Below are positions 1-51,336 of a stretch of DNA of 51,336 nucleotides, in pieces. Positions within the stretch are counted from its first letter, which is position 1, and the number at the start of each line of letters is the position of its first letter. A program made the translations under genes and the position numbers. The notes beneath the pieces are model-generated. The model worked only from the letters and a program-made list of their open reading frames with translations, was not told the DNA's origin and ran no database searches. Source of the DNA: Roseiflexus sp. (GTDB lineage Bacteria > Chloroflexota > Chloroflexia > Chloroflexales > Roseiflexaceae); the NCBI GenBank assembly GCA_017743475.1, contig JAGHYV010000030.1, forward strand, positions 1 to 51,336. The letters run 5' to 3'.

Positions 1-237
1 CTTGACACGGATGGATATCAGTATAACGGAATATTTTTTCAAAGTCCATCAGCCCTGGCTGAGGTCGGGCAAGCCCTACGGGCTGGATTAACCCAGGTCC
101 TCCCGGCATACGGCAACGATACCCGAAACGCCAGCCCCACAGGGGCTGCGCTCAGGGAGGGCTTTAGCCCGCATGAGCAGAGTCACGCCCGACAATGGAC
201 GATGTCGGATGTCTTCTCTTACCGACCGACATGCGTG

Positions 238-303
238 CCGGTCGCCGCGCGGGGAGCGCGATAGTGACTGCGGTCATTCGAGCTCGTATGAGAACTGCTA
301 TAA
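238..303 (+). repeat. dispersed repeat, GAACTGCTATA family, copy 1
   Basis: The copy begins with CGGTCGCCGCG and GGGGAGCGCGA and ends with TGAGAACTGCTATAAA. It shares both blocks with the copy at 381-463 and with the right half of the MITE-like element at 39265-39436. It lacks the central GTGTTCAACC block found in those copies. Confidence 0.6.
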
Positions 304-380
304 ATTCTCAATTCTCCATTAGCCCCATGGCGAGAGGCGAATACTGGTTTATATTATCTTCATCATTTCAGTAGCCATGA

Positions 381-463
381 GGGGAGCGCAAAGGTGATCG
401 CGGCTGTCCGAGGAGTGTTCAACCTTATCCAATGAGGTTCAACCTCTGTGAGAACTGCTATAA
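381..463 (+). repeat. dispersed repeat, GAACTGCTATA family, copy 2
   Basis: It starts with GGGGAGCGCAAAGGTGA, contains GTGTTCAACCTTATCCA and GGTTCAACCTCTGTG, and ends with GAGAACTGCTATAAA. The same blocks in the same order occur at 39390-39436. Same orientation as copy 1, with ends 160 bases apart. Confidence 0.65.
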
Positions 464-670
464 AGAGGAAACCGGCCGTCATATCGACGACCGGTGAGGA
501 TGAGAGGGGACAAAAGGGGGGGCGGCGTTGAGAGGGTGTCCGGTCGGGCGTTTGCCACGCCCCGAAGACGACCGCCGCTATCGTCTTGCTCTTGCACTAG
601 TATAACGTGCAGCCCGTTCAGAAAGTTGCACTGTTTCGTGAGTTTCTGCTGAGAAATAGATGAAATCCAG

Positions 671-2662
671 ATGAAATCATCGCTCCTCGCTCCACTGATG
701 TTTACCCCGCTCTCGCCTGGCATCATCCGTCCACGTGGCTGGTTGTATCGCCAGTTGCGCCTACAGGCAGACGGTCTGAGCGGGCATCTCGATCAGTTCT
801 GGCCCGATGTGGCAAACAGCGCCTGGATCGGCGGCGATGCCGAGGGGTGGGAACGTAGACCGTACTGGCTCGATGGCGTAGTTCTGCTGGCATACGCCCT
901 TGATGATGCTGTTCTGATCGCCAGAGTCACCCGCCGGGTCGATCACATTCTCGAACGACAGCATGATGATGGCTGGCTCGGACCGGTGCACGACACCAGC
1001 GACACTCGCCGCAAGCCTTTCGATCCCTGGCCCGTGTTCGTTCTGTTCAAGGCGTTGAGTCAGTTTTACGAGGCAACCGGCGATCAGCGAGTGTTGCCAA
1101 CAATGGTGCGTTTTTTTACACCGCCTCGATGTGCTGCTCGATGAACAGTCCCTCTTCGATTGGAGACGCTACCGCTGGGCGGATCTGGTAGTGACGATCC
1201 ACTGGCTCTATGAGCGCATCGGCGAACCATGGCTGCTGACCCTGGCGCATAGGGTGCATTGCCAGGGGTTTGACTGGCGTGCCCATCTCGAGCGCTTCCC
1301 CTACGTCCCGCCAGCAGCGCGAGAACATCTATCCGCCTGAGCCGCCGCCGGGGTGCACCTTTCGTCTCGATATGGCGTTGCATGTCGTCAACAACGCTAT
1401 GGCGATCAAGGCGCCCGGCGTCTGGTTCTGGCAGTTGGGCGATCCGCGTGACCGCGATGCTGTCTGGCAGATTATCGATGTGCTTGATACGTCGGTCAGG
1501 CGAATGGCGTCTTTAGCGGCGATGAGCATCTTGCCGGTCTCAACCCATCGCAGGGAACGGAGTTGTGTGCTGTGGTTGAGCATCAGTATTCGCTCGAAGT
1601 GTTGATCGCTATCCTCGGCGATACACGCCTAGCGGATCGCGTGGAGCACATGACATTCAACGCTCTGCCCGCCGCTTTTGCGCCCGATGTGTGGTCGCAT
1701 CAGTACGTGCGGCAGGTCAACCAGATTCGCTGCACCATTCTCGCAGACAACATCTACACCAACAATCGCGCCGATGCCAATACCTTCGGTCTGGAGCCAA
1801 ACTATGGCTGTTGTGCGGCGAATATGCATCAGGGTGGACAAAATTTGCCATCCACCTCTGGATGCGCACGCCGGACGATGGACTGGTCGCTGTATCATAC
1901 GCTCCCTGCAAGCTGACGACGTTCGTGGGAGGAGTGGCAGTTCGAGCGACTGTTGAAACAGATTATCCGTTTCGCGAAGCAGTACGGATTGTTGTCGTGT
2001 GTCAGTCTGTAACACGCTTTCCGCTGCTGCTGCGCATTCCTGCGTGGGCTAATGGGGCATTGCTGACCGTGGATGGGATAAGCATAATGCCCCTTCCCGG
2101 AACGTTGTCATCGTATTGAGCGCGTTTGGGAAGGAACCACAGTAATCGATCTGCATCTACCGATGCATTCAGCAGTGATACGTCGCTCCGTCTGATGGCG
2201 TGGTCATCAGCAGTGGTCCACTTGTCTTCGCACTTCCGATTGGCGAGGTCTGGCAGCGCATCATTCCTGATCCGCAGGGACAGTATGCCGCCGGAGAGCG
2301 GTTGCGTCCATTCTGCCCTCCACTGATTGCCGATTGTCTTGAGGATTGGGAAGTGTTGCCGGTGACATCATGGAACTAATGGTCTGGAACTGAATGACGT
2401 GCACCCTGAACAATCGATCCGCATTGCGTATCACCCTGTTGGCGAGCGTCCTTTCGCCCCTGAAGGCGCGCCTGTCGTGGCATATGCGCCCGATCGTCGT
2501 ATCCCAGAGTGGATTGAAGAACACGGTGCAGCAGCGCCGCTGCCATTGTCACCAGTCATTTCTGACGCACCGCTTGAAGAATTGCGCCTCATCCCGTATG
2601 GATGCACCAACCTGCGCATCGCCGAATTTCCTCTCGTGAAGCCTCGAACGCCTGTAGGGTAG
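671..2662 (+). pseudogene. GH127-type (DUF1680) beta-L-arabinofuranosidase-like glycosidase, multiply frameshifted
   Basis: Pieces of one DUF1680/GH127 protein lie in order along all three plus frames. The N-terminal piece from the ATG at 671 has RPYWLDG and FYEATGD. A piece near 1131-1320 has IHWLYERIGEPWLL. Near 1560-1840 come GTELCAVVEHQYSLE, VNQIRCTILADN and GLEPNYGCCAANMHQG; in the family the Cys pair of this Cys-rich stretch belongs to the zinc site. Then LTTFVGGVAVRATVETDYPF and RFPLLLRIPAWANGA (1850-2070), and last LRLIPYGCTNLRIAEFP, ending at a TAG at 2660-2662. At least five frame changes are needed. Residue conservation between the breaks is good, so the loss looks fairly recent. 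The protein would have acted on terminal arabinofuranosides of plant or algal glycans. Family assignment is from motif memory. Confidence 0.85.
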
Positions 2663-2680
2663 CCATGTAGACTGGGTAGG

Positions 2681-5581
2681 TCAGCGATCCTCGGATTTGC
2701 GCCGCGCGCGCTGCTTTGCTGCCAGCAACCGGGCAAACTGCTCTTCTGCCGCTTCCGGGCGGGTTTCAGTCGGTCTGACACGCCGTTCGGTCGTCTGCGG
2801 CGGTAGCGCAGGGGTGCGCCCCTGGGAGGCCTGATCGGTGGGAACAACGGTTTGGGGCGCAGTCGATGTGTCGATTTCAGAACGTTCCAAACTGATCGAC
2901 GGCGGACGCGCCGCAGTTGCACGCCGTTTCGCCGCGCCAAGCCGCGTCATCGTTGCTGACGCTTCAGGCGCAGTAACGACAGAGGGACGTCGTTGGCGGA
3001 GTCGTTCCAGCCAGGGAGCAACGTCCTCCAAACGCAACATAACGCGCCGTGTAGCAATATCGAGGGGCCACAGGATAAGCGCCAGCCAGAGGAGCGGAAA
3101 CCCGATCTCACGCACCGAACCGACGTCCTGGTTGGGTGAGGCGAACGCCGTCTCCGGCGACGGGTTGATCCGTCCTCTGCTGATGTTGGCAACCTCTGTC
3201 AGAAGCGGCAGGTTCTCGCGCTGCGCGCTGTACTCGAGCGAGTAACTGACGACGATGCCGGTTACCGCAACACCAATCTGACGCCCTTCTGCGTCGGAGG
3301 CTGCAACCTGCACCAGGTAAACCCCCGGTGACGGCGTGTCCGCTACAGCGCGGTATCTGCCCGGGCCGATCTGCTGGAATTGCACTGCTATTCCCTGATT
3401 CTGTGGATCGACGGCACGCCCAGCGATTGCCAGGTTGTTGAGCGGGCGTCCCTGTTCGTCCTGAGCAATCAGTTCCAGAAATGCGCGTGGACCGGCAGCA
3501 GTTGCTCGGAGTTCGAGCAAACCACTTTCGCGAGGCGGGAGCAGCAGGTCTGCCAGACCGCCAGCGAACTGTGGAAATCGATCCCACACGATCCAATCAC
3601 GCGCCCAACGTCCATGGGTATCGCTCGTCCAGGCGACTACCCGCCCCAAACCATACTGCCACTGCGCCAGCAACGGTTTGCCATCCGGCGTGAGGAGCAG
3701 GTTGCGTGCTGCCTCGCGTACCTCTGTGCCATTGTAGCCGTAGAGCGGAGGCAACTTGCCCAGGCTGCGGACGATCGGCGAAGATAGACCCAACTGCGGT
3801 TCGATCGGCTGTTCGACAATGTCACGCCCGGCAGCAATGATCGTCTCCTGCAAGAAAATGCGCGGTACTTCATCGATGCTGGTCACACGATAGAAACGCC
3901 CGCCGCCGGCATTTGCCACATCGACCAGATTGGGGTTAGCATCCAGACCGACTGCAACGGTGGAAATAGTAATACCGGAGGCGCGCATCTGAGCAATCAG
4001 GTCGCCGTAATTACTCTCCGCAATACCATCGGTAAGCAGGAGAACATGCTTGATCTTCGCGTCGGTCGACGCCAGCGCCAGCGCCGCCTGTTCAATACCA
4101 GGACGAATATTCGTGCCGCCGCCAATGCCAAATGAGCCAAGCGCCCGCTCGATTTCGACCATCGAAGGCAACGGTTGTAACTGAAGCACCCAGTTTGCCG
4201 TATCGTCGAAGACAACCAGCCCGACCTTGTCAATAGGGGTCAAACCGAGACTTGCCTGGTATACTGCTTCTTTGGCAAGATCGAGTTTATTCCGTCTGCC
4301 GCCCGCCACCGGTTCAGCCATACTGCCGCTCCGGTCGATCACCATTACTAGCGCCAGATCGGGTTGTTGTTTCGTGTCCAGCGGATCGAGCAGCACCGGC
4401 AGCATCGGCTCCAATGGTGTACGCCGGTAGCCGCCAGCGCCAAACGAGTCGACACCCCCAACCATCGCCAGACCGCGTCCAAGTTCGCGCACATATGCTG
4501 GCAACGCCTCAAGCAACGCACGTGGCATCTCACGCGCCGGGGTATCGACGATCATGACGCCAGCGTATGCGCCGAGTTGAGCGAGCGTGGCTGGCGCCTG
4601 ATTGGGAGGGAGTAGATCGACGCGCACCCCAGCAGCAAGCAACGCGTTGTGCAGGTTCGCCGCGCGTGACTTGTCGGAGGCGATCAGCAACAGGCGTGGC
4701 GGACCCTGCACCTCGGTGAACGCCGCCCCCCGGTTATTCTGCGGCTCGGTATCGCCGTCGGCATCGAGCCGGACTTCGAGACGCCGGAATCCGGTTTCAC
4801 CCGATGGCACACGGATATCAACTGTGCTCGATCCTTCAGGGATGGAGAGTTCCTGTTCGCCGATCAGTTGCCCATCAACGAAGGTTTGCAAACGCCCGCC
4901 GGTAGAATAGTTGGACGATATATTCGCCTGCAACACGATGTCCTGTCCCTCGCGCACAACGGCAGGCGCGCTCAGACCAGCGACGATGACGTCAGGACCG
5001 CGTTCACCGGGCAGATATACCACATCGATTGGCACCTTGCGAACCGAAGCCAGTTGCGCAGCATCCACCACTCTTCCTGCATTCTCGCCCCCATCCGAGA
5101 TAAGCACCAATCGCTTCTGGGTCTCGGCGGGGAACAGCGCCAGCCCCAGTTGCACCGCCTCCTGGAGATTGGTGCGGGTAGTAATCGGTGTCGATGACAG
5201 ACGACTCAGGGGTCCAATAGGACCGGGGGCGCGCTCTACCAGCGCATTTTCACCGAACACCACCACGGCTGCACGATTACCGGCTGGCATGGCAGCCAGT
5301 GCGTCGTTGACATATTGCAAGGCGCGTTCACGTTGCGCTGGCGTCATCGAGTCCGACACATCGATTAAAAAAACGGTCGTCACCTCACGCACCGGCAGCA
5401 CAATCTGCGCACCAGCGATCGCCAGCACAAGCGCAGCAAGAATGATACTGCGCAGCGCCAGGCTTGACCAGAAACGCCACGGAGCGAGACGGTGCGGCGT
5501 CAACAGGGTGAAAGCCCACAACGCCGGAAGCAGCGTCAGGAGAATGAGCGCAAGCGGTGTGATGAATGAGAGGCGGACCAT
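2681..5581 (-). CDS. large membrane protein with two VWA domains and a glutamine-amidotransferase-like domain
   Basis: 966 residues. The N-terminus has two membrane segments (about residues 4-26 and 41-60) as in BatA-type proteins, then a VWA domain with a complete MIDAS motif DVSDS at 74-78. A middle stretch (about 295-400, with VDTPAREMP and GRGLAMVGGVDSFGAGGY) resembles the glutamine-amidotransferase-like fold often fused to such proteins. A second VWA domain follows, with DRSGS near 415. A further membrane segment lies near 850 (LLWLALILWPLDIA), followed by a charged, Pro-rich cytoplasmic tail. The VWA domains probably bind metal and protein ligands outside the membrane; the substrate is unknown. 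MoxR ATPases usually accompany this family, but none is in the window. It is divergent from the hox operon, and its stop lies 18 bases from the end of the GH127 remnant. Confidence 0.8.
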   Translation of the reverse strand: MVRLSFITPLALILLTLLPALWAFTLLTPHRLAPWRFWSSLALRSIILAALVLAIAGAQIVLPVREVTTVFLIDVSDSMTPAQRERALQYVNDALAAMPAGNRAAVVVFGENALVERAPGPIGPLSRLSSTPITTRTNLQEAVQLGLALFPAETQKRLVLISDGGENAGRVVDAAQLASVRKVPIDVVYLPGERGPDVIVAGLSAPAVVREGQDIVLQANISSNYSTGGRLQTFVDGQLIGEQELSIPEGSSTVDIRVPSGETGFRRLEVRLDADGDTEPQNNRGAAFTEVQGPPRLLLIASDKSRAANLHNALLAAGVRVDLLPPNQAPATLAQLGAYAGVMIVDTPAREMPRALLEALPAYVRELGRGLAMVGGVDSFGAGGYRRTPLEPMLPVLLDPLDTKQQPDLALVMVIDRSGSMAEPVAGGRRNKLDLAKEAVYQASLGLTPIDKVGLVVFDDTANWVLQLQPLPSMVEIERALGSFGIGGGTNIRPGIEQAALALASTDAKIKHVLLLTDGIAESNYGDLIAQMRASGITISTVAVGLDANPNLVDVANAGGGRFYRVTSIDEVPRIFLQETIIAAGRDIVEQPIEPQLGLSSPIVRSLGKLPPLYGYNGTEVREAARNLLLTPDGKPLLAQWQYGLGRVVAWTSDTHGRWARDWIVWDRFPQFAGGLADLLLPPRESGLLELRATAAGPRAFLELIAQDEQGRPLNNLAIAGRAVDPQNQGIAVQFQQIGPGRYRAVADTPSPGVYLVQVAASDAEGRQIGVAVTGIVVSYSLEYSAQRENLPLLTEVANISRGRINPSPETAFASPNQDVGSVREIGFPLLWLALILWPLDIATRRVMLRLEDVAPWLERLRQRRPSVVTAPEASATMTRLGAAKRRATAARPPSISLERSEIDTSTAPQTVVPTDQASQGRTPALPPQTTERRVRPTETRPEAAEEQFARLLAAKQRARRKSEDR

Positions 5582-5588
5582 GACTTCC

Positions 5589-5597
5589 AGTATACCA
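5589..5597 (-). promoter_or_regulatory. extended -10 for the VWA gene, possibly leaderless
   Basis: The minus strand reads TGG-TATACT with its last base 7 bases before the ATG at 5581. The spacing implies a transcript starting almost at the start codon. No good -35 was seen. Confidence 0.35.
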
Positions 5598-5674
5598 TGC
5601 CAGGTCCATCAATGGCGGGTTGTCGCCTGTTTCTTTTCGATAATCAAACCTTTCTTAATGGTCTGCATGAGGTA

Positions 5675-5683
5675 TGGTATAGT
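5675..5683 (+). promoter_or_regulatory. possible extended -10 promoter of the hox operon
   Basis: TGG-TATAGT gives an extended -10 about 47 bases before hoxE. The -35 at 17 bases spacing (TTAATG) is weak. It is the best candidate in the 149-base gap between the VWA gene and hoxE. Confidence 0.4.
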
Positions 5684-5730
5684 GACCAGGCGGGTAAAGA
5701 ACCACTATAGGTATCGATGAGGATACGCCA

Positions 5731-6267
5731 ATGACTGTCACGCGCTTTCAGCCCCCCGCTCCTGATCGGACACTGCACCCCAGCGGCGACAACCGCTTCA
5801 AGTTGCTCGAAGCCACGATGAAGAAGCACCAGTATCGTCCCGACGCGCTGATCGAAGTGCTGCATCGTGCGCAGGAACTGTTTGGTTATCTCTCGACCGA
5901 TCTGCTGCTCTTCATCGCCAATAGTCTGCATCTTCCTCCGAGCCGGGTGTACGGCGTCGCCACGTTCTATCATTTCTTCTCACTCGCGCCAAAGGGTGAG
6001 CATTCATGCGTCGTCTGTCTTGGAACGGCATGCTACGTCCGCGGCGCTGCCGCAATCCTGGCAGCGGCGGAACAAACGCTGGGCATCAAAGCCGGGCATA
6101 CGACTCCCGACGGACGTTTATCGCTGGAAACGGCGCGCTGCCTGGGAGCGTGCGGCATTGCACCGACTGTCGTCTTCGATGGCACGGTCACCGGTCATCA
6201 GACTCCGGATCAGGTGCAGGTCTGGCTCGAACGTCTGAAAGGGGAGGGGTTGAAGGTCGCAGGTTGA
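5731..6267 (+). CDS. hoxE: bidirectional [NiFe]-hydrogenase diaphorase subunit HoxE (NuoE-like)
   Basis: 178 residues, the usual size for HoxE/NuoE. The thioredoxin-like [2Fe-2S] domain fills most of the chain. The four cluster cysteines are recognisable in CLGTACYVRG and ARCLGACGIAP. The segment YRPDALIEVLHRAQELFGYLS is typical of the NuoE N-terminal helical part. It is the first gene of a plus-strand operon hoxE-F-U-Y-H-W. In cyanobacterial and related enzymes HoxE passes electrons within the NAD(P)-reducing diaphorase part, in the cytoplasm. The start at 5731 is preceded by GAGGATACGCCA, giving a usable ribosome site. A 57-base gap with heptamer repeats separates it from hoxF. Confidence 0.93.
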   Translation: MTVTRFQPPAPDRTLHPSGDNRFKLLEATMKKHQYRPDALIEVLHRAQELFGYLSTDLLLFIANSLHLPPSRVYGVATFYHFFSLAPKGEHSCVVCLGTACYVRGAAAILAAAEQTLGIKAGHTTPDGRLSLETARCLGACGIAPTVVFDGTVTGHQTPDQVQVWLERLKGEGLKVAG

Positions 6268-6314
6268 AGGTTGCGAGTTGAACATTATTAGAACGTTGAA
6301 CGTTGAACGTTAAC
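6247..6314 (+). repeat. heptamer repeats in the hoxE-hoxF gap
   Basis: Variants of a 7-base unit follow one another: GGTTGAA, AGGTTGAAGG, AGTTGAAC, then ACGTTGA twice and ACGTTAA. The related unit AAGGTTG occurs three times just before hoxW (10676-10699). The repeats begin inside the last codons of hoxE and end before the hoxF start at 6325. Confidence 0.8.
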
Positions 6315-6324
6315 AGGCACGTGT

Positions 6325-7938
6325 ATGGATCTGAATGAACTGCTGGCGATTGCCGAACACGAAAACGCGATGCGTCGATCGATCTGCATTCGCTGCTGTA
6401 CTGCGCTCGGATGTCAATCGGCAGGCTCGCTATCGCTCAAGCAGCGGCTCGAAGAGGCAGTTGCCGAGGTGGATCGCACCGACATCGAGGTGATGGGAGT
6501 TGGATGCATGGGATTGTGTGGTCACGGTCCCCTGGTGCGAGTTGACCCGGAAGGCACGCTCTACGAGCGTGTGCGTGCTGCGGATGCATCATCAATCGTG
6601 GCGGCGCTCGACGGCGGCGAGGCAACTGCGCCGAAAGGCGATCCACACCATCCCTTTTTCACCTTGCAGAAGCGCATTGTCCTGGAAAACAGTGGCATCA
6701 TCGACCCAGAGCGCATCGAGTCGTACATTGCGGCTGGCGGTTACCAGGCGCTCTATCATGCGTTGCACGAAATGACCCCAGCAGAAGTGATCGATGTTGT
6801 AACCCGCAGCGGACTGCGCGGACGTGGCGGCGCCGGATACCCGACGGGACTAAAGTGGGCGACCGTCGCCAAGAGTCACGGTGATCGCAAGTATGTCGTC
6901 TGCAATGCCGATGAGGGCGATCCCGGCGCGTTTATGGATCGCAGCATCATCGAAAGCGACCCGCATAAGGTGCTCGAAGGCATGGCGATAGCAGCGTATG
7001 CCGTCGGTGCAGACCAGGGGTACGTCTATGTGCGCGCTGAATACCCGCTGGCGATCCAGCGATTGCAGCGGGCAATTGCGCAGGCGCGGCGGCACGGCTT
7101 GCTCGGTGCGCAGATTTTCGACTCAGGGTTCACCTTCCGGATCGATATTCGCGTCGGTGCTGGCGCATTTGTGTGTGGCGAAGAAACGGCGCTCATGGCG
7201 TCAATCGAGGGGCGGCGCGGGCAACCGCGTCCCCGCCCGCCCTACCCTGCCGAAAGCGGCCTGTGGGGCAGACCAACGCTCATCAATAATGTCGAAACCT
7301 TCGCCAACATTCCGCCGATTATCCGCAACGGAGCGGAATGGTTCGCTTCGATCGGCGCTGAGACAAGCAAGGGCACAAAAGTTTTCGCACTGACCGGCAA
7401 GATTCGCCACACGGGTTTGATCGAGGTGCCGATGGGCGTCACCCTGCGCCAGATTGTCGAGGAAATGGGCGGCGGCGTGCCCAACGGCAGGGTCAAGGCA
7501 GTGCAGACCGGTGGACCGTCTGGCGGATGCATTCCGGCTACCCTGCTCGATACTCCGGTCGATTACGAATCGCTCCAGCGGGTTGGTTCAATTATGGGGT
7601 CGGGTGGCATGGTGGTGATGGACGACGCCACCAACATGGTGGATGTAGCGCGCTTCTACGTAGAGTTCTGCAAGGACGAGTCATGCGGCAAGTGTATTCC
7701 GTGTCGTGCCGGTACAGCGCAAATGTTGCATATGCTTGATCTCATTCGTGCTGGGCGGGCGACCGCAGCCGATCTCGATCAACTCGAGCAACTCTGCATG
7801 ATGGTGAAAGAAACCAGTCTGTGCGGTCTCGGTCAGTCTGCGCCGAATCCGGTTCTGAGCACGATGAGATACTTCCGCGAGGAATATGAGGCGCTGCTGG
7901 CGGATCGTGGCAGCGCTGGCGAGACGATGGACAGATAG
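6325..7938 (+). CDS. hoxF: bidirectional [NiFe]-hydrogenase diaphorase subunit HoxF
   Basis: 537 residues in two parts. The first ~100 residues form a thioredoxin-like [2Fe-2S] domain ([15 protein letters not shown] and [13 protein letters not shown]). The rest is a NuoF-like flavoprotein: [13 protein letters not shown] for FMN/NADH binding, [13 protein letters not shown] for the nucleotide site, and [13 protein letters not shown] plus [12 protein letters not shown] for the [4Fe-4S] cluster. It oxidises or reduces NAD(P)H and exchanges electrons with HoxE and HoxU. The domain order is the standard one for group 3d hydrogenases. The ATG at 6325 lies after the heptamer repeats; no strong Shine-Dalgarno sequence is seen. 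hoxU starts 24 bases after the stop. Confidence 0.95.
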
Positions 7939-7962
7939 CATGGTTATCTGGAAGGAACGGCG

Positions 7963-8670
7963 ATGGCAGCGCGAACGTTTACCATCGACGGTCAACTGAT
8001 CAGTGCGCGGGAGGGTGAAACGATCCTTCAGGCAGCGCGTGATCATGGCATCTTTATCCCGACGCTCTGCCACCTTGATGGGGTGAGTAGTGTCGGCGCA
8101 TGTCGGCTCTGTCTTGTCGAGATCGAAGGCAGTCGCATGTTGCGCCCGGCATGTGTGACGCCAGTAGTGGAGGAAATGGTGGTGCGGACTGATACCGCGC
8201 GCCTGCGCGAATATCGCCGTATGATTGTCGAGCTACTGTTTGCCGAGCGCAACCACGTCTGTGCGGTGTGTGTCGCTAACGGTCATTGTGAACTGCAAGA
8301 CCTGGCTGTCACCGTCGGGATGGATCACGTGCGCTTCGATTACACCTTCCCGTACTGCGAAGTTGATATTTCACATCCGCTCTTCGGCATCGATCACAAT
8401 CGGTGCGTGCTCTGCACACGCTGCGTGCGTGTGTGCGATGAGGTGGAAGGAGTGCATACGTGGGATGTGGCAGGGCGCGGTACCGATGCGCGGGTGATTA
8501 CCGATATGCGTCAGCCATGGGGTGAGTCGCACAGTTGCACGTCGTGTGGCAAGTGTGTGCTCGCCTGCCCCACCGGCGCCATCTTCCGTCGCGGCGCCAC
8601 GGTTGGTGAAATGGAACGCGACCGAAACAAAATTGCGTATATTGTCGCAGCACGCGATCAGCGCTGGTAA
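7963..8670 (+). CDS. hoxU: bidirectional [NiFe]-hydrogenase diaphorase subunit HoxU
   Basis: 235 residues, as expected for HoxU (the N-terminal part of NuoG). A plant-type [2Fe-2S] domain has Cys36, Cys47, Cys50 and Cys64. Next comes the NuoG-type cluster region ([17 protein letters not shown]), then two ferredoxin-like [4Fe-4S] motifs: [13 protein letters not shown] and [16 protein letters not shown]. It links the HoxEF diaphorase to the HoxYH hydrogenase by electron transfer through these clusters. The start has AAGGAACGGCG just upstream. hoxY begins 15 bases after the stop. Confidence 0.95.
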
Positions 8671-8685
8671 TGGCGAGGTTGAACC

Positions 8686-9231
8686 GTGAACAAACTGCGT
8701 CTGGCGACAGTCTGGCTTGGCGGATGTTCGGGATGCCACATGTCATTTCTCGATCTCGACGAGTGGCTCTTCGAACTGGCACACCATGTTGATCTGGTCT
8801 ACAGCCCGCTTGCCGATGTGAAGGAATATCCAGATCGCGTCGATGTCGCGCTGGTAGAAGGCGCCGTTGCCAATGAGGACAACCTGCATCTGATCCGTCA
8901 GGTGCGTGAGCGGACGCGATTGTTGATTGCATTTGGCGACTGCGCAGTCACCGGGAATGTCACCGCGTTGCGCAACGTGCTCGGCGACCCTGAGACGCTC
9001 CTGCGCACCATCTATGTCGAGCACGCCGACATTGCCGGTCAGATGCCGCTTGCTCCCGGCATTGTGCCGCGGCTGCTCGACAGGGTCTATCCAGTGCATA
9101 AGGTTGTTCCGGTCGATGTCTATCTGCCAGGATGTCCGCCACCGGCTCAGCGCATTCGTGCATTGCTGGAACAGGTGCTTGCCGGTGGCGACATCTATCT
9201 GACCGGACGCGAGATGATCAAGTTCGGCTAA
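8686..9231 (+). CDS. hoxY: [NiFe]-hydrogenase small subunit HoxY
   Basis: 181 residues, the short form typical of group 3 enzymes with no twin-arginine signal, so cytoplasmic. The proximal cluster ligands are visible: Cys14 and Cys17 in [12 protein letters not shown], a Cys in GDCAVTGN, and one in [10 protein letters not shown]. It transfers electrons between the HoxH active site and HoxU. It reads GTGAACAAACTGC at the start, so the initiator is GTG. A 17-base gap leads to hoxH. Confidence 0.94.
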
Positions 9232-9248
9232 AAAAGTTCAAGAGGCCT

Positions 9249-10673
9249 ATGACCCGTCACATCCTGATCGATCCAGTCACCCGGATTGAAGGGCACGCGA
9301 AAATCAGCATCCATCTGGACGACGACGGAAACGTGGCAGAGGCGCGTTTCCATGTGACTGAGTTTCGCGGGTTCGAGCGTTTCTGTGAAGGACGCCCATT
9401 CTGGGAAATGCCTGGCATTACGGCGCGCATCTGCGGGATCTGTCCGGTCAGCCATCTGTTGGCATCGGCGAAGGCAGGTGACGCGATCCTCTCGGTGGTG
9501 ATTCCGCCGGCAGCCGAGAAGCTGCGCCGCCTGATGAACCTGGGGCAGATCGTGCAATCGCATGCGCTGAGTTTCTTTCACCTCAGTGCGCCCGATCTGC
9601 TGCTCGGTTTCGACAGCAATCCCGCTATGCGCAATATCTTTGGATTGATGGCTGCCGATCCGACGCTGGCACGTGCCGGAATACGGCTTCGCCAGTTGGG
9701 GCAGGACATTATCGCTATGCTCGGCGGCAGCAAAATCCATCCGGCGTGGGCTGTTCCCGGTGGCGTGCGTTCAGCGCCGACGGCTGCACAGCGCGCCGGG
9801 ATCGTCGAACGGTTGCCCGAAGCGCGCGCCACGGTGCTCGATGCGCTGCGTCGATTCAAGGCGTTGCTCGACACCCACGCCGAAGAAGTTGCGGCATTCG
9901 GTAATTTTCCGTCGCTTTTCCTGGGATTGGTAGGACCGAACGGCGAATGGGAGCACTACGACGGACGATTGCGTGTGGTTGACTCAGGCGGCGCCATTAT
10001 CGCCGATCAGGTTGATCCATCGCGCTACCGCGACATTATCGCTGAAGCGGTCGAGCCATGGTCATACCTGAAGATGCCGTATTACCGACCACGCGGCTAC
10101 CCTGGCGGCATGTATCGCGTTGGTCCGCTGGCGCGCCTCAATATCTGCACACGCATTGGCACCCTGCTGGCAGACGCCGAACTGGGGGAGATGCGCCAGC
10201 GGGCGGGGGGTATCGCTACATCGTCATTCTACTACCACTACGCGCGCCTGATCGAGATTCTGGCAGCACTGGAGCGCATTTCGTTGCTCCTCGATGACCC
10301 TGATCTCGATTCGCCCCGACTCCGCGCCGAAGCGGGAGTCAACCGGTTTGAGGGCGTCGGTGTGAGCGAGGCGCCACGCGGAACCCTCTTTCACCACTAC
10401 ACTGTCGATGCAAACGGCCTGATCCAGCGCGTCAACCTGATCATCGCCACTGGACACAACAATCTGGCGATGAACCGGACGATCGCCCAGATCGCGCGGC
10501 ACTTTGTGCGTGGCGATCGGATCTGCGAAGGGGCGTTGAACCGGGTGGAGGCAGGCATCCGCGCCTATGATCCGTGTCTCAGTTGTTCGACGCATGCTGC
10601 TGGGACGATGCCACTGACGCTCACACTGGTCGCCGCCGATGGCACCGTGCTCGATGAGGTGCGGCAGGGGTGA
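9249..10673 (+). CDS. hoxH: [NiFe]-hydrogenase large subunit HoxH
   Basis: 474 residues from the ATG at 9249, chosen because [18 protein letters not shown] is the conserved N-terminus and AAGAGGCC precedes it. An upstream in-frame start at 9132 lies inside hoxY and is rejected. The Ni-Fe site ligands are present: [10 protein letters not shown] gives Cys62 and Cys65, and DPCLSCSTH gives Cys443 and Cys446. The C-terminal 25 residues after His449 are the extension that the maturation protease removes once nickel is inserted. That protease is encoded next (hoxW). The enzyme reversibly reduces protons or oxidises H2 in the cytoplasm, coupled to NAD(P). No hyp maturation genes are in the window. 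Confidence 0.96.
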
Positions 10674-10675
10674 GC

Positions 10676-10699
10676 AAGGTTGAAGGTTGAAGGTTGAAG
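10676..10699 (+). repeat. three perfect AAGGTTG heptamers before hoxW
   Basis: The 27-base gap between hoxH and hoxW is almost entirely three copies of AAGGTTG followed by AAG. The last AAGG copy sits at 10690-10693, a plausible Shine-Dalgarno distance from the hoxW ATG at 10701. The repeat may therefore also set translation of hoxW. Confidence 0.85.
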
Positions 10700-10700
10700 T

Positions 10701-11159
10701 ATGCACTACCTCATCATCGGATATGGCAACGACCTGCGCGGCGATGACGCAGCCGGGCGGGTTGCGGCAGATATGATTGCCGCGCTTCATCTGCCAGATG
10801 TCACCGTACTTTCGGTGCACCAGTTGACGCCGGAACTCGCGCCGATCCTGGCACAGGCACGTGGGGCAGTCTTTCTCGACGCCGATGCGAGTGGGTGTCA
10901 GGTAGTGCGCGTGACCTACGTTCTGCCTCGAACTGATGGTCAGTATGCCGGTCACATTGCCACGCCCGGAGCATTGCTCGCACTCGCCAGAGCGGTCTAT
11001 GGCCGGTCGCCAGATGCCTGGCTTATCAGTATTCCGGCAATCGATTTCACCCTCGGTGCGTCACTTTCGCCACAGGCGCGTGATGGCGTCGTTCAAGCAG
11101 TAGACACTGTGCGCCACATGACGGCGAGTGCTGACAGAGCATCCACCGCACAACCATAA
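10701..11159 (+). CDS. hoxW: hydrogenase maturation endopeptidase (HoxW/HycI family)
   Basis: 152 residues, normal for the family. The N-terminal motif GYGNDLRGDDAAG contains the conserved Asp16 that in HycI and HybD binds the active-site nickel of the precursor. HoxW cleaves the HoxH C-terminal peptide after the His of DPCLSCSTH. The gene directly follows hoxH and closes the operon; the next gene is 97 bases away and has its own candidate -10 (TACAAT at 11181-11186). Confidence 0.9.
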   Translation: MHYLIIGYGNDLRGDDAAGRVAADMIAALHLPDVTVLSVHQLTPELAPILAQARGAVFLDADASGCQVVRVTYVLPRTDGQYAGHIATPGALLALARAVYGRSPDAWLISIPAIDFTLGASLSPQARDGVVQAVDTVRHMTASADRASTAQP

Positions 11160-11256
11160 AGGCGATCCTTACAATTCTGGTACAATAGTATCGAAAGTGT
11201 GCACGCCGCACGCTGTACATGATGGCTGTTCTCCAGTCACCAGGATAAGGTAGGGC

Positions 11257-12057
11257 ATGAATAGACAACGCTGGTATGCTGTCGTGGCATTCCTCATATG
11301 CCTGCTCTCCATCATCCTGCTGATGCAGGGTCCAGTGCAGGCGCAGAGCGACGTCGATCCGCGCGGACTCGGCGATCCTGGGGCGCCGCTGGTCATTATC
11401 GAGTACAGCGACTACGAATGCCCGGCATGCGCCTCGTTTGCCCGCGATACCAAACCGCAACTGATTGCAGCGTATATCGAGACCGGCAAAGTCTACTACC
11501 TCTACCGCGATAACCCTCTGCCACAGCATCCAGCAGGGCGTGTCGCTGCCGCGTATGCGCACTGTGCTGCGCAACAAGGTCAGTTCTGGTCGATGCATCA
11601 ACGTTTATTTCAGGGATACATCGATGGCGAATGGGGTGGCAATCCATTGTCATCAGAGCGCGTCTTTCAGCGGTATGGCGACGAACTTGGTCTGGATGGT
11701 AATGCTCTTCAGCAATGTGTACGTAACCCCGCGACCGATCGCGCGATTGCTGCTGATATAGAAGAGGCGCGCAATCGTGGGTTGCGAGGTACACCCGCTT
11801 ACATTTTGCACTGGCCCGGCGGTCCAGAGCGCGGCGACGTGTTGACCGGAGCGCAGAGTTTTGGCACCTGGCGCTACCTGCTCGATGAGCGCCTCAACCG
11901 GCAACCCGAGCCGTCTGCATCGACGCCAGTGTCGCAGGGGTCGATGTCAGTACTGTTCTATCTGGCGCTGGGGGCGGCTGGCGGTCTTGGCGTGCTGGTC
12001 GTCGGCGGCAGTGTGATCTGGTGGCTTGCCGCACGCAGTCGTCATCCGCGTACGTAA
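11257..12057 (+). CDS. exported DsbA/thioredoxin-like oxidoreductase with C-terminal membrane anchor
   Basis: 266 residues. An N-terminal hydrophobic segment (about 8-24) followed by QAQS looks like a signal peptide or anchor. The thioredoxin fold of the DsbA/DSBA-like class follows, with active site CPAC in EYSDYECPACASF. A later stretch GLRGTPAYIL has the cis-Pro loop (TP) of the family. The C-terminus ends in a second hydrophobic helix (about 232-258) and a basic tail. It likely forms or reshuffles disulfides in exported proteins. It is not clearly part of the hox operon. The stop codon abuts a transposon-like repeat starting at 12058. Confidence 0.85.
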   Translation: MNRQRWYAVVAFLICLLSIILLMQGPVQAQSDVDPRGLGDPGAPLVIIEYSDYECPACASFARDTKPQLIAAYIETGKVYYLYRDNPLPQHPAGRVAAAYAHCAAQQGQFWSMHQRLFQGYIDGEWGGNPLSSERVFQRYGDELGLDGNALQQCVRNPATDRAIAADIEEARNRGLRGTPAYILHWPGGPERGDVLTGAQSFGTWRYLLDERLNRQPEPSASTPVSQGSMSVLFYLALGAAGGLGVLVVGGSVIWWLAARSRHPRT

Positions 12058-12343
12058 TATCAAATCTAGTAGAACACGACGCGCGGTACACCATTGTTCG
12101 TTCCCAATCCGCGTTGTTTGCCTGGGAGCGAGGGTGTCCCGCACTTACGGAGAAACAAAGGGCAAGGTGCCCTCGCCCTCGTGATTGGTCACATCGCCGC
12201 GTGCAAGCGCGACGCCCGCCACCCAGTCTGTGCAGAAGCGCGTGCTGTTCCAATAATTCTCAATCTTCACCAGAGCGCGCGAAGCATTGCAGAACGACCA
12301 CGTTTCCCACCTGGAACGCATCCCATCAATCAAGATTTGGTAT
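12058..12343. repeat. MITE-like element A1 with inverted ends
   Basis: The left end reads TATCAAATCT-AGTAGAA and the right end is the inverse, AGATTTGGTAT. A second element with the same ends and similar inner blocks is at 27900-28346; both have GCATT-CAGAACGACC near the right end. No gene was found inside. It begins directly after the stop codon of the thioredoxin gene. The ~200 bases after it (12344-12547) hold the promoter of the next gene. Confidence 0.65.
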
Positions 12344-12375
12344 GAAAGAAGACGCACATCATACGTAGACGCAGG

Positions 12376-12404
12376 TTGCTTCAGGAACTCTCCTCTGCTA
12401 TACT
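12376..12404 (+). promoter_or_regulatory. sigma-A-type promoter of the PAS/STAS gene
   Basis: TTGCTT at 12376-12381 and TATACT at 12399-12404 are separated by 17 bases. The leader to the ATG at 12548 would be about 135 bases. Confidence 0.5.
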
Positions 12405-12547
12405 CGTGCCTGTTGCCGCCTGCCATGGGTACAGGTAGTCCTCAGAGCGCCACGTTGCTCTCTACCCCAGCAGGTTGAGTATGTTCAGCCGCACTGCTTA
12501 ATGCTCATTGCAACGCTAACACACCATAGTCACACAGGAGCAATGTT

Positions 12548-14509
12548 ATGAGCACCAATACGACCCCCGACGTAACAACATTGCTGGCGGATCACGGTCG
12601 CTTGCGCGAGCAGGTGATGAGACTGGAGCGCGATCTGGCTCGCTTCCGCTCTATTATTGAGGATACTGATCTGCTCATCACCGAAGTGGACGCCGGTGGC
12701 ATCTTCACGTATGTGAATCCCGCAGCGCAACGGGTTTTTGGATATGCGCCTGAGGAGTGCATTGGCAGGTCATCGCTTGAGTTCGTGCATCCAGACGATC
12801 TTGAATACATGCAGAAGGCATTTGTTGATTGGGTGCAACGGCGCGAACGCACAGTGACAATTGAGAATCGTGTGATGCACCGCAACGGCTCCGTTTCTCA
12901 TATGCTCTGGTCAATCACCCTGCATTACGATGAGCAAGGGCAGATTCAGCGGGCAACATCGATCGCGTACGATATTGGCACACTGCATCAGTTGCGCAGC
13001 GAACTACGCGAGAGTCGCACCACGCTGCAACTGGTGATCGACAACCTGCCGCAGGCTGTATTCTGGAAGGATCGCGAGTTACGGTTCCTGGGGTGCAACC
13101 AGCGTTTTCTTGTCGATGCCGGGCTATCCTCGGTTGATGAGGTGATCGGCAAGACCGACTTTGAGATGCCGTGGAAAGAACATGCAGCCAGGTATCAGGA
13201 AGATGATCGCGCAGTGATTGCCTATGGACCTCAATTCAACATCGAAGAGCAACTGACGCGCAGCGACGGCTCGATAATCTGGTTACGAACGAACAAGGCA
13301 CCACTGCGCCGCGATGGCGAAGTTATTGGCGTTCTAGGCATGTACGAGGATATTACCGCACTGAAGCAGCAGGAAGAAGAACTGCGCACCTTCAAGTTGC
13401 TGGTGGAAAATGCCCCTGACGGGATCGGCATCGCAAATACGGATCTGGTGTTGACGTATGCCAACCCTGCTTTTGCCACAATGCTTGGATACTCCAGTCT
13501 GATTGGGATGAAGGTGCCGGCAATCACGCATCCTGATGATCTGGATCTATTGAGCACCATTGCCCGGCAGGTGGTTCAGGGTAGCGCGCCACGTGAGATG
13601 ATCCGCTATTTGCGCAGCGATGGTTCGATCGTCACTGTGCAGGCGTCAGCGCTGGCATTGCACGACGGGCATGGCCACCTGATTGGCTTCGCATCGATCA
13701 ACCGCGACATCACCGAACAGTTGCAGGCAGAGGAGAATCTGCGCGCCAGCGAGCAGCGCAACCGTGCATTGCTCAACGCCATCCCCGATCTGATGTTCCT
13801 GCTCACCCCTGATGGCACCTTCCTAGACTACAAAGCAGACAACAGTGGCGATCTCATTCTCCCGCCTGAAGCATTCCTCAACCGGAATGTTTCTGAAGTC
13901 CTGCCGCCGCATCTGGCGGAACAGGTCATCATGCATATAGAGGCGCTCAAACGCACCCACGAGATGCAGACCTACGAATATCAGGTTATGATTAACGATC
14001 AACTCCGCGAGTTTGAAGCGCGCATGGTGCTGAGCAACAATGACATTCTTGTGTTGTCGCGCGATGTAACGAAGCAGCGGCGCGCTGAGCGCGAGCGTCA
14101 GGCGATGCAGGAGCAGATCATTCAGGCGCAGCAGGCGGCGTTACGCGAATTGAGCACGCCGCTCATGCCGATTGCCGATGGGGTGGTTGCCATGCCGATC
14201 ATCGGCACGATCGATACCATGCGTGCACAGCAAATTATGGAGGTACTTCTCCAGGGAATTGCTGAGCACGGCGCTGATATTGCCATCCTCGACATTACCG
14301 GTGTGAAGGTGGTGGATACCCAGGTCGCTGGTGCGTTGATCCGTGCAGCACAGGCGGCGCGCATGCTCGGTGCACAGGTCGTGCTGACGGGTATCAGCCC
14401 GGAGATCGCACAGACTCTCGTTCACATTGGTGCTGAAATGCGCGAAATGGTGGCAAAACCAACCCTTCAGCAGGGGATTGCCTACGCCCTGAGTCGGCGT
14501 GCGTCGTGA
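12548..14509 (+). CDS. multi-PAS regulator with C-terminal STAS domain (RsbR-like)
   Basis: 653 residues, soluble. A short coiled start leads to PAS 1 (about 35-150, with GIFTYVNPAAQRVFGY), PAS 2 (about 160-275, VIDNLPQAVFWKD), PAS 3 (about 280-395, ENAPDGIGIANTD) and a more divergent PAS 4 (about 405-510, LNAIPDLMFLLTPDG). A helical linker and a STAS domain follow (about 535-645: PLMPIADGVVAMPIIGTIDT and AILDITGVKVVDTQVAGAL). This is the arrangement of stressosome RsbR-type proteins, where the sensory part controls a kinase through STAS. No histidine kinase domain, RsbS or RsbT is next to it. AGGAG lies 7 bases before the ATG. Confidence 0.87.
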   Translation: MSTNTTPDVTTLLADHGRLREQVMRLERDLARFRSIIEDTDLLITEVDAGGIFTYVNPAAQRVFGYAPEECIGRSSLEFVHPDDLEYMQKAFVDWVQRRERTVTIENRVMHRNGSVSHMLWSITLHYDEQGQIQRATSIAYDIGTLHQLRSELRESRTTLQLVIDNLPQAVFWKDRELRFLGCNQRFLVDAGLSSVDEVIGKTDFEMPWKEHAARYQEDDRAVIAYGPQFNIEEQLTRSDGSIIWLRTNKAPLRRDGEVIGVLGMYEDITALKQQEEELRTFKLLVENAPDGIGIANTDLVLTYANPAFATMLGYSSLIGMKVPAITHPDDLDLLSTIARQVVQGSAPREMIRYLRSDGSIVTVQASALALHDGHGHLIGFASINRDITEQLQAEENLRASEQRNRALLNAIPDLMFLLTPDGTFLDYKADNSGDLILPPEAFLNRNVSEVLPPHLAEQVIMHIEALKRTHEMQTYEYQVMINDQLREFEARMVLSNNDILVLSRDVTKQRRAERERQAMQEQIIQAQQAALRELSTPLMPIADGVVAMPIIGTIDTMRAQQIMEVLLQGIAEHGADIAILDITGVKVVDTQVAGALIRAAQAARMLGAQVVLTGISPEIAQTLVHIGAEMREMVAKPTLQQGIAYALSRRAS

Positions 14510-14770
14510 TGCTATGTAGGTAACACCTGGACAGATTAGACACGGTTGAACACCTCCCTGGAAGTGTTCACATTTCTGCTCCCCTAGGGGGCGAGAGCAT
14601 CTTTGCCTTCGTAGACGCGATGATGGCGGGACGCCCTCGCTCCCTAGTGCGTGTGTTACCTCAGGTGTGGACTACCCACCGAAAGCGCGCACCTCGCGCG
14701 ACATTGCGGACATGGCAGACACTCAAAGTGCACGACAAATATCGCACGTCTCCTCGCCAGGAGCATCTCT

Positions 14771-14971
14771 GCTGATGGTTGTTGAGCAATAACCTGCTCT
14801 CGCCCGCGCATGTAGGCGTCGCAATGCATGGTCAGGGACTTATGGTCTTTGAGTAATTATTCCGCTCTGGCCTGCGCAGGCATGCTTCGCCCTGCCTGGC
14901 CAAGGGCTGATAGTCTTTGAAGAAATAGTCTGCTCCAGCCCGCATAGGCGGGCTTCACCCTGCCTGGCCAA
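14771..14971. repeat. three imperfect tandem copies of a ~67-base unit
   Basis: Units are 14771-14837, 14838-14905 and 14906-14971. Each has GGTnnTTGAGnAAT or a variant, then CTGCTC, a CCCGC palindrome core and a CCTGCCTGGCCAA-like end (TGCATGGTCAGG in the first copy). The last two are the most alike. Confidence 0.65.
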
Positions 14972-15050
14972 ACCCGACGGCTGATCCAATATACCGGATT
15001 ATACTACACTCTGCCGGAATCGGGCACCTTGCGCGACATGGCAGACTCAG

Positions 15051-15082
15051 ACAAGGTTCAACGTATCTGAGAACTGCTATAG
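15051..15082 (+). repeat. dispersed repeat, GAACTGCTATA family, short copy
   Basis: ACAAGGTTCAACGTATCTGAG leads into GAACTGCTATAG. The 20 bases GTATCTGAGAACTGCTATAG also occur, inverted, as the left end of the element at 39265. Confidence 0.6.
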
Positions 15083-15222
15083 TTCACGACATAACAGCCC
15101 CATGACCAGTTCGGCATACTGGATTCAATTCTCAATCTTCATAAGCATGTTGCACCCCGGCACATAACCCGTATCATGAATGTCAATCTGTAACCTGTGC
15201 AACGCAATAGGGGAGGTGCATA

Positions 15223-15444
15223 ATGGGGGATATTGGACGCCTCCTGATAGGGATGGGTGTGCTGCTGATCGTGGTCGGCGTGGTGTTTCTTGTTGCGGGT
15301 CGGGTGACGTGGTTAGGACGGCTGCCAGGTGATATTCTGATCGAGCGCGAAAATGTGCGGATCTTTATCCCGATCGGAACAATGCTGATCCTTAGCCTGC
15401 TGCTGACGGTGATCGTCAACCTGATCGCACGCTTCTGGCGCTGA
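15223..15444 (+). CDS. DUF2905 small membrane protein
   Basis: 73 residues with two hydrophobic helices (about 5-26 and 47-68). Between them is TWLGRLPGDILIERENVRIFIPIG, shortened here to its core GRLPGDI and FIPIG, the signature of the DUF2905 family. Its function is unknown. GGGGAGG lies 7 bases before the ATG. It stands alone between repeats and the tRNA gene. Confidence 0.85.
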   Translation: MGDIGRLLIGMGVLLIVVGVVFLVAGRVTWLGRLPGDILIERENVRIFIPIGTMLILSLLLTVIVNLIARFWR

Positions 15445-15633
15445 CGACATATGCCGTGCAAAAAGATCATTGCATTGCAGCGGTACAGCAGACTCAGTGA
15501 GCGATTAATGGAGACCTCTGCTTGCATCGCTCCAGTAGTCTTTGCAGCAAGGTCGTATCAGACATTGTCCTGATTGAGTGCAGAATAGTGGTCGCCTCTA
15601 GCAGCATCGAAACAGAACGCGCAATTGCGAAGT

Positions 15634-15659
15634 AAAAAACCCCTGAGATATCTCAGGGG
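15634..15659 (-). terminator. intrinsic terminator of tRNA-Thr
   Basis: The perfect palindrome CCCCTGAGATATCTCAGGGG (15640-15659) is followed on the minus strand by six T residues (AAAAAA at 15634-15639 on the plus strand). It starts 11 bases after the tRNA 3' end. Confidence 0.85.
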
Positions 15660-15670
15660 TTCCACTTACA

Positions 15671-15746
15671 TGGAGCCGGCGGCGGGATTCGAACCCGCGA
15701 CCTACTGTTTACAAGACAGTTGCTCTACCAGCTGAGCTACGCCGGC
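15671..15746 (-). tRNA. tRNA-Thr (anticodon TGT), CCA encoded
   Basis: The minus strand gives a full cloverleaf. Acceptor arms GCCGGCG and CGCCGGC pair, the D arm is GCTC-AGCTGGTA-GAGC, the anticodon arm is ACTGT-CTTGTAA-ACAGT with TGT at 34-36, and the T arm has GGTTCGAATCC. The discriminator T is followed by an encoded CCA. It has its own promoter (15755-15784) and terminator. Confidence 0.96.
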
Positions 15747-15754
15747 ATACCTCT

Positions 15755-15784
15755 ATTGTAGCACGAGCGCGCCATGCGCGTCAA
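15755..15784 (-). promoter_or_regulatory. promoter of tRNA-Thr
   Basis: On the minus strand TTGACG and TACAAT are separated by 18 bases, close to the sigma-A consensus. The -10 lies 8 bases before the mature tRNA 5' end, so the 5' leader is very short. Confidence 0.7.
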
Positions 15785-15798
15785 TCAACGCAGCACAG

Positions 15799-15807
15799 TG
15801 GTATAAT
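15799..15807 (+). promoter_or_regulatory. extended -10 promoter of the 15845 gene
   Basis: TGG-TATAAT is a perfect -10 with a TGN extension. No clear -35. It is divergent from the tRNA promoter just upstream and gives a leader of about 30 bases. Confidence 0.6.
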
Positions 15808-15844
15808 GGTTCCGCCAACACAATGATAGTGTGGGAGAACATGT

Positions 15845-16186
15845 ATGTCTGCTTTGCTCGCATCGCGCGATGGCCTGCCGTCGAGCATCGAGCCACCGAC
15901 ACCGGAGGAAAGCTTGAACGATGCACGGCAGCGCATGGCGCGCACCTTTCGCCGCGACGAATTTGTCTGGATTATTAACGAACGGTATGATGAACACGCC
16001 GTTGCCTGGCTGATCGATGTGCTACGCCAGGGAGCAGAAGGGCGCTGGATGCGTCAGCGCTATCGCTACGACGTTCCAGCAGGCATTCTCTACTTCCTGG
16101 GTGAAAGCGCGGTTGACAGCCAGACATTTCGCTCGTTGCGCCGATCCTCCATGCCGTTCGATGTCCCTGCGTGGCAGGATCGCTAG
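15845..16186 (+). CDS. hypothetical protein, 113 residues
   Basis: I do not recognise a family. The protein is soluble and acidic-to-neutral, with a predicted mixed fold: FRRDEFVWIINERYDEHAVAWLIDVLRQGAEGRW in its centre (short motif VWIINERYDE). The gene has coding-like third-position GC, a perfect -10 upstream and GGGAG 8 bases before the ATG, which supports it as real. The next gene starts 97 bases later and may have a separate promoter. Confidence 0.65.
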   Translation: MSALLASRDGLPSSIEPPTPEESLNDARQRMARTFRRDEFVWIINERYDEHAVAWLIDVLRQGAEGRWMRQRYRYDVPAGILYFLGESAVDSQTFRSLRRSSMPFDVPAWQDR

Positions 16187-16283
16187 TATCTGTCGGGCGG
16201 CTTCCTGCACGTTGGGTGCGGCAACATCGCGGTTCAAGTCGGCGCACGAAATGGCACTTAATTGACCTGTTCAGGAAGCATCT

Positions 16284-18368
16284 GTGTTGAATAATGCCTC
16301 TCCGTTCACCGTCGAAGATCTCTATCGCCTGGGTTGGCTAGAAGACCCGCAGGTCCGCCCGGACGGCAGCGAGGTTGCATTTGTGCGCGTCACCATTGAT
16401 CGCCCGGCAAACGCCAACTGTCGCGCTATCTGGATTGCACCCACCGATGGAGGTTCTCCGCGCCGGTTTACGTCCGGGGTGAATGACACGTCGCCGCGCT
16501 GGAGTCCCGATGGTCGCTGGCTGGCGTTCGTTGGGAGGCGCGGAGATCAGACACCGCAACTGTATGTCATTCGTCGCGATGGAGGCGAGGCGCGCTGCCT
16601 GACTTCGCTGCCGCAAGGGGTCAGCCATCCAGCGTGGAGTCCCGACGGGCGCCGGATCGCCTTTCTTTCCCGGTTGAATGCTGCCGAACGTGCGCGCGAA
16701 GATGCTGGCGAGTTGGAGCCAACGCCACCCGATGAGTTTACCCGCAAGCAGATTGCTGAGCGCCGTAAGTACGAAGAGGAGCGTCGCTTCGACCCGCGCG
16801 TAGTGCGTCGCCTGCCCTACCGGGCAGGGGTGGATTTCTTCGACGACCGGTATGCGCAAATCTATCTGATCGACGTGCCGGAAGATGATAATGATCCGGC
16901 ACCAAGGCCACGCCGCATTACCGATGCTGACCTCGATTTCGGCGCACTGGTGTGGATGCCCGATGGGCAGGCACTCCTCACAACGGCGACGCGCAACCCG
17001 GAAGGAGATTCACAATTCTTCTTCTTTGATGTGATCCGTGTGCCAGTGATGTCCGAAGGGCGCGCTGAACCGCAGCGCCTGACTGCTCCTGGCTTCACGT
17101 ACTGGAACCCGCGTCCCTCGCCGGATGGACGATTGATTGCGTGTCTGCGCGCGCCGGAGGGACAGCCATTCTCAGCTGGAACGTCACTGGCGGTGATGGA
17201 TGCATCTGGCAATGCGCTGCGCGATCTGACGGCTGCGACCGACCTGAGCATCGAAGCCTTCGACTGGTTGCCGGGAGGCGAGGGGTTGCTGTGCCTTGCC
17301 GCGTATCGCGGCGCGCAACCCTTGTGGCAGGTTGCGCTGGACGGGAGCGGGTGTCAGCGCCTTGATCAGATGCCTGACGACCGTCTGATCGCCGCATGTG
17401 ATGTCGGTACAGATGGAACGATCGCTTTTGTGGCCGGTGATGCTGCCAATCCGTGCGAGTTGTATGTCCGTGATCCAGTTGGGGTTGAACGGCGGTTGAC
17501 AGCGTTCAACGCACCGCTGCTGGAGGAGCGGATCGTTGCACCGTATGAGGAGCTGGTCTACGCCGCGCCCGATGGTCAGGACGTTCAGGGATGGGTGATC
17601 CATCCTCCCGACTTCGATCCCGCGCGTCCGGGCGGGTATCCGCTTGCGGTTTACGTCCACGGCGGTCCGCATCTGATGTGGGGACCAGGGGTGCGCAGCA
17701 TGTGGCATGAGTGGCAGGTTGCCGCCGCCCGCGGGTACGTTGTATTCTTCTGCAATCCGCGCGGCTCGGATGGGTACGGCAACGCCTGGCGTTTTGCCAC
17801 TCAGTCAAACTGGGGGTTTGCCGATGCCCCCGACATCCATGCTGGCATCGATGCACTGCTTGCGCGCGGCTATATCGACCCACGTCGCATTGCTGTCACT
17901 GGCGGTTCATATGGTGGGTACATGACGGTCTGGCTGATTGCGCACAGTGATCGGTTCGCCTGCGCCGCGGCAGCACGCGGGGTGTACAATCTGCTGACGC
18001 AGCACAGCACCAGTGATGCCCACGAGCTGGTCGAACTGACGTTTGGAGGCTTCCCATGGGAGAACCATGCGTTGCTCTGGCAGCATTCGCCGCTGGCGTA
18101 TGCCCATCGCATTACGACGCCGCTGCTCATCCTGCACGCCGAACGCGACTATCGCGTGCCGATCAGTGAGGCAGAGCAGTTGTTCACATTTCTGCGTCGT
18201 CGGAAGCAAGTCGTTGAGTTTGTGCGCTACCCGCGCGAGGGGCACGAACTCACGCGCACTGGTGAGCCAGACCATCGTGCTGATCACATGCGTCGCATCC
18301 TGGAATGGTTTGATCGGTTCTGCCGGATGCGCACCGACGACTGTGCCGTCTCGTGGGGGGAACATTGA
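16284..18368 (+). CDS. S9 family peptidase (prolyl oligopeptidase / acylaminoacyl-peptidase type)
   Basis: 694 residues. The first ~410 residues form a WD-like beta-propeller with TolB/PD40-type repeats (RWSPDGRWLAFVG, AWSPDGRRIAFLS, RPSPDGRLIACL). The rest is an alpha/beta hydrolase with all three catalytic residues: Ser542 in GGSYGGYMT, Asp622 in HAERDYRVP, and His654 in YPREGHELTRTGEPDHR. It cleaves short peptides, probably in the cytoplasm since no signal peptide is seen. Start is GTG at 16284 with AGGAAG upstream; the following TTG is also possible. The stop overlaps the next start as TGATG, so the two are translationally coupled. Confidence 0.92.
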   Translation: MLNNASPFTVEDLYRLGWLEDPQVRPDGSEVAFVRVTIDRPANANCRAIWIAPTDGGSPRRFTSGVNDTSPRWSPDGRWLAFVGRRGDQTPQLYVIRRDGGEARCLTSLPQGVSHPAWSPDGRRIAFLSRLNAAERAREDAGELEPTPPDEFTRKQIAERRKYEEERRFDPRVVRRLPYRAGVDFFDDRYAQIYLIDVPEDDNDPAPRPRRITDADLDFGALVWMPDGQALLTTATRNPEGDSQFFFFDVIRVPVMSEGRAEPQRLTAPGFTYWNPRPSPDGRLIACLRAPEGQPFSAGTSLAVMDASGNALRDLTAATDLSIEAFDWLPGGEGLLCLAAYRGAQPLWQVALDGSGCQRLDQMPDDRLIAACDVGTDGTIAFVAGDAANPCELYVRDPVGVERRLTAFNAPLLEERIVAPYEELVYAAPDGQDVQGWVIHPPDFDPARPGGYPLAVYVHGGPHLMWGPGVRSMWHEWQVAAARGYVVFFCNPRGSDGYGNAWRFATQSNWGFADAPDIHAGIDALLARGYIDPRRIAVTGGSYGGYMTVWLIAHSDRFACAAAARGVYNLLTQHSTSDAHELVELTFGGFPWENHALLWQHSPLAYAHRITTPLLILHAERDYRVPISEAEQLFTFLRRRKQVVEFVRYPREGHELTRTGEPDHRADHMRRILEWFDRFCRMRTDDCAVSWGEH

Positions 18369-18628
18369 TGGCTGAGCATCATCAGGCGTTTGGCTCGCAT
18401 CCCTGGGCCGAGTTAACCGCATCACAGGCGCTGGAGCTGCTGCTGCACGAACTATACACACCAGTTAGCGCCCTTGGTGATCAGGTCAGTCGGCTGGCAG
18501 CCGATCCTCTCGATGAGAGTGAACGCGCCGTAATTATCGGGCACATGCGTGCCCGGATCGACGATCTGAGTCGCCTGGTTGTACTGCTCAAGCGGTATCT
18601 CGATGAGCAGTTGGCGCCCGAAACATAA
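18368..18628 (+). CDS. small helical protein resembling a histidine-kinase dimerisation segment
   Basis: 86 residues, mostly helical. The stretch LLLHELYTPVSALGDQVSRL recalls the H-box region of HisKA domains (HE-L-TP), and the C-terminal helix DDLSRLVVLLKRYLDEQL would complete a two-helix hairpin. No ATPase domain follows, so it is not a kinase. It overlaps the S9 peptidase stop by one base, and its own TAA is directly followed by the GTG of the dynamin-like gene. It may be a partner of either neighbour. Confidence 0.7.
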   Translation: MAEHHQAFGSHPWAELTASQALELLLHELYTPVSALGDQVSRLAADPLDESERAVIIGHMRARIDDLSRLVVLLKRYLDEQLAPET

Positions 18629-20398
18629 GTGAGCACCAGTATGACGCCACTCCTTACCCGCCGTACCTTGCTGACCGAGCGCCAGGAAGCGTTGATCGAG
18701 GAGATCCGCGCAGCGCTGACAACGTTACGTGCTGCACTGCACCGCTTTGGGGTCGACGTGGCGCCAGGCGATATGCGTATTCTGGACGATATGATCACCC
18801 ACCTGGATGAACTCTTTTTGCTGGTGGTGGCGGGTGAATACAATTCTGGCAAGTCGAGTTTCATCAATGCGCTGCTTGGCGCACCGGTGGTGGCAGAGGG
18901 CGTCACGCCCACCACCGACCGGATCACCATCCTGCGCTATGGTGACACACCGGGTGAAACAGTGAGCGGCGCGTTTCTGGTGGAATATCGCTTTCCGGCT
19001 GAAGTGCTGCGTCGTATGGCAATTGTTGATACTCCCGGTACGAACGCCATCATCCGACGCCACGAAGAACTGACGCACAATTTCATCCCACGTGCGGACC
19101 TGGTGCTGTTCGTAACGTCCGCCAGTCAACCGTTTTCTGCCAGCGAATGTGCCTTCCTCGAACTCATCCGCGATTGGGGGAAGAAGGTGGTGTTGATCAT
19201 CAACAAAGCCGACCTGCTTGACGATGTTGGTCTTGCGGAAGTCGTTGCATTTGTTGGTAGGCACGCTGAGGATTTGTTCGGCATGCGCCCCCAGATATTT
19301 CCAGTCTCGGCGCGTCTGGCTCGTCAGGCGCGCAGCACCGATGATCAGGCGCTGTGGGAGGCCAGTCGGTTTCCTGCCATCGAGCAGTACATTGTCACCA
19401 CCCTCGATGAAGAGCAGCGGGTGCAGCTGAAACTTCTCTCGCCGCTAGGTGTGGCGCGTCGGCTGGCGGAACGGTATCTCATTGCAGTTGAGGATCGCCT
19501 GTCTGCACTGCGTGACGATGTTGCCGCTATCGACAACATTGAGCGACAACTCGACCTGTTCCGCCGTGATCTGACCGAAGATTTCCAGCGTCATCAGGCT
19601 GAAGTCGCTAATATTCTCAACGAGTTTGAGTTGCGCGGCATACGATTCTTCGACGAGACCATTCGTGTCAGCAACCTGTTCAACCTGGTGCGCCATCAGC
19701 AAGAGATCAGCGAAGCGTTTGCACGTGACATTGTTGCCGACGTGCCGCAGCAGATCGAAGCGCGTTTACAGGCGCTGATCGACTGGATGGTGGAAAAGAA
19801 TCTGCGCATGTGGCAGGGGGTGATGGATTATCTGCGGCGGGAACGGGCAGTGCAGCAGCGCAGCGGATTGATTGGCGAGATTGGCGGAACCTTCGAGTAC
19901 AATCGAGCCGCACTGATCGAATCGGTCGCCCGTGAGGCGGAAAAGGTCATTGCTACCTACGACCGCGAAGCTGAGGCGCAGGCATTGACGGCGGAAGTGC
20001 AGTCGGCAATTGCTGGCTCGACACTGGTTGGGGCAGGTGCGGTGGGGATTGGGACTCTGCTTGCGCTGCTGTTGCACGGCGCAATGCTCGATGTCACCGG
20101 TGTGCTGGTCGCCGGATTGCTGGCAGTTGGCGGGTTGTACCTGATTCCTAACAAACGTCGCCAGATCAAGCGGCAGTTCCATCAGCGCGTCGCCGACCTG
20201 CGCGAGACGCTTGCCGAAACGGTGGATCGCCAGTTCAACGCCGAGCGCGACCGCATGATCGCACGGATCCGCGATGCCATCGAACCCTACACCCGTTTCG
20301 TGTACGCACAGCACGAGCTCCTGCTAACGACCCAACGCGATCTTTCTGACGCAGAAGCAGAGATTAGTCGGCTACAGGCAGAGATTGAACGCTGTTGA
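18629..20398 (+). CDS. bacterial dynamin-like GTPase
   Basis: 589 residues. The GTPase domain has G1 GEYNSGKSS at 69-77, G2 Thr in VTPTTDRIT, G3 DTPGTN at 134-139 and G4 NKAD at 192-195. Long helical stalk regions follow (about 270-430). A hydrophobic hairpin near 450-505 (AGSTLVGAGAVGIGTLLALLL and VTGVLVAGLLAVGGLYLIP) should insert in membrane, and a C-terminal coiled stretch completes the stalk. Proteins of this type remodel or protect membranes. GTG start directly abuts the previous stop. The next gene's start follows within 12 bases. Confidence 0.88.
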   Translation: MSTSMTPLLTRRTLLTERQEALIEEIRAALTTLRAALHRFGVDVAPGDMRILDDMITHLDELFLLVVAGEYNSGKSSFINALLGAPVVAEGVTPTTDRITILRYGDTPGETVSGAFLVEYRFPAEVLRRMAIVDTPGTNAIIRRHEELTHNFIPRADLVLFVTSASQPFSASECAFLELIRDWGKKVVLIINKADLLDDVGLAEVVAFVGRHAEDLFGMRPQIFPVSARLARQARSTDDQALWEASRFPAIEQYIVTTLDEEQRVQLKLLSPLGVARRLAERYLIAVEDRLSALRDDVAAIDNIERQLDLFRRDLTEDFQRHQAEVANILNEFELRGIRFFDETIRVSNLFNLVRHQQEISEAFARDIVADVPQQIEARLQALIDWMVEKNLRMWQGVMDYLRRERAVQQRSGLIGEIGGTFEYNRAALIESVAREAEKVIATYDREAEAQALTAEVQSAIAGSTLVGAGAVGIGTLLALLLHGAMLDVTGVLVAGLLAVGGLYLIPNKRRQIKRQFHQRVADLRETLAETVDRQFNAERDRMIARIRDAIEPYTRFVYAQHELLLTTQRDLSDAEAEISRLQAEIERC

Positions 20399-20409
20399 CG
20401 AGGTGGGAT

Positions 20410-21240
20410 ATGCAACCATCGGGGATCATTACATTGACAACCGACTTTGGACTATCGGATAGTTATGTCGGCATCATGAAGGGGGTTATTCTGGGGATTG
20501 CACGCAACGCAACGATTGTGGACATCACGCATCAGATTGCACCGCAGGACATCCATCAGGCAGCATATATCGTTCAGACGTTCGGGGCGTTTTTCCCGCC
20601 GGGGACGATTCACGTAGTGGTTGTTGATCCGGGGGTGGGAAGCAAACGGCGCCGTATCATTCTGACGACGCCGAATGCCATGTACGTTGCGCCCGATAAT
20701 GGCGTCCTGACGTATGTATGGCGCGAGGCAATCACGCAGTGGGGCACGGAGCACTGTGCCGTCTACGATCTGACCGAGCCGCGCTACTGGTTGCCCTACG
20801 TCAGCAGTACCTTCCATGGACGCGATGTCTTTGCGCCGGTAGCTGCACATCTCGCGCTTGGAGTTCCGCCAGCGCAGTTCGGCGAACGGCGCGCGGAGAT
20901 TGTTGAAGCTGCGCTCGAACAACCGTCGCGTGGGCGGCATGGCGAACTCGTTGGTCGCATCATTCATATCGACCATTTTGGCAATTGTGTCACCAACATC
21001 ACACTCAAGCACTTGCAGGAAGCAGGGATTGGCGAGCGCATGACCGCCCAGTTGATCGGGCAGCGCATCGAGGGATTGTACCGGACGTACGCCGATGTTG
21101 CGATCGGCGCGCTGGTTGCGCTGATCGGCAGCAGCGATCATCTGGAGATTGCAGTGCGCAACGGCAACGCTGCGCAAACGCTGGGCGCCGGGATCGGCGA
21201 TATTGTGCGAGTGTTTCCCGCTTCGCACCAGACAGCGTAG
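20410..21240 (+). CDS. SAM hydrolase (adenosine-forming), DUF62 family
   Basis: 276 residues from the ATG at 20410, which has GAGG 6 bases upstream. An in-frame TTG at 20395 overlaps the previous stop and is less likely. Family motifs are TLTTDFGLSDSYVG at the N-terminus, VVVVDPGVGSKRR, APDNGVLTYV and FHGRDVFAPVAAHLA. The Asp of DPGVGS, the Arg after it and the His of FHGRD correspond to the conserved Asp-Arg-His set of SAM hydrolases, which split S-adenosylmethionine to adenosine and methionine using hydroxide. It is the last gene of the S9-dynamin operon; the functional link is unknown. Confidence 0.88.
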   Translation: MQPSGIITLTTDFGLSDSYVGIMKGVILGIARNATIVDITHQIAPQDIHQAAYIVQTFGAFFPPGTIHVVVVDPGVGSKRRRIILTTPNAMYVAPDNGVLTYVWREAITQWGTEHCAVYDLTEPRYWLPYVSSTFHGRDVFAPVAAHLALGVPPAQFGERRAEIVEAALEQPSRGRHGELVGRIIHIDHFGNCVTNITLKHLQEAGIGERMTAQLIGQRIEGLYRTYADVAIGALVALIGSSDHLEIAVRNGNAAQTLGAGIGDIVRVFPASHQTA

Positions 21241-21292
21241 CAGGCTGACGAAAATTTGTTTTGTAGTATGCCTATTTTTCCTGTTCCATCCC

Positions 21293-21321
21293 TTGACGCT
21301 CGATACACGGATTGCTATAAT
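21293..21321 (+). promoter_or_regulatory. strong sigma-A-type promoter of the prkA operon
   Basis: TTGACG (21293-21298) and TATAAT (21316-21321) are separated by exactly 17 bases. It is one of the best promoter matches in the window. Confidence 0.8.
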
Positions 21322-21589
21322 GATCAACACCTGGAAAACCAGGCCTCCTACCCGCCCCCTGAGATGTCTAGCTGTACAGGTGCAGCAGCCAGCGGGTGCA
21401 TATATCTGCGGTTAGCCGCATCTCTTCGTTGGGGAAGCGCACCATATCTACAGTTTGGAAGTCAATGCACGTTATCAGGACCACAGATACCCGACCGGCG
21501 GCAATAGCACACACTATTGCATACGGTCCATTGTGCCGCAGGCATTCGCGGGCGACGCGAAGAGCGGCATTAAACCAGGAGGATCATTC
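21322..21589 (+). promoter_or_regulatory. long 5' leader of prkA
   Basis: About 260 bases lie between the promoter and the prkA ATG. The leader opens with the hairpin CCTGG-AAAA-CCAGG near 21329-21342 and has GCGGTTAGCCGC near 21409-21420. An upstream in-frame start at 21455 would extend PrkA by 45 residues that match nothing in the family, so this stretch is treated as untranslated. No known riboswitch was recognised. Confidence 0.45.
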
Positions 21590-23668
21590 ATGACAATCCA
21601 GAGCGGCGTTTCGTTGCTGCAGCGGGTGGTTGAGCTCCAGGATCTCAAAAAGTTCCGTGAACTGAACTGGACTGGTACCTTCGGCGATTATCTGGAGATC
21701 GTTGCCCGAAATCCGAAGGTGACACGCAATGCATTCCAGCGTATCTACGACATGATCATGTCGTATGGGTACGAAGAGTTTATCGATGCCAAGAAGAAGT
21801 TGATCCGGTATCACTTCTTCAGCGACCCATCATTCGATGCCAATGATGCGATCTTCGGTCTCGAAATCCCGCTGATGCGCCTGGTCAACTTTTTCAAAGC
21901 AGCAGCGCAGGGATACGGTACCGAGAAGCGCGTCTTGCTGCTCCACGGTCCAGTTGGTTCGTCAAAGTCTACCATTGTCCGGCGTCTGAAGCGCGGGCTT
22001 GAGCACTACTCGAAAACGGAAGCTGGCGCGCTCTATACGTTCGACTGGTACATGGGAGTGATAGACTCCGAGAACTGGGACTGGCGCCAGGTGCCGGAGT
22101 CAGAGTGGGAGAAGTGCCCGATGCACGAGGAGCCGCTGCGTCTCATTCCGGCAGAGGTGCGCGAGCGCTTCATCGAGGAGTTGACCGACGGGTACAACGG
22201 TGACTATCCCATCCGTATAGAGGGCGATCTCTGCCCGGTATGCCGCTTCAACTTCCGCGATCTGATGCTGCGCTACCAGGGCGACTGGAGTCAGGTGATC
22301 CGCCACGTTCGAGTGCGGCGCCTGGTGTTCAGCGAGCAGGACCGCATCGGGATTGGCACCTTCCAGCCTAAGGACGAGAAGAACCAGGACTCGACCGAGT
22401 TGACGGGCGATATCAACTACCGCAAGATTGCGATCTATGGATCGGACTCTGACCCGCGCGCGTTCAACTTCGATGGCGAGTTCAACATTGCCAACCGCGG
22501 CATTATCGAGTTCATCGAGATGCTCAAGCTGGACGTTGCCTTCCTCTACGACCTGCTGGGCGCGTCGCAGGAGCACAAGATCAAGTCGAAGAAGTTCGCG
22601 CAGACCGATATCGATGAAGTGATCATCGGGCATACGAATTCGCCGGAGTATCGACGCCTCGAAAACAACGAGTTCATGGAGGCGCTCAAGGATCGTACCG
22701 TCCGCATCGATATTCCCTACATCACCCGCCTGCGCGATGAGATCAAAATCTACGAGCGTGACTTCAATAAGAAGCGGGTCAAGGTGCATATCGCGCCGCA
22801 TACACTCGAAGTGGCAGCCATGTGGGCGGTGTTGACACGCCTGGAAGAGCCAAAGAAGCCGAACCTGACCCTGTTGCAGAAGCTCAAACTCTACAACGGG
22901 CGCACCCTGCCTGGCTTCACCGAGGACAACATCAAAGAACTGCGCAAGGAAGCGCCCAATGAGGGCATGCATGGCATCAGCCCGCGCTATATCCAGGATA
23001 AAATCTCGAATGCGCTGGTCAATTATCAAGCGGACGGGTATATCAACCCGTTCATGGTACTGAACGAACTGGAGAATGGTCTGAAGAATCATGCGCTTAT
23101 CACTTCAGAGGAGGATCGCAAACGCTATCGCGACCTGCTCTCAGTGGTAAAAGAGGAGTATACCGAGATCGTGAAGAACGAAGTGCAGCGCGCTATCAGC
23201 GCCGACGAGGAAGCGATCAAGCGTCTCTGCGCCAACTATATCGACAACATCAAAGCCTACACGCAGCGCGAGCGTGTGCGCAACAAGTTTACCGGGCAGT
23301 TTGAGGAGCCCGATGAGCGGCTGATGCGGTCAATCGAGGAAAAGATCGACATTCCCGAGAGCCGCAAAGATGACTTCCGCCGTGAGATTATGAATTACAT
23401 TGGTGCACTGGCGGTCGAAGGTAAGACGTTCGATTACAAGACGAACGAGCGGCTCCACAAGGCGCTCGAACTCAAACTGTTCGAGGACCAGAAAGACTCG
23501 ATCAAGCTCACATCGCTCGTCTCGCGGGTAATCGATAAGGATACCCAGGAAAAGATCGACGTCGTCAAGGCGCGCCTGATCCGCGATTTCGGCTACAATG
23601 AGCAGAGTGCGACCGACGTGCTCAACTATGTAGCGAGCATCTTCGCACGCGGCGATGTGAAACGTTGA
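21590..23668 (+). CDS. prkA: serine protein kinase / AAA+ protein PrkA (YeaG)
   Basis: 692 residues from the ATG at 21590, chosen because AGGAGG lies just upstream and the conserved N-terminus starts here. The AAA+ domain has Walker [10 protein letters not shown] at 120-128, and a Cys pair (CPVCRFNF) lies further on. The C-terminal part carries the PrkA kinase-like domain. PrkA works with YeaH and SpoVR/YcgB in stress and stationary-phase responses in Proteobacteria and with sporulation in Bacillus; its partners follow directly here. Transcription likely starts at 21293-21321. A hairpin separates it from yeaH. Confidence 0.94.
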
Positions 23669-23738
23669 ACGAAGCCAGGAATGGCGCCGGAAAACAGTCG
23701 TGATGACGTCTGGTAGGGCGCTAGCAGTTGTCTTGGGG

Positions 23739-23774
23739 ATCAGGAAGGGCTGCCCGCAACAGTTCCTTCCTGAT
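23739..23774 (+). promoter_or_regulatory. intercistronic hairpin between prkA and yeaH
   Basis: ATCAGGAAGG (23739-23748) pairs perfectly with CCTTCCTGAT (23765-23774) around a 16-base loop. Only a weak T-rich run follows (CGGTTTCTA), so it may be a leaky terminator or an mRNA-stabilising stem that sets prkA levels above yeaH-spoVR. Confidence 0.6.
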
Positions 23775-23800
23775 TCGGTTTCTACATTAAGGTGCATGCT

Positions 23801-24910
23801 ATGTCGATACACCGCGTTGAGCGCGATCTGAATCGCTTCCGCCAGATTGTGCGCGGCAAGATCAAAAAAGACCTGCGAAAATACATGTCGCAGGGCGAAA
23901 TGATCGGTCGCCAGGGGCGTAAGTACGTCTCGATCCCGCTGCCGCAGATTGATCTGCCGCAGTTTCGCTACGGCACGCGCCAGGGCGGTGGCGTCGGGCA
24001 GGGCGATGGGAATGTTGGCGACCCGATTGCGCAGGGCGATGGGCAGTCGGGCCATGGCGAAGCCGGCTCCGAACCAGGGCAGCATATTATCGAGGTTGAT
24101 GTCACCCTGGAGGAACTGGCGCAGATCCTTGGCGAGGAACTGCAATTGCCCAACATTCAGCCGAAGGGCAAAAAGAACATCGTCTCGCAGAAAGACCGCT
24201 ACTCTGGTATTCGTCGCGTTGGACCAGACTCGCTGCGGCATTTCAAGCGCACATACCGCGAGGCGCTCAAACGCCAGATTTCGTCGGGCGAATACAACAT
24301 TGCCGATCCAATAGTTGTGCCGATCCGACAGGACATGCGCTTCCGCTCCTGGAAGGAAACGCTCCAACCCGAGTCGAATGCCGTTATTATCTATATGATG
24401 GACGTCAGTGGCTCAATGGGCGCCGAGCAGAAGGAACTGGTGCGCATCACAGCGTTCTGGATCGAAACTTGGCTGCGATCGCAGTACAAGGCGATCGATA
24501 TCCGCTACATCGTGCACGACGCTGCAGCAAAAGAGGTCGATCAGGAGACGTTCTACCATATTCGTGAGGGCGGCGGCACGAAGATCAGTTCGGCGTACAA
24601 ACTATGCAACAAACTGATCGATGAGCGCTATCCCGCCGATGAGTGGAACATCTACCCCTTCCACTTCTCTGATGGCGACAACTGGGGCGGGGGCGATACC
24701 CGCGAATGTATTGAATTGCTGCGCACCCAACTCCTTCCCAAAGTCAACCAGTTCTGCTATGGTCAGGTGCGTTCTCTCTATGGATCCGGTCGCTTTGCCC
24801 ATGACCTGGAGGAGCACCTGGGCAAGCACGATGGGCTGGTGATCTCGGAAATCGCTGATCGCGATGATATTTACGACGCGATTAAAGACTTTCTCGGTAA
24901 GGGAAGGTAG
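23801..24910 (+). CDS. yeaH: YeaH/DUF444 family VWA-containing protein
   Basis: 369 residues from the ATG at 23801, with AAGG 8 bases upstream; a GTG at 23792 is possible. The N-terminal ~100 residues are basic then Gly/Gln-rich, as usual for DUF444. The VWA part begins near 195 with MDVSGSMG, giving a MIDAS DxSxS at 201-205. Later [13 protein letters not shown] is typical of the family. It is the second member of the conserved prkA-yeaH-spoVR set. Its exact role is unknown; it is thought to act together with PrkA. Confidence 0.92.
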
Positions 24911-24934
24911 TGCGGATCAGGACACACAACATCT

Positions 24935-26431
24935 ATGAAGAGTACTCGTCTTCCACCAGAGTTACAGGCTGCGTGGGAGGAAATCGAAGCCTATGCGAAA
25001 GAGTATGGGCTTGATTTCTTTCCCATTATCTATGAAGTGCTCGATTACCGCACACTCTACGAGACAGCGGCGTTGGGTGGGTTTCCCATCCGCTATCCCC
25101 ACTGGCGCTTCGGGATGGAGTATGACCAGCTCATGAAGGGCCACGTCTGGCTTGGCTCGACGATCTATGAGATGGTCATCAATACCAATCCATCGTATGC
25201 GTACCTGCTCGAAGGCAACGACATGGTGACGCAGAAGATGGTGATGGCGCATGTTGCGGCGCATGTCGATTTCTTCAAGAACAATATGTGGTTCGCGCAT
25301 ACGAACCGTAAGATGCTCGACGAAATGGCGAACCACGCTGCCCGCGTGCAGCGTATGATAGATCGCTACGGCTATGAGACAGTTGAAGAGTTCATCGATA
25401 TCTGTCTCTCGCTCGAAAATCTGATCGACTATCACGCGCCGTACATCAAACGCCCCGAAGCGCAGACCCATCAGTCGGTGCTGGCGGAGGATGAGCCGCT
25501 GGTAGTGGAGGGATTGCCGGTTGAGCGCAGTTACATGCGCGATTATATCAACCCGCCGGAGTTCCTCGAACAGCAGCGTAAGCGTCTCGAAGCGGAGCGC
25601 GCTCGCCATAAGAAGTTCCCGGAACATCCGCAGAAGGATGTGCTCCTCTTCCTTATGAATTATGCGCCGCTGGAACGCTGGCAGCATTCCATCCTCGAAA
25701 TTGTGCGCGATGAAGCATATTACTTCGCCCCCCAGGGGATGACGAAGATACTTAACGAAGGTTGGGCCAGTTACTGGCATTCGGAGATCATGACACGTCG
25801 GGCGCTACGCGATAGCGAACTGATCGATTTTGCTGACCGTCATTCAGGTGTGGTGGCGGTGCACCCCGGTCGTCTCAATCCATATAAGCTCGGTCTTGAA
25901 TTGCTGCGTGATATCGAGCATCGCTGGAATACCGGGCGCTTCGGGAAGGAGTATGAGGAGTGTGAAGACCTGGCTGAGAAACTGAACTGGGATAAGCAAC
26001 TCGGTTTGGGGCGGCAGAAACTGTTTGAGATACGTCGCCTCTACAACGATGTGACGTTCATTGATGAGTTCCTGACTCCTGAGTTCGTGATGCAGCAGAA
26101 GCTCTTTACATTCCGTTACAATCGTGATACAGATATGTATGAGATCGCGTCGCGCGAGTTTAAGGAGATCAAGGAGAAACTCCTGTTCCGCCTGACGAAT
26201 TTCGGTCAACCGTTCATCTATGTTGAGGATGGCAATTACAATAATCGCGGCGAGCTCTATCTGCGCCATCGCTACGAAGGGGTCGAGTTGAGGATGGATT
26301 ATGCTCGTGATACGATGCGCAATATCCAACGTATCTGGACGCGCCCGGTGCATCTTGAGACGGTGGTGGATGAAAAGCGGCGGTTGATTACGTTCGACGG
26401 ACGCGATTTCTCGGAACGGAAGATGGATTGA
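24935..26431 (+). CDS. spoVR: SpoVR family protein (YcgB)
   Basis: 498 residues, normal for the family. Recognisable stretches are [32 protein letters not shown] near the N-terminus (core [10 protein letters not shown]), [16 protein letters not shown] in the middle, and [23 protein letters not shown]. The HE/His-rich features such as NEGWASYWH are strongly conserved in SpoVR. It completes the prkA-yeaH-spoVR operon, 24 bases after yeaH. A hypothetical gene follows 16 bases later and is likely co-transcribed. Confidence 0.93.
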
Positions 26432-26447
26432 TGACTGGAGAGGAACC

Positions 26448-26984
26448 ATGATGTCCGGTAAACAGACGGTTGATGTCTTGAAGCGCCTGGCGAGCGAGGG
26501 TCCGCACGTAGTGGGTGCGCTTTCCTGGACCGATGATGGTCTCAAAGTCATAGGGGTGTCCACTGAGTCGGTCGATGTGCGCATCGATCTTGTCGATCTG
26601 GATCGCTTCAGTGTTGCGTTGTGCGAACTTGCGATGACCTGCCACACCGCGCCGGTCATCAATGATGCACGTGCCTGGCTTAGCGACCATGCGGCTGTGG
26701 CGATCCGATCGTTGGGGTTTCTCGAGGAGCCGCTGGCGGTTTGGGAACTCGATGGTGATGAAGGTATTGCGCAATTGCGCTCGTCGCCACCGCTGCGTGA
26801 AGGTGACGATGTGACCTACTGGGAAGTCGTGATCTGCTGCAATGATCGCCCCTCTGCTACAATTGCCCGCTACCACTGGGCGCCTGGTTTGCCCGAACGA
26901 GAACGGGTGATCTATCCTGCAACTTTTGTGCAGATCGGGCGCATGGTTGCTGCGCTCGAGCAGGCGTTGACTTGTGAGGAGTAG
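26448..26984 (+). CDS. hypothetical protein, 178 residues
   Basis: No family was recognised. The protein is soluble and acidic, with alternating strands and helices. It starts at ATGATG (26448 or 26451) after GAGAGGA. It sits 16 bases after spoVR and overlaps the GTG start of prmC by one base, so it is in the same transcript. The repeated acid-rich stretches (ELDGDEGIAQL, REGDDVTYWEV) have no metal-site pattern I can name. Possible relation to the SpoVR set is inference from position only. Confidence 0.7.
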   Translation: MMSGKQTVDVLKRLASEGPHVVGALSWTDDGLKVIGVSTESVDVRIDLVDLDRFSVALCELAMTCHTAPVINDARAWLSDHAAVAIRSLGFLEEPLAVWELDGDEGIAQLRSSPPLREGDDVTYWEVVICCNDRPSATIARYHWAPGLPERERVIYPATFVQIGRMVAALEQALTCEE

Positions 26985-27844
26985 TGGTGACGGGTTCTGC
27001 CCTTCGCGTCACGCTTGGTGACGCTATTGCCTGGGCGGTCGAAACGCTGCGTGACACGAGTGATACGCCGCGCCTGGACGCTGAGGTGCTGCTGGCGCAT
27101 ACGCTAGGGTGGTCGCGTGCGCGGGTACTGTCCAGGCCTCAGGAAACCATTACCAACGAAATGCTTCATCAGTTTCGCACGCTGATACTGCGCCGCGTCG
27201 CGCGTGAGCCAGTTGCCTACCTGGTTGGGCGGAAAGAGTTCTACGGTCTTGAGTTTGTTGTGGATCGGCGTGTGATCGTGCCGCGCCCCGAAACCGAAAC
27301 GCTGGTAGATGCAGCGCTGGAATGGGCGAAACAACGCCCCGGTCCGCTTGTGATCGCCGATATCGGTACAGGGAGTGGATGTATCGCTGTCGCGCTGGCA
27401 GTCCACCTTCCCCAGGCGCATATTTATGCCATCGATCTCTCCCGCGATGCGCTGGCGGTTGCCCGCCAGAATGTCATACGTCATCACGTTGACGCCAGCG
27501 TGACGCTTCTGCACGGCGACTTGCTGGCGCCGCTGCCGCAACCGGTTGATCTGCTGGTCAGTAATCCTCCGTATACCATTCTCGATGAGGTTGATCCTGG
27601 GGTGCGCATGCACGAACCGCACCTGGCGCTCGACGGCGGGAGCGATGGTCTTGCCGTCTATCGTCGTTTGTTTGTGGCGGTGCCGACGGCGCTGCGACCC
27701 GGTGGCGCGCTGATGCTGGAGATTGGCGCAACCCAGGCGCATGCGGTTGTCGATCTGGCGCAGCAGGCATTTCCCGGCGCCGTCATTCGCGTCCGGCAGG
27801 ATCTTGCCGGACGTGATCGGGTGGTGGTCGTCTTGCAGGAGTAG
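26984..27844 (+). CDS. prmC: peptide chain release factor N5-glutamine methyltransferase PrmC (HemK)
   Basis: 286 residues, family-normal. An N-terminal helical domain has DAEVLLAHTLG and VAREPVAYLVGRKEFYGLEF. The SAM-binding Rossmann domain begins with VIADIGTGSGCIAVALA, and the substrate motif NPPYT (residues ~195) is the NPPY of Gln methyltransferases. It methylates the GGQ glutamine of release factors RF1 and RF2. Start is GTG at 26984, overlapping the previous stop; a second GTG at 26987 is possible. GAGGAG lies just upstream. No prfA is adjacent. Confidence 0.92.
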   Translation: MVTGSALRVTLGDAIAWAVETLRDTSDTPRLDAEVLLAHTLGWSRARVLSRPQETITNEMLHQFRTLILRRVAREPVAYLVGRKEFYGLEFVVDRRVIVPRPETETLVDAALEWAKQRPGPLVIADIGTGSGCIAVALAVHLPQAHIYAIDLSRDALAVARQNVIRHHVDASVTLLHGDLLAPLPQPVDLLVSNPPYTILDEVDPGVRMHEPHLALDGGSDGLAVYRRLFVAVPTALRPGGALMLEIGATQAHAVVDLAQQAFPGAVIRVRQDLAGRDRVVVVLQE

Positions 27845-27900
27845 GTTTTCTGGCGGATCCCTACCTTCCATCTTCCATTTTGGGCTTCAGAGCCTATCGT
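27842..27900 (+). repeat. partial CT-rich dispersed repeat unit
   Basis: TAGGTTTTCTGGCGGATCCC and the following CTACCTTCCATCTTCC match the middle of the units at 38338-38390 (GTAGGTTTTCTGGGAAGTCC). It runs from the prmC stop to the left end of element A2. Confidence 0.5.
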
Positions 27901-28346
27901 ATCAAATCTGGTAGAATACAATGCACAGTTCACCTGTGTTCGTTCACCGTCCGTGCCGGTTGCTACGAGGCGGAGGCGTTCTGTTCTTACCGGCTCTCAA
28001 GGGTGGAGTTCTGGGAAAGATGATGTGGTTTTCCATGCGCTTTTGCTTCTCATCCCCCCGTCTCCCTTTTCCCACAAGGGGAGAAAGGGGAGTTTGGGCG
28101 TCCTAATACCCAAAATGAGAGAAGGAACACAGTGACTTCCCGAAAAACCTGCTCCTATCAGCACTTATGGGTCGGTCGAGGGCACGCTGCCCACACTCCC
28201 GTGGAGGGTTGCATCGCTGCACGCGGGCGAGACACCCGTGCATAGAGCAGTGCAGGGATGCGCGCGGTTCCAGCACGCCAGGAGCATTCCAGAACGACCT
28301 TTGGTCGCCCCGGCAGGAATACGTCCTATTGCTCAAGATTTGATAT
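27900..28346. repeat. MITE-like element A2 with an inserted CT-rich repeat
   Basis: The left end is TATCAAATCT-GGTAGAA and the right end AGATTTGATAT is its inverse. It shares end sequences and the inner GCATTCCAGAACGACC block with element A1 at 12058-12343, but it is ~160 bases longer. The excess (about 28055-28165) is an inverted copy of the CT-rich repeat seen at 38291-38560. No gene is seen in 27845-28439. Confidence 0.65.
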
Positions 28347-28439
28347 GAGACCACGCAGGTGACACTGGCGCTCCGTGATGGCTATGATCAGCACACTGTG
28401 ACCTGGCCGGGTCAGTGGGCAGTCCCTGGATACACTGCT

Positions 28440-29255
28440 ATGCCTTTCCGACTAATTGCCCTTGATCTCGATGGCACTGTGATTGACCGTGATCTGGTCA
28501 TTCACCCGGATGTGCGTGAAACGATTGCCGCAGTTCAGGCGCGCGGCATTCACGTGACCCTGGCGACCGGGCGTACGTTCAACGCAGCAATGCCGTTTGC
28601 GCGCGAACTCGACATCCGCGCACCAATCATCTGCTACCAGGGGGCGCTGGTGCGCCATCCGCTCACTGGTGAGACGCTGTACCACGCAACAATGCCTGCC
28701 GATCTCGCTGCTGCGGCGGTGCGCACGTTGCTCGATGCCGACATCTTCGTGATCGCCTACATTCACGATATTCACTACATTGCTGCGCATCGAGCTGAAC
28801 TTGGAGCGTATCTGGCATTTCACCCGGAGGAGAACGAGATTGTCGTCACACCCGATCTAGAGCGTCTGGTTGCGCGAATGGCGCCGACCAAACTCCTGTT
28901 CGTGGCAGAGCCACAGATCGTCGAACGTGAGCTGGTGCGCCTGAGCGACCGGTTTGGCGAGTCGCTGGCGGTTGTCCGTTCGCATGCCATCTTTGGTGAA
29001 CTCACGGCGTCGCACGTTAGCAAAGGGCAGGCGCTGGCAGCGCTGGCGCAGTCGCTGGGTGTTGCGCGTGAAGAAGTGATGGCAATCGGTGATCAGGAGA
29101 ACGATCTTTCAATGATCACCTGGGCTGGGTTGGGTCTGGCAATGGGTAATGCCGTTCCTGCCGTGCGCACGCAGGCGCACGCTGTTCTGCCACCGGTCGG
29201 CGAGGCAGGAGTCGCCTGCGCTTTGCGGCGCTACGTGCTGAATTGCACGTTCTGA
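28440..29255 (+). CDS. HAD-superfamily phosphatase, Cof type
   Basis: 271 residues from the ATG at 28440; an earlier in-frame start at 28359 adds residues not typical of the family. Motif I is LIALDLDGTVID, motif II is LATGRTF, and motifs III/IV are SKGQALAALAQ with GDQENDLSMI. The cap domain between residues ~85 and 185 marks the Cof/type IIB group. Such enzymes dephosphorylate sugar phosphates or flavin-type substrates; the substrate here is not known. It stands alone, facing rpmB, whose terminator is shared space downstream. Confidence 0.88.
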   Translation: MPFRLIALDLDGTVIDRDLVIHPDVRETIAAVQARGIHVTLATGRTFNAAMPFARELDIRAPIICYQGALVRHPLTGETLYHATMPADLAAAAVRTLLDADIFVIAYIHDIHYIAAHRAELGAYLAFHPEENEIVVTPDLERLVARMAPTKLLFVAEPQIVERELVRLSDRFGESLAVVRSHAIFGELTASHVSKGQALAALAQSLGVAREEVMAIGDQENDLSMITWAGLGLAMGNAVPAVRTQAHAVLPPVGEAGVACALRRYVLNCTF

Positions 29256-29271
29256 CTCTCTCCGCTATAAT
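29243..29271 (+). promoter_or_regulatory. orphan promoter-like site facing rpmB
   Basis: TTGCAC and TATAAT are separated by 17 bases, a good sigma-A match at the very end of the HAD gene. Downstream on this strand lies the inverted repeat of the rpmB terminator, then rpmB in antisense. Confidence 0.45.
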
Positions 29272-29299
29272 GTCGGGCGTTTTCATCCCGGCCTGGCAA

Positions 29300-29331
29300 C
29301 AAAAAAGACTAGCGTCACAGCGCGACGCTAG
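29300..29331 (-). terminator. intrinsic terminator of rpmB
   Basis: CTAGCGTC (29309-29316) pairs with GACGCTAG (29324-29331) around a 7-base loop. On the minus strand the stem is followed by a T-rich run (AAAAAA at 29301-29306 on the plus strand). It lies 25 bases after the rpmB stop. Confidence 0.85.
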
Positions 29332-29356
29332 CCTGATTCGATCAGTTGAACAACAT

Positions 29357-29563
29357 TCAGCGCGCCCGGTACATTGTGCGCAGGCACCTGGTGCAAACCT
29401 TGATCTGCACGTTCTTGCCATCGACCATGATCGTTGTTTTCTGCACATTCGGCTTGAAGGTGCGATTGGTCTTTGGCGCGCGCCGCGCCCAGCCACCCGA
29501 CGCTTTGTGCCGGATGTTTCGTCCAAAACTGACGCTCTTGTTACATATCATGCACTTTGCCAT
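29357..29563 (-). CDS. rpmB: 50S ribosomal protein L28
   Basis: 68 residues, usual for bL28. It has the Cys pair CMICNK at the start and CTRCLRTM at the end, a zinc-binding C+ form of L28. The SFGRNIRHKASGGWARR stretch and FKPNVQ are family motifs. GGGGGAG lies upstream of the ATG. It is monocistronic, with its own terminator. asp23 diverges from it upstream. Confidence 0.93.
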   Translation of the reverse strand: MAKCMICNKSVSFGRNIRHKASGGWARRAPKTNRTFKPNVQKTTIMVDGKNVQIKVCTRCLRTMYRAR

Positions 29564-29608
29564 ACAAGCAATATCTCCCCCGGCTGCGCCAGGAATGTCT
29601 CGACGTTA

Positions 29609-29639
29609 TTGACACACTGGTGGGAGACTATACCATATT
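29609..29639 (+). promoter_or_regulatory. weak promoter candidate for asp23
   Basis: A perfect TTGACA at 29609-29614 is followed by CATATT at 29634-29639 with a long 19-base spacer. On the opposite strand TATAGT (29628-29633) could serve rpmB, so the 117-base gap may carry divergent promoters. Confidence 0.3.
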
Positions 29640-29680
29640 CTAGAGGAAGACGCAACCTTTGCATCAGGAATGCCAGTGCT

Positions 29681-30037
29681 ATGCACAATCGATCCACAAC
29701 CATCACTATTCCCGCCGGACGCGCAACCGTTGCTTCGCGCGCTATTGCATCGATTGCCGCCGCTGCTGCTCTGCGGTGCGATGGTGTGGCAGGGCTGAGT
29801 GATCCGCAGGGCCCGCCGATCATCCTACCGCCAGGCGACGCGCGGCATGGCATAGAGGTGCACCTGCACCAGAACTCTCTTGCCATCGATGTGCATCTGA
29901 TCGTGCAGGCAGGCAAGCCGATTGCTGATGTGGCGCATGCTGTACAGTCTGCAGTGCGCGCTGCGTTGTCCTTTGCGCTTGATCTCCCTGAGCCGATTGT
30001 CAACATTCGTGTGCAGGGGGTGGGAGGACGATCATGA
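29681..30037 (+). CDS. Asp23/Gls24 family (DUF322) envelope stress protein
   Basis: 118 residues. The motif ITIPAGRATVASRAIASIAAAAA at the start (core VASRAIASIAA) matches the family, where the usual I-x-D-E-V-I-x-I-A pattern lies. It contains LAIDVHLIVQAGKPI, also typical. Members associate with the membrane and are linked to cell-wall stress. The gene order asp23-dak(fakA)-degV-recG is a common one. Its stop overlaps the start of the fakA remnant (ATGA), so it was translationally coupled. Confidence 0.8.
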   Translation: MHNRSTTITIPAGRATVASRAIASIAAAAALRCDGVAGLSDPQGPPIILPPGDARHGIEVHLHQNSLAIDVHLIVQAGKPIADVAHAVQSAVRAALSFALDLPEPIVNIRVQGVGGRS

Positions 30038-31620
30038 CCAGCGCATGGCATGGTGAACACCCGCTGGAAGCGCCGCGCGCAGCCGCACACGATCTTGAGC
30101 GCCACACCGCGTTGCTCAGTGTGCTGAATGCGCTTCCGGTTCCCGATAGTAATACCAGGACGAATATGGCACTGACGCTCGGTGGGGCGTTGTGCGACAT
30201 TGCGCCGGATCCATTGTGCGGTGTGGTGGCGGAACGGATCGGGTATCGGGCAACACTGCGCGGTTGCGGCAATTCGAGTATCATTCTGTCGCAGATGCTG
30301 CGCGGCGCCGCCGCTGCTCTCGCCGGGCATCACCTGATGAGCGGGCGCGAAATGGCGGCAGCGCTGGTGCACGGAAGCGCGTGCGCATATGAAGTGGTGC
30401 TGTGCCTGTCGGAAGGCATGATGCTGACCGTCGTTCACTGCGCTGGTGAATCAGTATGGTGCGCAATTGCGTATGATGAGGCGTCGCTTGGCGCTGTGCT
30501 CGATACTGCGGTGCGTGAAGCGCGTGCAGCGCGGGCGCGAACGCTGCAACTGCTGGCGACCCTGCGCCAGGTAGAGGTGCGTCGATGCCGGTGGTCAGGG
30601 CATGCCGGTGCTGCTCGAAGCGCTGCTACGCTACGCGCGCAGCGAAACAGGCGAGTCGTTCACACTGCCGGTCGCAGCACCAGCGCCTGCCAGGGATCAT
30701 GCAGGTACAGTCGGCTACTGCACCAGTTTCGTGATCCATCAGGTGATGGTATCGCCGGACGCGATCCGGCGTGTGTTCGCAATGCTCGGCGACTCACCAG
30801 TGTTGCAGGGGATCAGGCGCTGGTGAAAGTTCATCTCCATCCTGCGACCAGGTGATGTGCTCAGCCAGACGCTGGAGTATGGTACACTCGACCAGGTCGG
30901 AGTCATCAACATAATAGATTTGCGACGTATTGCGTCGCGCTTAGGCGCACTGGCTCTTGTCGAACAGGCAGACGTTACAGCGGCGCCCGAAGCAGTCGGA
31001 TCATTGCACCAGCGTCAGGTGCCGGTTTTGCAGCAATCCTGCGTGATCTGGGCGCCAGCCTGGTACAGGAAATCGTAGCGACGCCCATGGTCGATGAATG
31101 GCCGGCGCTCTTTGCGCGTGTAGCGGAGCACGGCATGATTGTTCTGCCCAAGACCCACAGGCGCTGGAGACCGCGCGAAGTGCAGCTCAGCAGGTCAACC
31201 GACGCATCGATGTCGTACCGGCAATGTTGCCGCCCCCGGGGATTGCCGCGCTGCTGGCGCTGAACTTTCAAGCCGGGATTGATCAGAACGTCCAGATGAT
31301 GAAGGCGGCGGATCGCATGCAGGTGATCACGTTCGATGTGCAACAGGACAGCGACCGACGCATGCCTGCAAAAGCGCCGCAAGATGCGTATAATGTGAGC
31401 CATGCGCTGTGCTAGCACAGGGCAGGCGCTGCTGAGATCGCAACGCTGTACTATAGCTGGGGGCAATGTTGCCTGGGCTGAAATGCTGGTAGAAGCGGTT
31501 CGCGCCGCCTTCCCTGAGCTGCATATGGAAGTACACGCCGTCAGGCAACCTGGCGATAGCATGATCGTTCGTCGCGCTCGGATAGGTGCCGCCGTAAGTC
31601 CTGCAATCCTTGCGCATATA
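30034..31620 (+). pseudogene. fakA: DAK/FakA-like (fatty acid kinase subunit A), frameshifted and decayed
   Basis: The N-terminal part (30034 to ~30570) has the DhaL-type start LNALPVPDSNTRTNMALTL. The family motif is PDGDTGTN; here the Mg-binding acidic residue and the glycines are lost (SNTRTN). GNSSIILSQMLRG and SEGMMLTVV follow. The frame then changes: VDAGGQGMPVLLEAL continues in another frame at 30581. Further on VGYCTSFVIHQVMV and LVKVHLHPATR, then DVLSQTLEYGTLDQVGVINI, lie in shifting frames to about 31620 (WAEMLVEAVRAAFPELHMEV). FakA phosphorylates fatty acids bound by FakB (DegV). This copy cannot give a working kinase. Confidence 0.85.
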
Positions 31621-31631
31621 ATGAGAAACGT

Positions 31632-32480
31632 ATGGCAAGCATCAAAATCGTGACAGATAGTTCCTGCGACATTCCATTAAGTGTGGCGCACGAATTAGGC
31701 ATCGAAATCGTACCGATGCAGATCGTCATCGGTAATCAAAGTTACCGGGCTGGTCTCGACATTACTGCAGAGCAGTTCTATCAAGCCTTGCAGGAGAACC
31801 GGACTCAGGTTGTAGTGCAACCGCCGCCAATGGCAGTTTTTGAGCAACTCTACCGGCGTTTGACTCTGGAGTACGATCATATCTTTTCACTCCACCTTTC
31901 CAGTCGTCTTGTGCCAGCCTACCGCGTGGCGCAGCAGGCGCGCAACCGTTTGCCAGCGTCGTCGAGCCGGGTCGAAGTTATCGACAGTAAACTCCTCTCG
32001 ATGGCACTGGGCATGGTTGTGGTCCATGCAGCACGAGCGGCGCGCGATGGTGCAACCCCCGAAGAGACAGCACATCTGATCAACCTCCTGATACAACATT
32101 GCCATCTTGTGTTCTTCGTCGATACCATCGAGTATCTCGAACATAGCGGGCGCCTGGCGCTGGCAACAACCGTCCTCGGATCGATGCAACGCATCAAGCC
32201 GCTTCTCCTGCTCGACGACGGTGAAATCGTGCCCTACGAGCGCACCCGCACTCGTGCAAAAGCTATCGAAGGGTTGTACACCTTTATTGAGGACTTTCCG
32301 CGCGTTCGTGAAGTAACGGCGCTGTACGCTACAACGCCGGAAGATATCGAGAAGTTGCTGGAAAAGGTTGATCCGATCTTCCCACGTGATCGGGTACAGA
32401 CGATGCAGTTTGGTCCAAGCGTTGGTGCGTTTCTTGGACCGGGCGCGATGGGTGTGGCAGTGTTTGAGGGAATTGATTGA
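31632..32480 (+). CDS. DegV family protein (FakB-like fatty-acid-binding protein)
   Basis: 282 residues, full length. Motifs are IKIVTDSSCDIP at the N-terminus, FSLHLSSRLVPAYRVAQQA, DSKLLSMALGMVV, and the C-terminal VGAFLGPGAMGVA. The T-S-Q-P loop is replaced by VQPPPMAVFEQLY. In the fatty-acid kinase system FakB holds the fatty acid for FakA. FakA is broken just upstream, so this DegV either uses another FakA or has another role. A second DegV remnant starts 4 bases after its stop. Confidence 0.9.
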   Translation: MASIKIVTDSSCDIPLSVAHELGIEIVPMQIVIGNQSYRAGLDITAEQFYQALQENRTQVVVQPPPMAVFEQLYRRLTLEYDHIFSLHLSSRLVPAYRVAQQARNRLPASSSRVEVIDSKLLSMALGMVVVHAARAARDGATPEETAHLINLLIQHCHLVFFVDTIEYLEHSGRLALATTVLGSMQRIKPLLLLDDGEIVPYERTRTRAKAIEGLYTFIEDFPRVREVTALYATTPEDIEKLLEKVDPIFPRDRVQTMQFGPSVGAFLGPGAMGVAVFEGID

Positions 32481-32483
32481 CAT

Positions 32484-33330
32484 ATGTCGTCAGTTCGTGT
32501 CGTCGTCGATTCGACAGCCGACATACCTGCCAATGCCCGTGCTGCAAACCACATTTGTCGTCCTGGCTCTGCTGCATTGTCAGGGTGAGACGCCGCGCGA
32601 CGATATCGATATCAGCCGTGATGAGTACTATCGCTGGATCGCCTAACACGACGAACTTCCAACCACCTTACTTAGCGCCATCAGTTGGCATGTTCGAGGA
32701 GGTGTTCCGCAAGTTGACGTGCGACGGCAGCGCAGTTCTGTCGGGTAGCATTGCAGCTGGCTTGAGCACCACGTACAACGCCGCCGTACAGGCGGTGCGG
32801 CTGGTCGAGGCGTGTATCGTCTGCGTCGATAGCCATTCGATTGTCGTGCCCATTGCCCATCTGACGCTTGCTGCTGCGCGTCACCCGGCGCAAGGCGCAA
32901 CGCTGGAAGAATGCGGTTACCCTGGTCAAAACGTTGCATGAGCAGACGGTGGCATATGTGGCGCTTCAGACATTGCGCTATCTGGAGCCGGGGCGGGCGG
33001 ATCAGTCGCACGCTGGTGTCGCTCGGCGCGCTGCTCCATGTGAAGCTCGTTCTGGAAGTGCGCGACTCGCAGGTGTTGCCGGTTGAACGGATGCGCACCT
33101 GGCAGCGTGTTCCAACACAGTCGCTCGAACTGATGCAGGCGCGGGGCGCATACCAGAAATCGAGCATCGTACATACAATCAACCGCGCCGAGGTCGAATT
33201 GCTGGCAGATGCATGCGCTGCTGCGGGGTTGCTTGCACACGACCGCATCCGCACAGTGCAGATCGGTGCCGTGCCGGGAACCCATATGGGACCCGGCGCT
33301 CCGGGGATTACGGGGTTGTTGAACGCATGA
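32484..33330 (+). pseudogene. second DegV-family protein, decayed
   Basis: The start is clear (SSVRVVVDSTADIPA), but the frame is lost soon after. Later parts in other frames still show DegV blocks: DDIDISRDEYYRWI near 32600, TTNFQPPYLAPSVGMFEEVFRKLT near 32650-32720 (TT-xQP motif), RLVEACIVCVDSHSIVVPI, and SLGALLHVKLVLEVRD, ending with IGAVPGTHMGPGAPGI at 33255-33310. At least three frame changes are needed. It lies between the intact degV and recG. Confidence 0.85.
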
Positions 33331-33342
33331 CCCTGACAACGT

Positions 33343-35871
33343 ATGGATGGGAAAGAGCAGATCATTCGTCTTGGCAAATTGCTGGCAGAGGAAGAGCGTC
33401 GCGGGTGCGACGATAGCACCGTTGCAGGCGGATTGGAGCATTTTCTGACAACATGGCGCATGGAAGCTGGGGATGCTCTACGCTACGAGCCGGTGCAGCA
33501 GGCGCTTGAACTGCTTGCCGGATACGCGGTGCTCGATCAGCCAACTCGACGCGCGCGCGTCGGCATTGCACTCGAAAGCCTTCGCTCGTTGTTTCGTGCT
33601 CAACCGGCATCACATCTCTCAGCAGTGCCCCAGGTCACGACACCGACGCGCGCGCCAGCGCGCCGTTCACCCCGTCCTGCGCGCGCGTCAGCGCGCCCGC
33701 TTACACCTGACTCGCCGCTCGAAGATGTGCCGGGCATCACCCGCGTCATGGTGCAGTCGTTCCGGCGTCTTGGCGTGCGCACCGTGCGCGATCTACTCTA
33801 CCATTTTCCCCATCGTTACGATGATTTCACTTCGCGCCGCACCATCGCCGAACTGCAACCCGGTGCAGTCGAAACGATCATTGCCGAGGTGCTGGACGCG
33901 CGCACCGTGCCAATGAAGAGCGGCGGTACGCGGCTTGATGTACTGGTAGGCGACGAAACTGGCAAGCTGAAAGTCGTCTTCTTCCGTCAACCCTGGCTGG
34001 CGCAGCGTTTCACTGTGGGCGCAAAGGTGGTATTAAGCGGCAAGATCGGCGTCTACGATGGGTTGCGCCAGATGGCGTCACCCGAATGGCAACCGTTCAC
34101 CGACGATGACCTGATCCACGTTGGTCGTCTGGTACCAGTGCATCCGCTGACCCGCGGGCTGGTCGAGCGCAGCGCGCGCACCCTGATCAAACACGTGGTC
34201 GATAGGTGCGCCCCAATGCTGGAAGACCATCTTCCCCCAGCAGTACTCGAGCGCACCGGCTTGATGCCGTTGTCTCAGGCGATCGCTCAAATCCATTTCC
34301 CCGAAAGTCACGAGATGCTCGAACGGGCGCGCCGTCGCCTGGGATTCGATGAATTCCTCTTCATTCAGCTCGGCATCCTTCAGCGCAGAGTGGTCTGGCA
34401 GGCGCAGCAAGGGTACGCCATTAAGCGCCGCGACGATGTACACGAAGCGTTTCTCAGGCAGTTGCCATTTGAATTGACCAGTGCACAGGTACGAGCGGTG
34501 GAAGAGATTTTCGCTGATATGGAGCGCCCTGTACCGATGGCACGCCTGCTGCAGGGAGACGTGGGTAGCGGCAAAACGGTCGTCGCAGCTGCAGCCGCGC
34601 TTCAGGTCATCACTGCGGGTTTCCAGGTAGCGATCATGGCGCCGACCGAAATCCTGGCCGAGCAGCACTACCGCAGCTTGCGGGCGCTGCTCGGCAAAGT
34701 CCCTGTGCCTCGTGATGAGCGGCACGCCCTGTCGGATGATCTCGATCCCGAACAGCGAGAACGTCTGGAAGAGATCAGGCGCATCCTGGGCATGAGCGGC
34801 GATGACGATCTGGACGGACGTGGTGTGCGGGTGGCGTTGCTCACCGGCAGCCTCAGCGCGAAAGAGCGACGCCGCGTGCTGGAAGGCATTGCACGTGGTG
34901 ACATTGACCTGATCGTCGGAACGCATGCCCTGATCTCCGAAGGGGTACAGTATGCTGCATTGGGTCTGGCAGTCATCGATGAGCAGCATCGCTTCGGCGT
35001 CGAACAGCGTCAACGCCTGAGGAACAAGGGGTACAATCCGCATATGCTGGTGATGACGGCGACGCCGATCCCGCGCACGCTAACGTTGACCATCTACGGC
35101 GACCTCGATGTATCAGTACTTGACGAACTGCCGCCAGGACGCCAGGAAATCAAAACCCGCTGGATCACCACTGTCGAGCGCGAGAAGGCCTATCGCCACA
35201 TCCGGCGCGAAGTCGCAAAAGGGCGTCAGGCATTCGTCATCTGCCCGCTAGTCGACGAAAGCGAGAAGGTCGATCTTCCATCCGCTGAGGAAATGCATGC
35301 AACGCTGTCACGTGATGTCTTTCCTGACCTGCGTGTTGCTCTGATCCACGGCAAAATGACGCCCCGCGAGAAGGATGCAGTGATGATTGCCTTCCGCAAC
35401 CACGAATATGATATCCTGGTCGCCACTGCCGTGATCGAGGTTGGTATCGATGTTCCAAACGCCACCACGATCCTGATCGAGGGAGCGGAACGGTTTGGTC
35501 TGGCACAGTTGCACCAGTTCCGTGGGCGCGTGGGACGGGGCATTCATCAGAGTTATTGTATTCTCGTCTGCGACAAAGATCAGAACGATGTCACGCGCCA
35601 GCGCATGGAAGCAATGGAGCAGATCAGCGACGGCTTTCGCCTGGCAGAGATCGATCTACAACTGCGCGGGCCGGGAGAGTTCTTCGGCACCCGACAGAGT
35701 GGCACGCCTGATCTCAAAGTGGCGCAACTGGCGGATACGCGCCTGCTGCACACTGCGTACCGCGAAGCGCAGAAAATTCTCGCCGATGATCCGCACCTCG
35801 AACGCCCGGAACACGCGCTGCTACGCGCTAAAATGGACGAATTCTGGGTCGATGCAGTTCAGGCAGGGTGA
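33343..35871 (+). CDS. recG: ATP-dependent DNA helicase RecG
   Basis: 842 residues. A helical N-terminal extension and an Ala/Arg/Pro-rich linker (about 88-125) precede the wedge/OB domain (PGITRVMVQSFRRLGVRTVRDLLYHFPHRYDD, core LLYHFPHRYDD). The helicase core has Walker A LLQGDVGSGKTVVA, the DEQH box in VIDEQHRFGVEQRQ, MTATPIPRTL, and FRGRVGRGIHQSYC. RecG remodels stalled replication forks. The ATG at 33343 was chosen by length; the short linker start is not certain. A degenerate repeat follows at 35872-36000. Confidence 0.95.
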   Translation: MDGKEQIIRLGKLLAEEERRGCDDSTVAGGLEHFLTTWRMEAGDALRYEPVQQALELLAGYAVLDQPTRRARVGIALESLRSLFRAQPASHLSAVPQVTTPTRAPARRSPRPARASARPLTPDSPLEDVPGITRVMVQSFRRLGVRTVRDLLYHFPHRYDDFTSRRTIAELQPGAVETIIAEVLDARTVPMKSGGTRLDVLVGDETGKLKVVFFRQPWLAQRFTVGAKVVLSGKIGVYDGLRQMASPEWQPFTDDDLIHVGRLVPVHPLTRGLVERSARTLIKHVVDRCAPMLEDHLPPAVLERTGLMPLSQAIAQIHFPESHEMLERARRRLGFDEFLFIQLGILQRRVVWQAQQGYAIKRRDDVHEAFLRQLPFELTSAQVRAVEEIFADMERPVPMARLLQGDVGSGKTVVAAAAALQVITAGFQVAIMAPTEILAEQHYRSLRALLGKVPVPRDERHALSDDLDPEQRERLEEIRRILGMSGDDDLDGRGVRVALLTGSLSAKERRRVLEGIARGDIDLIVGTHALISEGVQYAALGLAVIDEQHRFGVEQRQRLRNKGYNPHMLVMTATPIPRTLTLTIYGDLDVSVLDELPPGRQEIKTRWITTVEREKAYRHIRREVAKGRQAFVICPLVDESEKVDLPSAEEMHATLSRDVFPDLRVALIHGKMTPREKDAVMIAFRNHEYDILVATAVIEVGIDVPNATTILIEGAERFGLAQLHQFRGRVGRGIHQSYCILVCDKDQNDVTRQRMEAMEQISDGFRLAEIDLQLRGPGEFFGTRQSGTPDLKVAQLADTRLLHTAYREAQKILADDPHLERPEHALLRAKMDEFWVDAVQAG

Positions 35872-35984
35872 CAGAACCTGATATATCTGCCACAGAGCGA
35901 GGGTGTCACGCCTCTGCAGGTCGGTGGAGGGCAGGATGCCTCGCTTCCGTATCAATTTTGAACAGTTACTGTTCGGGGGTGCTG

Positions 35985-36013
35985 TTGAGATTTCGTTGAA
36001 ACTGGTGTAATAT
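35985..36013 (+). promoter_or_regulatory. promoter of the first MNT-HEPN pair
   Basis: TTGAGA (35985-35990) and TAATAT (36008-36013) are separated by 17 bases. The leader to the ATG at 36086 would be about 65 bases. The stretch 35872-35970 before it holds a GAGCGAGGGTGTC block resembling inner parts of element A1. Confidence 0.55.
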
Positions 36014-36085
36014 GGTAGCACACACCCTAAACTGGCTACATTATCTTACGCTGCCGCATACCTCAATGTTCAGAGGCATCTGTCG

Positions 36086-36523
36086 ATGAGCGCGACGACC
36101 GACATTCTGGGCATGGATCGCCCGCTCGAAGTGTATGTCGAACGCTGGCGAAAGCGTCAGGCTGCTGCGTGCACGTGCAACCGGCGTCTGGCGCAGCAGG
36201 CGCGGCAGGATGCCAGACATATTGCTGCGATGCTGCGGCAGAAGTTTGGAGTTACCCGGATTATTCTCTTCGGATCACTAATGACCGATCGTTTCTCCGC
36301 CAAATCGGACATCGATCTGGCTGTTGCCGATCTCGCTCCCGCCGATTACTTTCCTGCACTGGCAGAAGCTGGAAAACTCTCCGATTTTCCTGTCGATCTT
36401 AAGCCGCTCGAAGTGCTGGTTCCTCATGTTCGGGATCGCATTCTGGAACATGGATATAAACGATGCAATCATTCTCCCCAGAACGTTTACATGGCATTGC
36501 TGCCGATATCCAGATTGAATTGA
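36086..36523 (+). CDS. MNT-type minimal nucleotidyltransferase (antitoxin-like)
   Basis: 145 residues. The GSx10DxD motif is complete: GSLMTDRFSAKSDID. The stretch before it (FGVTRIILFGS) is the usual strand-turn. In MntA-HepT pairs the nucleotidyltransferase AMPylates the HEPN toxin and silences it. The N-terminal ~50 residues are basic and helical. Its 3' end overlaps the HEPN gene start by 61 bases, so translation is coupled. The partner is frameshifted (36463-36977). Confidence 0.85.
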   Translation: MSATTDILGMDRPLEVYVERWRKRQAAACTCNRRLAQQARQDARHIAAMLRQKFGVTRIILFGSLMTDRFSAKSDIDLAVADLAPADYFPALAEAGKLSDFPVDLKPLEVLVPHVRDRILEHGYKRCNHSPQNVYMALLPISRLN

Positions 36524-36977
36524 AGCGTCTGCAGCGTCTGGCGGACGATATTGCTTTCGTACGGGGAGAGATCGTGCGCGATCCGGGTCATTCCAGGCTG
36601 TTCGACGAGAACCTTGCGCTCAAACTGCACAATTTCTACACTGGGCGCGAGCGCATTTTTCAAACGATAGCAACTGAACTTAACGGCGCGCCGCCAGAAG
36701 GTTTCGACTGGCATCATCGCCTGCTGGAACGCATGGGAATGGATCGGGGGGATCGTCCTGCAGTTCTGTCGTCAATAAGTTAAGTATAGAGGGGTTGCGC
36801 GAATACCTGGCATTTCGCCACGTTGTACGATATCTTTACGGCTTCAAGCTCAATGAGGAGCGGTTGGAACGGTCGGTGACTCGCTACACTCTCGTATGGC
36901 GACAGGTCGAAACCGATATTCAGCGATTTGTCGCCTGGCTAGAAGCGCTCACCGAAGAAGAGTTGTCGTCCGTCTGA
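36463..36977 (+). pseudogene. HepT-like HEPN toxin, frameshifted before the active-site motif
   Basis: The first part (36463-36783) encodes a helical HEPN N-terminal half: IELKRLQRLADDIAFVRGEI and LALKLHNFYTGRERIFQTIA. It stops at TAA 36781-36783. In another frame the protein continues as LSIEGLREYLAFRHVVRYLYGF and FVAWLEALTEEELSSV, to 36977. The join lies near 36765-36785, a one-base class shift. The R-x6-H stretch REYLAFRH that should hold the RNase active site is in the second half, so the main product lacks it. I cannot exclude a programmed shift, but no slippery heptamer is obvious. Confidence 0.8.
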
Positions 36978-37065
36978 TCCGCGTCGTTACCGTACATTTC
37001 CGCCACGTTTGTCCGTCGTCCGAATCCGATTGTCAAGTCGCGCATTGTAATGTCAGGAGGAGATG

Positions 37066-37740
37066 ATGCCGCGGGTGATCGTTTTCGATGTGAATGAGAC
37101 GTTGCTTGATATGCGCGCGCTTGATCCACTGTTTACACGCATATTCGGTGTAGCAAGCGCGCGTCAGTCCTGGTTTGGTCAGGTGCTTCAATCCGCGTTT
37201 GTGACCACAATCACCGGCAGGTATGAGAACGTCTCACGGATCTGGGCGACGGCGCTTGAGATGACAGCGGTACGCTACGGCGTATCTCTTGCGCCGGATG
37301 ATCGCACTGCCATCCTTGCTGGTATGCGCACCCTGCCGCCCCACCCGGATGTTCTGGCGTCGCTTGAGCGTCTGCGCTCCGCCGGGCTGCGGCTGGCTGC
37401 TCTGACTAATTCGACCGAGGAAGTAGCGATCGCGCAGTTGACCAATGCTGGCATCAATCACTTTTTCGAGAACATTTTTTCCGCCGATATTGTGCGACGT
37501 CTGAAACCGGCGCCGGAACCTTACGAATATGCTGCTGTTCGCCTTGGTGTTCCCGTGGGACGCATCCGCATGGTTGCAGCCCATGCATGGGATATTGCCG
37601 GTGCACTCTCTGCCGGTTGTGCCGCGGCATTCGTTGCGCGTCCTGGCGTAGCGCTCGACCCGCTCTTCCCACGTCCTGACATCACTGGTGCCGATATGAT
37701 GGAGGTCGCCGAGCAGATTCTGGCGTATGAATGTCCGTAA
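37066..37740 (+). CDS. HAD-type haloacid dehalogenase-like hydrolase (type II)
   Basis: 224 residues from the ATG at 37066, 5 bases after AGGAGG; an ATG at 37063 is closer to the site. The N-terminus VIVFDVNETLLD has the catalytic Asp of L-2-haloacid dehalogenases. Later motifs are LAALTNST, RLKPAPEPYEYAA and RMVAAHAWDIAGALSAGC. Type II dehalogenases displace halide from L-2-haloacids, but many relatives act on phosphates. No neighbour suggests a substrate. Confidence 0.87.
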   Translation: MPRVIVFDVNETLLDMRALDPLFTRIFGVASARQSWFGQVLQSAFVTTITGRYENVSRIWATALEMTAVRYGVSLAPDDRTAILAGMRTLPPHPDVLASLERLRSAGLRLAALTNSTEEVAIAQLTNAGINHFFENIFSADIVRRLKPAPEPYEYAAVRLGVPVGRIRMVAAHAWDIAGALSAGCAAAFVARPGVALDPLFPRPDITGADMMEVAEQILAYECP

Positions 37741-37813
37741 CTGCAGGATGCCTGCGTCGTTCTTTCGGCTGATTGTCCCATTTTGACGGTCATTGTGAAG
37801 CGTCAACGGCATT

Positions 37814-37847
37814 GCGGCGATCCCCTAAACAGGCAGGGGATCGCCGC
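37814..37847. repeat. perfect 13-bp inverted repeat with 8-base loop
   Basis: GCGGCGATCCCCT and AGGGGATCGCCGC pair fully around AAACAGGC. No T-run follows on either strand, so it is not a standard terminator. It lies 74 bases after the HAD gene. Confidence 0.7.
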
Positions 37848-37885
37848 AGGGCGCTCGCTATGCCATCCGTCGCGTACTATAACTT

Positions 37886-38092
37886 GCGCTGTTCAGTCGT
37901 TACGCTTCTGGCGACTCGCTCGATCTGCTAGTGCAGGTGCCGACATACGCTACGCGCATGTTCGATGGACAACCGCTAATCGATGTAGCTGCGAGTTACG
38001 ATGCCAAACGTGGCAGATGCGCCATCTTCATCGTGCACTGTGGGCGCACTGAACCGCTGACGCTTGACTTGGCTCCCAATGTGATTCGGTAG
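37886..38092 (+). pseudogene. C-terminal remnant of a GH51-like alpha-L-arabinofuranosidase
   Basis: About 68 residues in one frame up to TAG at 38090-38092. The order SGDSLDLLVQVPTYATRMFD and GQPLIDVAASYDAKRGRCAIF, then TEPLTLDLAPNVIR, resembles the C-terminal beta domain of GH51 enzymes (Y-T-xx-Y-xx-VP-LD-A-A-xx-D). There is no catalytic domain upstream. The call rests on motif memory from a short fragment. Confidence 0.5.
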
Positions 38093-38290
38093 ACGCACCT
38101 CGCCCGGAGCGCCAGTCGTTGACAGGAAATCCCGTATTCGGGTCTCGCAGCTCTCATTGACCATGGCAATCGTCGAGCAGTGAAGGGGTAGGCGACGGCA
38201 GCGCTATTGTCTACCCAGAAGGTTCTGGCTCACGGTTTCTGGCGTCTCTCGGTTCCGCACTCTCCAGGTGAGGCTTCAGGAAGCCTAATT

Positions 38291-38560
38291 CCCCTCTCTC
38301 CTGCGCGTGAGAGAAGGGAGCGGGGGGCTTACGGGGGTAGGTTTTCTGGGAAGTCCCTGCGTTCCTTCTCTCGTTTTGGTTATCAGTCCGCACAGACACC
38401 CCCTTCTCCCCTTGCAGGAGAAGGGAGTTTGAGGGGATGCTCACAGGGGTAGATTTTTGGCAAGCCCCTGCGTGCCATCGCCTGTTTCAGCCATCAGGAC
38501 GCCCAAACTCCCCCTTCTCCCCCTGTGGGAGAAGGGGGCGCAGGGAGGATGAGGGGCAAC
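38291..38560 (+). repeat. tandem CT-rich repeat with self-pairing units
   Basis: Two units of about 108-111 bases (38291-38398 and 38399-38509) and a partial third (38510-38560). Each begins with a CCCCTTCTCC...GGAGAAGGGG hairpin and continues with GGGGTAG, a TTTTCTGG or TTTTTGG run, CCCTGCGT and an ending such as CCATCAGGACGCCC. Related pieces lie at 27842-27900 and, inverted, about 28055-28165. Confidence 0.65.
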
Positions 38561-38722
38561 GGCGCACGGGAATGCAGAACATCGCTCATCTCTCCCAAAA
38601 ACTCTACATGTGAGAGTTGTAGGGATGAGGAGCAAACGCGCACAGGAATACTGATTGACCGCTCTGTATGTTCTGCTGACTCATTCCTGAAACCTTCACC
38701 ATAATTGGGTATCTCGCTCCTC

Positions 38723-38751
38723 TTGACAGATGTCTCTGCCCCAATTAGTAT
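38723..38751 (+). promoter_or_regulatory. promoter of the zinc-ribbon protein gene
   Basis: A perfect TTGACA (38723-38728) and TAGTAT (38746-38751) are separated by 17 bases. The leader to the ATG at 38847 would be about 90 bases. Confidence 0.6.
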
Positions 38752-38846
38752 ATTCTACACAGTCAGTAATCGTTCTGATTGTTGCTTTTGCACAAAGTAG
38801 TCGAATGACTGCACAACGAAGTGCAACTCAACGAGGAGGGCAGCAG

Positions 38847-39236
38847 ATGAGTTACCGGGAACATGCGCCATACGGTCCTGTCGTTGTCTGCGACTGTTGC
38901 AGCAAAGTAGGCGCAATCGGTGATCGCGACTGGCGTCAGGTGCGCGGTAATGGTGTAAACGATGCCGTACACCTATGCCGGGCGTGCCAGCGACGAGCGG
39001 TATGGTGTGACGTGCATCAAACCTATCACCTGCCGGAAGCGTTTCATCGCCGACCATGCGCTGCGTGTGGCGGGTTGTTTACTGCGCAGGTGGCGTGGAA
39101 CCTCGATTACTGCCCGTCGTGCCGTCGTGAGCGCGGGATCGTTGTCTCTGCGCCAGCGCTGGCAAATGGCGGAGGCACCGGGTGGCGCGTGTGGTCCTGG
39201 CTCTTCCCCTGGCGCCTGCTGCAACGACGCCGCTAG
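38847..39236 (+). CDS. small zinc-ribbon protein
   Basis: 129 residues. Four Cys pairs: CDCCSK at 15-20, CRACQRR near 45, CAACGG near 72, and CPSCRRE near 90. It probably binds two or more zinc ions. The C-terminal part is Trp-rich and basic (WRVWSWLFPWRLLQRRR). I do not recognise a named family. GAGGAGG lies 6 bases before the ATG. It is monocistronic, bounded downstream by a MITE-like element at 39265. Confidence 0.72.
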   Translation: MSYREHAPYGPVVVCDCCSKVGAIGDRDWRQVRGNGVNDAVHLCRACQRRAVWCDVHQTYHLPEAFHRRPCAACGGLFTAQVAWNLDYCPSCRRERGIVVSAPALANGGGTGWRVWSWLFPWRLLQRRR

Positions 39237-39264
39237 AGCGTTGCTCGTAAAGATTGACTCGGTG

Positions 39265-39436
39265 CTATAGCAGTTCTCAGATACAATGACCATTGTCCCT
39301 ATCCGCCGTGTCGCGTGAGTCGCCCGCTGGCGACGGAGTGTAGACCGAAATTCATTTCGGTCGCCGCGTCGGGTACGCGACTCCGGGGGTGTTCAACCTC
39401 GTCCACCAGGTTCAAACCCTGTGCGAACTGCTATGG
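39265..39436. repeat. MITE-like element B with inverted ends
   Basis: The left end CTATAGCAGTTCTCAG and the right end GCGAACTGCTATGG are inverse copies with two mismatches. Inside, CGGTCGCCGCG, GTGTTCAACCTCGTCCA and GGTTCAAACC occur as in the copies at 238-303 and 381-463. It contains no gene. Length is 172 bases. Confidence 0.65.
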
Positions 39437-39745
39437 ATTGTGCGTGTTTCTCTCTTCCTCCTTCACCGAACCAGAACATAGGCTGATGCTAAAAACGGCG
39501 TGAATTCGCCGGCGTCCCTCCCTTTCGCGTTCCGCTGCTTTCTGCTCCAGCAGTCCACGGATCGGTACGGGTGGAAAAACGAAGAACATCCGTGTGCCAC
39601 GCCAGACTTCCTTCCCCATTGTTGATGCTCATTACGGACGATCCGATGCTCGATTCTTCTTTCGACCATCGTTCTTTTGCATGGTGTCTGTGAAAGGCGC
39701 CACATCTGTTGATGAAGAAACGTATCATATGCCAGGGAGGTTCCA
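39437..39745. other. noncoding leader region
   Basis: Nothing recognisable was seen. Minus-strand open frames here are short and their best continuations mirror the Pro/Gln-rich part of the lipoprotein gene. The last ~20 bases hold AGGGAGG, the ribosome site of the next gene. Confidence 0.5.
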
Positions 39746-40996
39746 TTGAGCGCACGACTTTTACCGTCAACCGTCCTGATCATCGGCGCCCTTCTGCTCA
39801 ACGGCTGTGGCAACCTGCCGTTCATCGGACAGGGCGGCGCGCAACCGACAGCACAACCAACAGCGCCGTCGGGCGGTTCATCCGGTGCTGCTCCGACACG
39901 GGCGCCACAGCCAACGCCTGCCGCCGCGCAACCGACCGCCGCGCCGTCAGGCGGGGGAACGCAGCCAGCGCCTGCGCCTCCAGCGTCAGGCAGCGGGGGA
40001 GCGCAACCGATGCCCATGCCGCAAACGCCATCAGGCGGGGGAACGCAGCCAGCGCCTGCGCCTCCAGCGTCAGGCGGTGGGGAGAACGTATCGGTGCCCG
40101 GAAGCCAGGCGAACCTGTCGCAACTCGAGAGTTACCGCGTCATCATTGCGTGGAAGCTCACGGGCAAAACCACAGACGGCAAGAATGTTGAAGAGCAGAC
40201 GACGTATACCCAGGCGCTGCATCGACCGAGCAACACCAGCCACACACTGGTCGTTGAAAACAAACCGGGCGCTCAGGGTACACGTTCTGAGATCTACAGT
40301 GTTGGCGATACACTGTACATCTACGAAAAAGACAGGGGAGCGTGCCAGCCCGCCATGATGGCTGGGATGGGGGATATGCTGCGTAGCATTACCGACTCGA
40401 TGACCGCCCCGCTTCGGACTGGTAATGCAAAACTGGTCAATCGCGGCGAGACGATCAACGGCGTTTTGACCGATCGCTACACGCTCGACGAAACCTCGGC
40501 GAGTCAGTTCGGCACCGTTGTCGAGAAAGCCGATCTGTGGGTTGCCCGCGAAGGCGGGTATCTGGTCAAGTATGACCTGACGATCAAAGTGATGCCTGGC
40601 TCGATGAACCCGGCGAATATACCTGCCGATGTTGCAACCTTTTCCGAGGGAACCATTGCCTATAACTGGACGCTCGAAGACATCAACAAAACCACCATTA
40701 CGATCCCGTCGGTGTGCAGTTCACAGACAGTAGGGGTCGATCTGCCGCTGCCGCCTGGTACGCAGGTGGATATGGCAATGGGCAATATGACGATGGGTAA
40801 AGCCAAAGCCAGTATGGACTCGGTTCTGGCGTTCTTCAAGACCGAATATCCAAAACTCGGTTACCAGCTGACGTATGAGACGGGCGATGCGCAGAGTGGC
40901 TATATCCTCGAATTTGTGAAGAGTGATCAAAAAGTCACCGTCCAGTTCTCAACCTCGTCGGATGGGTCGGTAGGTATTACATTGATGCGCGAATGA
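39746..40996 (+). CDS. putative lipoprotein, 416 residues
   Basis: The start is TTG at 39746 with AGGGAGG 5 bases upstream. A hydrophobic signal ends at the lipobox LLNGC (Cys near 21). Residues ~30-115 are a Pro/Gln/Ala/Gly linker that contains an exact 45-base DNA duplication. The rest (about 120-416) has two parts: a stretch resembling LolA/LppX-type lipoprotein folds (TYTQALHRPSNTSHTLVVEN, YSVGDTLYIYEKD, GVLTDRYTLDETSAS) and a last ~90 residues with FFKTEYPKLGYQLTYETGD. It is exposed at the cell surface, and its ligand is unknown. Confidence 0.75.
   Translation: MSARLLPSTVLIIGALLLNGCGNLPFIGQGGAQPTAQPTAPSGGSSGAAPTRAPQPTPAAAQPTAAPSGGGTQPAPAPPASGSGGAQPMPMPQTPSGGGTQPAPAPPASGGGENVSVPGSQANLSQLESYRVIIAWKLTGKTTDGKNVEEQTTYTQALHRPSNTSHTLVVENKPGAQGTRSEIYSVGDTLYIYEKDRGACQPAMMAGMGDMLRSITDSMTAPLRTGNAKLVNRGETINGVLTDRYTLDETSASQFGTVVEKADLWVAREGGYLVKYDLTIKVMPGSMNPANIPADVATFSEGTIAYNWTLEDINKTTITIPSVCSSQTVGVDLPLPPGTQVDMAMGNMTMGKAKASMDSVLAFFKTEYPKLGYQLTYETGDAQSGYILEFVKSDQKVTVQFSTSSDGSVGITLMRE
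39947..40075 (+). repeat. exact 45-base direct repeat in the lipoprotein linker
   Basis: Bases 39947-39991 recur exactly at 40031-40075, an 84-base (28-codon) period in frame. The repeat encodes SGGGTQPAPAPPASG. It keeps the reading frame. Confidence 0.9.
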
Positions 40997-41029
40997 GCGC
41001 TTGATGATCGGGTGTCAGCACCCGGAAGC

Positions 41030-41069
41030 GAGCCTGGCTGCGTCTTTCGCCGGAAGCGCAACCAGGCTC
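41030..41069 (+). terminator. hairpin after the lipoprotein gene
   Basis: GAGCCTGG (41030-41037) pairs with CCAGGCTC (41062-41069) and an inner TGCG/CGCA pair extends it. No clean T-run follows (AATTCATCTT), so termination is uncertain. Confidence 0.4.
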
Positions 41070-41161
41070 AATTCATCTTCTGGTTATGATACCAGACACA
41101 GATCGTGCGTCTGGGGAGATGGTATGCGGTCCGGGCGCGATGAAAGAGGGTTGACCATTGT

Positions 41162-42279
41162 ATGACCATCGATCCGGAACGGTTGCAACGCGCCTTTCGA
41201 ATCCTCCGGGGTTGGCTTGATGAGGGAACGGTGACCGCCGTGGCGTCGGTTGTTCTGCATCGCGGTCGGATGGCAGGTGAGTTTTATGGAGGCGTTGTTT
41301 CACCGGCGCCGGAAGCGCAGGCAGTTAACGGCAACAGCCTGTTCCATATTGCTTCGATTGGGAAGCCAATGACGGCGCTCCTGTGATGATCCTGGTCGAG
41401 TCTGGCTGGATTGCGCTCGACGACCCGGTCGGCAATATCTTGCCCGGATTCCGGGGCGCGGGGCGTGACGCCATCACCGTGCGTCAGTTACTGACCCATA
41501 CGTCCGGTTTGCCGCAAGACCCCGATCTCAGTCAGTTGCCGCCCGATGTCAGCACATTCGACGAACTGCGCACATATATCCACGCGCCGCCGGTGGTTCC
41601 GCCTGGCAGCAAAGTGGAGTACAGCAATGTAGGGTATGGTTTGCTCGGTTTGATTATTGAAACGGTCAGCCGTCAACCATTTGCCACATTCATGCGCGAT
41701 CATGTCTTTGAACCGGTTGGTCTGGACGACACCTGGCTTGCGCCGCCGGATCATCTTTTCCCGCGTATCGTCCATGTCCATGGAACGTTTGATCGTGGCA
41801 GTTCAACTGAACGCTTTAATTCCATATATGCGCGAACACGGACGCATCCGGCGGGGAGTGTCATCGCTACGGCGCGTGATGTTGCGCGCTTCTTCCAGAT
41901 GATCCTCGATGATGGCAGCGTCGAACGCGACCCGGCATGCTCATCGACCCGACGACAGGTCATTGCTCCTGCCACTGCGCGGTTGATGATCACCAATCAT
42001 GCTGCCGGGCTGCGGGGTGGCATTGAAGGCTTCATGACGTGGGACGAGTGCGCCTGGGGGTTGGGGTTTGATCTGCGCGGCAACAAACGTCCCCACTTCT
42101 CCGGCGAATATACTTCACCGCACATCTTTGGTCACACCAGAGTGTCCGGCGTCTTTGCCTGGGCAGACCCGGCGATCAATCTGGTATGTGTAATGCTGGC
42201 GAACCGTACCCTCTTCGATGCCTGGCATACCTCGCGCTGGTCTCGCTTTTCGACGGCGGTTGTCGCCTCGCTCCAGTAA
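41162..42279 (+). pseudogene. beta-lactamase-fold serine hydrolase, split by a frameshift
   Basis: The first piece (41162-41386) has the SxxK motif in FHIASIGKPMTALL. The protein continues in another frame from 41383: VMILVESGWIALDDPVGNILP, RQLLTHTSGLPQD, the YxN motif in YSNVGYGLLG, TARDVARFFQMIL, and HTRVSGVFAWADP. The shift sits at the GTGATGA (41383-41389), right after SxxK. Together they form a full class C-type enzyme of about 370 residues. A coupled re-start at GTG 41383 is possible but the two halves would not make one chain. No signal peptide is seen. Confidence 0.85.
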
Positions 42280-42282
42280 GGC

Positions 42283-42941
42283 GCAAGCACGAAATGAGCA
42301 GAACCGATTCTCCTGGCACGGCGTGCCTGACCGTCCGCGGCGCCAGGATCATGTAGATCGCCAGGCAGAGCGCCGATGCCGCCGCCAGCGCGATCCCGAT
42401 CCAGTCAGATGATGTGAGCGCCAGCGATACCTCCAGATGCGCCGATCTCCCCGCTCATCATCAACAGCGCCCCGACAAGCGACAAACCGATAGCCGTCCA
42501 GGCGCCTGGTAGCAGCGGCTCACGGAACAGCCCTGCACTCAACAACGCTACGAACAGCGGCGTCATCAGCGTGATAGTCTGAATGTAGATCGCTAGCGTG
42601 AAGCGCGCCGCCAGCAGATTGGTGATCGAACGCAGCACAACCACCAGCGCAAATCCCCAGATGAGCGCGGAACGCAGGATGCGCCCGTCGATGCGACGCC
42701 AGATGAACGGCAGATAGACCAGGAGTGCAATCAGATTTCCCAGACCGAGCAATGCCATGCCCGGTAGATCGCTCATCGTCTGGAGATACCGCGCCAGAAC
42801 TGGATAAGCACCCCAGCCGGTATGCGCCAGCAGTGCGATCCCGATGCCGCTCCATGAGGGTGCAGGGTGCCGTTCCAGGGAGGGTGATGCCGATGAAGCC
42901 TGCATGAAACCTGCATGCTGTTGCAAGACGTCGCCGATCAT
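42283..42941 (-). pseudogene. EamA/DMT-type transporter, frameshifted and truncated
   Basis: The minus strand from ATG 42941 encodes several membrane helices of an EamA half (GIGIALLAHTGWGAYPVLARYL, GMALLGLGNLIALLVYLPFIW, SIT-NLLAARFTLAIYIQTI). After a TGA at 42405 the next helix continues in another frame (WIGIALAAASALCLAIYMIL). The remaining helices of the usual ten are missing; the 3' end meets the serine hydrolase remnant. It would have exported small metabolites. Upstream start choices (43088, 42903) cannot be decided. Confidence 0.75.
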
Positions 42942-43121
42942 ACCATTTCGCTTGTGGGCCGCAAGCGAGCGATCCGACAGCGAACCACGCGCTGCTGGCG
43001 ATGTCTCTGGTATACTGAAACCACAATCGCGGCAGACGCGCATGCGGGCGGTACGCCCGCGCACCTGGGATGCACGTAGTTCACTCATGCTGCCCGTCGC
43101 TATAGGGGGTAGAAACGCACA

Positions 43122-43547
43122 ATGAATCTTGATCTTTCGTCACTGTCGCGTGCAATTCAATCGCTGGACGCTGCACTGCGCGTCGTGGATGATCGCTCGT
43201 GGTTCGACGCGCAACGCAGTGATGTGCAACAAACGCTGATCGCTGGAGTAGTGCAGAACTTCGAGTTCATTTATGAACTGTGTATCAAAATGATCCGTCG
43301 GCGGCTCGAAATTGATGCCGCTTCTCCATCGGAGATCGACTTCAGCAATTTTCGTGACATGATGCGCACAGCAGCGGAAAAGGGACTGATCGCCGATGTG
43401 GACGCCTGGTTCGGTTATCGCCAGTTGCAAAACATGACGGCTCATACGTATGACGTTGCAAAGGCACAGAGCGTGTGTCAGCGTGCGCACGACTTGCTTA
43501 CCGACGCGCAGGCTGTGCTCAGAGCATTGGAAATGTGCAATGTCTGA
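43122..43547 (+). CDS. HEPN-domain protein, HI0074 family (toxin-like)
   Basis: 141 residues, all helical. The blocks QTLIAGVVQNFEFIYELCIKMIRRRLE (core FEFIYELCIKMIRRRL) and GYRQLQNMTAHTYD fit nucleotidyltransferase-partner HEPN proteins of the HI0074 type. Members often have R-N-x-T-x-H-T-Y; here the first of these positions is Gln (QNMTAH), so the R-x4-H form of the motif is not intact, leaving only an Arg further upstream. It overlaps the next gene's ATG (43540) by 8 bases. The order toxin-then-nucleotidyltransferase is common. Confidence 0.8.
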   Translation: MNLDLSSLSRAIQSLDAALRVVDDRSWFDAQRSDVQQTLIAGVVQNFEFIYELCIKMIRRRLEIDAASPSEIDFSNFRDMMRTAAEKGLIADVDAWFGYRQLQNMTAHTYDVAKAQSVCQRAHDLLTDAQAVLRALEMCNV

Positions 43548-43887
43548 ACGAACCATGGACATCTAGCCGGACCACCTGGCTATTGTGCGCGATATTCTGC
43601 GTCGGCACGTGCCCCAGTACGATGTGTGGGCATTTGGATCACGCACTCAGGGGCGCGCCAGATCGTACTCCGATCTCGATCTCGTCATCATGACCGATGA
43701 GCCTCTCCCGCTACGAGTCATGGCAGCACTGGTAGAGGATTTCGCCGAATCCGATCTTCCCTGGAAAGTCGATATTGTCGATTGGGCTTTGACAGGCGCT
43801 CCATTTCGGTCGATCATTGAACGCGACAGAGTCCTGGTGCAGCGTGGCGCACGCCAGGACTCTGCTGAGGCGCAGGGAGCGCATTGA
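43540..43887 (+). pseudogene. MNT-type nucleotidyltransferase with an amber stop at codon 9
   Basis: The ATG at 43540, within the HEPN gene end, reads SERTMDI then TAG (43564-43566) then PDHLAIVRDILRRHVP. This is a premature stop in an otherwise open frame; a CAG codon would need one change. The core motif GSRTQGRARSYSDLDLV (GSx10DxD type) is downstream and intact. A re-start at GTG 43585 would keep residues from RDILRRHV onward and might still give an active protein. With the first pair (36086-36977), both toxin-antitoxin pairs here carry a lesion. Confidence 0.8.
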
Positions 43888-43940
43888 TCGTCGGACAGCA
43901 ACCGCGTTTGTCACATCTACTCTTGCGCTCCCTTCTCCCG

Positions 43941-44936
43941 CTAGCTTCCGCCCGTTCGAAACTGCCAGGTGAACGAGAACGGTTGCCCCTTGTATGTGCC
44001 GGTCACCGTCACTTCAATTGTCGCATTCGCCGGAAGATTCTGGTTGGGGGTAATGGCGATGCCTCTATGCCCAACCGGCAGATCGGTCGTCGCCGTATGC
44101 GTGAGCGTGGTTCCCGGTAGCGCGCGCAGACTCACGCCGGTCAGCACTGGCTTCTGATCGAAATAGGGCCAGTGGAGCGTAATCGGGTAGCGCGTTGCTG
44201 GCACATCCGTCTGATCCGGCGCGGGGTAGCGCACGGGCCACCCGGCATAGGCGGCATCGTTATTGAAGCGCACGCGCGACAGCACGTCGAGACCGGCAGC
44301 GCTGCGCTGGGAGTTTTGGTAGAAGCCGAACCCGAAGGTCGGTGTTGTCGGGTAGAGGAGCCAGAGACGATGCCCGACCGACCCCATCCATCCATCGATC
44401 GCGTCGCGTGGTTGCCAGGCAGTTCCCTGTCCCAGCCAGGCATTCCCCTTTTGCGCACAGATCTGTCCTTCAGGCGAGGCATACGGCAACGACGGGTTTT
44501 GATTGTGGGTGATGTGGTTGTTTTCCGCCATATACCGTGCGTGTTGCCAGCAGTTGTCGTTCAGCGTCGCGTCTTCGGTGACCGGAGGCACGCCTGCGCG
44601 CAACCGATACCCGTTGACCCGCCCCAGCCAGTCGTCGGGGAGCGGGGGGATCGGACGGACGATGAGCGGCAGGAAGACTCGGATAGACGATTGAACGTCG
44701 ATGATGGGAAGCGCGTCGTGGACAGGCATAGGAGACGGATTGTCGGAAGGCGGCGTATCCGGCAGCGGCGGCTCGCCAGTTGAGGGTTTCTCTGGTTCAT
44801 CATCGGAAAGCACGACTGGCGCTGCCTGGGCGCGTTCATCGAACCACGGCTTGCGGGCAGAAAGGTGCACCGATAGCAGGAGCGCCATTAGCAGGGCAAG
44901 GATTCCAATGCGGGCGATGGGTAAGCGTCGCAGCAT
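43941..44936 (-). CDS. secreted CAP-superfamily (SCP/PR1-like) protein
   Basis: 331 residues. An N-terminal hydrophobic segment (about 8-26) directs export. A Pro-rich acidic linker (about 42-80) follows, then the CAP domain from about 100: VNGYRLRAGVPPVTEDATLNDNC, HARYMAENNHITH, and GHRLWLLYPTTPTFGFGFY. His residues of HARYMAENNHITH are in the usual metal region. The C-terminal ~80 residues (TRYPITLHWPYFD to the end) look like a beta-rich adhesion-type domain. The role is unknown. It is separate from the T7SS-like operon by ~390 bases. Confidence 0.85.
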   Translation of the reverse strand: MLRRLPIARIGILALLMALLLSVHLSARKPWFDERAQAAPVVLSDDEPEKPSTGEPPLPDTPPSDNPSPMPVHDALPIIDVQSSIRVFLPLIVRPIPPLPDDWLGRVNGYRLRAGVPPVTEDATLNDNCWQHARYMAENNHITHNQNPSLPYASPEGQICAQKGNAWLGQGTAWQPRDAIDGWMGSVGHRLWLLYPTTPTFGFGFYQNSQRSAAGLDVLSRVRFNNDAAYAGWPVRYPAPDQTDVPATRYPITLHWPYFDQKPVLTGVSLRALPGTTLTHTATTDLPVGHRGIAITPNQNLPANATIEVTVTGTYKGQPFSFTWQFRTGGS

Positions 44937-45328
44937 ACGTCCTCCATTGTGGGCGGATCGCCGTCGAAGGGAATATATGAGTCTCCCGCAAAAAGGTCAT
45001 GTCACTACAGCAGCGTAGCAAACGCAGCAAGCGATTGATGGAAAACCCTGTGCCCCCGGCGTCCCGGTAGTGCGTTTTGGCAGTGAAGTCATATGTGCTT
45101 CAAACAGCATCAGCTCAGACGTGCTGGCGACGGGTGCCTGAACGCATCTCTCCAGTGCCAGCGAGCACTGCGGACAGTGACGCACAGCGATGCCAGAACA
45201 GGCTTTCCGGGTTGCCCTGTTCGACGCATCTTCCACGTGCAAGTGGAAGGCGCTGACGCCACCCACGCACATCTCGCCCGCGCGCCGCCCTGTGAAGCGT
45301 CGGTTATAGGCGCTCCATTGCCTGCGGC
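44937..45328. other. noncoding stretch with a small hairpin
   Basis: No gene recognised. It holds CTTCCAC-GTGCAA-GTGGAAG (45230-45249) and GC-rich blocks resembling other intergenic repeats. It lies between the CAP gene and the end of the T7SS-like operon, both on the minus strand. Confidence 0.5.
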
Positions 45329-46147
45329 TTATTGATTTCTTCCATTAGACCCCTGCGCGCCCGCCGCCGGAGGACGCATCAGATCACACACGCGCTTGAT
45401 GGCGTCCTGGGCTGAGATGCTGACCACGCGGAACGGACCGTCGCTGTGCTCCTGTTCCAGCAACCAGACCGTGCGCTGATCAACAATCAGTCCCGCGTTG
45501 CGTCGCGGGTTCGGAGTGTCGGGAACGGACACGCTCACCGTACCGACGCAGACCGGATGGACAAAGGACTGAGACAGCGGCTGCGCCAGCGCTTCCGGCA
45601 CATCCTGATCGATCAGGGTCTGGAATGCAACTTCGGCGGAGGCGGCATTGCGCGCCGCCTCCATCGCCGTCGGCGCGAGCGACCCGGCGGGCAGAGCGTC
45701 GAGCGCCTGCTGACCGTCGAGATGCAGGAACTGTTTGATCGGGTCCGCCAGGTCGTCGATGGAGGGCGCGCCGGTGAAGCGGTGCAATCCCTCATCGGGA
45801 AAGGCGTGCTCGACCGCCATATACGGTGAAACATAGTAGTAGCGCGCATCGGTCGGTTGATCCTCGGGCTGCGCGATGACCATCGCAATGGCGCGCGCCA
45901 GTTTGCACGTGCCGATGAGCGCCAGCACCGGCGAATAGACGGCGAAGGGCTTTTCGGGTCCCTGGGGTTGGAGGAAGCCGCGCGCGCGCAACGACCGTTC
46001 GGCGGCTGCCAGCGCTCCGAGCGCCCGCTCTTCGGAGACGCCCTCGAAGGGGTTCGCCGGCAGACTCGCCAGCGCTGGCAGATCGGCGATGCGCATCAGC
46101 AGCACCAGTTCCTCCAGACTGAATGTGAATGCGTAGGTGTCAGCCAT
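45329..46147 (-). CDS. EspG-like protein of a WXG100 locus
   Basis: 272 residues, soluble. The N-terminus FTFSLEELVLLMRIADLPAL and AAERSLRARGFLQPQG, with later ALIGTCKLARAIAMVIAQPE, recalls EspG-type chaperones of ESX loci (an aEl..l..l start, then a RARG-type turn). This is a family-level resemblance only. It is the last gene of the operon, 18 bases after the WXG100 gene, as EspG-like genes often lie near their substrates. It may guide the WXG100 protein to secretion. The end GAQGSNGRNQ is low-complexity. Confidence 0.5.
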   Translation of the reverse strand: MADTYAFTFSLEELVLLMRIADLPALASLPANPFEGVSEERALGALAAAERSLRARGFLQPQGPEKPFAVYSPVLALIGTCKLARAIAMVIAQPEDQPTDARYYYVSPYMAVEHAFPDEGLHRFTGAPSIDDLADPIKQFLHLDGQQALDALPAGSLAPTAMEAARNAASAEVAFQTLIDQDVPEALAQPLSQSFVHPVCVGTVSVSVPDTPNPRRNAGLIVDQRTVWLLEQEHSDGPFRVVSISAQDAIKRVCDLMRPPAAGAQGSNGRNQ

Positions 46148-46165
46148 ACCTGTCCTCCCTGGTGA

Positions 46166-47074
46166 CTATCGGAATTTGAAAAGTCCTCCTAAAAAAGAGT
46201 TCCTGGCAGAGTCGAAAAACTGCCGCACCTGTTCCTGTAACTGCGTGACGGCAGCGCCTAGATTCTTCAGCTCTTCACGGGTTTGAGCAATAACCGGCGC
46301 CAGCTTCTCGCTGGTTTCTATAATTCTGAGTTGATCCTGTGCGGCGTCTAGATATTCCGTGAATCCCCTAAAGACTCCTTCCGCAGACTGCTGGAATGTG
46401 GACAAGGCTTTATCGAACTGACCCTGCCAGAGCAGATCGATGGTATCGTTGATCGGTTTGACCAGTTCCATCTTTTTCAGGGCCTCGGTCATTCTACACG
46501 CATTGTTGGTAATTTGTTCGTCATACTCAGGCCCGGCAGCCCATCTGGCAAGGGCTTCCGTTTTTTCATTGAAAAGGGCGCCTACTGATTGAATGCGTTC
46601 ATTTACGGAACCGATGAACCCCCCAGCGAACATTTTAGTCAGCTCAGCACCAAAAAACTGCCACCAGGGCATTCCTTCCGGTTTTTTGAACAAACCCAGA
46701 AAGTCTTTTAGTATATCCTTAAACAGATCGGGCAGCCTGGGTAAATCAGGCTGCCCAGGTGCGCTAGGAGTAGTTCCTGAAGCAGACACGCTTCCATCCC
46801 CAAACACCCTGCCCGCCTCTTCGAGCGCGTTGGTGAAACGCTCGGTGCGATTCGCAATCTGGTTCAACGCCTCAATCGTGGGCGCAAACTGCGCCTGCAG
46901 GCGCGTCCACACTTCTTCCGCCTGCTGCCGGTGATTGCCGGACCAGCGACTGTTCTGGAGCGTCGCCATCGCCTGCGCCGCCTGCTGGAGGGCGTTCTCG
47001 ATGGCGCTGCTTCCCTGCCGCATCGCGGCGATGGTGGCGCGTAACGCATCGGTGTCGGCTTTGATCTGGCTCAT
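46166..47074 (-). CDS. WXG100 protein with a long C-terminal domain
   Basis: 302 residues. The first ~95 form a WXG100 helical hairpin with Trp44-Ser-Gly46 in NSRWSGNH; the usual single-domain size is ~100. A Pro/Gly linker (about 96-112) leads to a ~190-residue C-terminal part (LFKDILKDFLGLFKKPEG to GGLFKFR) that is helical, with no recognised fold. The DNA for the C-terminal part looks less GC-rich and uses different codons than the N-terminal part. This resembles the fused effectors of type VII systems, where the WXG/LXG head is the export signal and the tail is the active part. No immunity gene is obvious. It is 53 bases after the Ubl gene. Confidence 0.75.
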   Translation of the reverse strand: MSQIKADTDALRATIAAMRQGSSAIENALQQAAQAMATLQNSRWSGNHRQQAEEVWTRLQAQFAPTIEALNQIANRTERFTNALEEAGRVFGDGSVSASGTTPSAPGQPDLPRLPDLFKDILKDFLGLFKKPEGMPWWQFFGAELTKMFAGGFIGSVNERIQSVGALFNEKTEALARWAAGPEYDEQITNNACRMTEALKKMELVKPINDTIDLLWQGQFDKALSTFQQSAEGVFRGFTEYLDAAQDQLRIIETSEKLAPVIAQTREELKNLGAAVTQLQEQVRQFFDSARNSFLGGLFKFR

Positions 47075-47127
47075 CGGGTTACCTCTGCCACTGTTTCAAG
47101 AAGTCTTCACGTAACAGGTGTCGCCTG

Positions 47128-48435
47128 TCAGTTCCGTTGCCATGTTCCGAGCATGATGGCGCGTCCTTTGGATGGCACGCCTCTGCCGCCGGGAACCACC
47201 CTGCCGCGCTGGTCGCGCACGCTGATCGTCACCTCCTGATCGGGACCCAGCCCGCACAGTCGGGCATTACCGGCATTGTCAAACCGTCCGGCCAGGTTCA
47301 TCCCATCGACGCCGAAACTCCATCCCCGAGTGTTGATCCCGGTGATGCGCATAGAGATACATCCTGGTTCATCATCCTCGTTCAATTTGCGCACCCACAG
47401 TTTCCCTGCATCTGGAACCGGAGTTGGCGGCGGCGGCACATTCTGATCGGTAATGAGCCACGCGGGCAGGTAGCCGGTCGCGCCGATAACTTTCGGATCG
47501 GCGGGATCAAGCGCATTGGTGATGATGCGCACCTGCACAATGCCGTTGTTCTGACTCAGGATCGCTACTCTGTCGCCGTTGCTGACGACAATATTGCCCT
47601 GGCTGGCTGGCGCTTTCGTTTGCAGACCGGGGTCACTCCAGAGGTATGCGCCGAAGCTGGTGCGCCCCCGGAAGAAGAGCCGGTTGTCGCGGTTGAGGTA
47701 CTCGCGTTTGACACCGGCAACGCTGACTTCTTCGGCGCCAGCCGGAAGCAAGACGGCAGCTGTGTTTCCTGGCGATGCCAGTGTCGCGGTGGGCAATGCC
47801 GTCGTCAGTTGCGGTATCGACGCTAGCGTTGCAGTCTGCAATCCCGTCATCAGTTGTGGCGTCGACGCCAGCGTCGCTGTTGGAGGCGATGACTGGAGCG
47901 TGTTCTGGCGCGTTGGCGCTGGCGCCAGTGTTGCTGTGGGAGTGAAACGTTGGGGGGTGCTTTGCATCGGTTGAAACGCTGGGGCGGACGGTCGCGCAGC
48001 CATCCCCGTCCTTCCTGAAAAGAGAGTAAACAGCAGGACGCTGCCGATAATCATCATTAGCGCAACGGCAGCGCCAATGCCGATGAGCGCATACGGAATG
48101 CGACGGGTGTTTGGCGCAGTTGGATCGTTACCAAAGCGCCAGGTAACAGCGGGAACGTGCTCCCACCACGGCGCATAGATATTCGCCAGGTAGAGGTCGC
48201 CGCCCTGCTCGTAGCCCGCCTGCCTCAGCGTCATCTCATTGCTCAACCGCTGGCGGATCTGCCCCGCGTAGAGGGCATAGGTGATGGGTTGTCCGTACTG
48301 ATCGACCACCGGCAGGCTATGATCCATCACCAGGCGCTCAACGATCCGGTAGAGCGGTTCATCGGTGCGCAGCGTAATGGTGGTTACCTGATAGGCGCCC
48401 AGGTAAAGACGGTATGTCTGTTGATGGAGTGTCAT
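47128..48435 (-). CDS. ubiquitin-like domain-TM-SH3-type protein
   Basis: 435 residues. Residues ~15-87 form a ubiquitin-like domain of the YukD/EsaB/EccD kind (TTITLRTDEPLYRIVERL, then LSNEMTLRQAGYEQGGDLYL). One membrane helix follows (113-140). A Thr/Pro/Ala linker (about 145-230) has repeated TATLAS units. The outer part has an SH3-type stretch (RTSFGAYLWSDPGLQTKAP and GDRVAILSQNNGIVQVRI) and a last ~90 residues with GCISMRITGINTRGWSFGVDG. In ESX systems YukD-like domains belong to membrane or cytoplasmic parts of the secretion machine. A single-TM Ubl-SH3 fusion is unusual. Confidence 0.72.
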   Translation of the reverse strand: MTLHQQTYRLYLGAYQVTTITLRTDEPLYRIVERLVMDHSLPVVDQYGQPITYALYAGQIRQRLSNEMTLRQAGYEQGGDLYLANIYAPWWEHVPAVTWRFGNDPTAPNTRRIPYALIGIGAAVALMMIIGSVLLFTLFSGRTGMAARPSAPAFQPMQSTPQRFTPTATLAPAPTRQNTLQSSPPTATLASTPQLMTGLQTATLASIPQLTTALPTATLASPGNTAAVLLPAGAEEVSVAGVKREYLNRDNRLFFRGRTSFGAYLWSDPGLQTKAPASQGNIVVSNGDRVAILSQNNGIVQVRIITNALDPADPKVIGATGYLPAWLITDQNVPPPPTPVPDAGKLWVRKLNEDDEPGCISMRITGINTRGWSFGVDGMNLAGRFDNAGNARLCGLGPDQEVTISVRDQRGRVVPGGRGVPSKGRAIMLGTWQRN

Positions 48436-48484
48436 ATTCTGCTATCCTTCTGGCTCATGCGCAATAGTATGATGTCGTCTATGC

Positions 48485-50125
48485 TCAAGGATTGGTTCCA
48501 CCGGAGCCGCCAGAGCCGTCGGAACTGCCGCCGGAGCCGCCGGAACCACCAGAGCCGCCGGAACTGCCGGAACCGCCGCCGGAACCACCACCGGAGCCGC
48601 CGCCAGAGCCGCCGCCGGAACCGCCACCGGAGCCGCCGGAACCGCCACCGGAGCCGCCGCCGGAGCCACTGCCAGATTCCGGCGTTTGTGCAGTCGGCGC
48701 AACAGGAGCAGACATCTGCGGTGTTGGTGTTGCCGGTGGCGGATCGTCTTTCGGCGGCGGCGGGTCATCCCTCGGCGGTGGGTTGTTCGCCGGTGGTGGC
48801 GTCGGGTTTTGCCTGACTTTTATCTTTGTGGGGTTGCCCGGAACGATCTTCGCTCCTGCCGGTGGATCGGTCGCAACGACGTGACCGGGAGGAATATCGT
48901 CGCTTCCCGGAACGACTTCGGTGATGTATTGCACGCCCAGCGTCTTGAGGATATTCTCCGCCTCCTGCAGCGGCTTGCGGGTCAGGTCTGGCATGATCGT
49001 CCTGTCGTCAGGAGTTGGCGTGCTGGTTGGAATGATCGTCTCACTCGTTGACAAAACTGGAGTGCTGCTGACCGGTGACGGTTGTGCAGTCGGGCGAGCG
49101 GTAGGGGGGCGCCGGGTTGCTGTTGGCGGTACCGGCGTGTCGGTCGGCGTTGGCAGCGCGCCAAGGGTTGACGTCGGAAGTCCGCCGGGGATGGTCGTGT
49201 GACTGCCACTGCCGAAAAGCGGGGTTGAGAACGATGTGCCAGACTGTTGCGATGATCCTTGAGGCAAGATCGGCGCAGCGTTCAGTAAAGGAAGCGCCAG
49301 TAGCATCGCTCCCAGCAGCCCGGCCACTCCCAGGGCTGCGACGGCCATGAGCACTCGCCGACCGGCGAAGGGAGCGGCACGTTTTGGCGGTGGTGCGTTG
49401 CGCACCACAATCGCGCTGATGTTGTCGTGTCCGCCACGGCGGTTCGCCAGCGCAATAAGCGTGCGGGTGGCGTCGCCGGCCGGTCGGGTAGACACGATCT
49501 CGGCGATTTCATCGGGTCGCACCAGGTCGGTCAATCCGTCGGAACAGAGCACGACCGCGTCGCCTTCTTCCAGCGGCATGGAGAAGATCGATGGAACGAC
49601 CTGCCGATCACCCATCGCCTGCGCCAGCGATGTGCCACCGTTAGCTTCACGACGCACATGCGCCTTGGTGAGCAGTTTAGGCGTCTGTCCCGGACGGCAG
49701 AGCAATGCCGGACTGTCACCTACATTTGCGATGGTTAGTGTGTTGTCGTGGATGAGCGCAGCGACGATTGTCGAAGCCATGTTGTTGCGGCGCCGGTGCG
49801 CTTCAGCGTGAATAACGCTCGTGACGAACTCGATGGCGGCGCGCAGACGTTCGACCGGTTCTTCGGGCAGCCGGGTGTCGTAATAGAACGCCTGCATCAC
49901 CTCATCGACAACCATGCGGCTGGCATCCGCGCCGTCGGCATTGCCCCCGACGCCATCGGCGACGATGTAGAGGCGCCCATACCGTTCTCTCAGACTGCGC
50001 TCGATCGGTTGACCATCGCGGTTTTTCCACCGATCGGCGCGCCCGATGCTATCCTGATTGTTCGATCGCTGGCGCCCACGGTCGGTGCGTGCATCTATAT
50101 CGAAACTGGCAGTGCTCGTGCCCAT
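48485..50125 (-). CDS. PP2C-type Ser/Thr phosphatase with TM, PASTA domain and Gly/Ser tail
   Basis: 546 residues. The PP2C domain (about 7-245) has RSNNQDS (Asp25), VADGVGGN (57-62), NVGDSPALL and CSDGLTDLV, so the metal-binding residues are present. A membrane helix (about 258-285) follows, then a Thr/Pro-rich linker and one PASTA domain (about 375-440: MPDLTRKPLQEAENILKTLG and PPGHVVATDPPAGAKIVPG). A Pro-rich part and a ~60-residue Gly/Ser repeat close the chain. PASTA domains bind cell-wall fragments and normally sit on the kinase; here the phosphatase carries it. It is 11 bases after the kinase gene, so the pair is probably co-translated. Confidence 0.87.
   Translation of the reverse strand: MGTSTASFDIDARTDRGRQRSNNQDSIGRADRWKNRDGQPIERSLRERYGRLYIVADGVGGNADGADASRMVVDEVMQAFYYDTRLPEEPVERLRAAIEFVTSVIHAEAHRRRNNMASTIVAALIHDNTLTIANVGDSPALLCRPGQTPKLLTKAHVRREANGGTSLAQAMGDRQVVPSIFSMPLEEGDAVVLCSDGLTDLVRPDEIAEIVSTRPAGDATRTLIALANRRGGHDNISAIVVRNAPPPKRAAPFAGRRVLMAVAALGVAGLLGAMLLALPLLNAAPILPQGSSQQSGTSFSTPLFGSGSHTTIPGGLPTSTLGALPTPTDTPVPPTATRRPPTARPTAQPSPVSSTPVLSTSETIIPTSTPTPDDRTIMPDLTRKPLQEAENILKTLGVQYITEVVPGSDDIPPGHVVATDPPAGAKIVPGNPTKIKVRQNPTPPPANNPPPRDDPPPPKDDPPPATPTPQMSAPVAPTAQTPESGSGSGGGSGGGSGGSGGGSGGGSGGGSGGGSGGGSGSSGGSGGSGGSGGSSDGSGGSGGTNP
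48495..48665 (-). repeat. tandem repeat coding the Gly/Ser tail of the phosphatase
   Basis: GGA/GGC/TCC-type codons repeat with 9- and 12-base periods, giving GGSGGS and GSGGGSGGG units. On the plus strand it reads as CCGCCGGAGCC-like units and opens a false Pro-rich frame. Length could change by slippage while keeping frame. Confidence 0.85.
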
Positions 50126-50136
50126 ACAGCGCCCCC

Positions 50137-51336
50137 TTATGTGTTGCGTCTACGGTTTGCAGGAGATGTTGCGACACCAGCCGATTTGCCGTCGTACTGC
50201 ACTTCGTACCACACCAGCGAGCCGATCCGCTGTTCGTTGCCGGTTCGACTGGCCCGCGCTCCATCCGGCATCCATACCAGGATTTGGCTCTCGGTTGATG
50301 GTTGAGCGCGGAGCGGTTCGCGGCTGATGATCGTGACCGATCCCGCTGCCCCTGCCGCCCCCGCCGGAACGAGGGTGCTCTGAACTGCGGGCGCAGGCGT
50401 TGTCTGGAGAGGCATCGGCGCTGCTGTCACTGCTGCCAGGGTCGCGGTTGCTGCTGACACGATGGGCGCTGTGGGGACAGCCTGTTCGCCGCTTGCTGGC
50501 GCGGCCACTGCCAGGATCAGCATCACCAGCGCAATCACCACGACGATACCCATACCGATCCAGCCAAGAATGAACGGCGAGAATGCAACGTGTCTGGTCG
50601 AATGCGATGGGAGCAATTGACTTCTTATGTGATACGGGTGTGCGTGTACATTCTCGCCGTCCTGCACCAGCGCGCGACGCAACTGATCGGCGAATATCTC
50701 GCAACTTTCGTAGCGCGCTGCCGGATCGTATGCCAGCGCGCGGCGGAGCGCATCGGCGGTGTGGGTGCGGTTCCCCAGCATTTGAACGATCTCTTCGTGC
50801 TTTGTGTCCCGCCAGCGTTCGATCTGTTTAAGCGACGCCGTGGCGCTGCCGGGCAGCGGACGGCGACCGGTCAGCATCTGGAGCGCGATGACTGCCAGCG
50901 CGAACTGATCCGACGCCGGCATTTCCCGACCTTCGTACTGCTCCGGCGCCATGTAGCCTGGAGTTCCCAGATTTTTCTCATCGACCAGCGCATAGTACGG
51001 GTGGCTGGCGATGCTGAAGTCGATCAGCACTGCGTTGCCGTTTGAGTCGATCAGGATGTTCGACGGCTTGACGTCACGGTGGATGATTGGGCTGTAGGTT
51101 GGGTGACCGGCATGCAGATAATCGAGCGCGCTGGCAATCTGAGAGATGACACGCACCACAAAGGAAGCCGGTTGCGGCTTGCCGCTTCCGGGCATCAGCG
51201 GTCGGTCGCCAATTATGGCGTCCAACCCACGCGCACCTTCCACCAGGCGCGTCGCCAGGTAGTACGGTGGTCGGTTGAGATTACTGGTGAGATATTCGAC
51301 GATATGCGGGTGGCGCCGGTGCTGCGCCACTTCGCG
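50137..51336 (-). CDS. Ser/Thr protein kinase with TM and SH3-type domain, 5' end outside window
   Basis: About 400 residues are visible; the start and the ATP-binding lobe lie beyond 51336. The kinase part has HRDVKPSNILID, activation-loop GTPGYMAPEQYEG, and the metal-binding stretch IDFSIAS, where the third position of the usual DFG is Ser. The catalytic Asp of HRD is present. A membrane helix (LGWIGMGIVVVIALVMLILAV) follows, then an Ala/Thr/Pro linker, and an SH3-type stretch (ITIISREPLRAQPSTESQILVWMPDG and WYEVQYDGKSAG). The last ~10 residues look degraded compared with an SH3 end. It starts the operon with its phosphatase. Confidence 0.87.
   Translation of the reverse strand, partial: REVAQHRRHPHIVEYLTSNLNRPPYYLATRLVEGARGLDAIIGDRPLMPGSGKPQPASFVVRVISQIASALDYLHAGHPTYSPIIHRDVKPSNILIDSNGNAVLIDFSIASHPYYALVDEKNLGTPGYMAPEQYEGREMPASDQFALAVIALQMLTGRRPLPGSATASLKQIERWRDTKHEEIVQMLGNRTHTADALRRALAYDPAARYESCEIFADQLRRALVQDGENVHAHPYHIRSQLLPSHSTRHVAFSPFILGWIGMGIVVVIALVMLILAVAAPASGEQAVPTAPIVSAATATLAAVTAAPMPLQTTPAPAVQSTLVPAGAAGAAGSVTIISREPLRAQPSTESQILVWMPDGARASRTGNEQRIGSLVWYEVQYDGKSAGVATSPANRRRNT

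Follow-up and report, generated by a model that had tools for sequence, protein, structure and literature searches.

Several bacteria carry more DegV (FakB) proteins than they apparently need. The closest described system is the fatty acid kinase of Staphylococcus aureus and Streptococcus, composed of FakA and FakB. In FakA, Asp38 and Asp40 of the DGDTGTN motif are described as magnesium-binding (PMC9136124). The carboxylate-binding residues of FakB are given as Thr62, Ser95 and His270 (PMC8892158), and Arg173 is reported to be required for the kinase reaction (PMC9136124); these two papers supplied the FakB residue set used here, in which Arg205 stands for membrane and FakA docking. A DegV protein of Streptococcus pyogenes, FakB4, has been reported to have no part in the incorporation of exogenous fatty acids (PMC10138225), an inference that was later doubted because other FakBs were present (PMC12594616). 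The DegV proteins of Bacillus subtilis (3fys) and Thermus (2dt8) were solved with bound fatty acid, according to the titles of the structures.

The DNA analysed here, referred to as the window, is a stretch of 51,336 nucleotides that forms one contig (C183) of the 4.97-Mb draft genome of a hot-spring Roseiflexus (G000). The locus of interest comprises the following features:

29357..29563, minus strand: open reading frame that we take to be rpmB, for ribosomal protein bL28; it borders the locus on the left and is conserved there
29681..30037, plus strand: asp23 (Asp23/YloU-type; PF03780, 55.7 bits), open, intact and constrained
30034..31631, plus strand: fakA remnant with seven frame-changing indels, one in-frame stop and PDSNTRTN in place of PDGDTGTN
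31632..32480, plus strand: degV1, intact, 282 amino acids, DegV fold (PF02645, 239.8 bits)
32484..33330, plus strand: remnant of degV2, the canonical FakB gene, with four frame-changing indels and one in-frame stop
33343..35871, plus strand: recG, intact; it forms the conserved border on the right

A first-pass annotation of this DNA had described asp23 and one degV as intact and the succession asp23-fakA-degV-degV-recG as otherwise conserved. Both statements hold, since asp23, degV1 and recG are all open on re-reading, and the order rpmB (minus strand), asp23, fakA, degV1, degV2, recG is intact in three further genomes of the genus (G001, G002 and G005). The same arrangement with small variations is found in many genomes of the taxonomic order, and rpmB lies to the left in most relatives. 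The asp23-fakA (yloU-yloV) succession also occurs in Firmicutes. The intact genus mates resemble the S. aureus and Streptococcus systems in having a FakA of 517-523 amino acids with DGDTGTN and a DegV2 with all compared ligand residues. The locus differs from these systems in that FakA and DegV2 of the window are pseudogenes, that the family has no PlsX, and that two degV genes adjoin fakA, one of them FakA-independent by its distribution.

We propose that a three-gene acyl-phosphate module, consisting of FakA, FakB (DegV2) and PlsY, has freshly been lost in the Roseiflexus of the window, and that DegV1 stands outside this module; we give this reading a probability of roughly 0.78. FakA would have phosphorylated the fatty acid held by DegV2, and PlsY would have used the resulting acyl-phosphate to acylate glycerol-3-phosphate. 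Because the family is without PlsX, FakAB looks like the only source of acyl-phosphate for PlsY. Once one member had failed, the others would have become useless, and fakA, degV2 and plsY would all have drifted; the drift is read from the sequences, and the order and trigger of the events are our reconstruction. DegV1 would not have been a member of the module; it is retained under strong selection after the loss. Judged from the genes, the decaying unit is thus an acyl-phosphate module spread over two contigs, and not fatty-acid uptake as such.

Alignment of the window's fakA to the intact copy of its closest relative, G002 (517 amino acids, passing TIGR03599 YloV), reveals nine indels within the gene, seven of them frame-changing, and four of the five indels in degV2 change the frame. 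Instead of a single uninterrupted frame spanning the DAK2, middle and FakA-like C domains, Pfam recognises in fakA only a weak Dak2 fragment (50.7 bits) and, in a different frame, a remnant of FakA-like_C (26 bits); the DegV profile matches degV2 in two pieces in two frames. The frameshifts reported in the first pass were therefore found again, as was the altered motif, in which the magnesium-binding pair Asp38/Asp40 is no longer complete, the Asp40 equivalent being Asn. It had been argued at that stage that relatives whose FakA is intact and yet shows the altered motif would speak against decay; the intact genes of the three genus mates all have PDGDTGTN.

The pattern of substitutions is specific to individual genes. 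Relative to G002, fakA and degV2 have dN/dS values of 0.60 and 0.39, as opposed to 0.034 for degV1, 0.105 for asp23 and 0.088 for recG, which is 95% identical between the two genomes; the value for degV1, a check proposed with the first annotation, indicates strong selection. Changes private to the window branch fall on codon positions 1, 2 and 3 in the numbers 43, 51 and 24 in fakA and 24, 24 and 12 in degV2, against 2, 2 and 28 in degV1, 2, 2 and 9 in asp23 and 10, 8 and 81 in recG (fakA versus degV1, Fisher p 3.4e-12). Compared with the nearest relative, first and second positions of fakA and degV2 have changed at the rate of neutral sites: in fakA they carry approximately 0.10 changes per site, and the third positions of its neighbours 0.10-0.12, which places the beginning of the loss near the split from G002. 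As the pattern is neutral-like in these two genes and constrained in their neighbours, the decay is, on codon-position evidence, gene-specific drift of fakA and degV2, and not regional sequencing noise.

The same evidence bears on the possibility that the cell has intact genes and that the frameshifts arose as errors of sequencing or assembly in a metagenome bin, as might be feared for a single assembly in 206 contigs. However, fakA, degV2 and plsY have changed evenly at all three codon positions, unlike the intervening and adjacent genes, errors would not leave degV1 untouched in the middle, and the same genes have been lost by deletions in a second genome, G003. This explanation is in large part refuted, in agreement with the earlier judgement that the lesions are not mere sequencing error, and we assign it a negligible chance.

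Comparison with close relatives, as had been advised, shows that fakA is intact in three genus mates and was lost separately in G003. In the latter genome the gap between asp23 and degV1 is 427 bases, versus 1599 in G002, fakA is reduced to C-terminal scraps and degV2 is internally deleted, with asp23, degV1 and recG open. In a RecG tree G000 pairs with G002, and G003 belongs with G001 and G005 (both groupings starred); the two fakA-less genomes are hence placed apart, and their losses are separate. A third loss in G004 was considered and rejected because recG is missing as well and plsY is intact, so that the locus is unassembled; G056 was set aside as likewise unassembled. Beyond the genus, asp23, fakA and degV2 are missing from g8, a reduced genus of this family, and from most members of the sister family f4, where the locus consists of rpmB-degV1-recG. 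The RecG tree requires seven changes of FakA state, and six on a smaller set of rows.

The DegV1 and DegV2 sequences fall into two separate groups (support 100 for each), and in each loss it is DegV2 that is gone and DegV1 that is kept. A full-length degV2 is present in 29 of the 30 FakA-bearing genomes, the exception (G016) ending at a contig edge, and in none of the FakA-less genomes of the locus type. By contrast, among the 82 genomes searched there are 42 rows of full-length DegV1 without FakA, including deep clades of f4 and g8. We also observed that asp23 is still constrained in both recent losses and is absent from the old ones (g8 and most of f4); it may leave the locus late, after fakA.

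These distributions speak to the view that DegV1 has no function without FakA and is retained by lag, or by its position in an operon before recG. Both losses within Roseiflexus (G000 and G003) are indeed recent, and degV1 directly precedes recG in FakA-less genomes. Nevertheless, changes on the window branch at codon positions 1 and 2 versus 3 number 4 versus 28 in degV1 and 94 versus 24 in fakA, and the persistence of the full-length protein extends to the deep FakA-less clades. Passive retention is accordingly very improbable. With regard to how degV1 might be expressed, an 18-base stretch containing TATAAT lies at 31370-31400 of the window, inside the fakA remnant and approximately 240 bases upstream of degV1, and is identical in all five Roseiflexus compared, both broken copies included. 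It could be a candidate internal promoter of degV1, as judged from its conservation; a consensus promoter scan for degV1 inside the fakA remnant found none (shuffles gave 0.3).

The first-pass annotation had offered a second FakA elsewhere in the genome as one way of accounting for the decay. Within the limits of the assembly this option can be excluded: a Dak2 profile search of the genome gave three matches, two of which adjoin a DAK1 dhaK gene and are thus dhaL, the third being the broken fakA, and no second FakA was found, so that DegV1 has no FakA partner there. A DegV profile search of the same genome returned only the two degV genes of the window. Two Dak2 matches near 75 bits in other genomes were also rejected as FakA. 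The one in G020 has a nearby open frame of only 122 amino acids, and the one in G029 has the wrong length and layout. The latter, a DAK2-only protein of 251 amino acids in a FakA-less genome (L170:1434-2189), scores approximately 70 bits to Dak2 and has GNSGDNM where FakA has DGDTGTN.

The other option put forward originally, that FakA function was lost and that the intact DegV persists for a different reason, is supported by the dN/dS of degV1 and by its survival in the FakA-less rows. Its extent was underestimated, however, as the loss reaches beyond the locus. The plsY gene, on another contig, is disrupted by stops and frame changes in two genomes only, G000 and G003; it is open in G001, G002, G004 and G005, and synteny puts the broken copies at the same genome position. 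The G3P_acyltransf domain scores 60.4 bits in G000, with an in-frame stop and frame changes, and 142-148 bits in the four open copies, so that an intact PlsY is missing from the genome of the window. Private changes at codon positions 1, 2 and 3 amount to 18, 21 and 14 in G000 and 21, 22 and 15 in G003, and to 3, 1 and 5 in G001, 4, 3 and 7 in G005 and 6, 5 and 12 in G004, all three with intact copies. Since plsY is broken as well, it is the acyl-phosphate branch that has been lost. What is new here is that plsY is broken in exactly the two Roseiflexus with a broken fakA, and that PlsX is absent family-wide (found in none of the 26 genomes of the family). No description of this pattern of loss was found in a limited search of titles and abstract openings in the literature on DegV, fatty acid kinase and PlsX/PlsY in Chloroflexi.

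A wider survey covered the 82 genomes, with FakA scored by PF13684 and, in 30 genomes, also by long Dak2 frames, which added G013; in the remaining f4 and g8 genomes FakA absence is based on PF13684, which missed the divergent FakA of G013, and on locus layout. Genomes with FakA have both PlsX and PlsY in 17 cases, PlsX without PlsY in one and PlsY without PlsX in 12. Those without FakA have both in three, PlsX only in two, PlsY only in one and neither in 41. In the five remaining genomes the locus is unassembled. For the 54 PlsX-less genomes with an assembled locus, FakA and PlsY are both present in 12 and both absent in 41, one has PlsY without FakA and none FakA without PlsY; the two states thus agree in 53 of 54, a count not corrected for relatedness, the tree needing only six to seven changes of FakA state. 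FakA-less genomes that keep PlsY together with PlsX and one DegV, at an assembled locus, are G046, G048 and G064. The simplest reading of these gene contents is that PlsY is kept where a source of acyl-phosphate, PlsX or FakA, is retained. There are four exceptions. PlsY has no match in G034, which carries FakA and PlsX, and is missing from G045 and G058 despite their PlsX matches; the fourth, G067 (L119; family f3, 75% complete), has PlsY matches and a single divergent DegV in which every FakB residue compared is present, neither FakA nor PlsX having been found in this incomplete genome.

The absence of PlsX from all 26 family genomes and the retention of PlsY in 12 FakA-bearing ones could also mean that FakAB and PlsY are the main phospholipid route of the family, fed by fatty acids released by a thioesterase, and that G000 and G003 have swapped their acyltransferase. 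A thioesterase-fed Fak has been described for Enterococcus faecalis (PMC12288450). The repeated loss of the module argues instead that it is dispensable, which makes a standing second acyltransferase the simpler guess; we therefore regard the main-route account as possible but doubtful. In G000 and G003 a different G3P acyltransferase would in any case have to act in place of PlsY.

DegV1 is assigned to the DegV fold by its profile match and by its predicted structure. A model predicted by AlphaFold from 12 rows (pLDDT 80.9; a single-sequence model with pLDDT 43 was set aside) has its best matches in 2dt8, 3fys and FakB2 structures (TM 0.82-0.86; Foldseek to FakB2 6dj6, TM 0.85). The DegV proteins of B. 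subtilis and Thermus, at TM 0.82-0.85, differ from it in sequence (approximately 26-27% identity) and in the ligand pocket, where the positions equivalent to Thr62, Ser95 and His270 are occupied by V, V and F in Roseiflexus DegV1. With the NCBIfam FakB1 equivalog, DegV1 scores 133.5 bits against a cut-off of 350, and DegV2 of G002, at 157.6, is also below it.

FakB residues were compared in 102 rows, leaving out genomes with a partial or no full-length DegV (10 of the 82 have no full DegV1 row). DegV2 of FakA-bearing genomes has Thr62 (or Ser), Ser95, Arg173, Arg205 and His270 in all 29 rows, and Gly at Ser171 in all 29. In DegV1, Arg205 is kept in 72 of 72 rows, Thr62 in 22 of 30 rows with FakA and three of 42 without, and Arg173 in 26 of 30 and 23 of 42, respectively. 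The association of these changes with FakA loss is not significant (four independent pairs on starred branches). All five Roseiflexus rows share V, V and F in place of the carboxylate-binding residues and include genomes with and without FakA, which dates the changes in the pocket before the loss of FakA. DegV1 is thus predicted, from sequence and model, to be a protein of lipid-binding fold whose pocket had already departed from the FakB pattern by the time FakA disappeared, with a ligand and role that we can only propose.

DegV1 might yet be a working FakB for another kinase, or a carrier of acyl-phosphate from another enzyme. The copy in the window retains the Arg173 and Arg205 equivalents, so that a kinase role with another partner would be compatible, and the model matches FakB structures. 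Conversely, the Arg173 equivalent is missing in 19 of 42 FakA-less rows (four of 30 with FakA), 41 genomes lack not only FakA but also PlsX and PlsY, which are the other users of acyl-phosphate, and the DAK2-only protein of G029 lacks the remaining parts of FakA in length and layout. We consider such a role improbable. Given the strong selection under which DegV1 is retained once the module has gone, in the window as well as in several other lineages, its most likely role is a FakA-independent job in lipid binding or membrane transfer. More tentatively, DegV1 of Chloroflexales could be a lipid-transfer protein that works without FakA and is needed with or without the acyl-phosphate module; it would retain the docking-arginine motif nearly letter for letter, with a re-tuned head-group pocket, and might carry a ligand other than a fatty acid en route to phosphorylation. 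It would then resemble S. pyogenes FakB4, a DegV protein reported outside exogenous fatty-acid incorporation (PMC10138225), with the difference that the host of FakB4 keeps FakA and three other FakBs, whereas DegV1 survives without any FakA.

Pseudogenes as such are ordinary, and it is the joint and repeated loss, together with the strict retention of one DegV, that is of interest. Where PlsX is absent, FakA, FakB and PlsY act as one unit, which offers a natural test of the source of acyl-phosphate for PlsY. The FakA-less lineages are natural knock-outs, in which FakA, its FakB and PlsY are gone and one DegV remains under strong selection, and they bear on the question of whether any DegV protein works without FakA.
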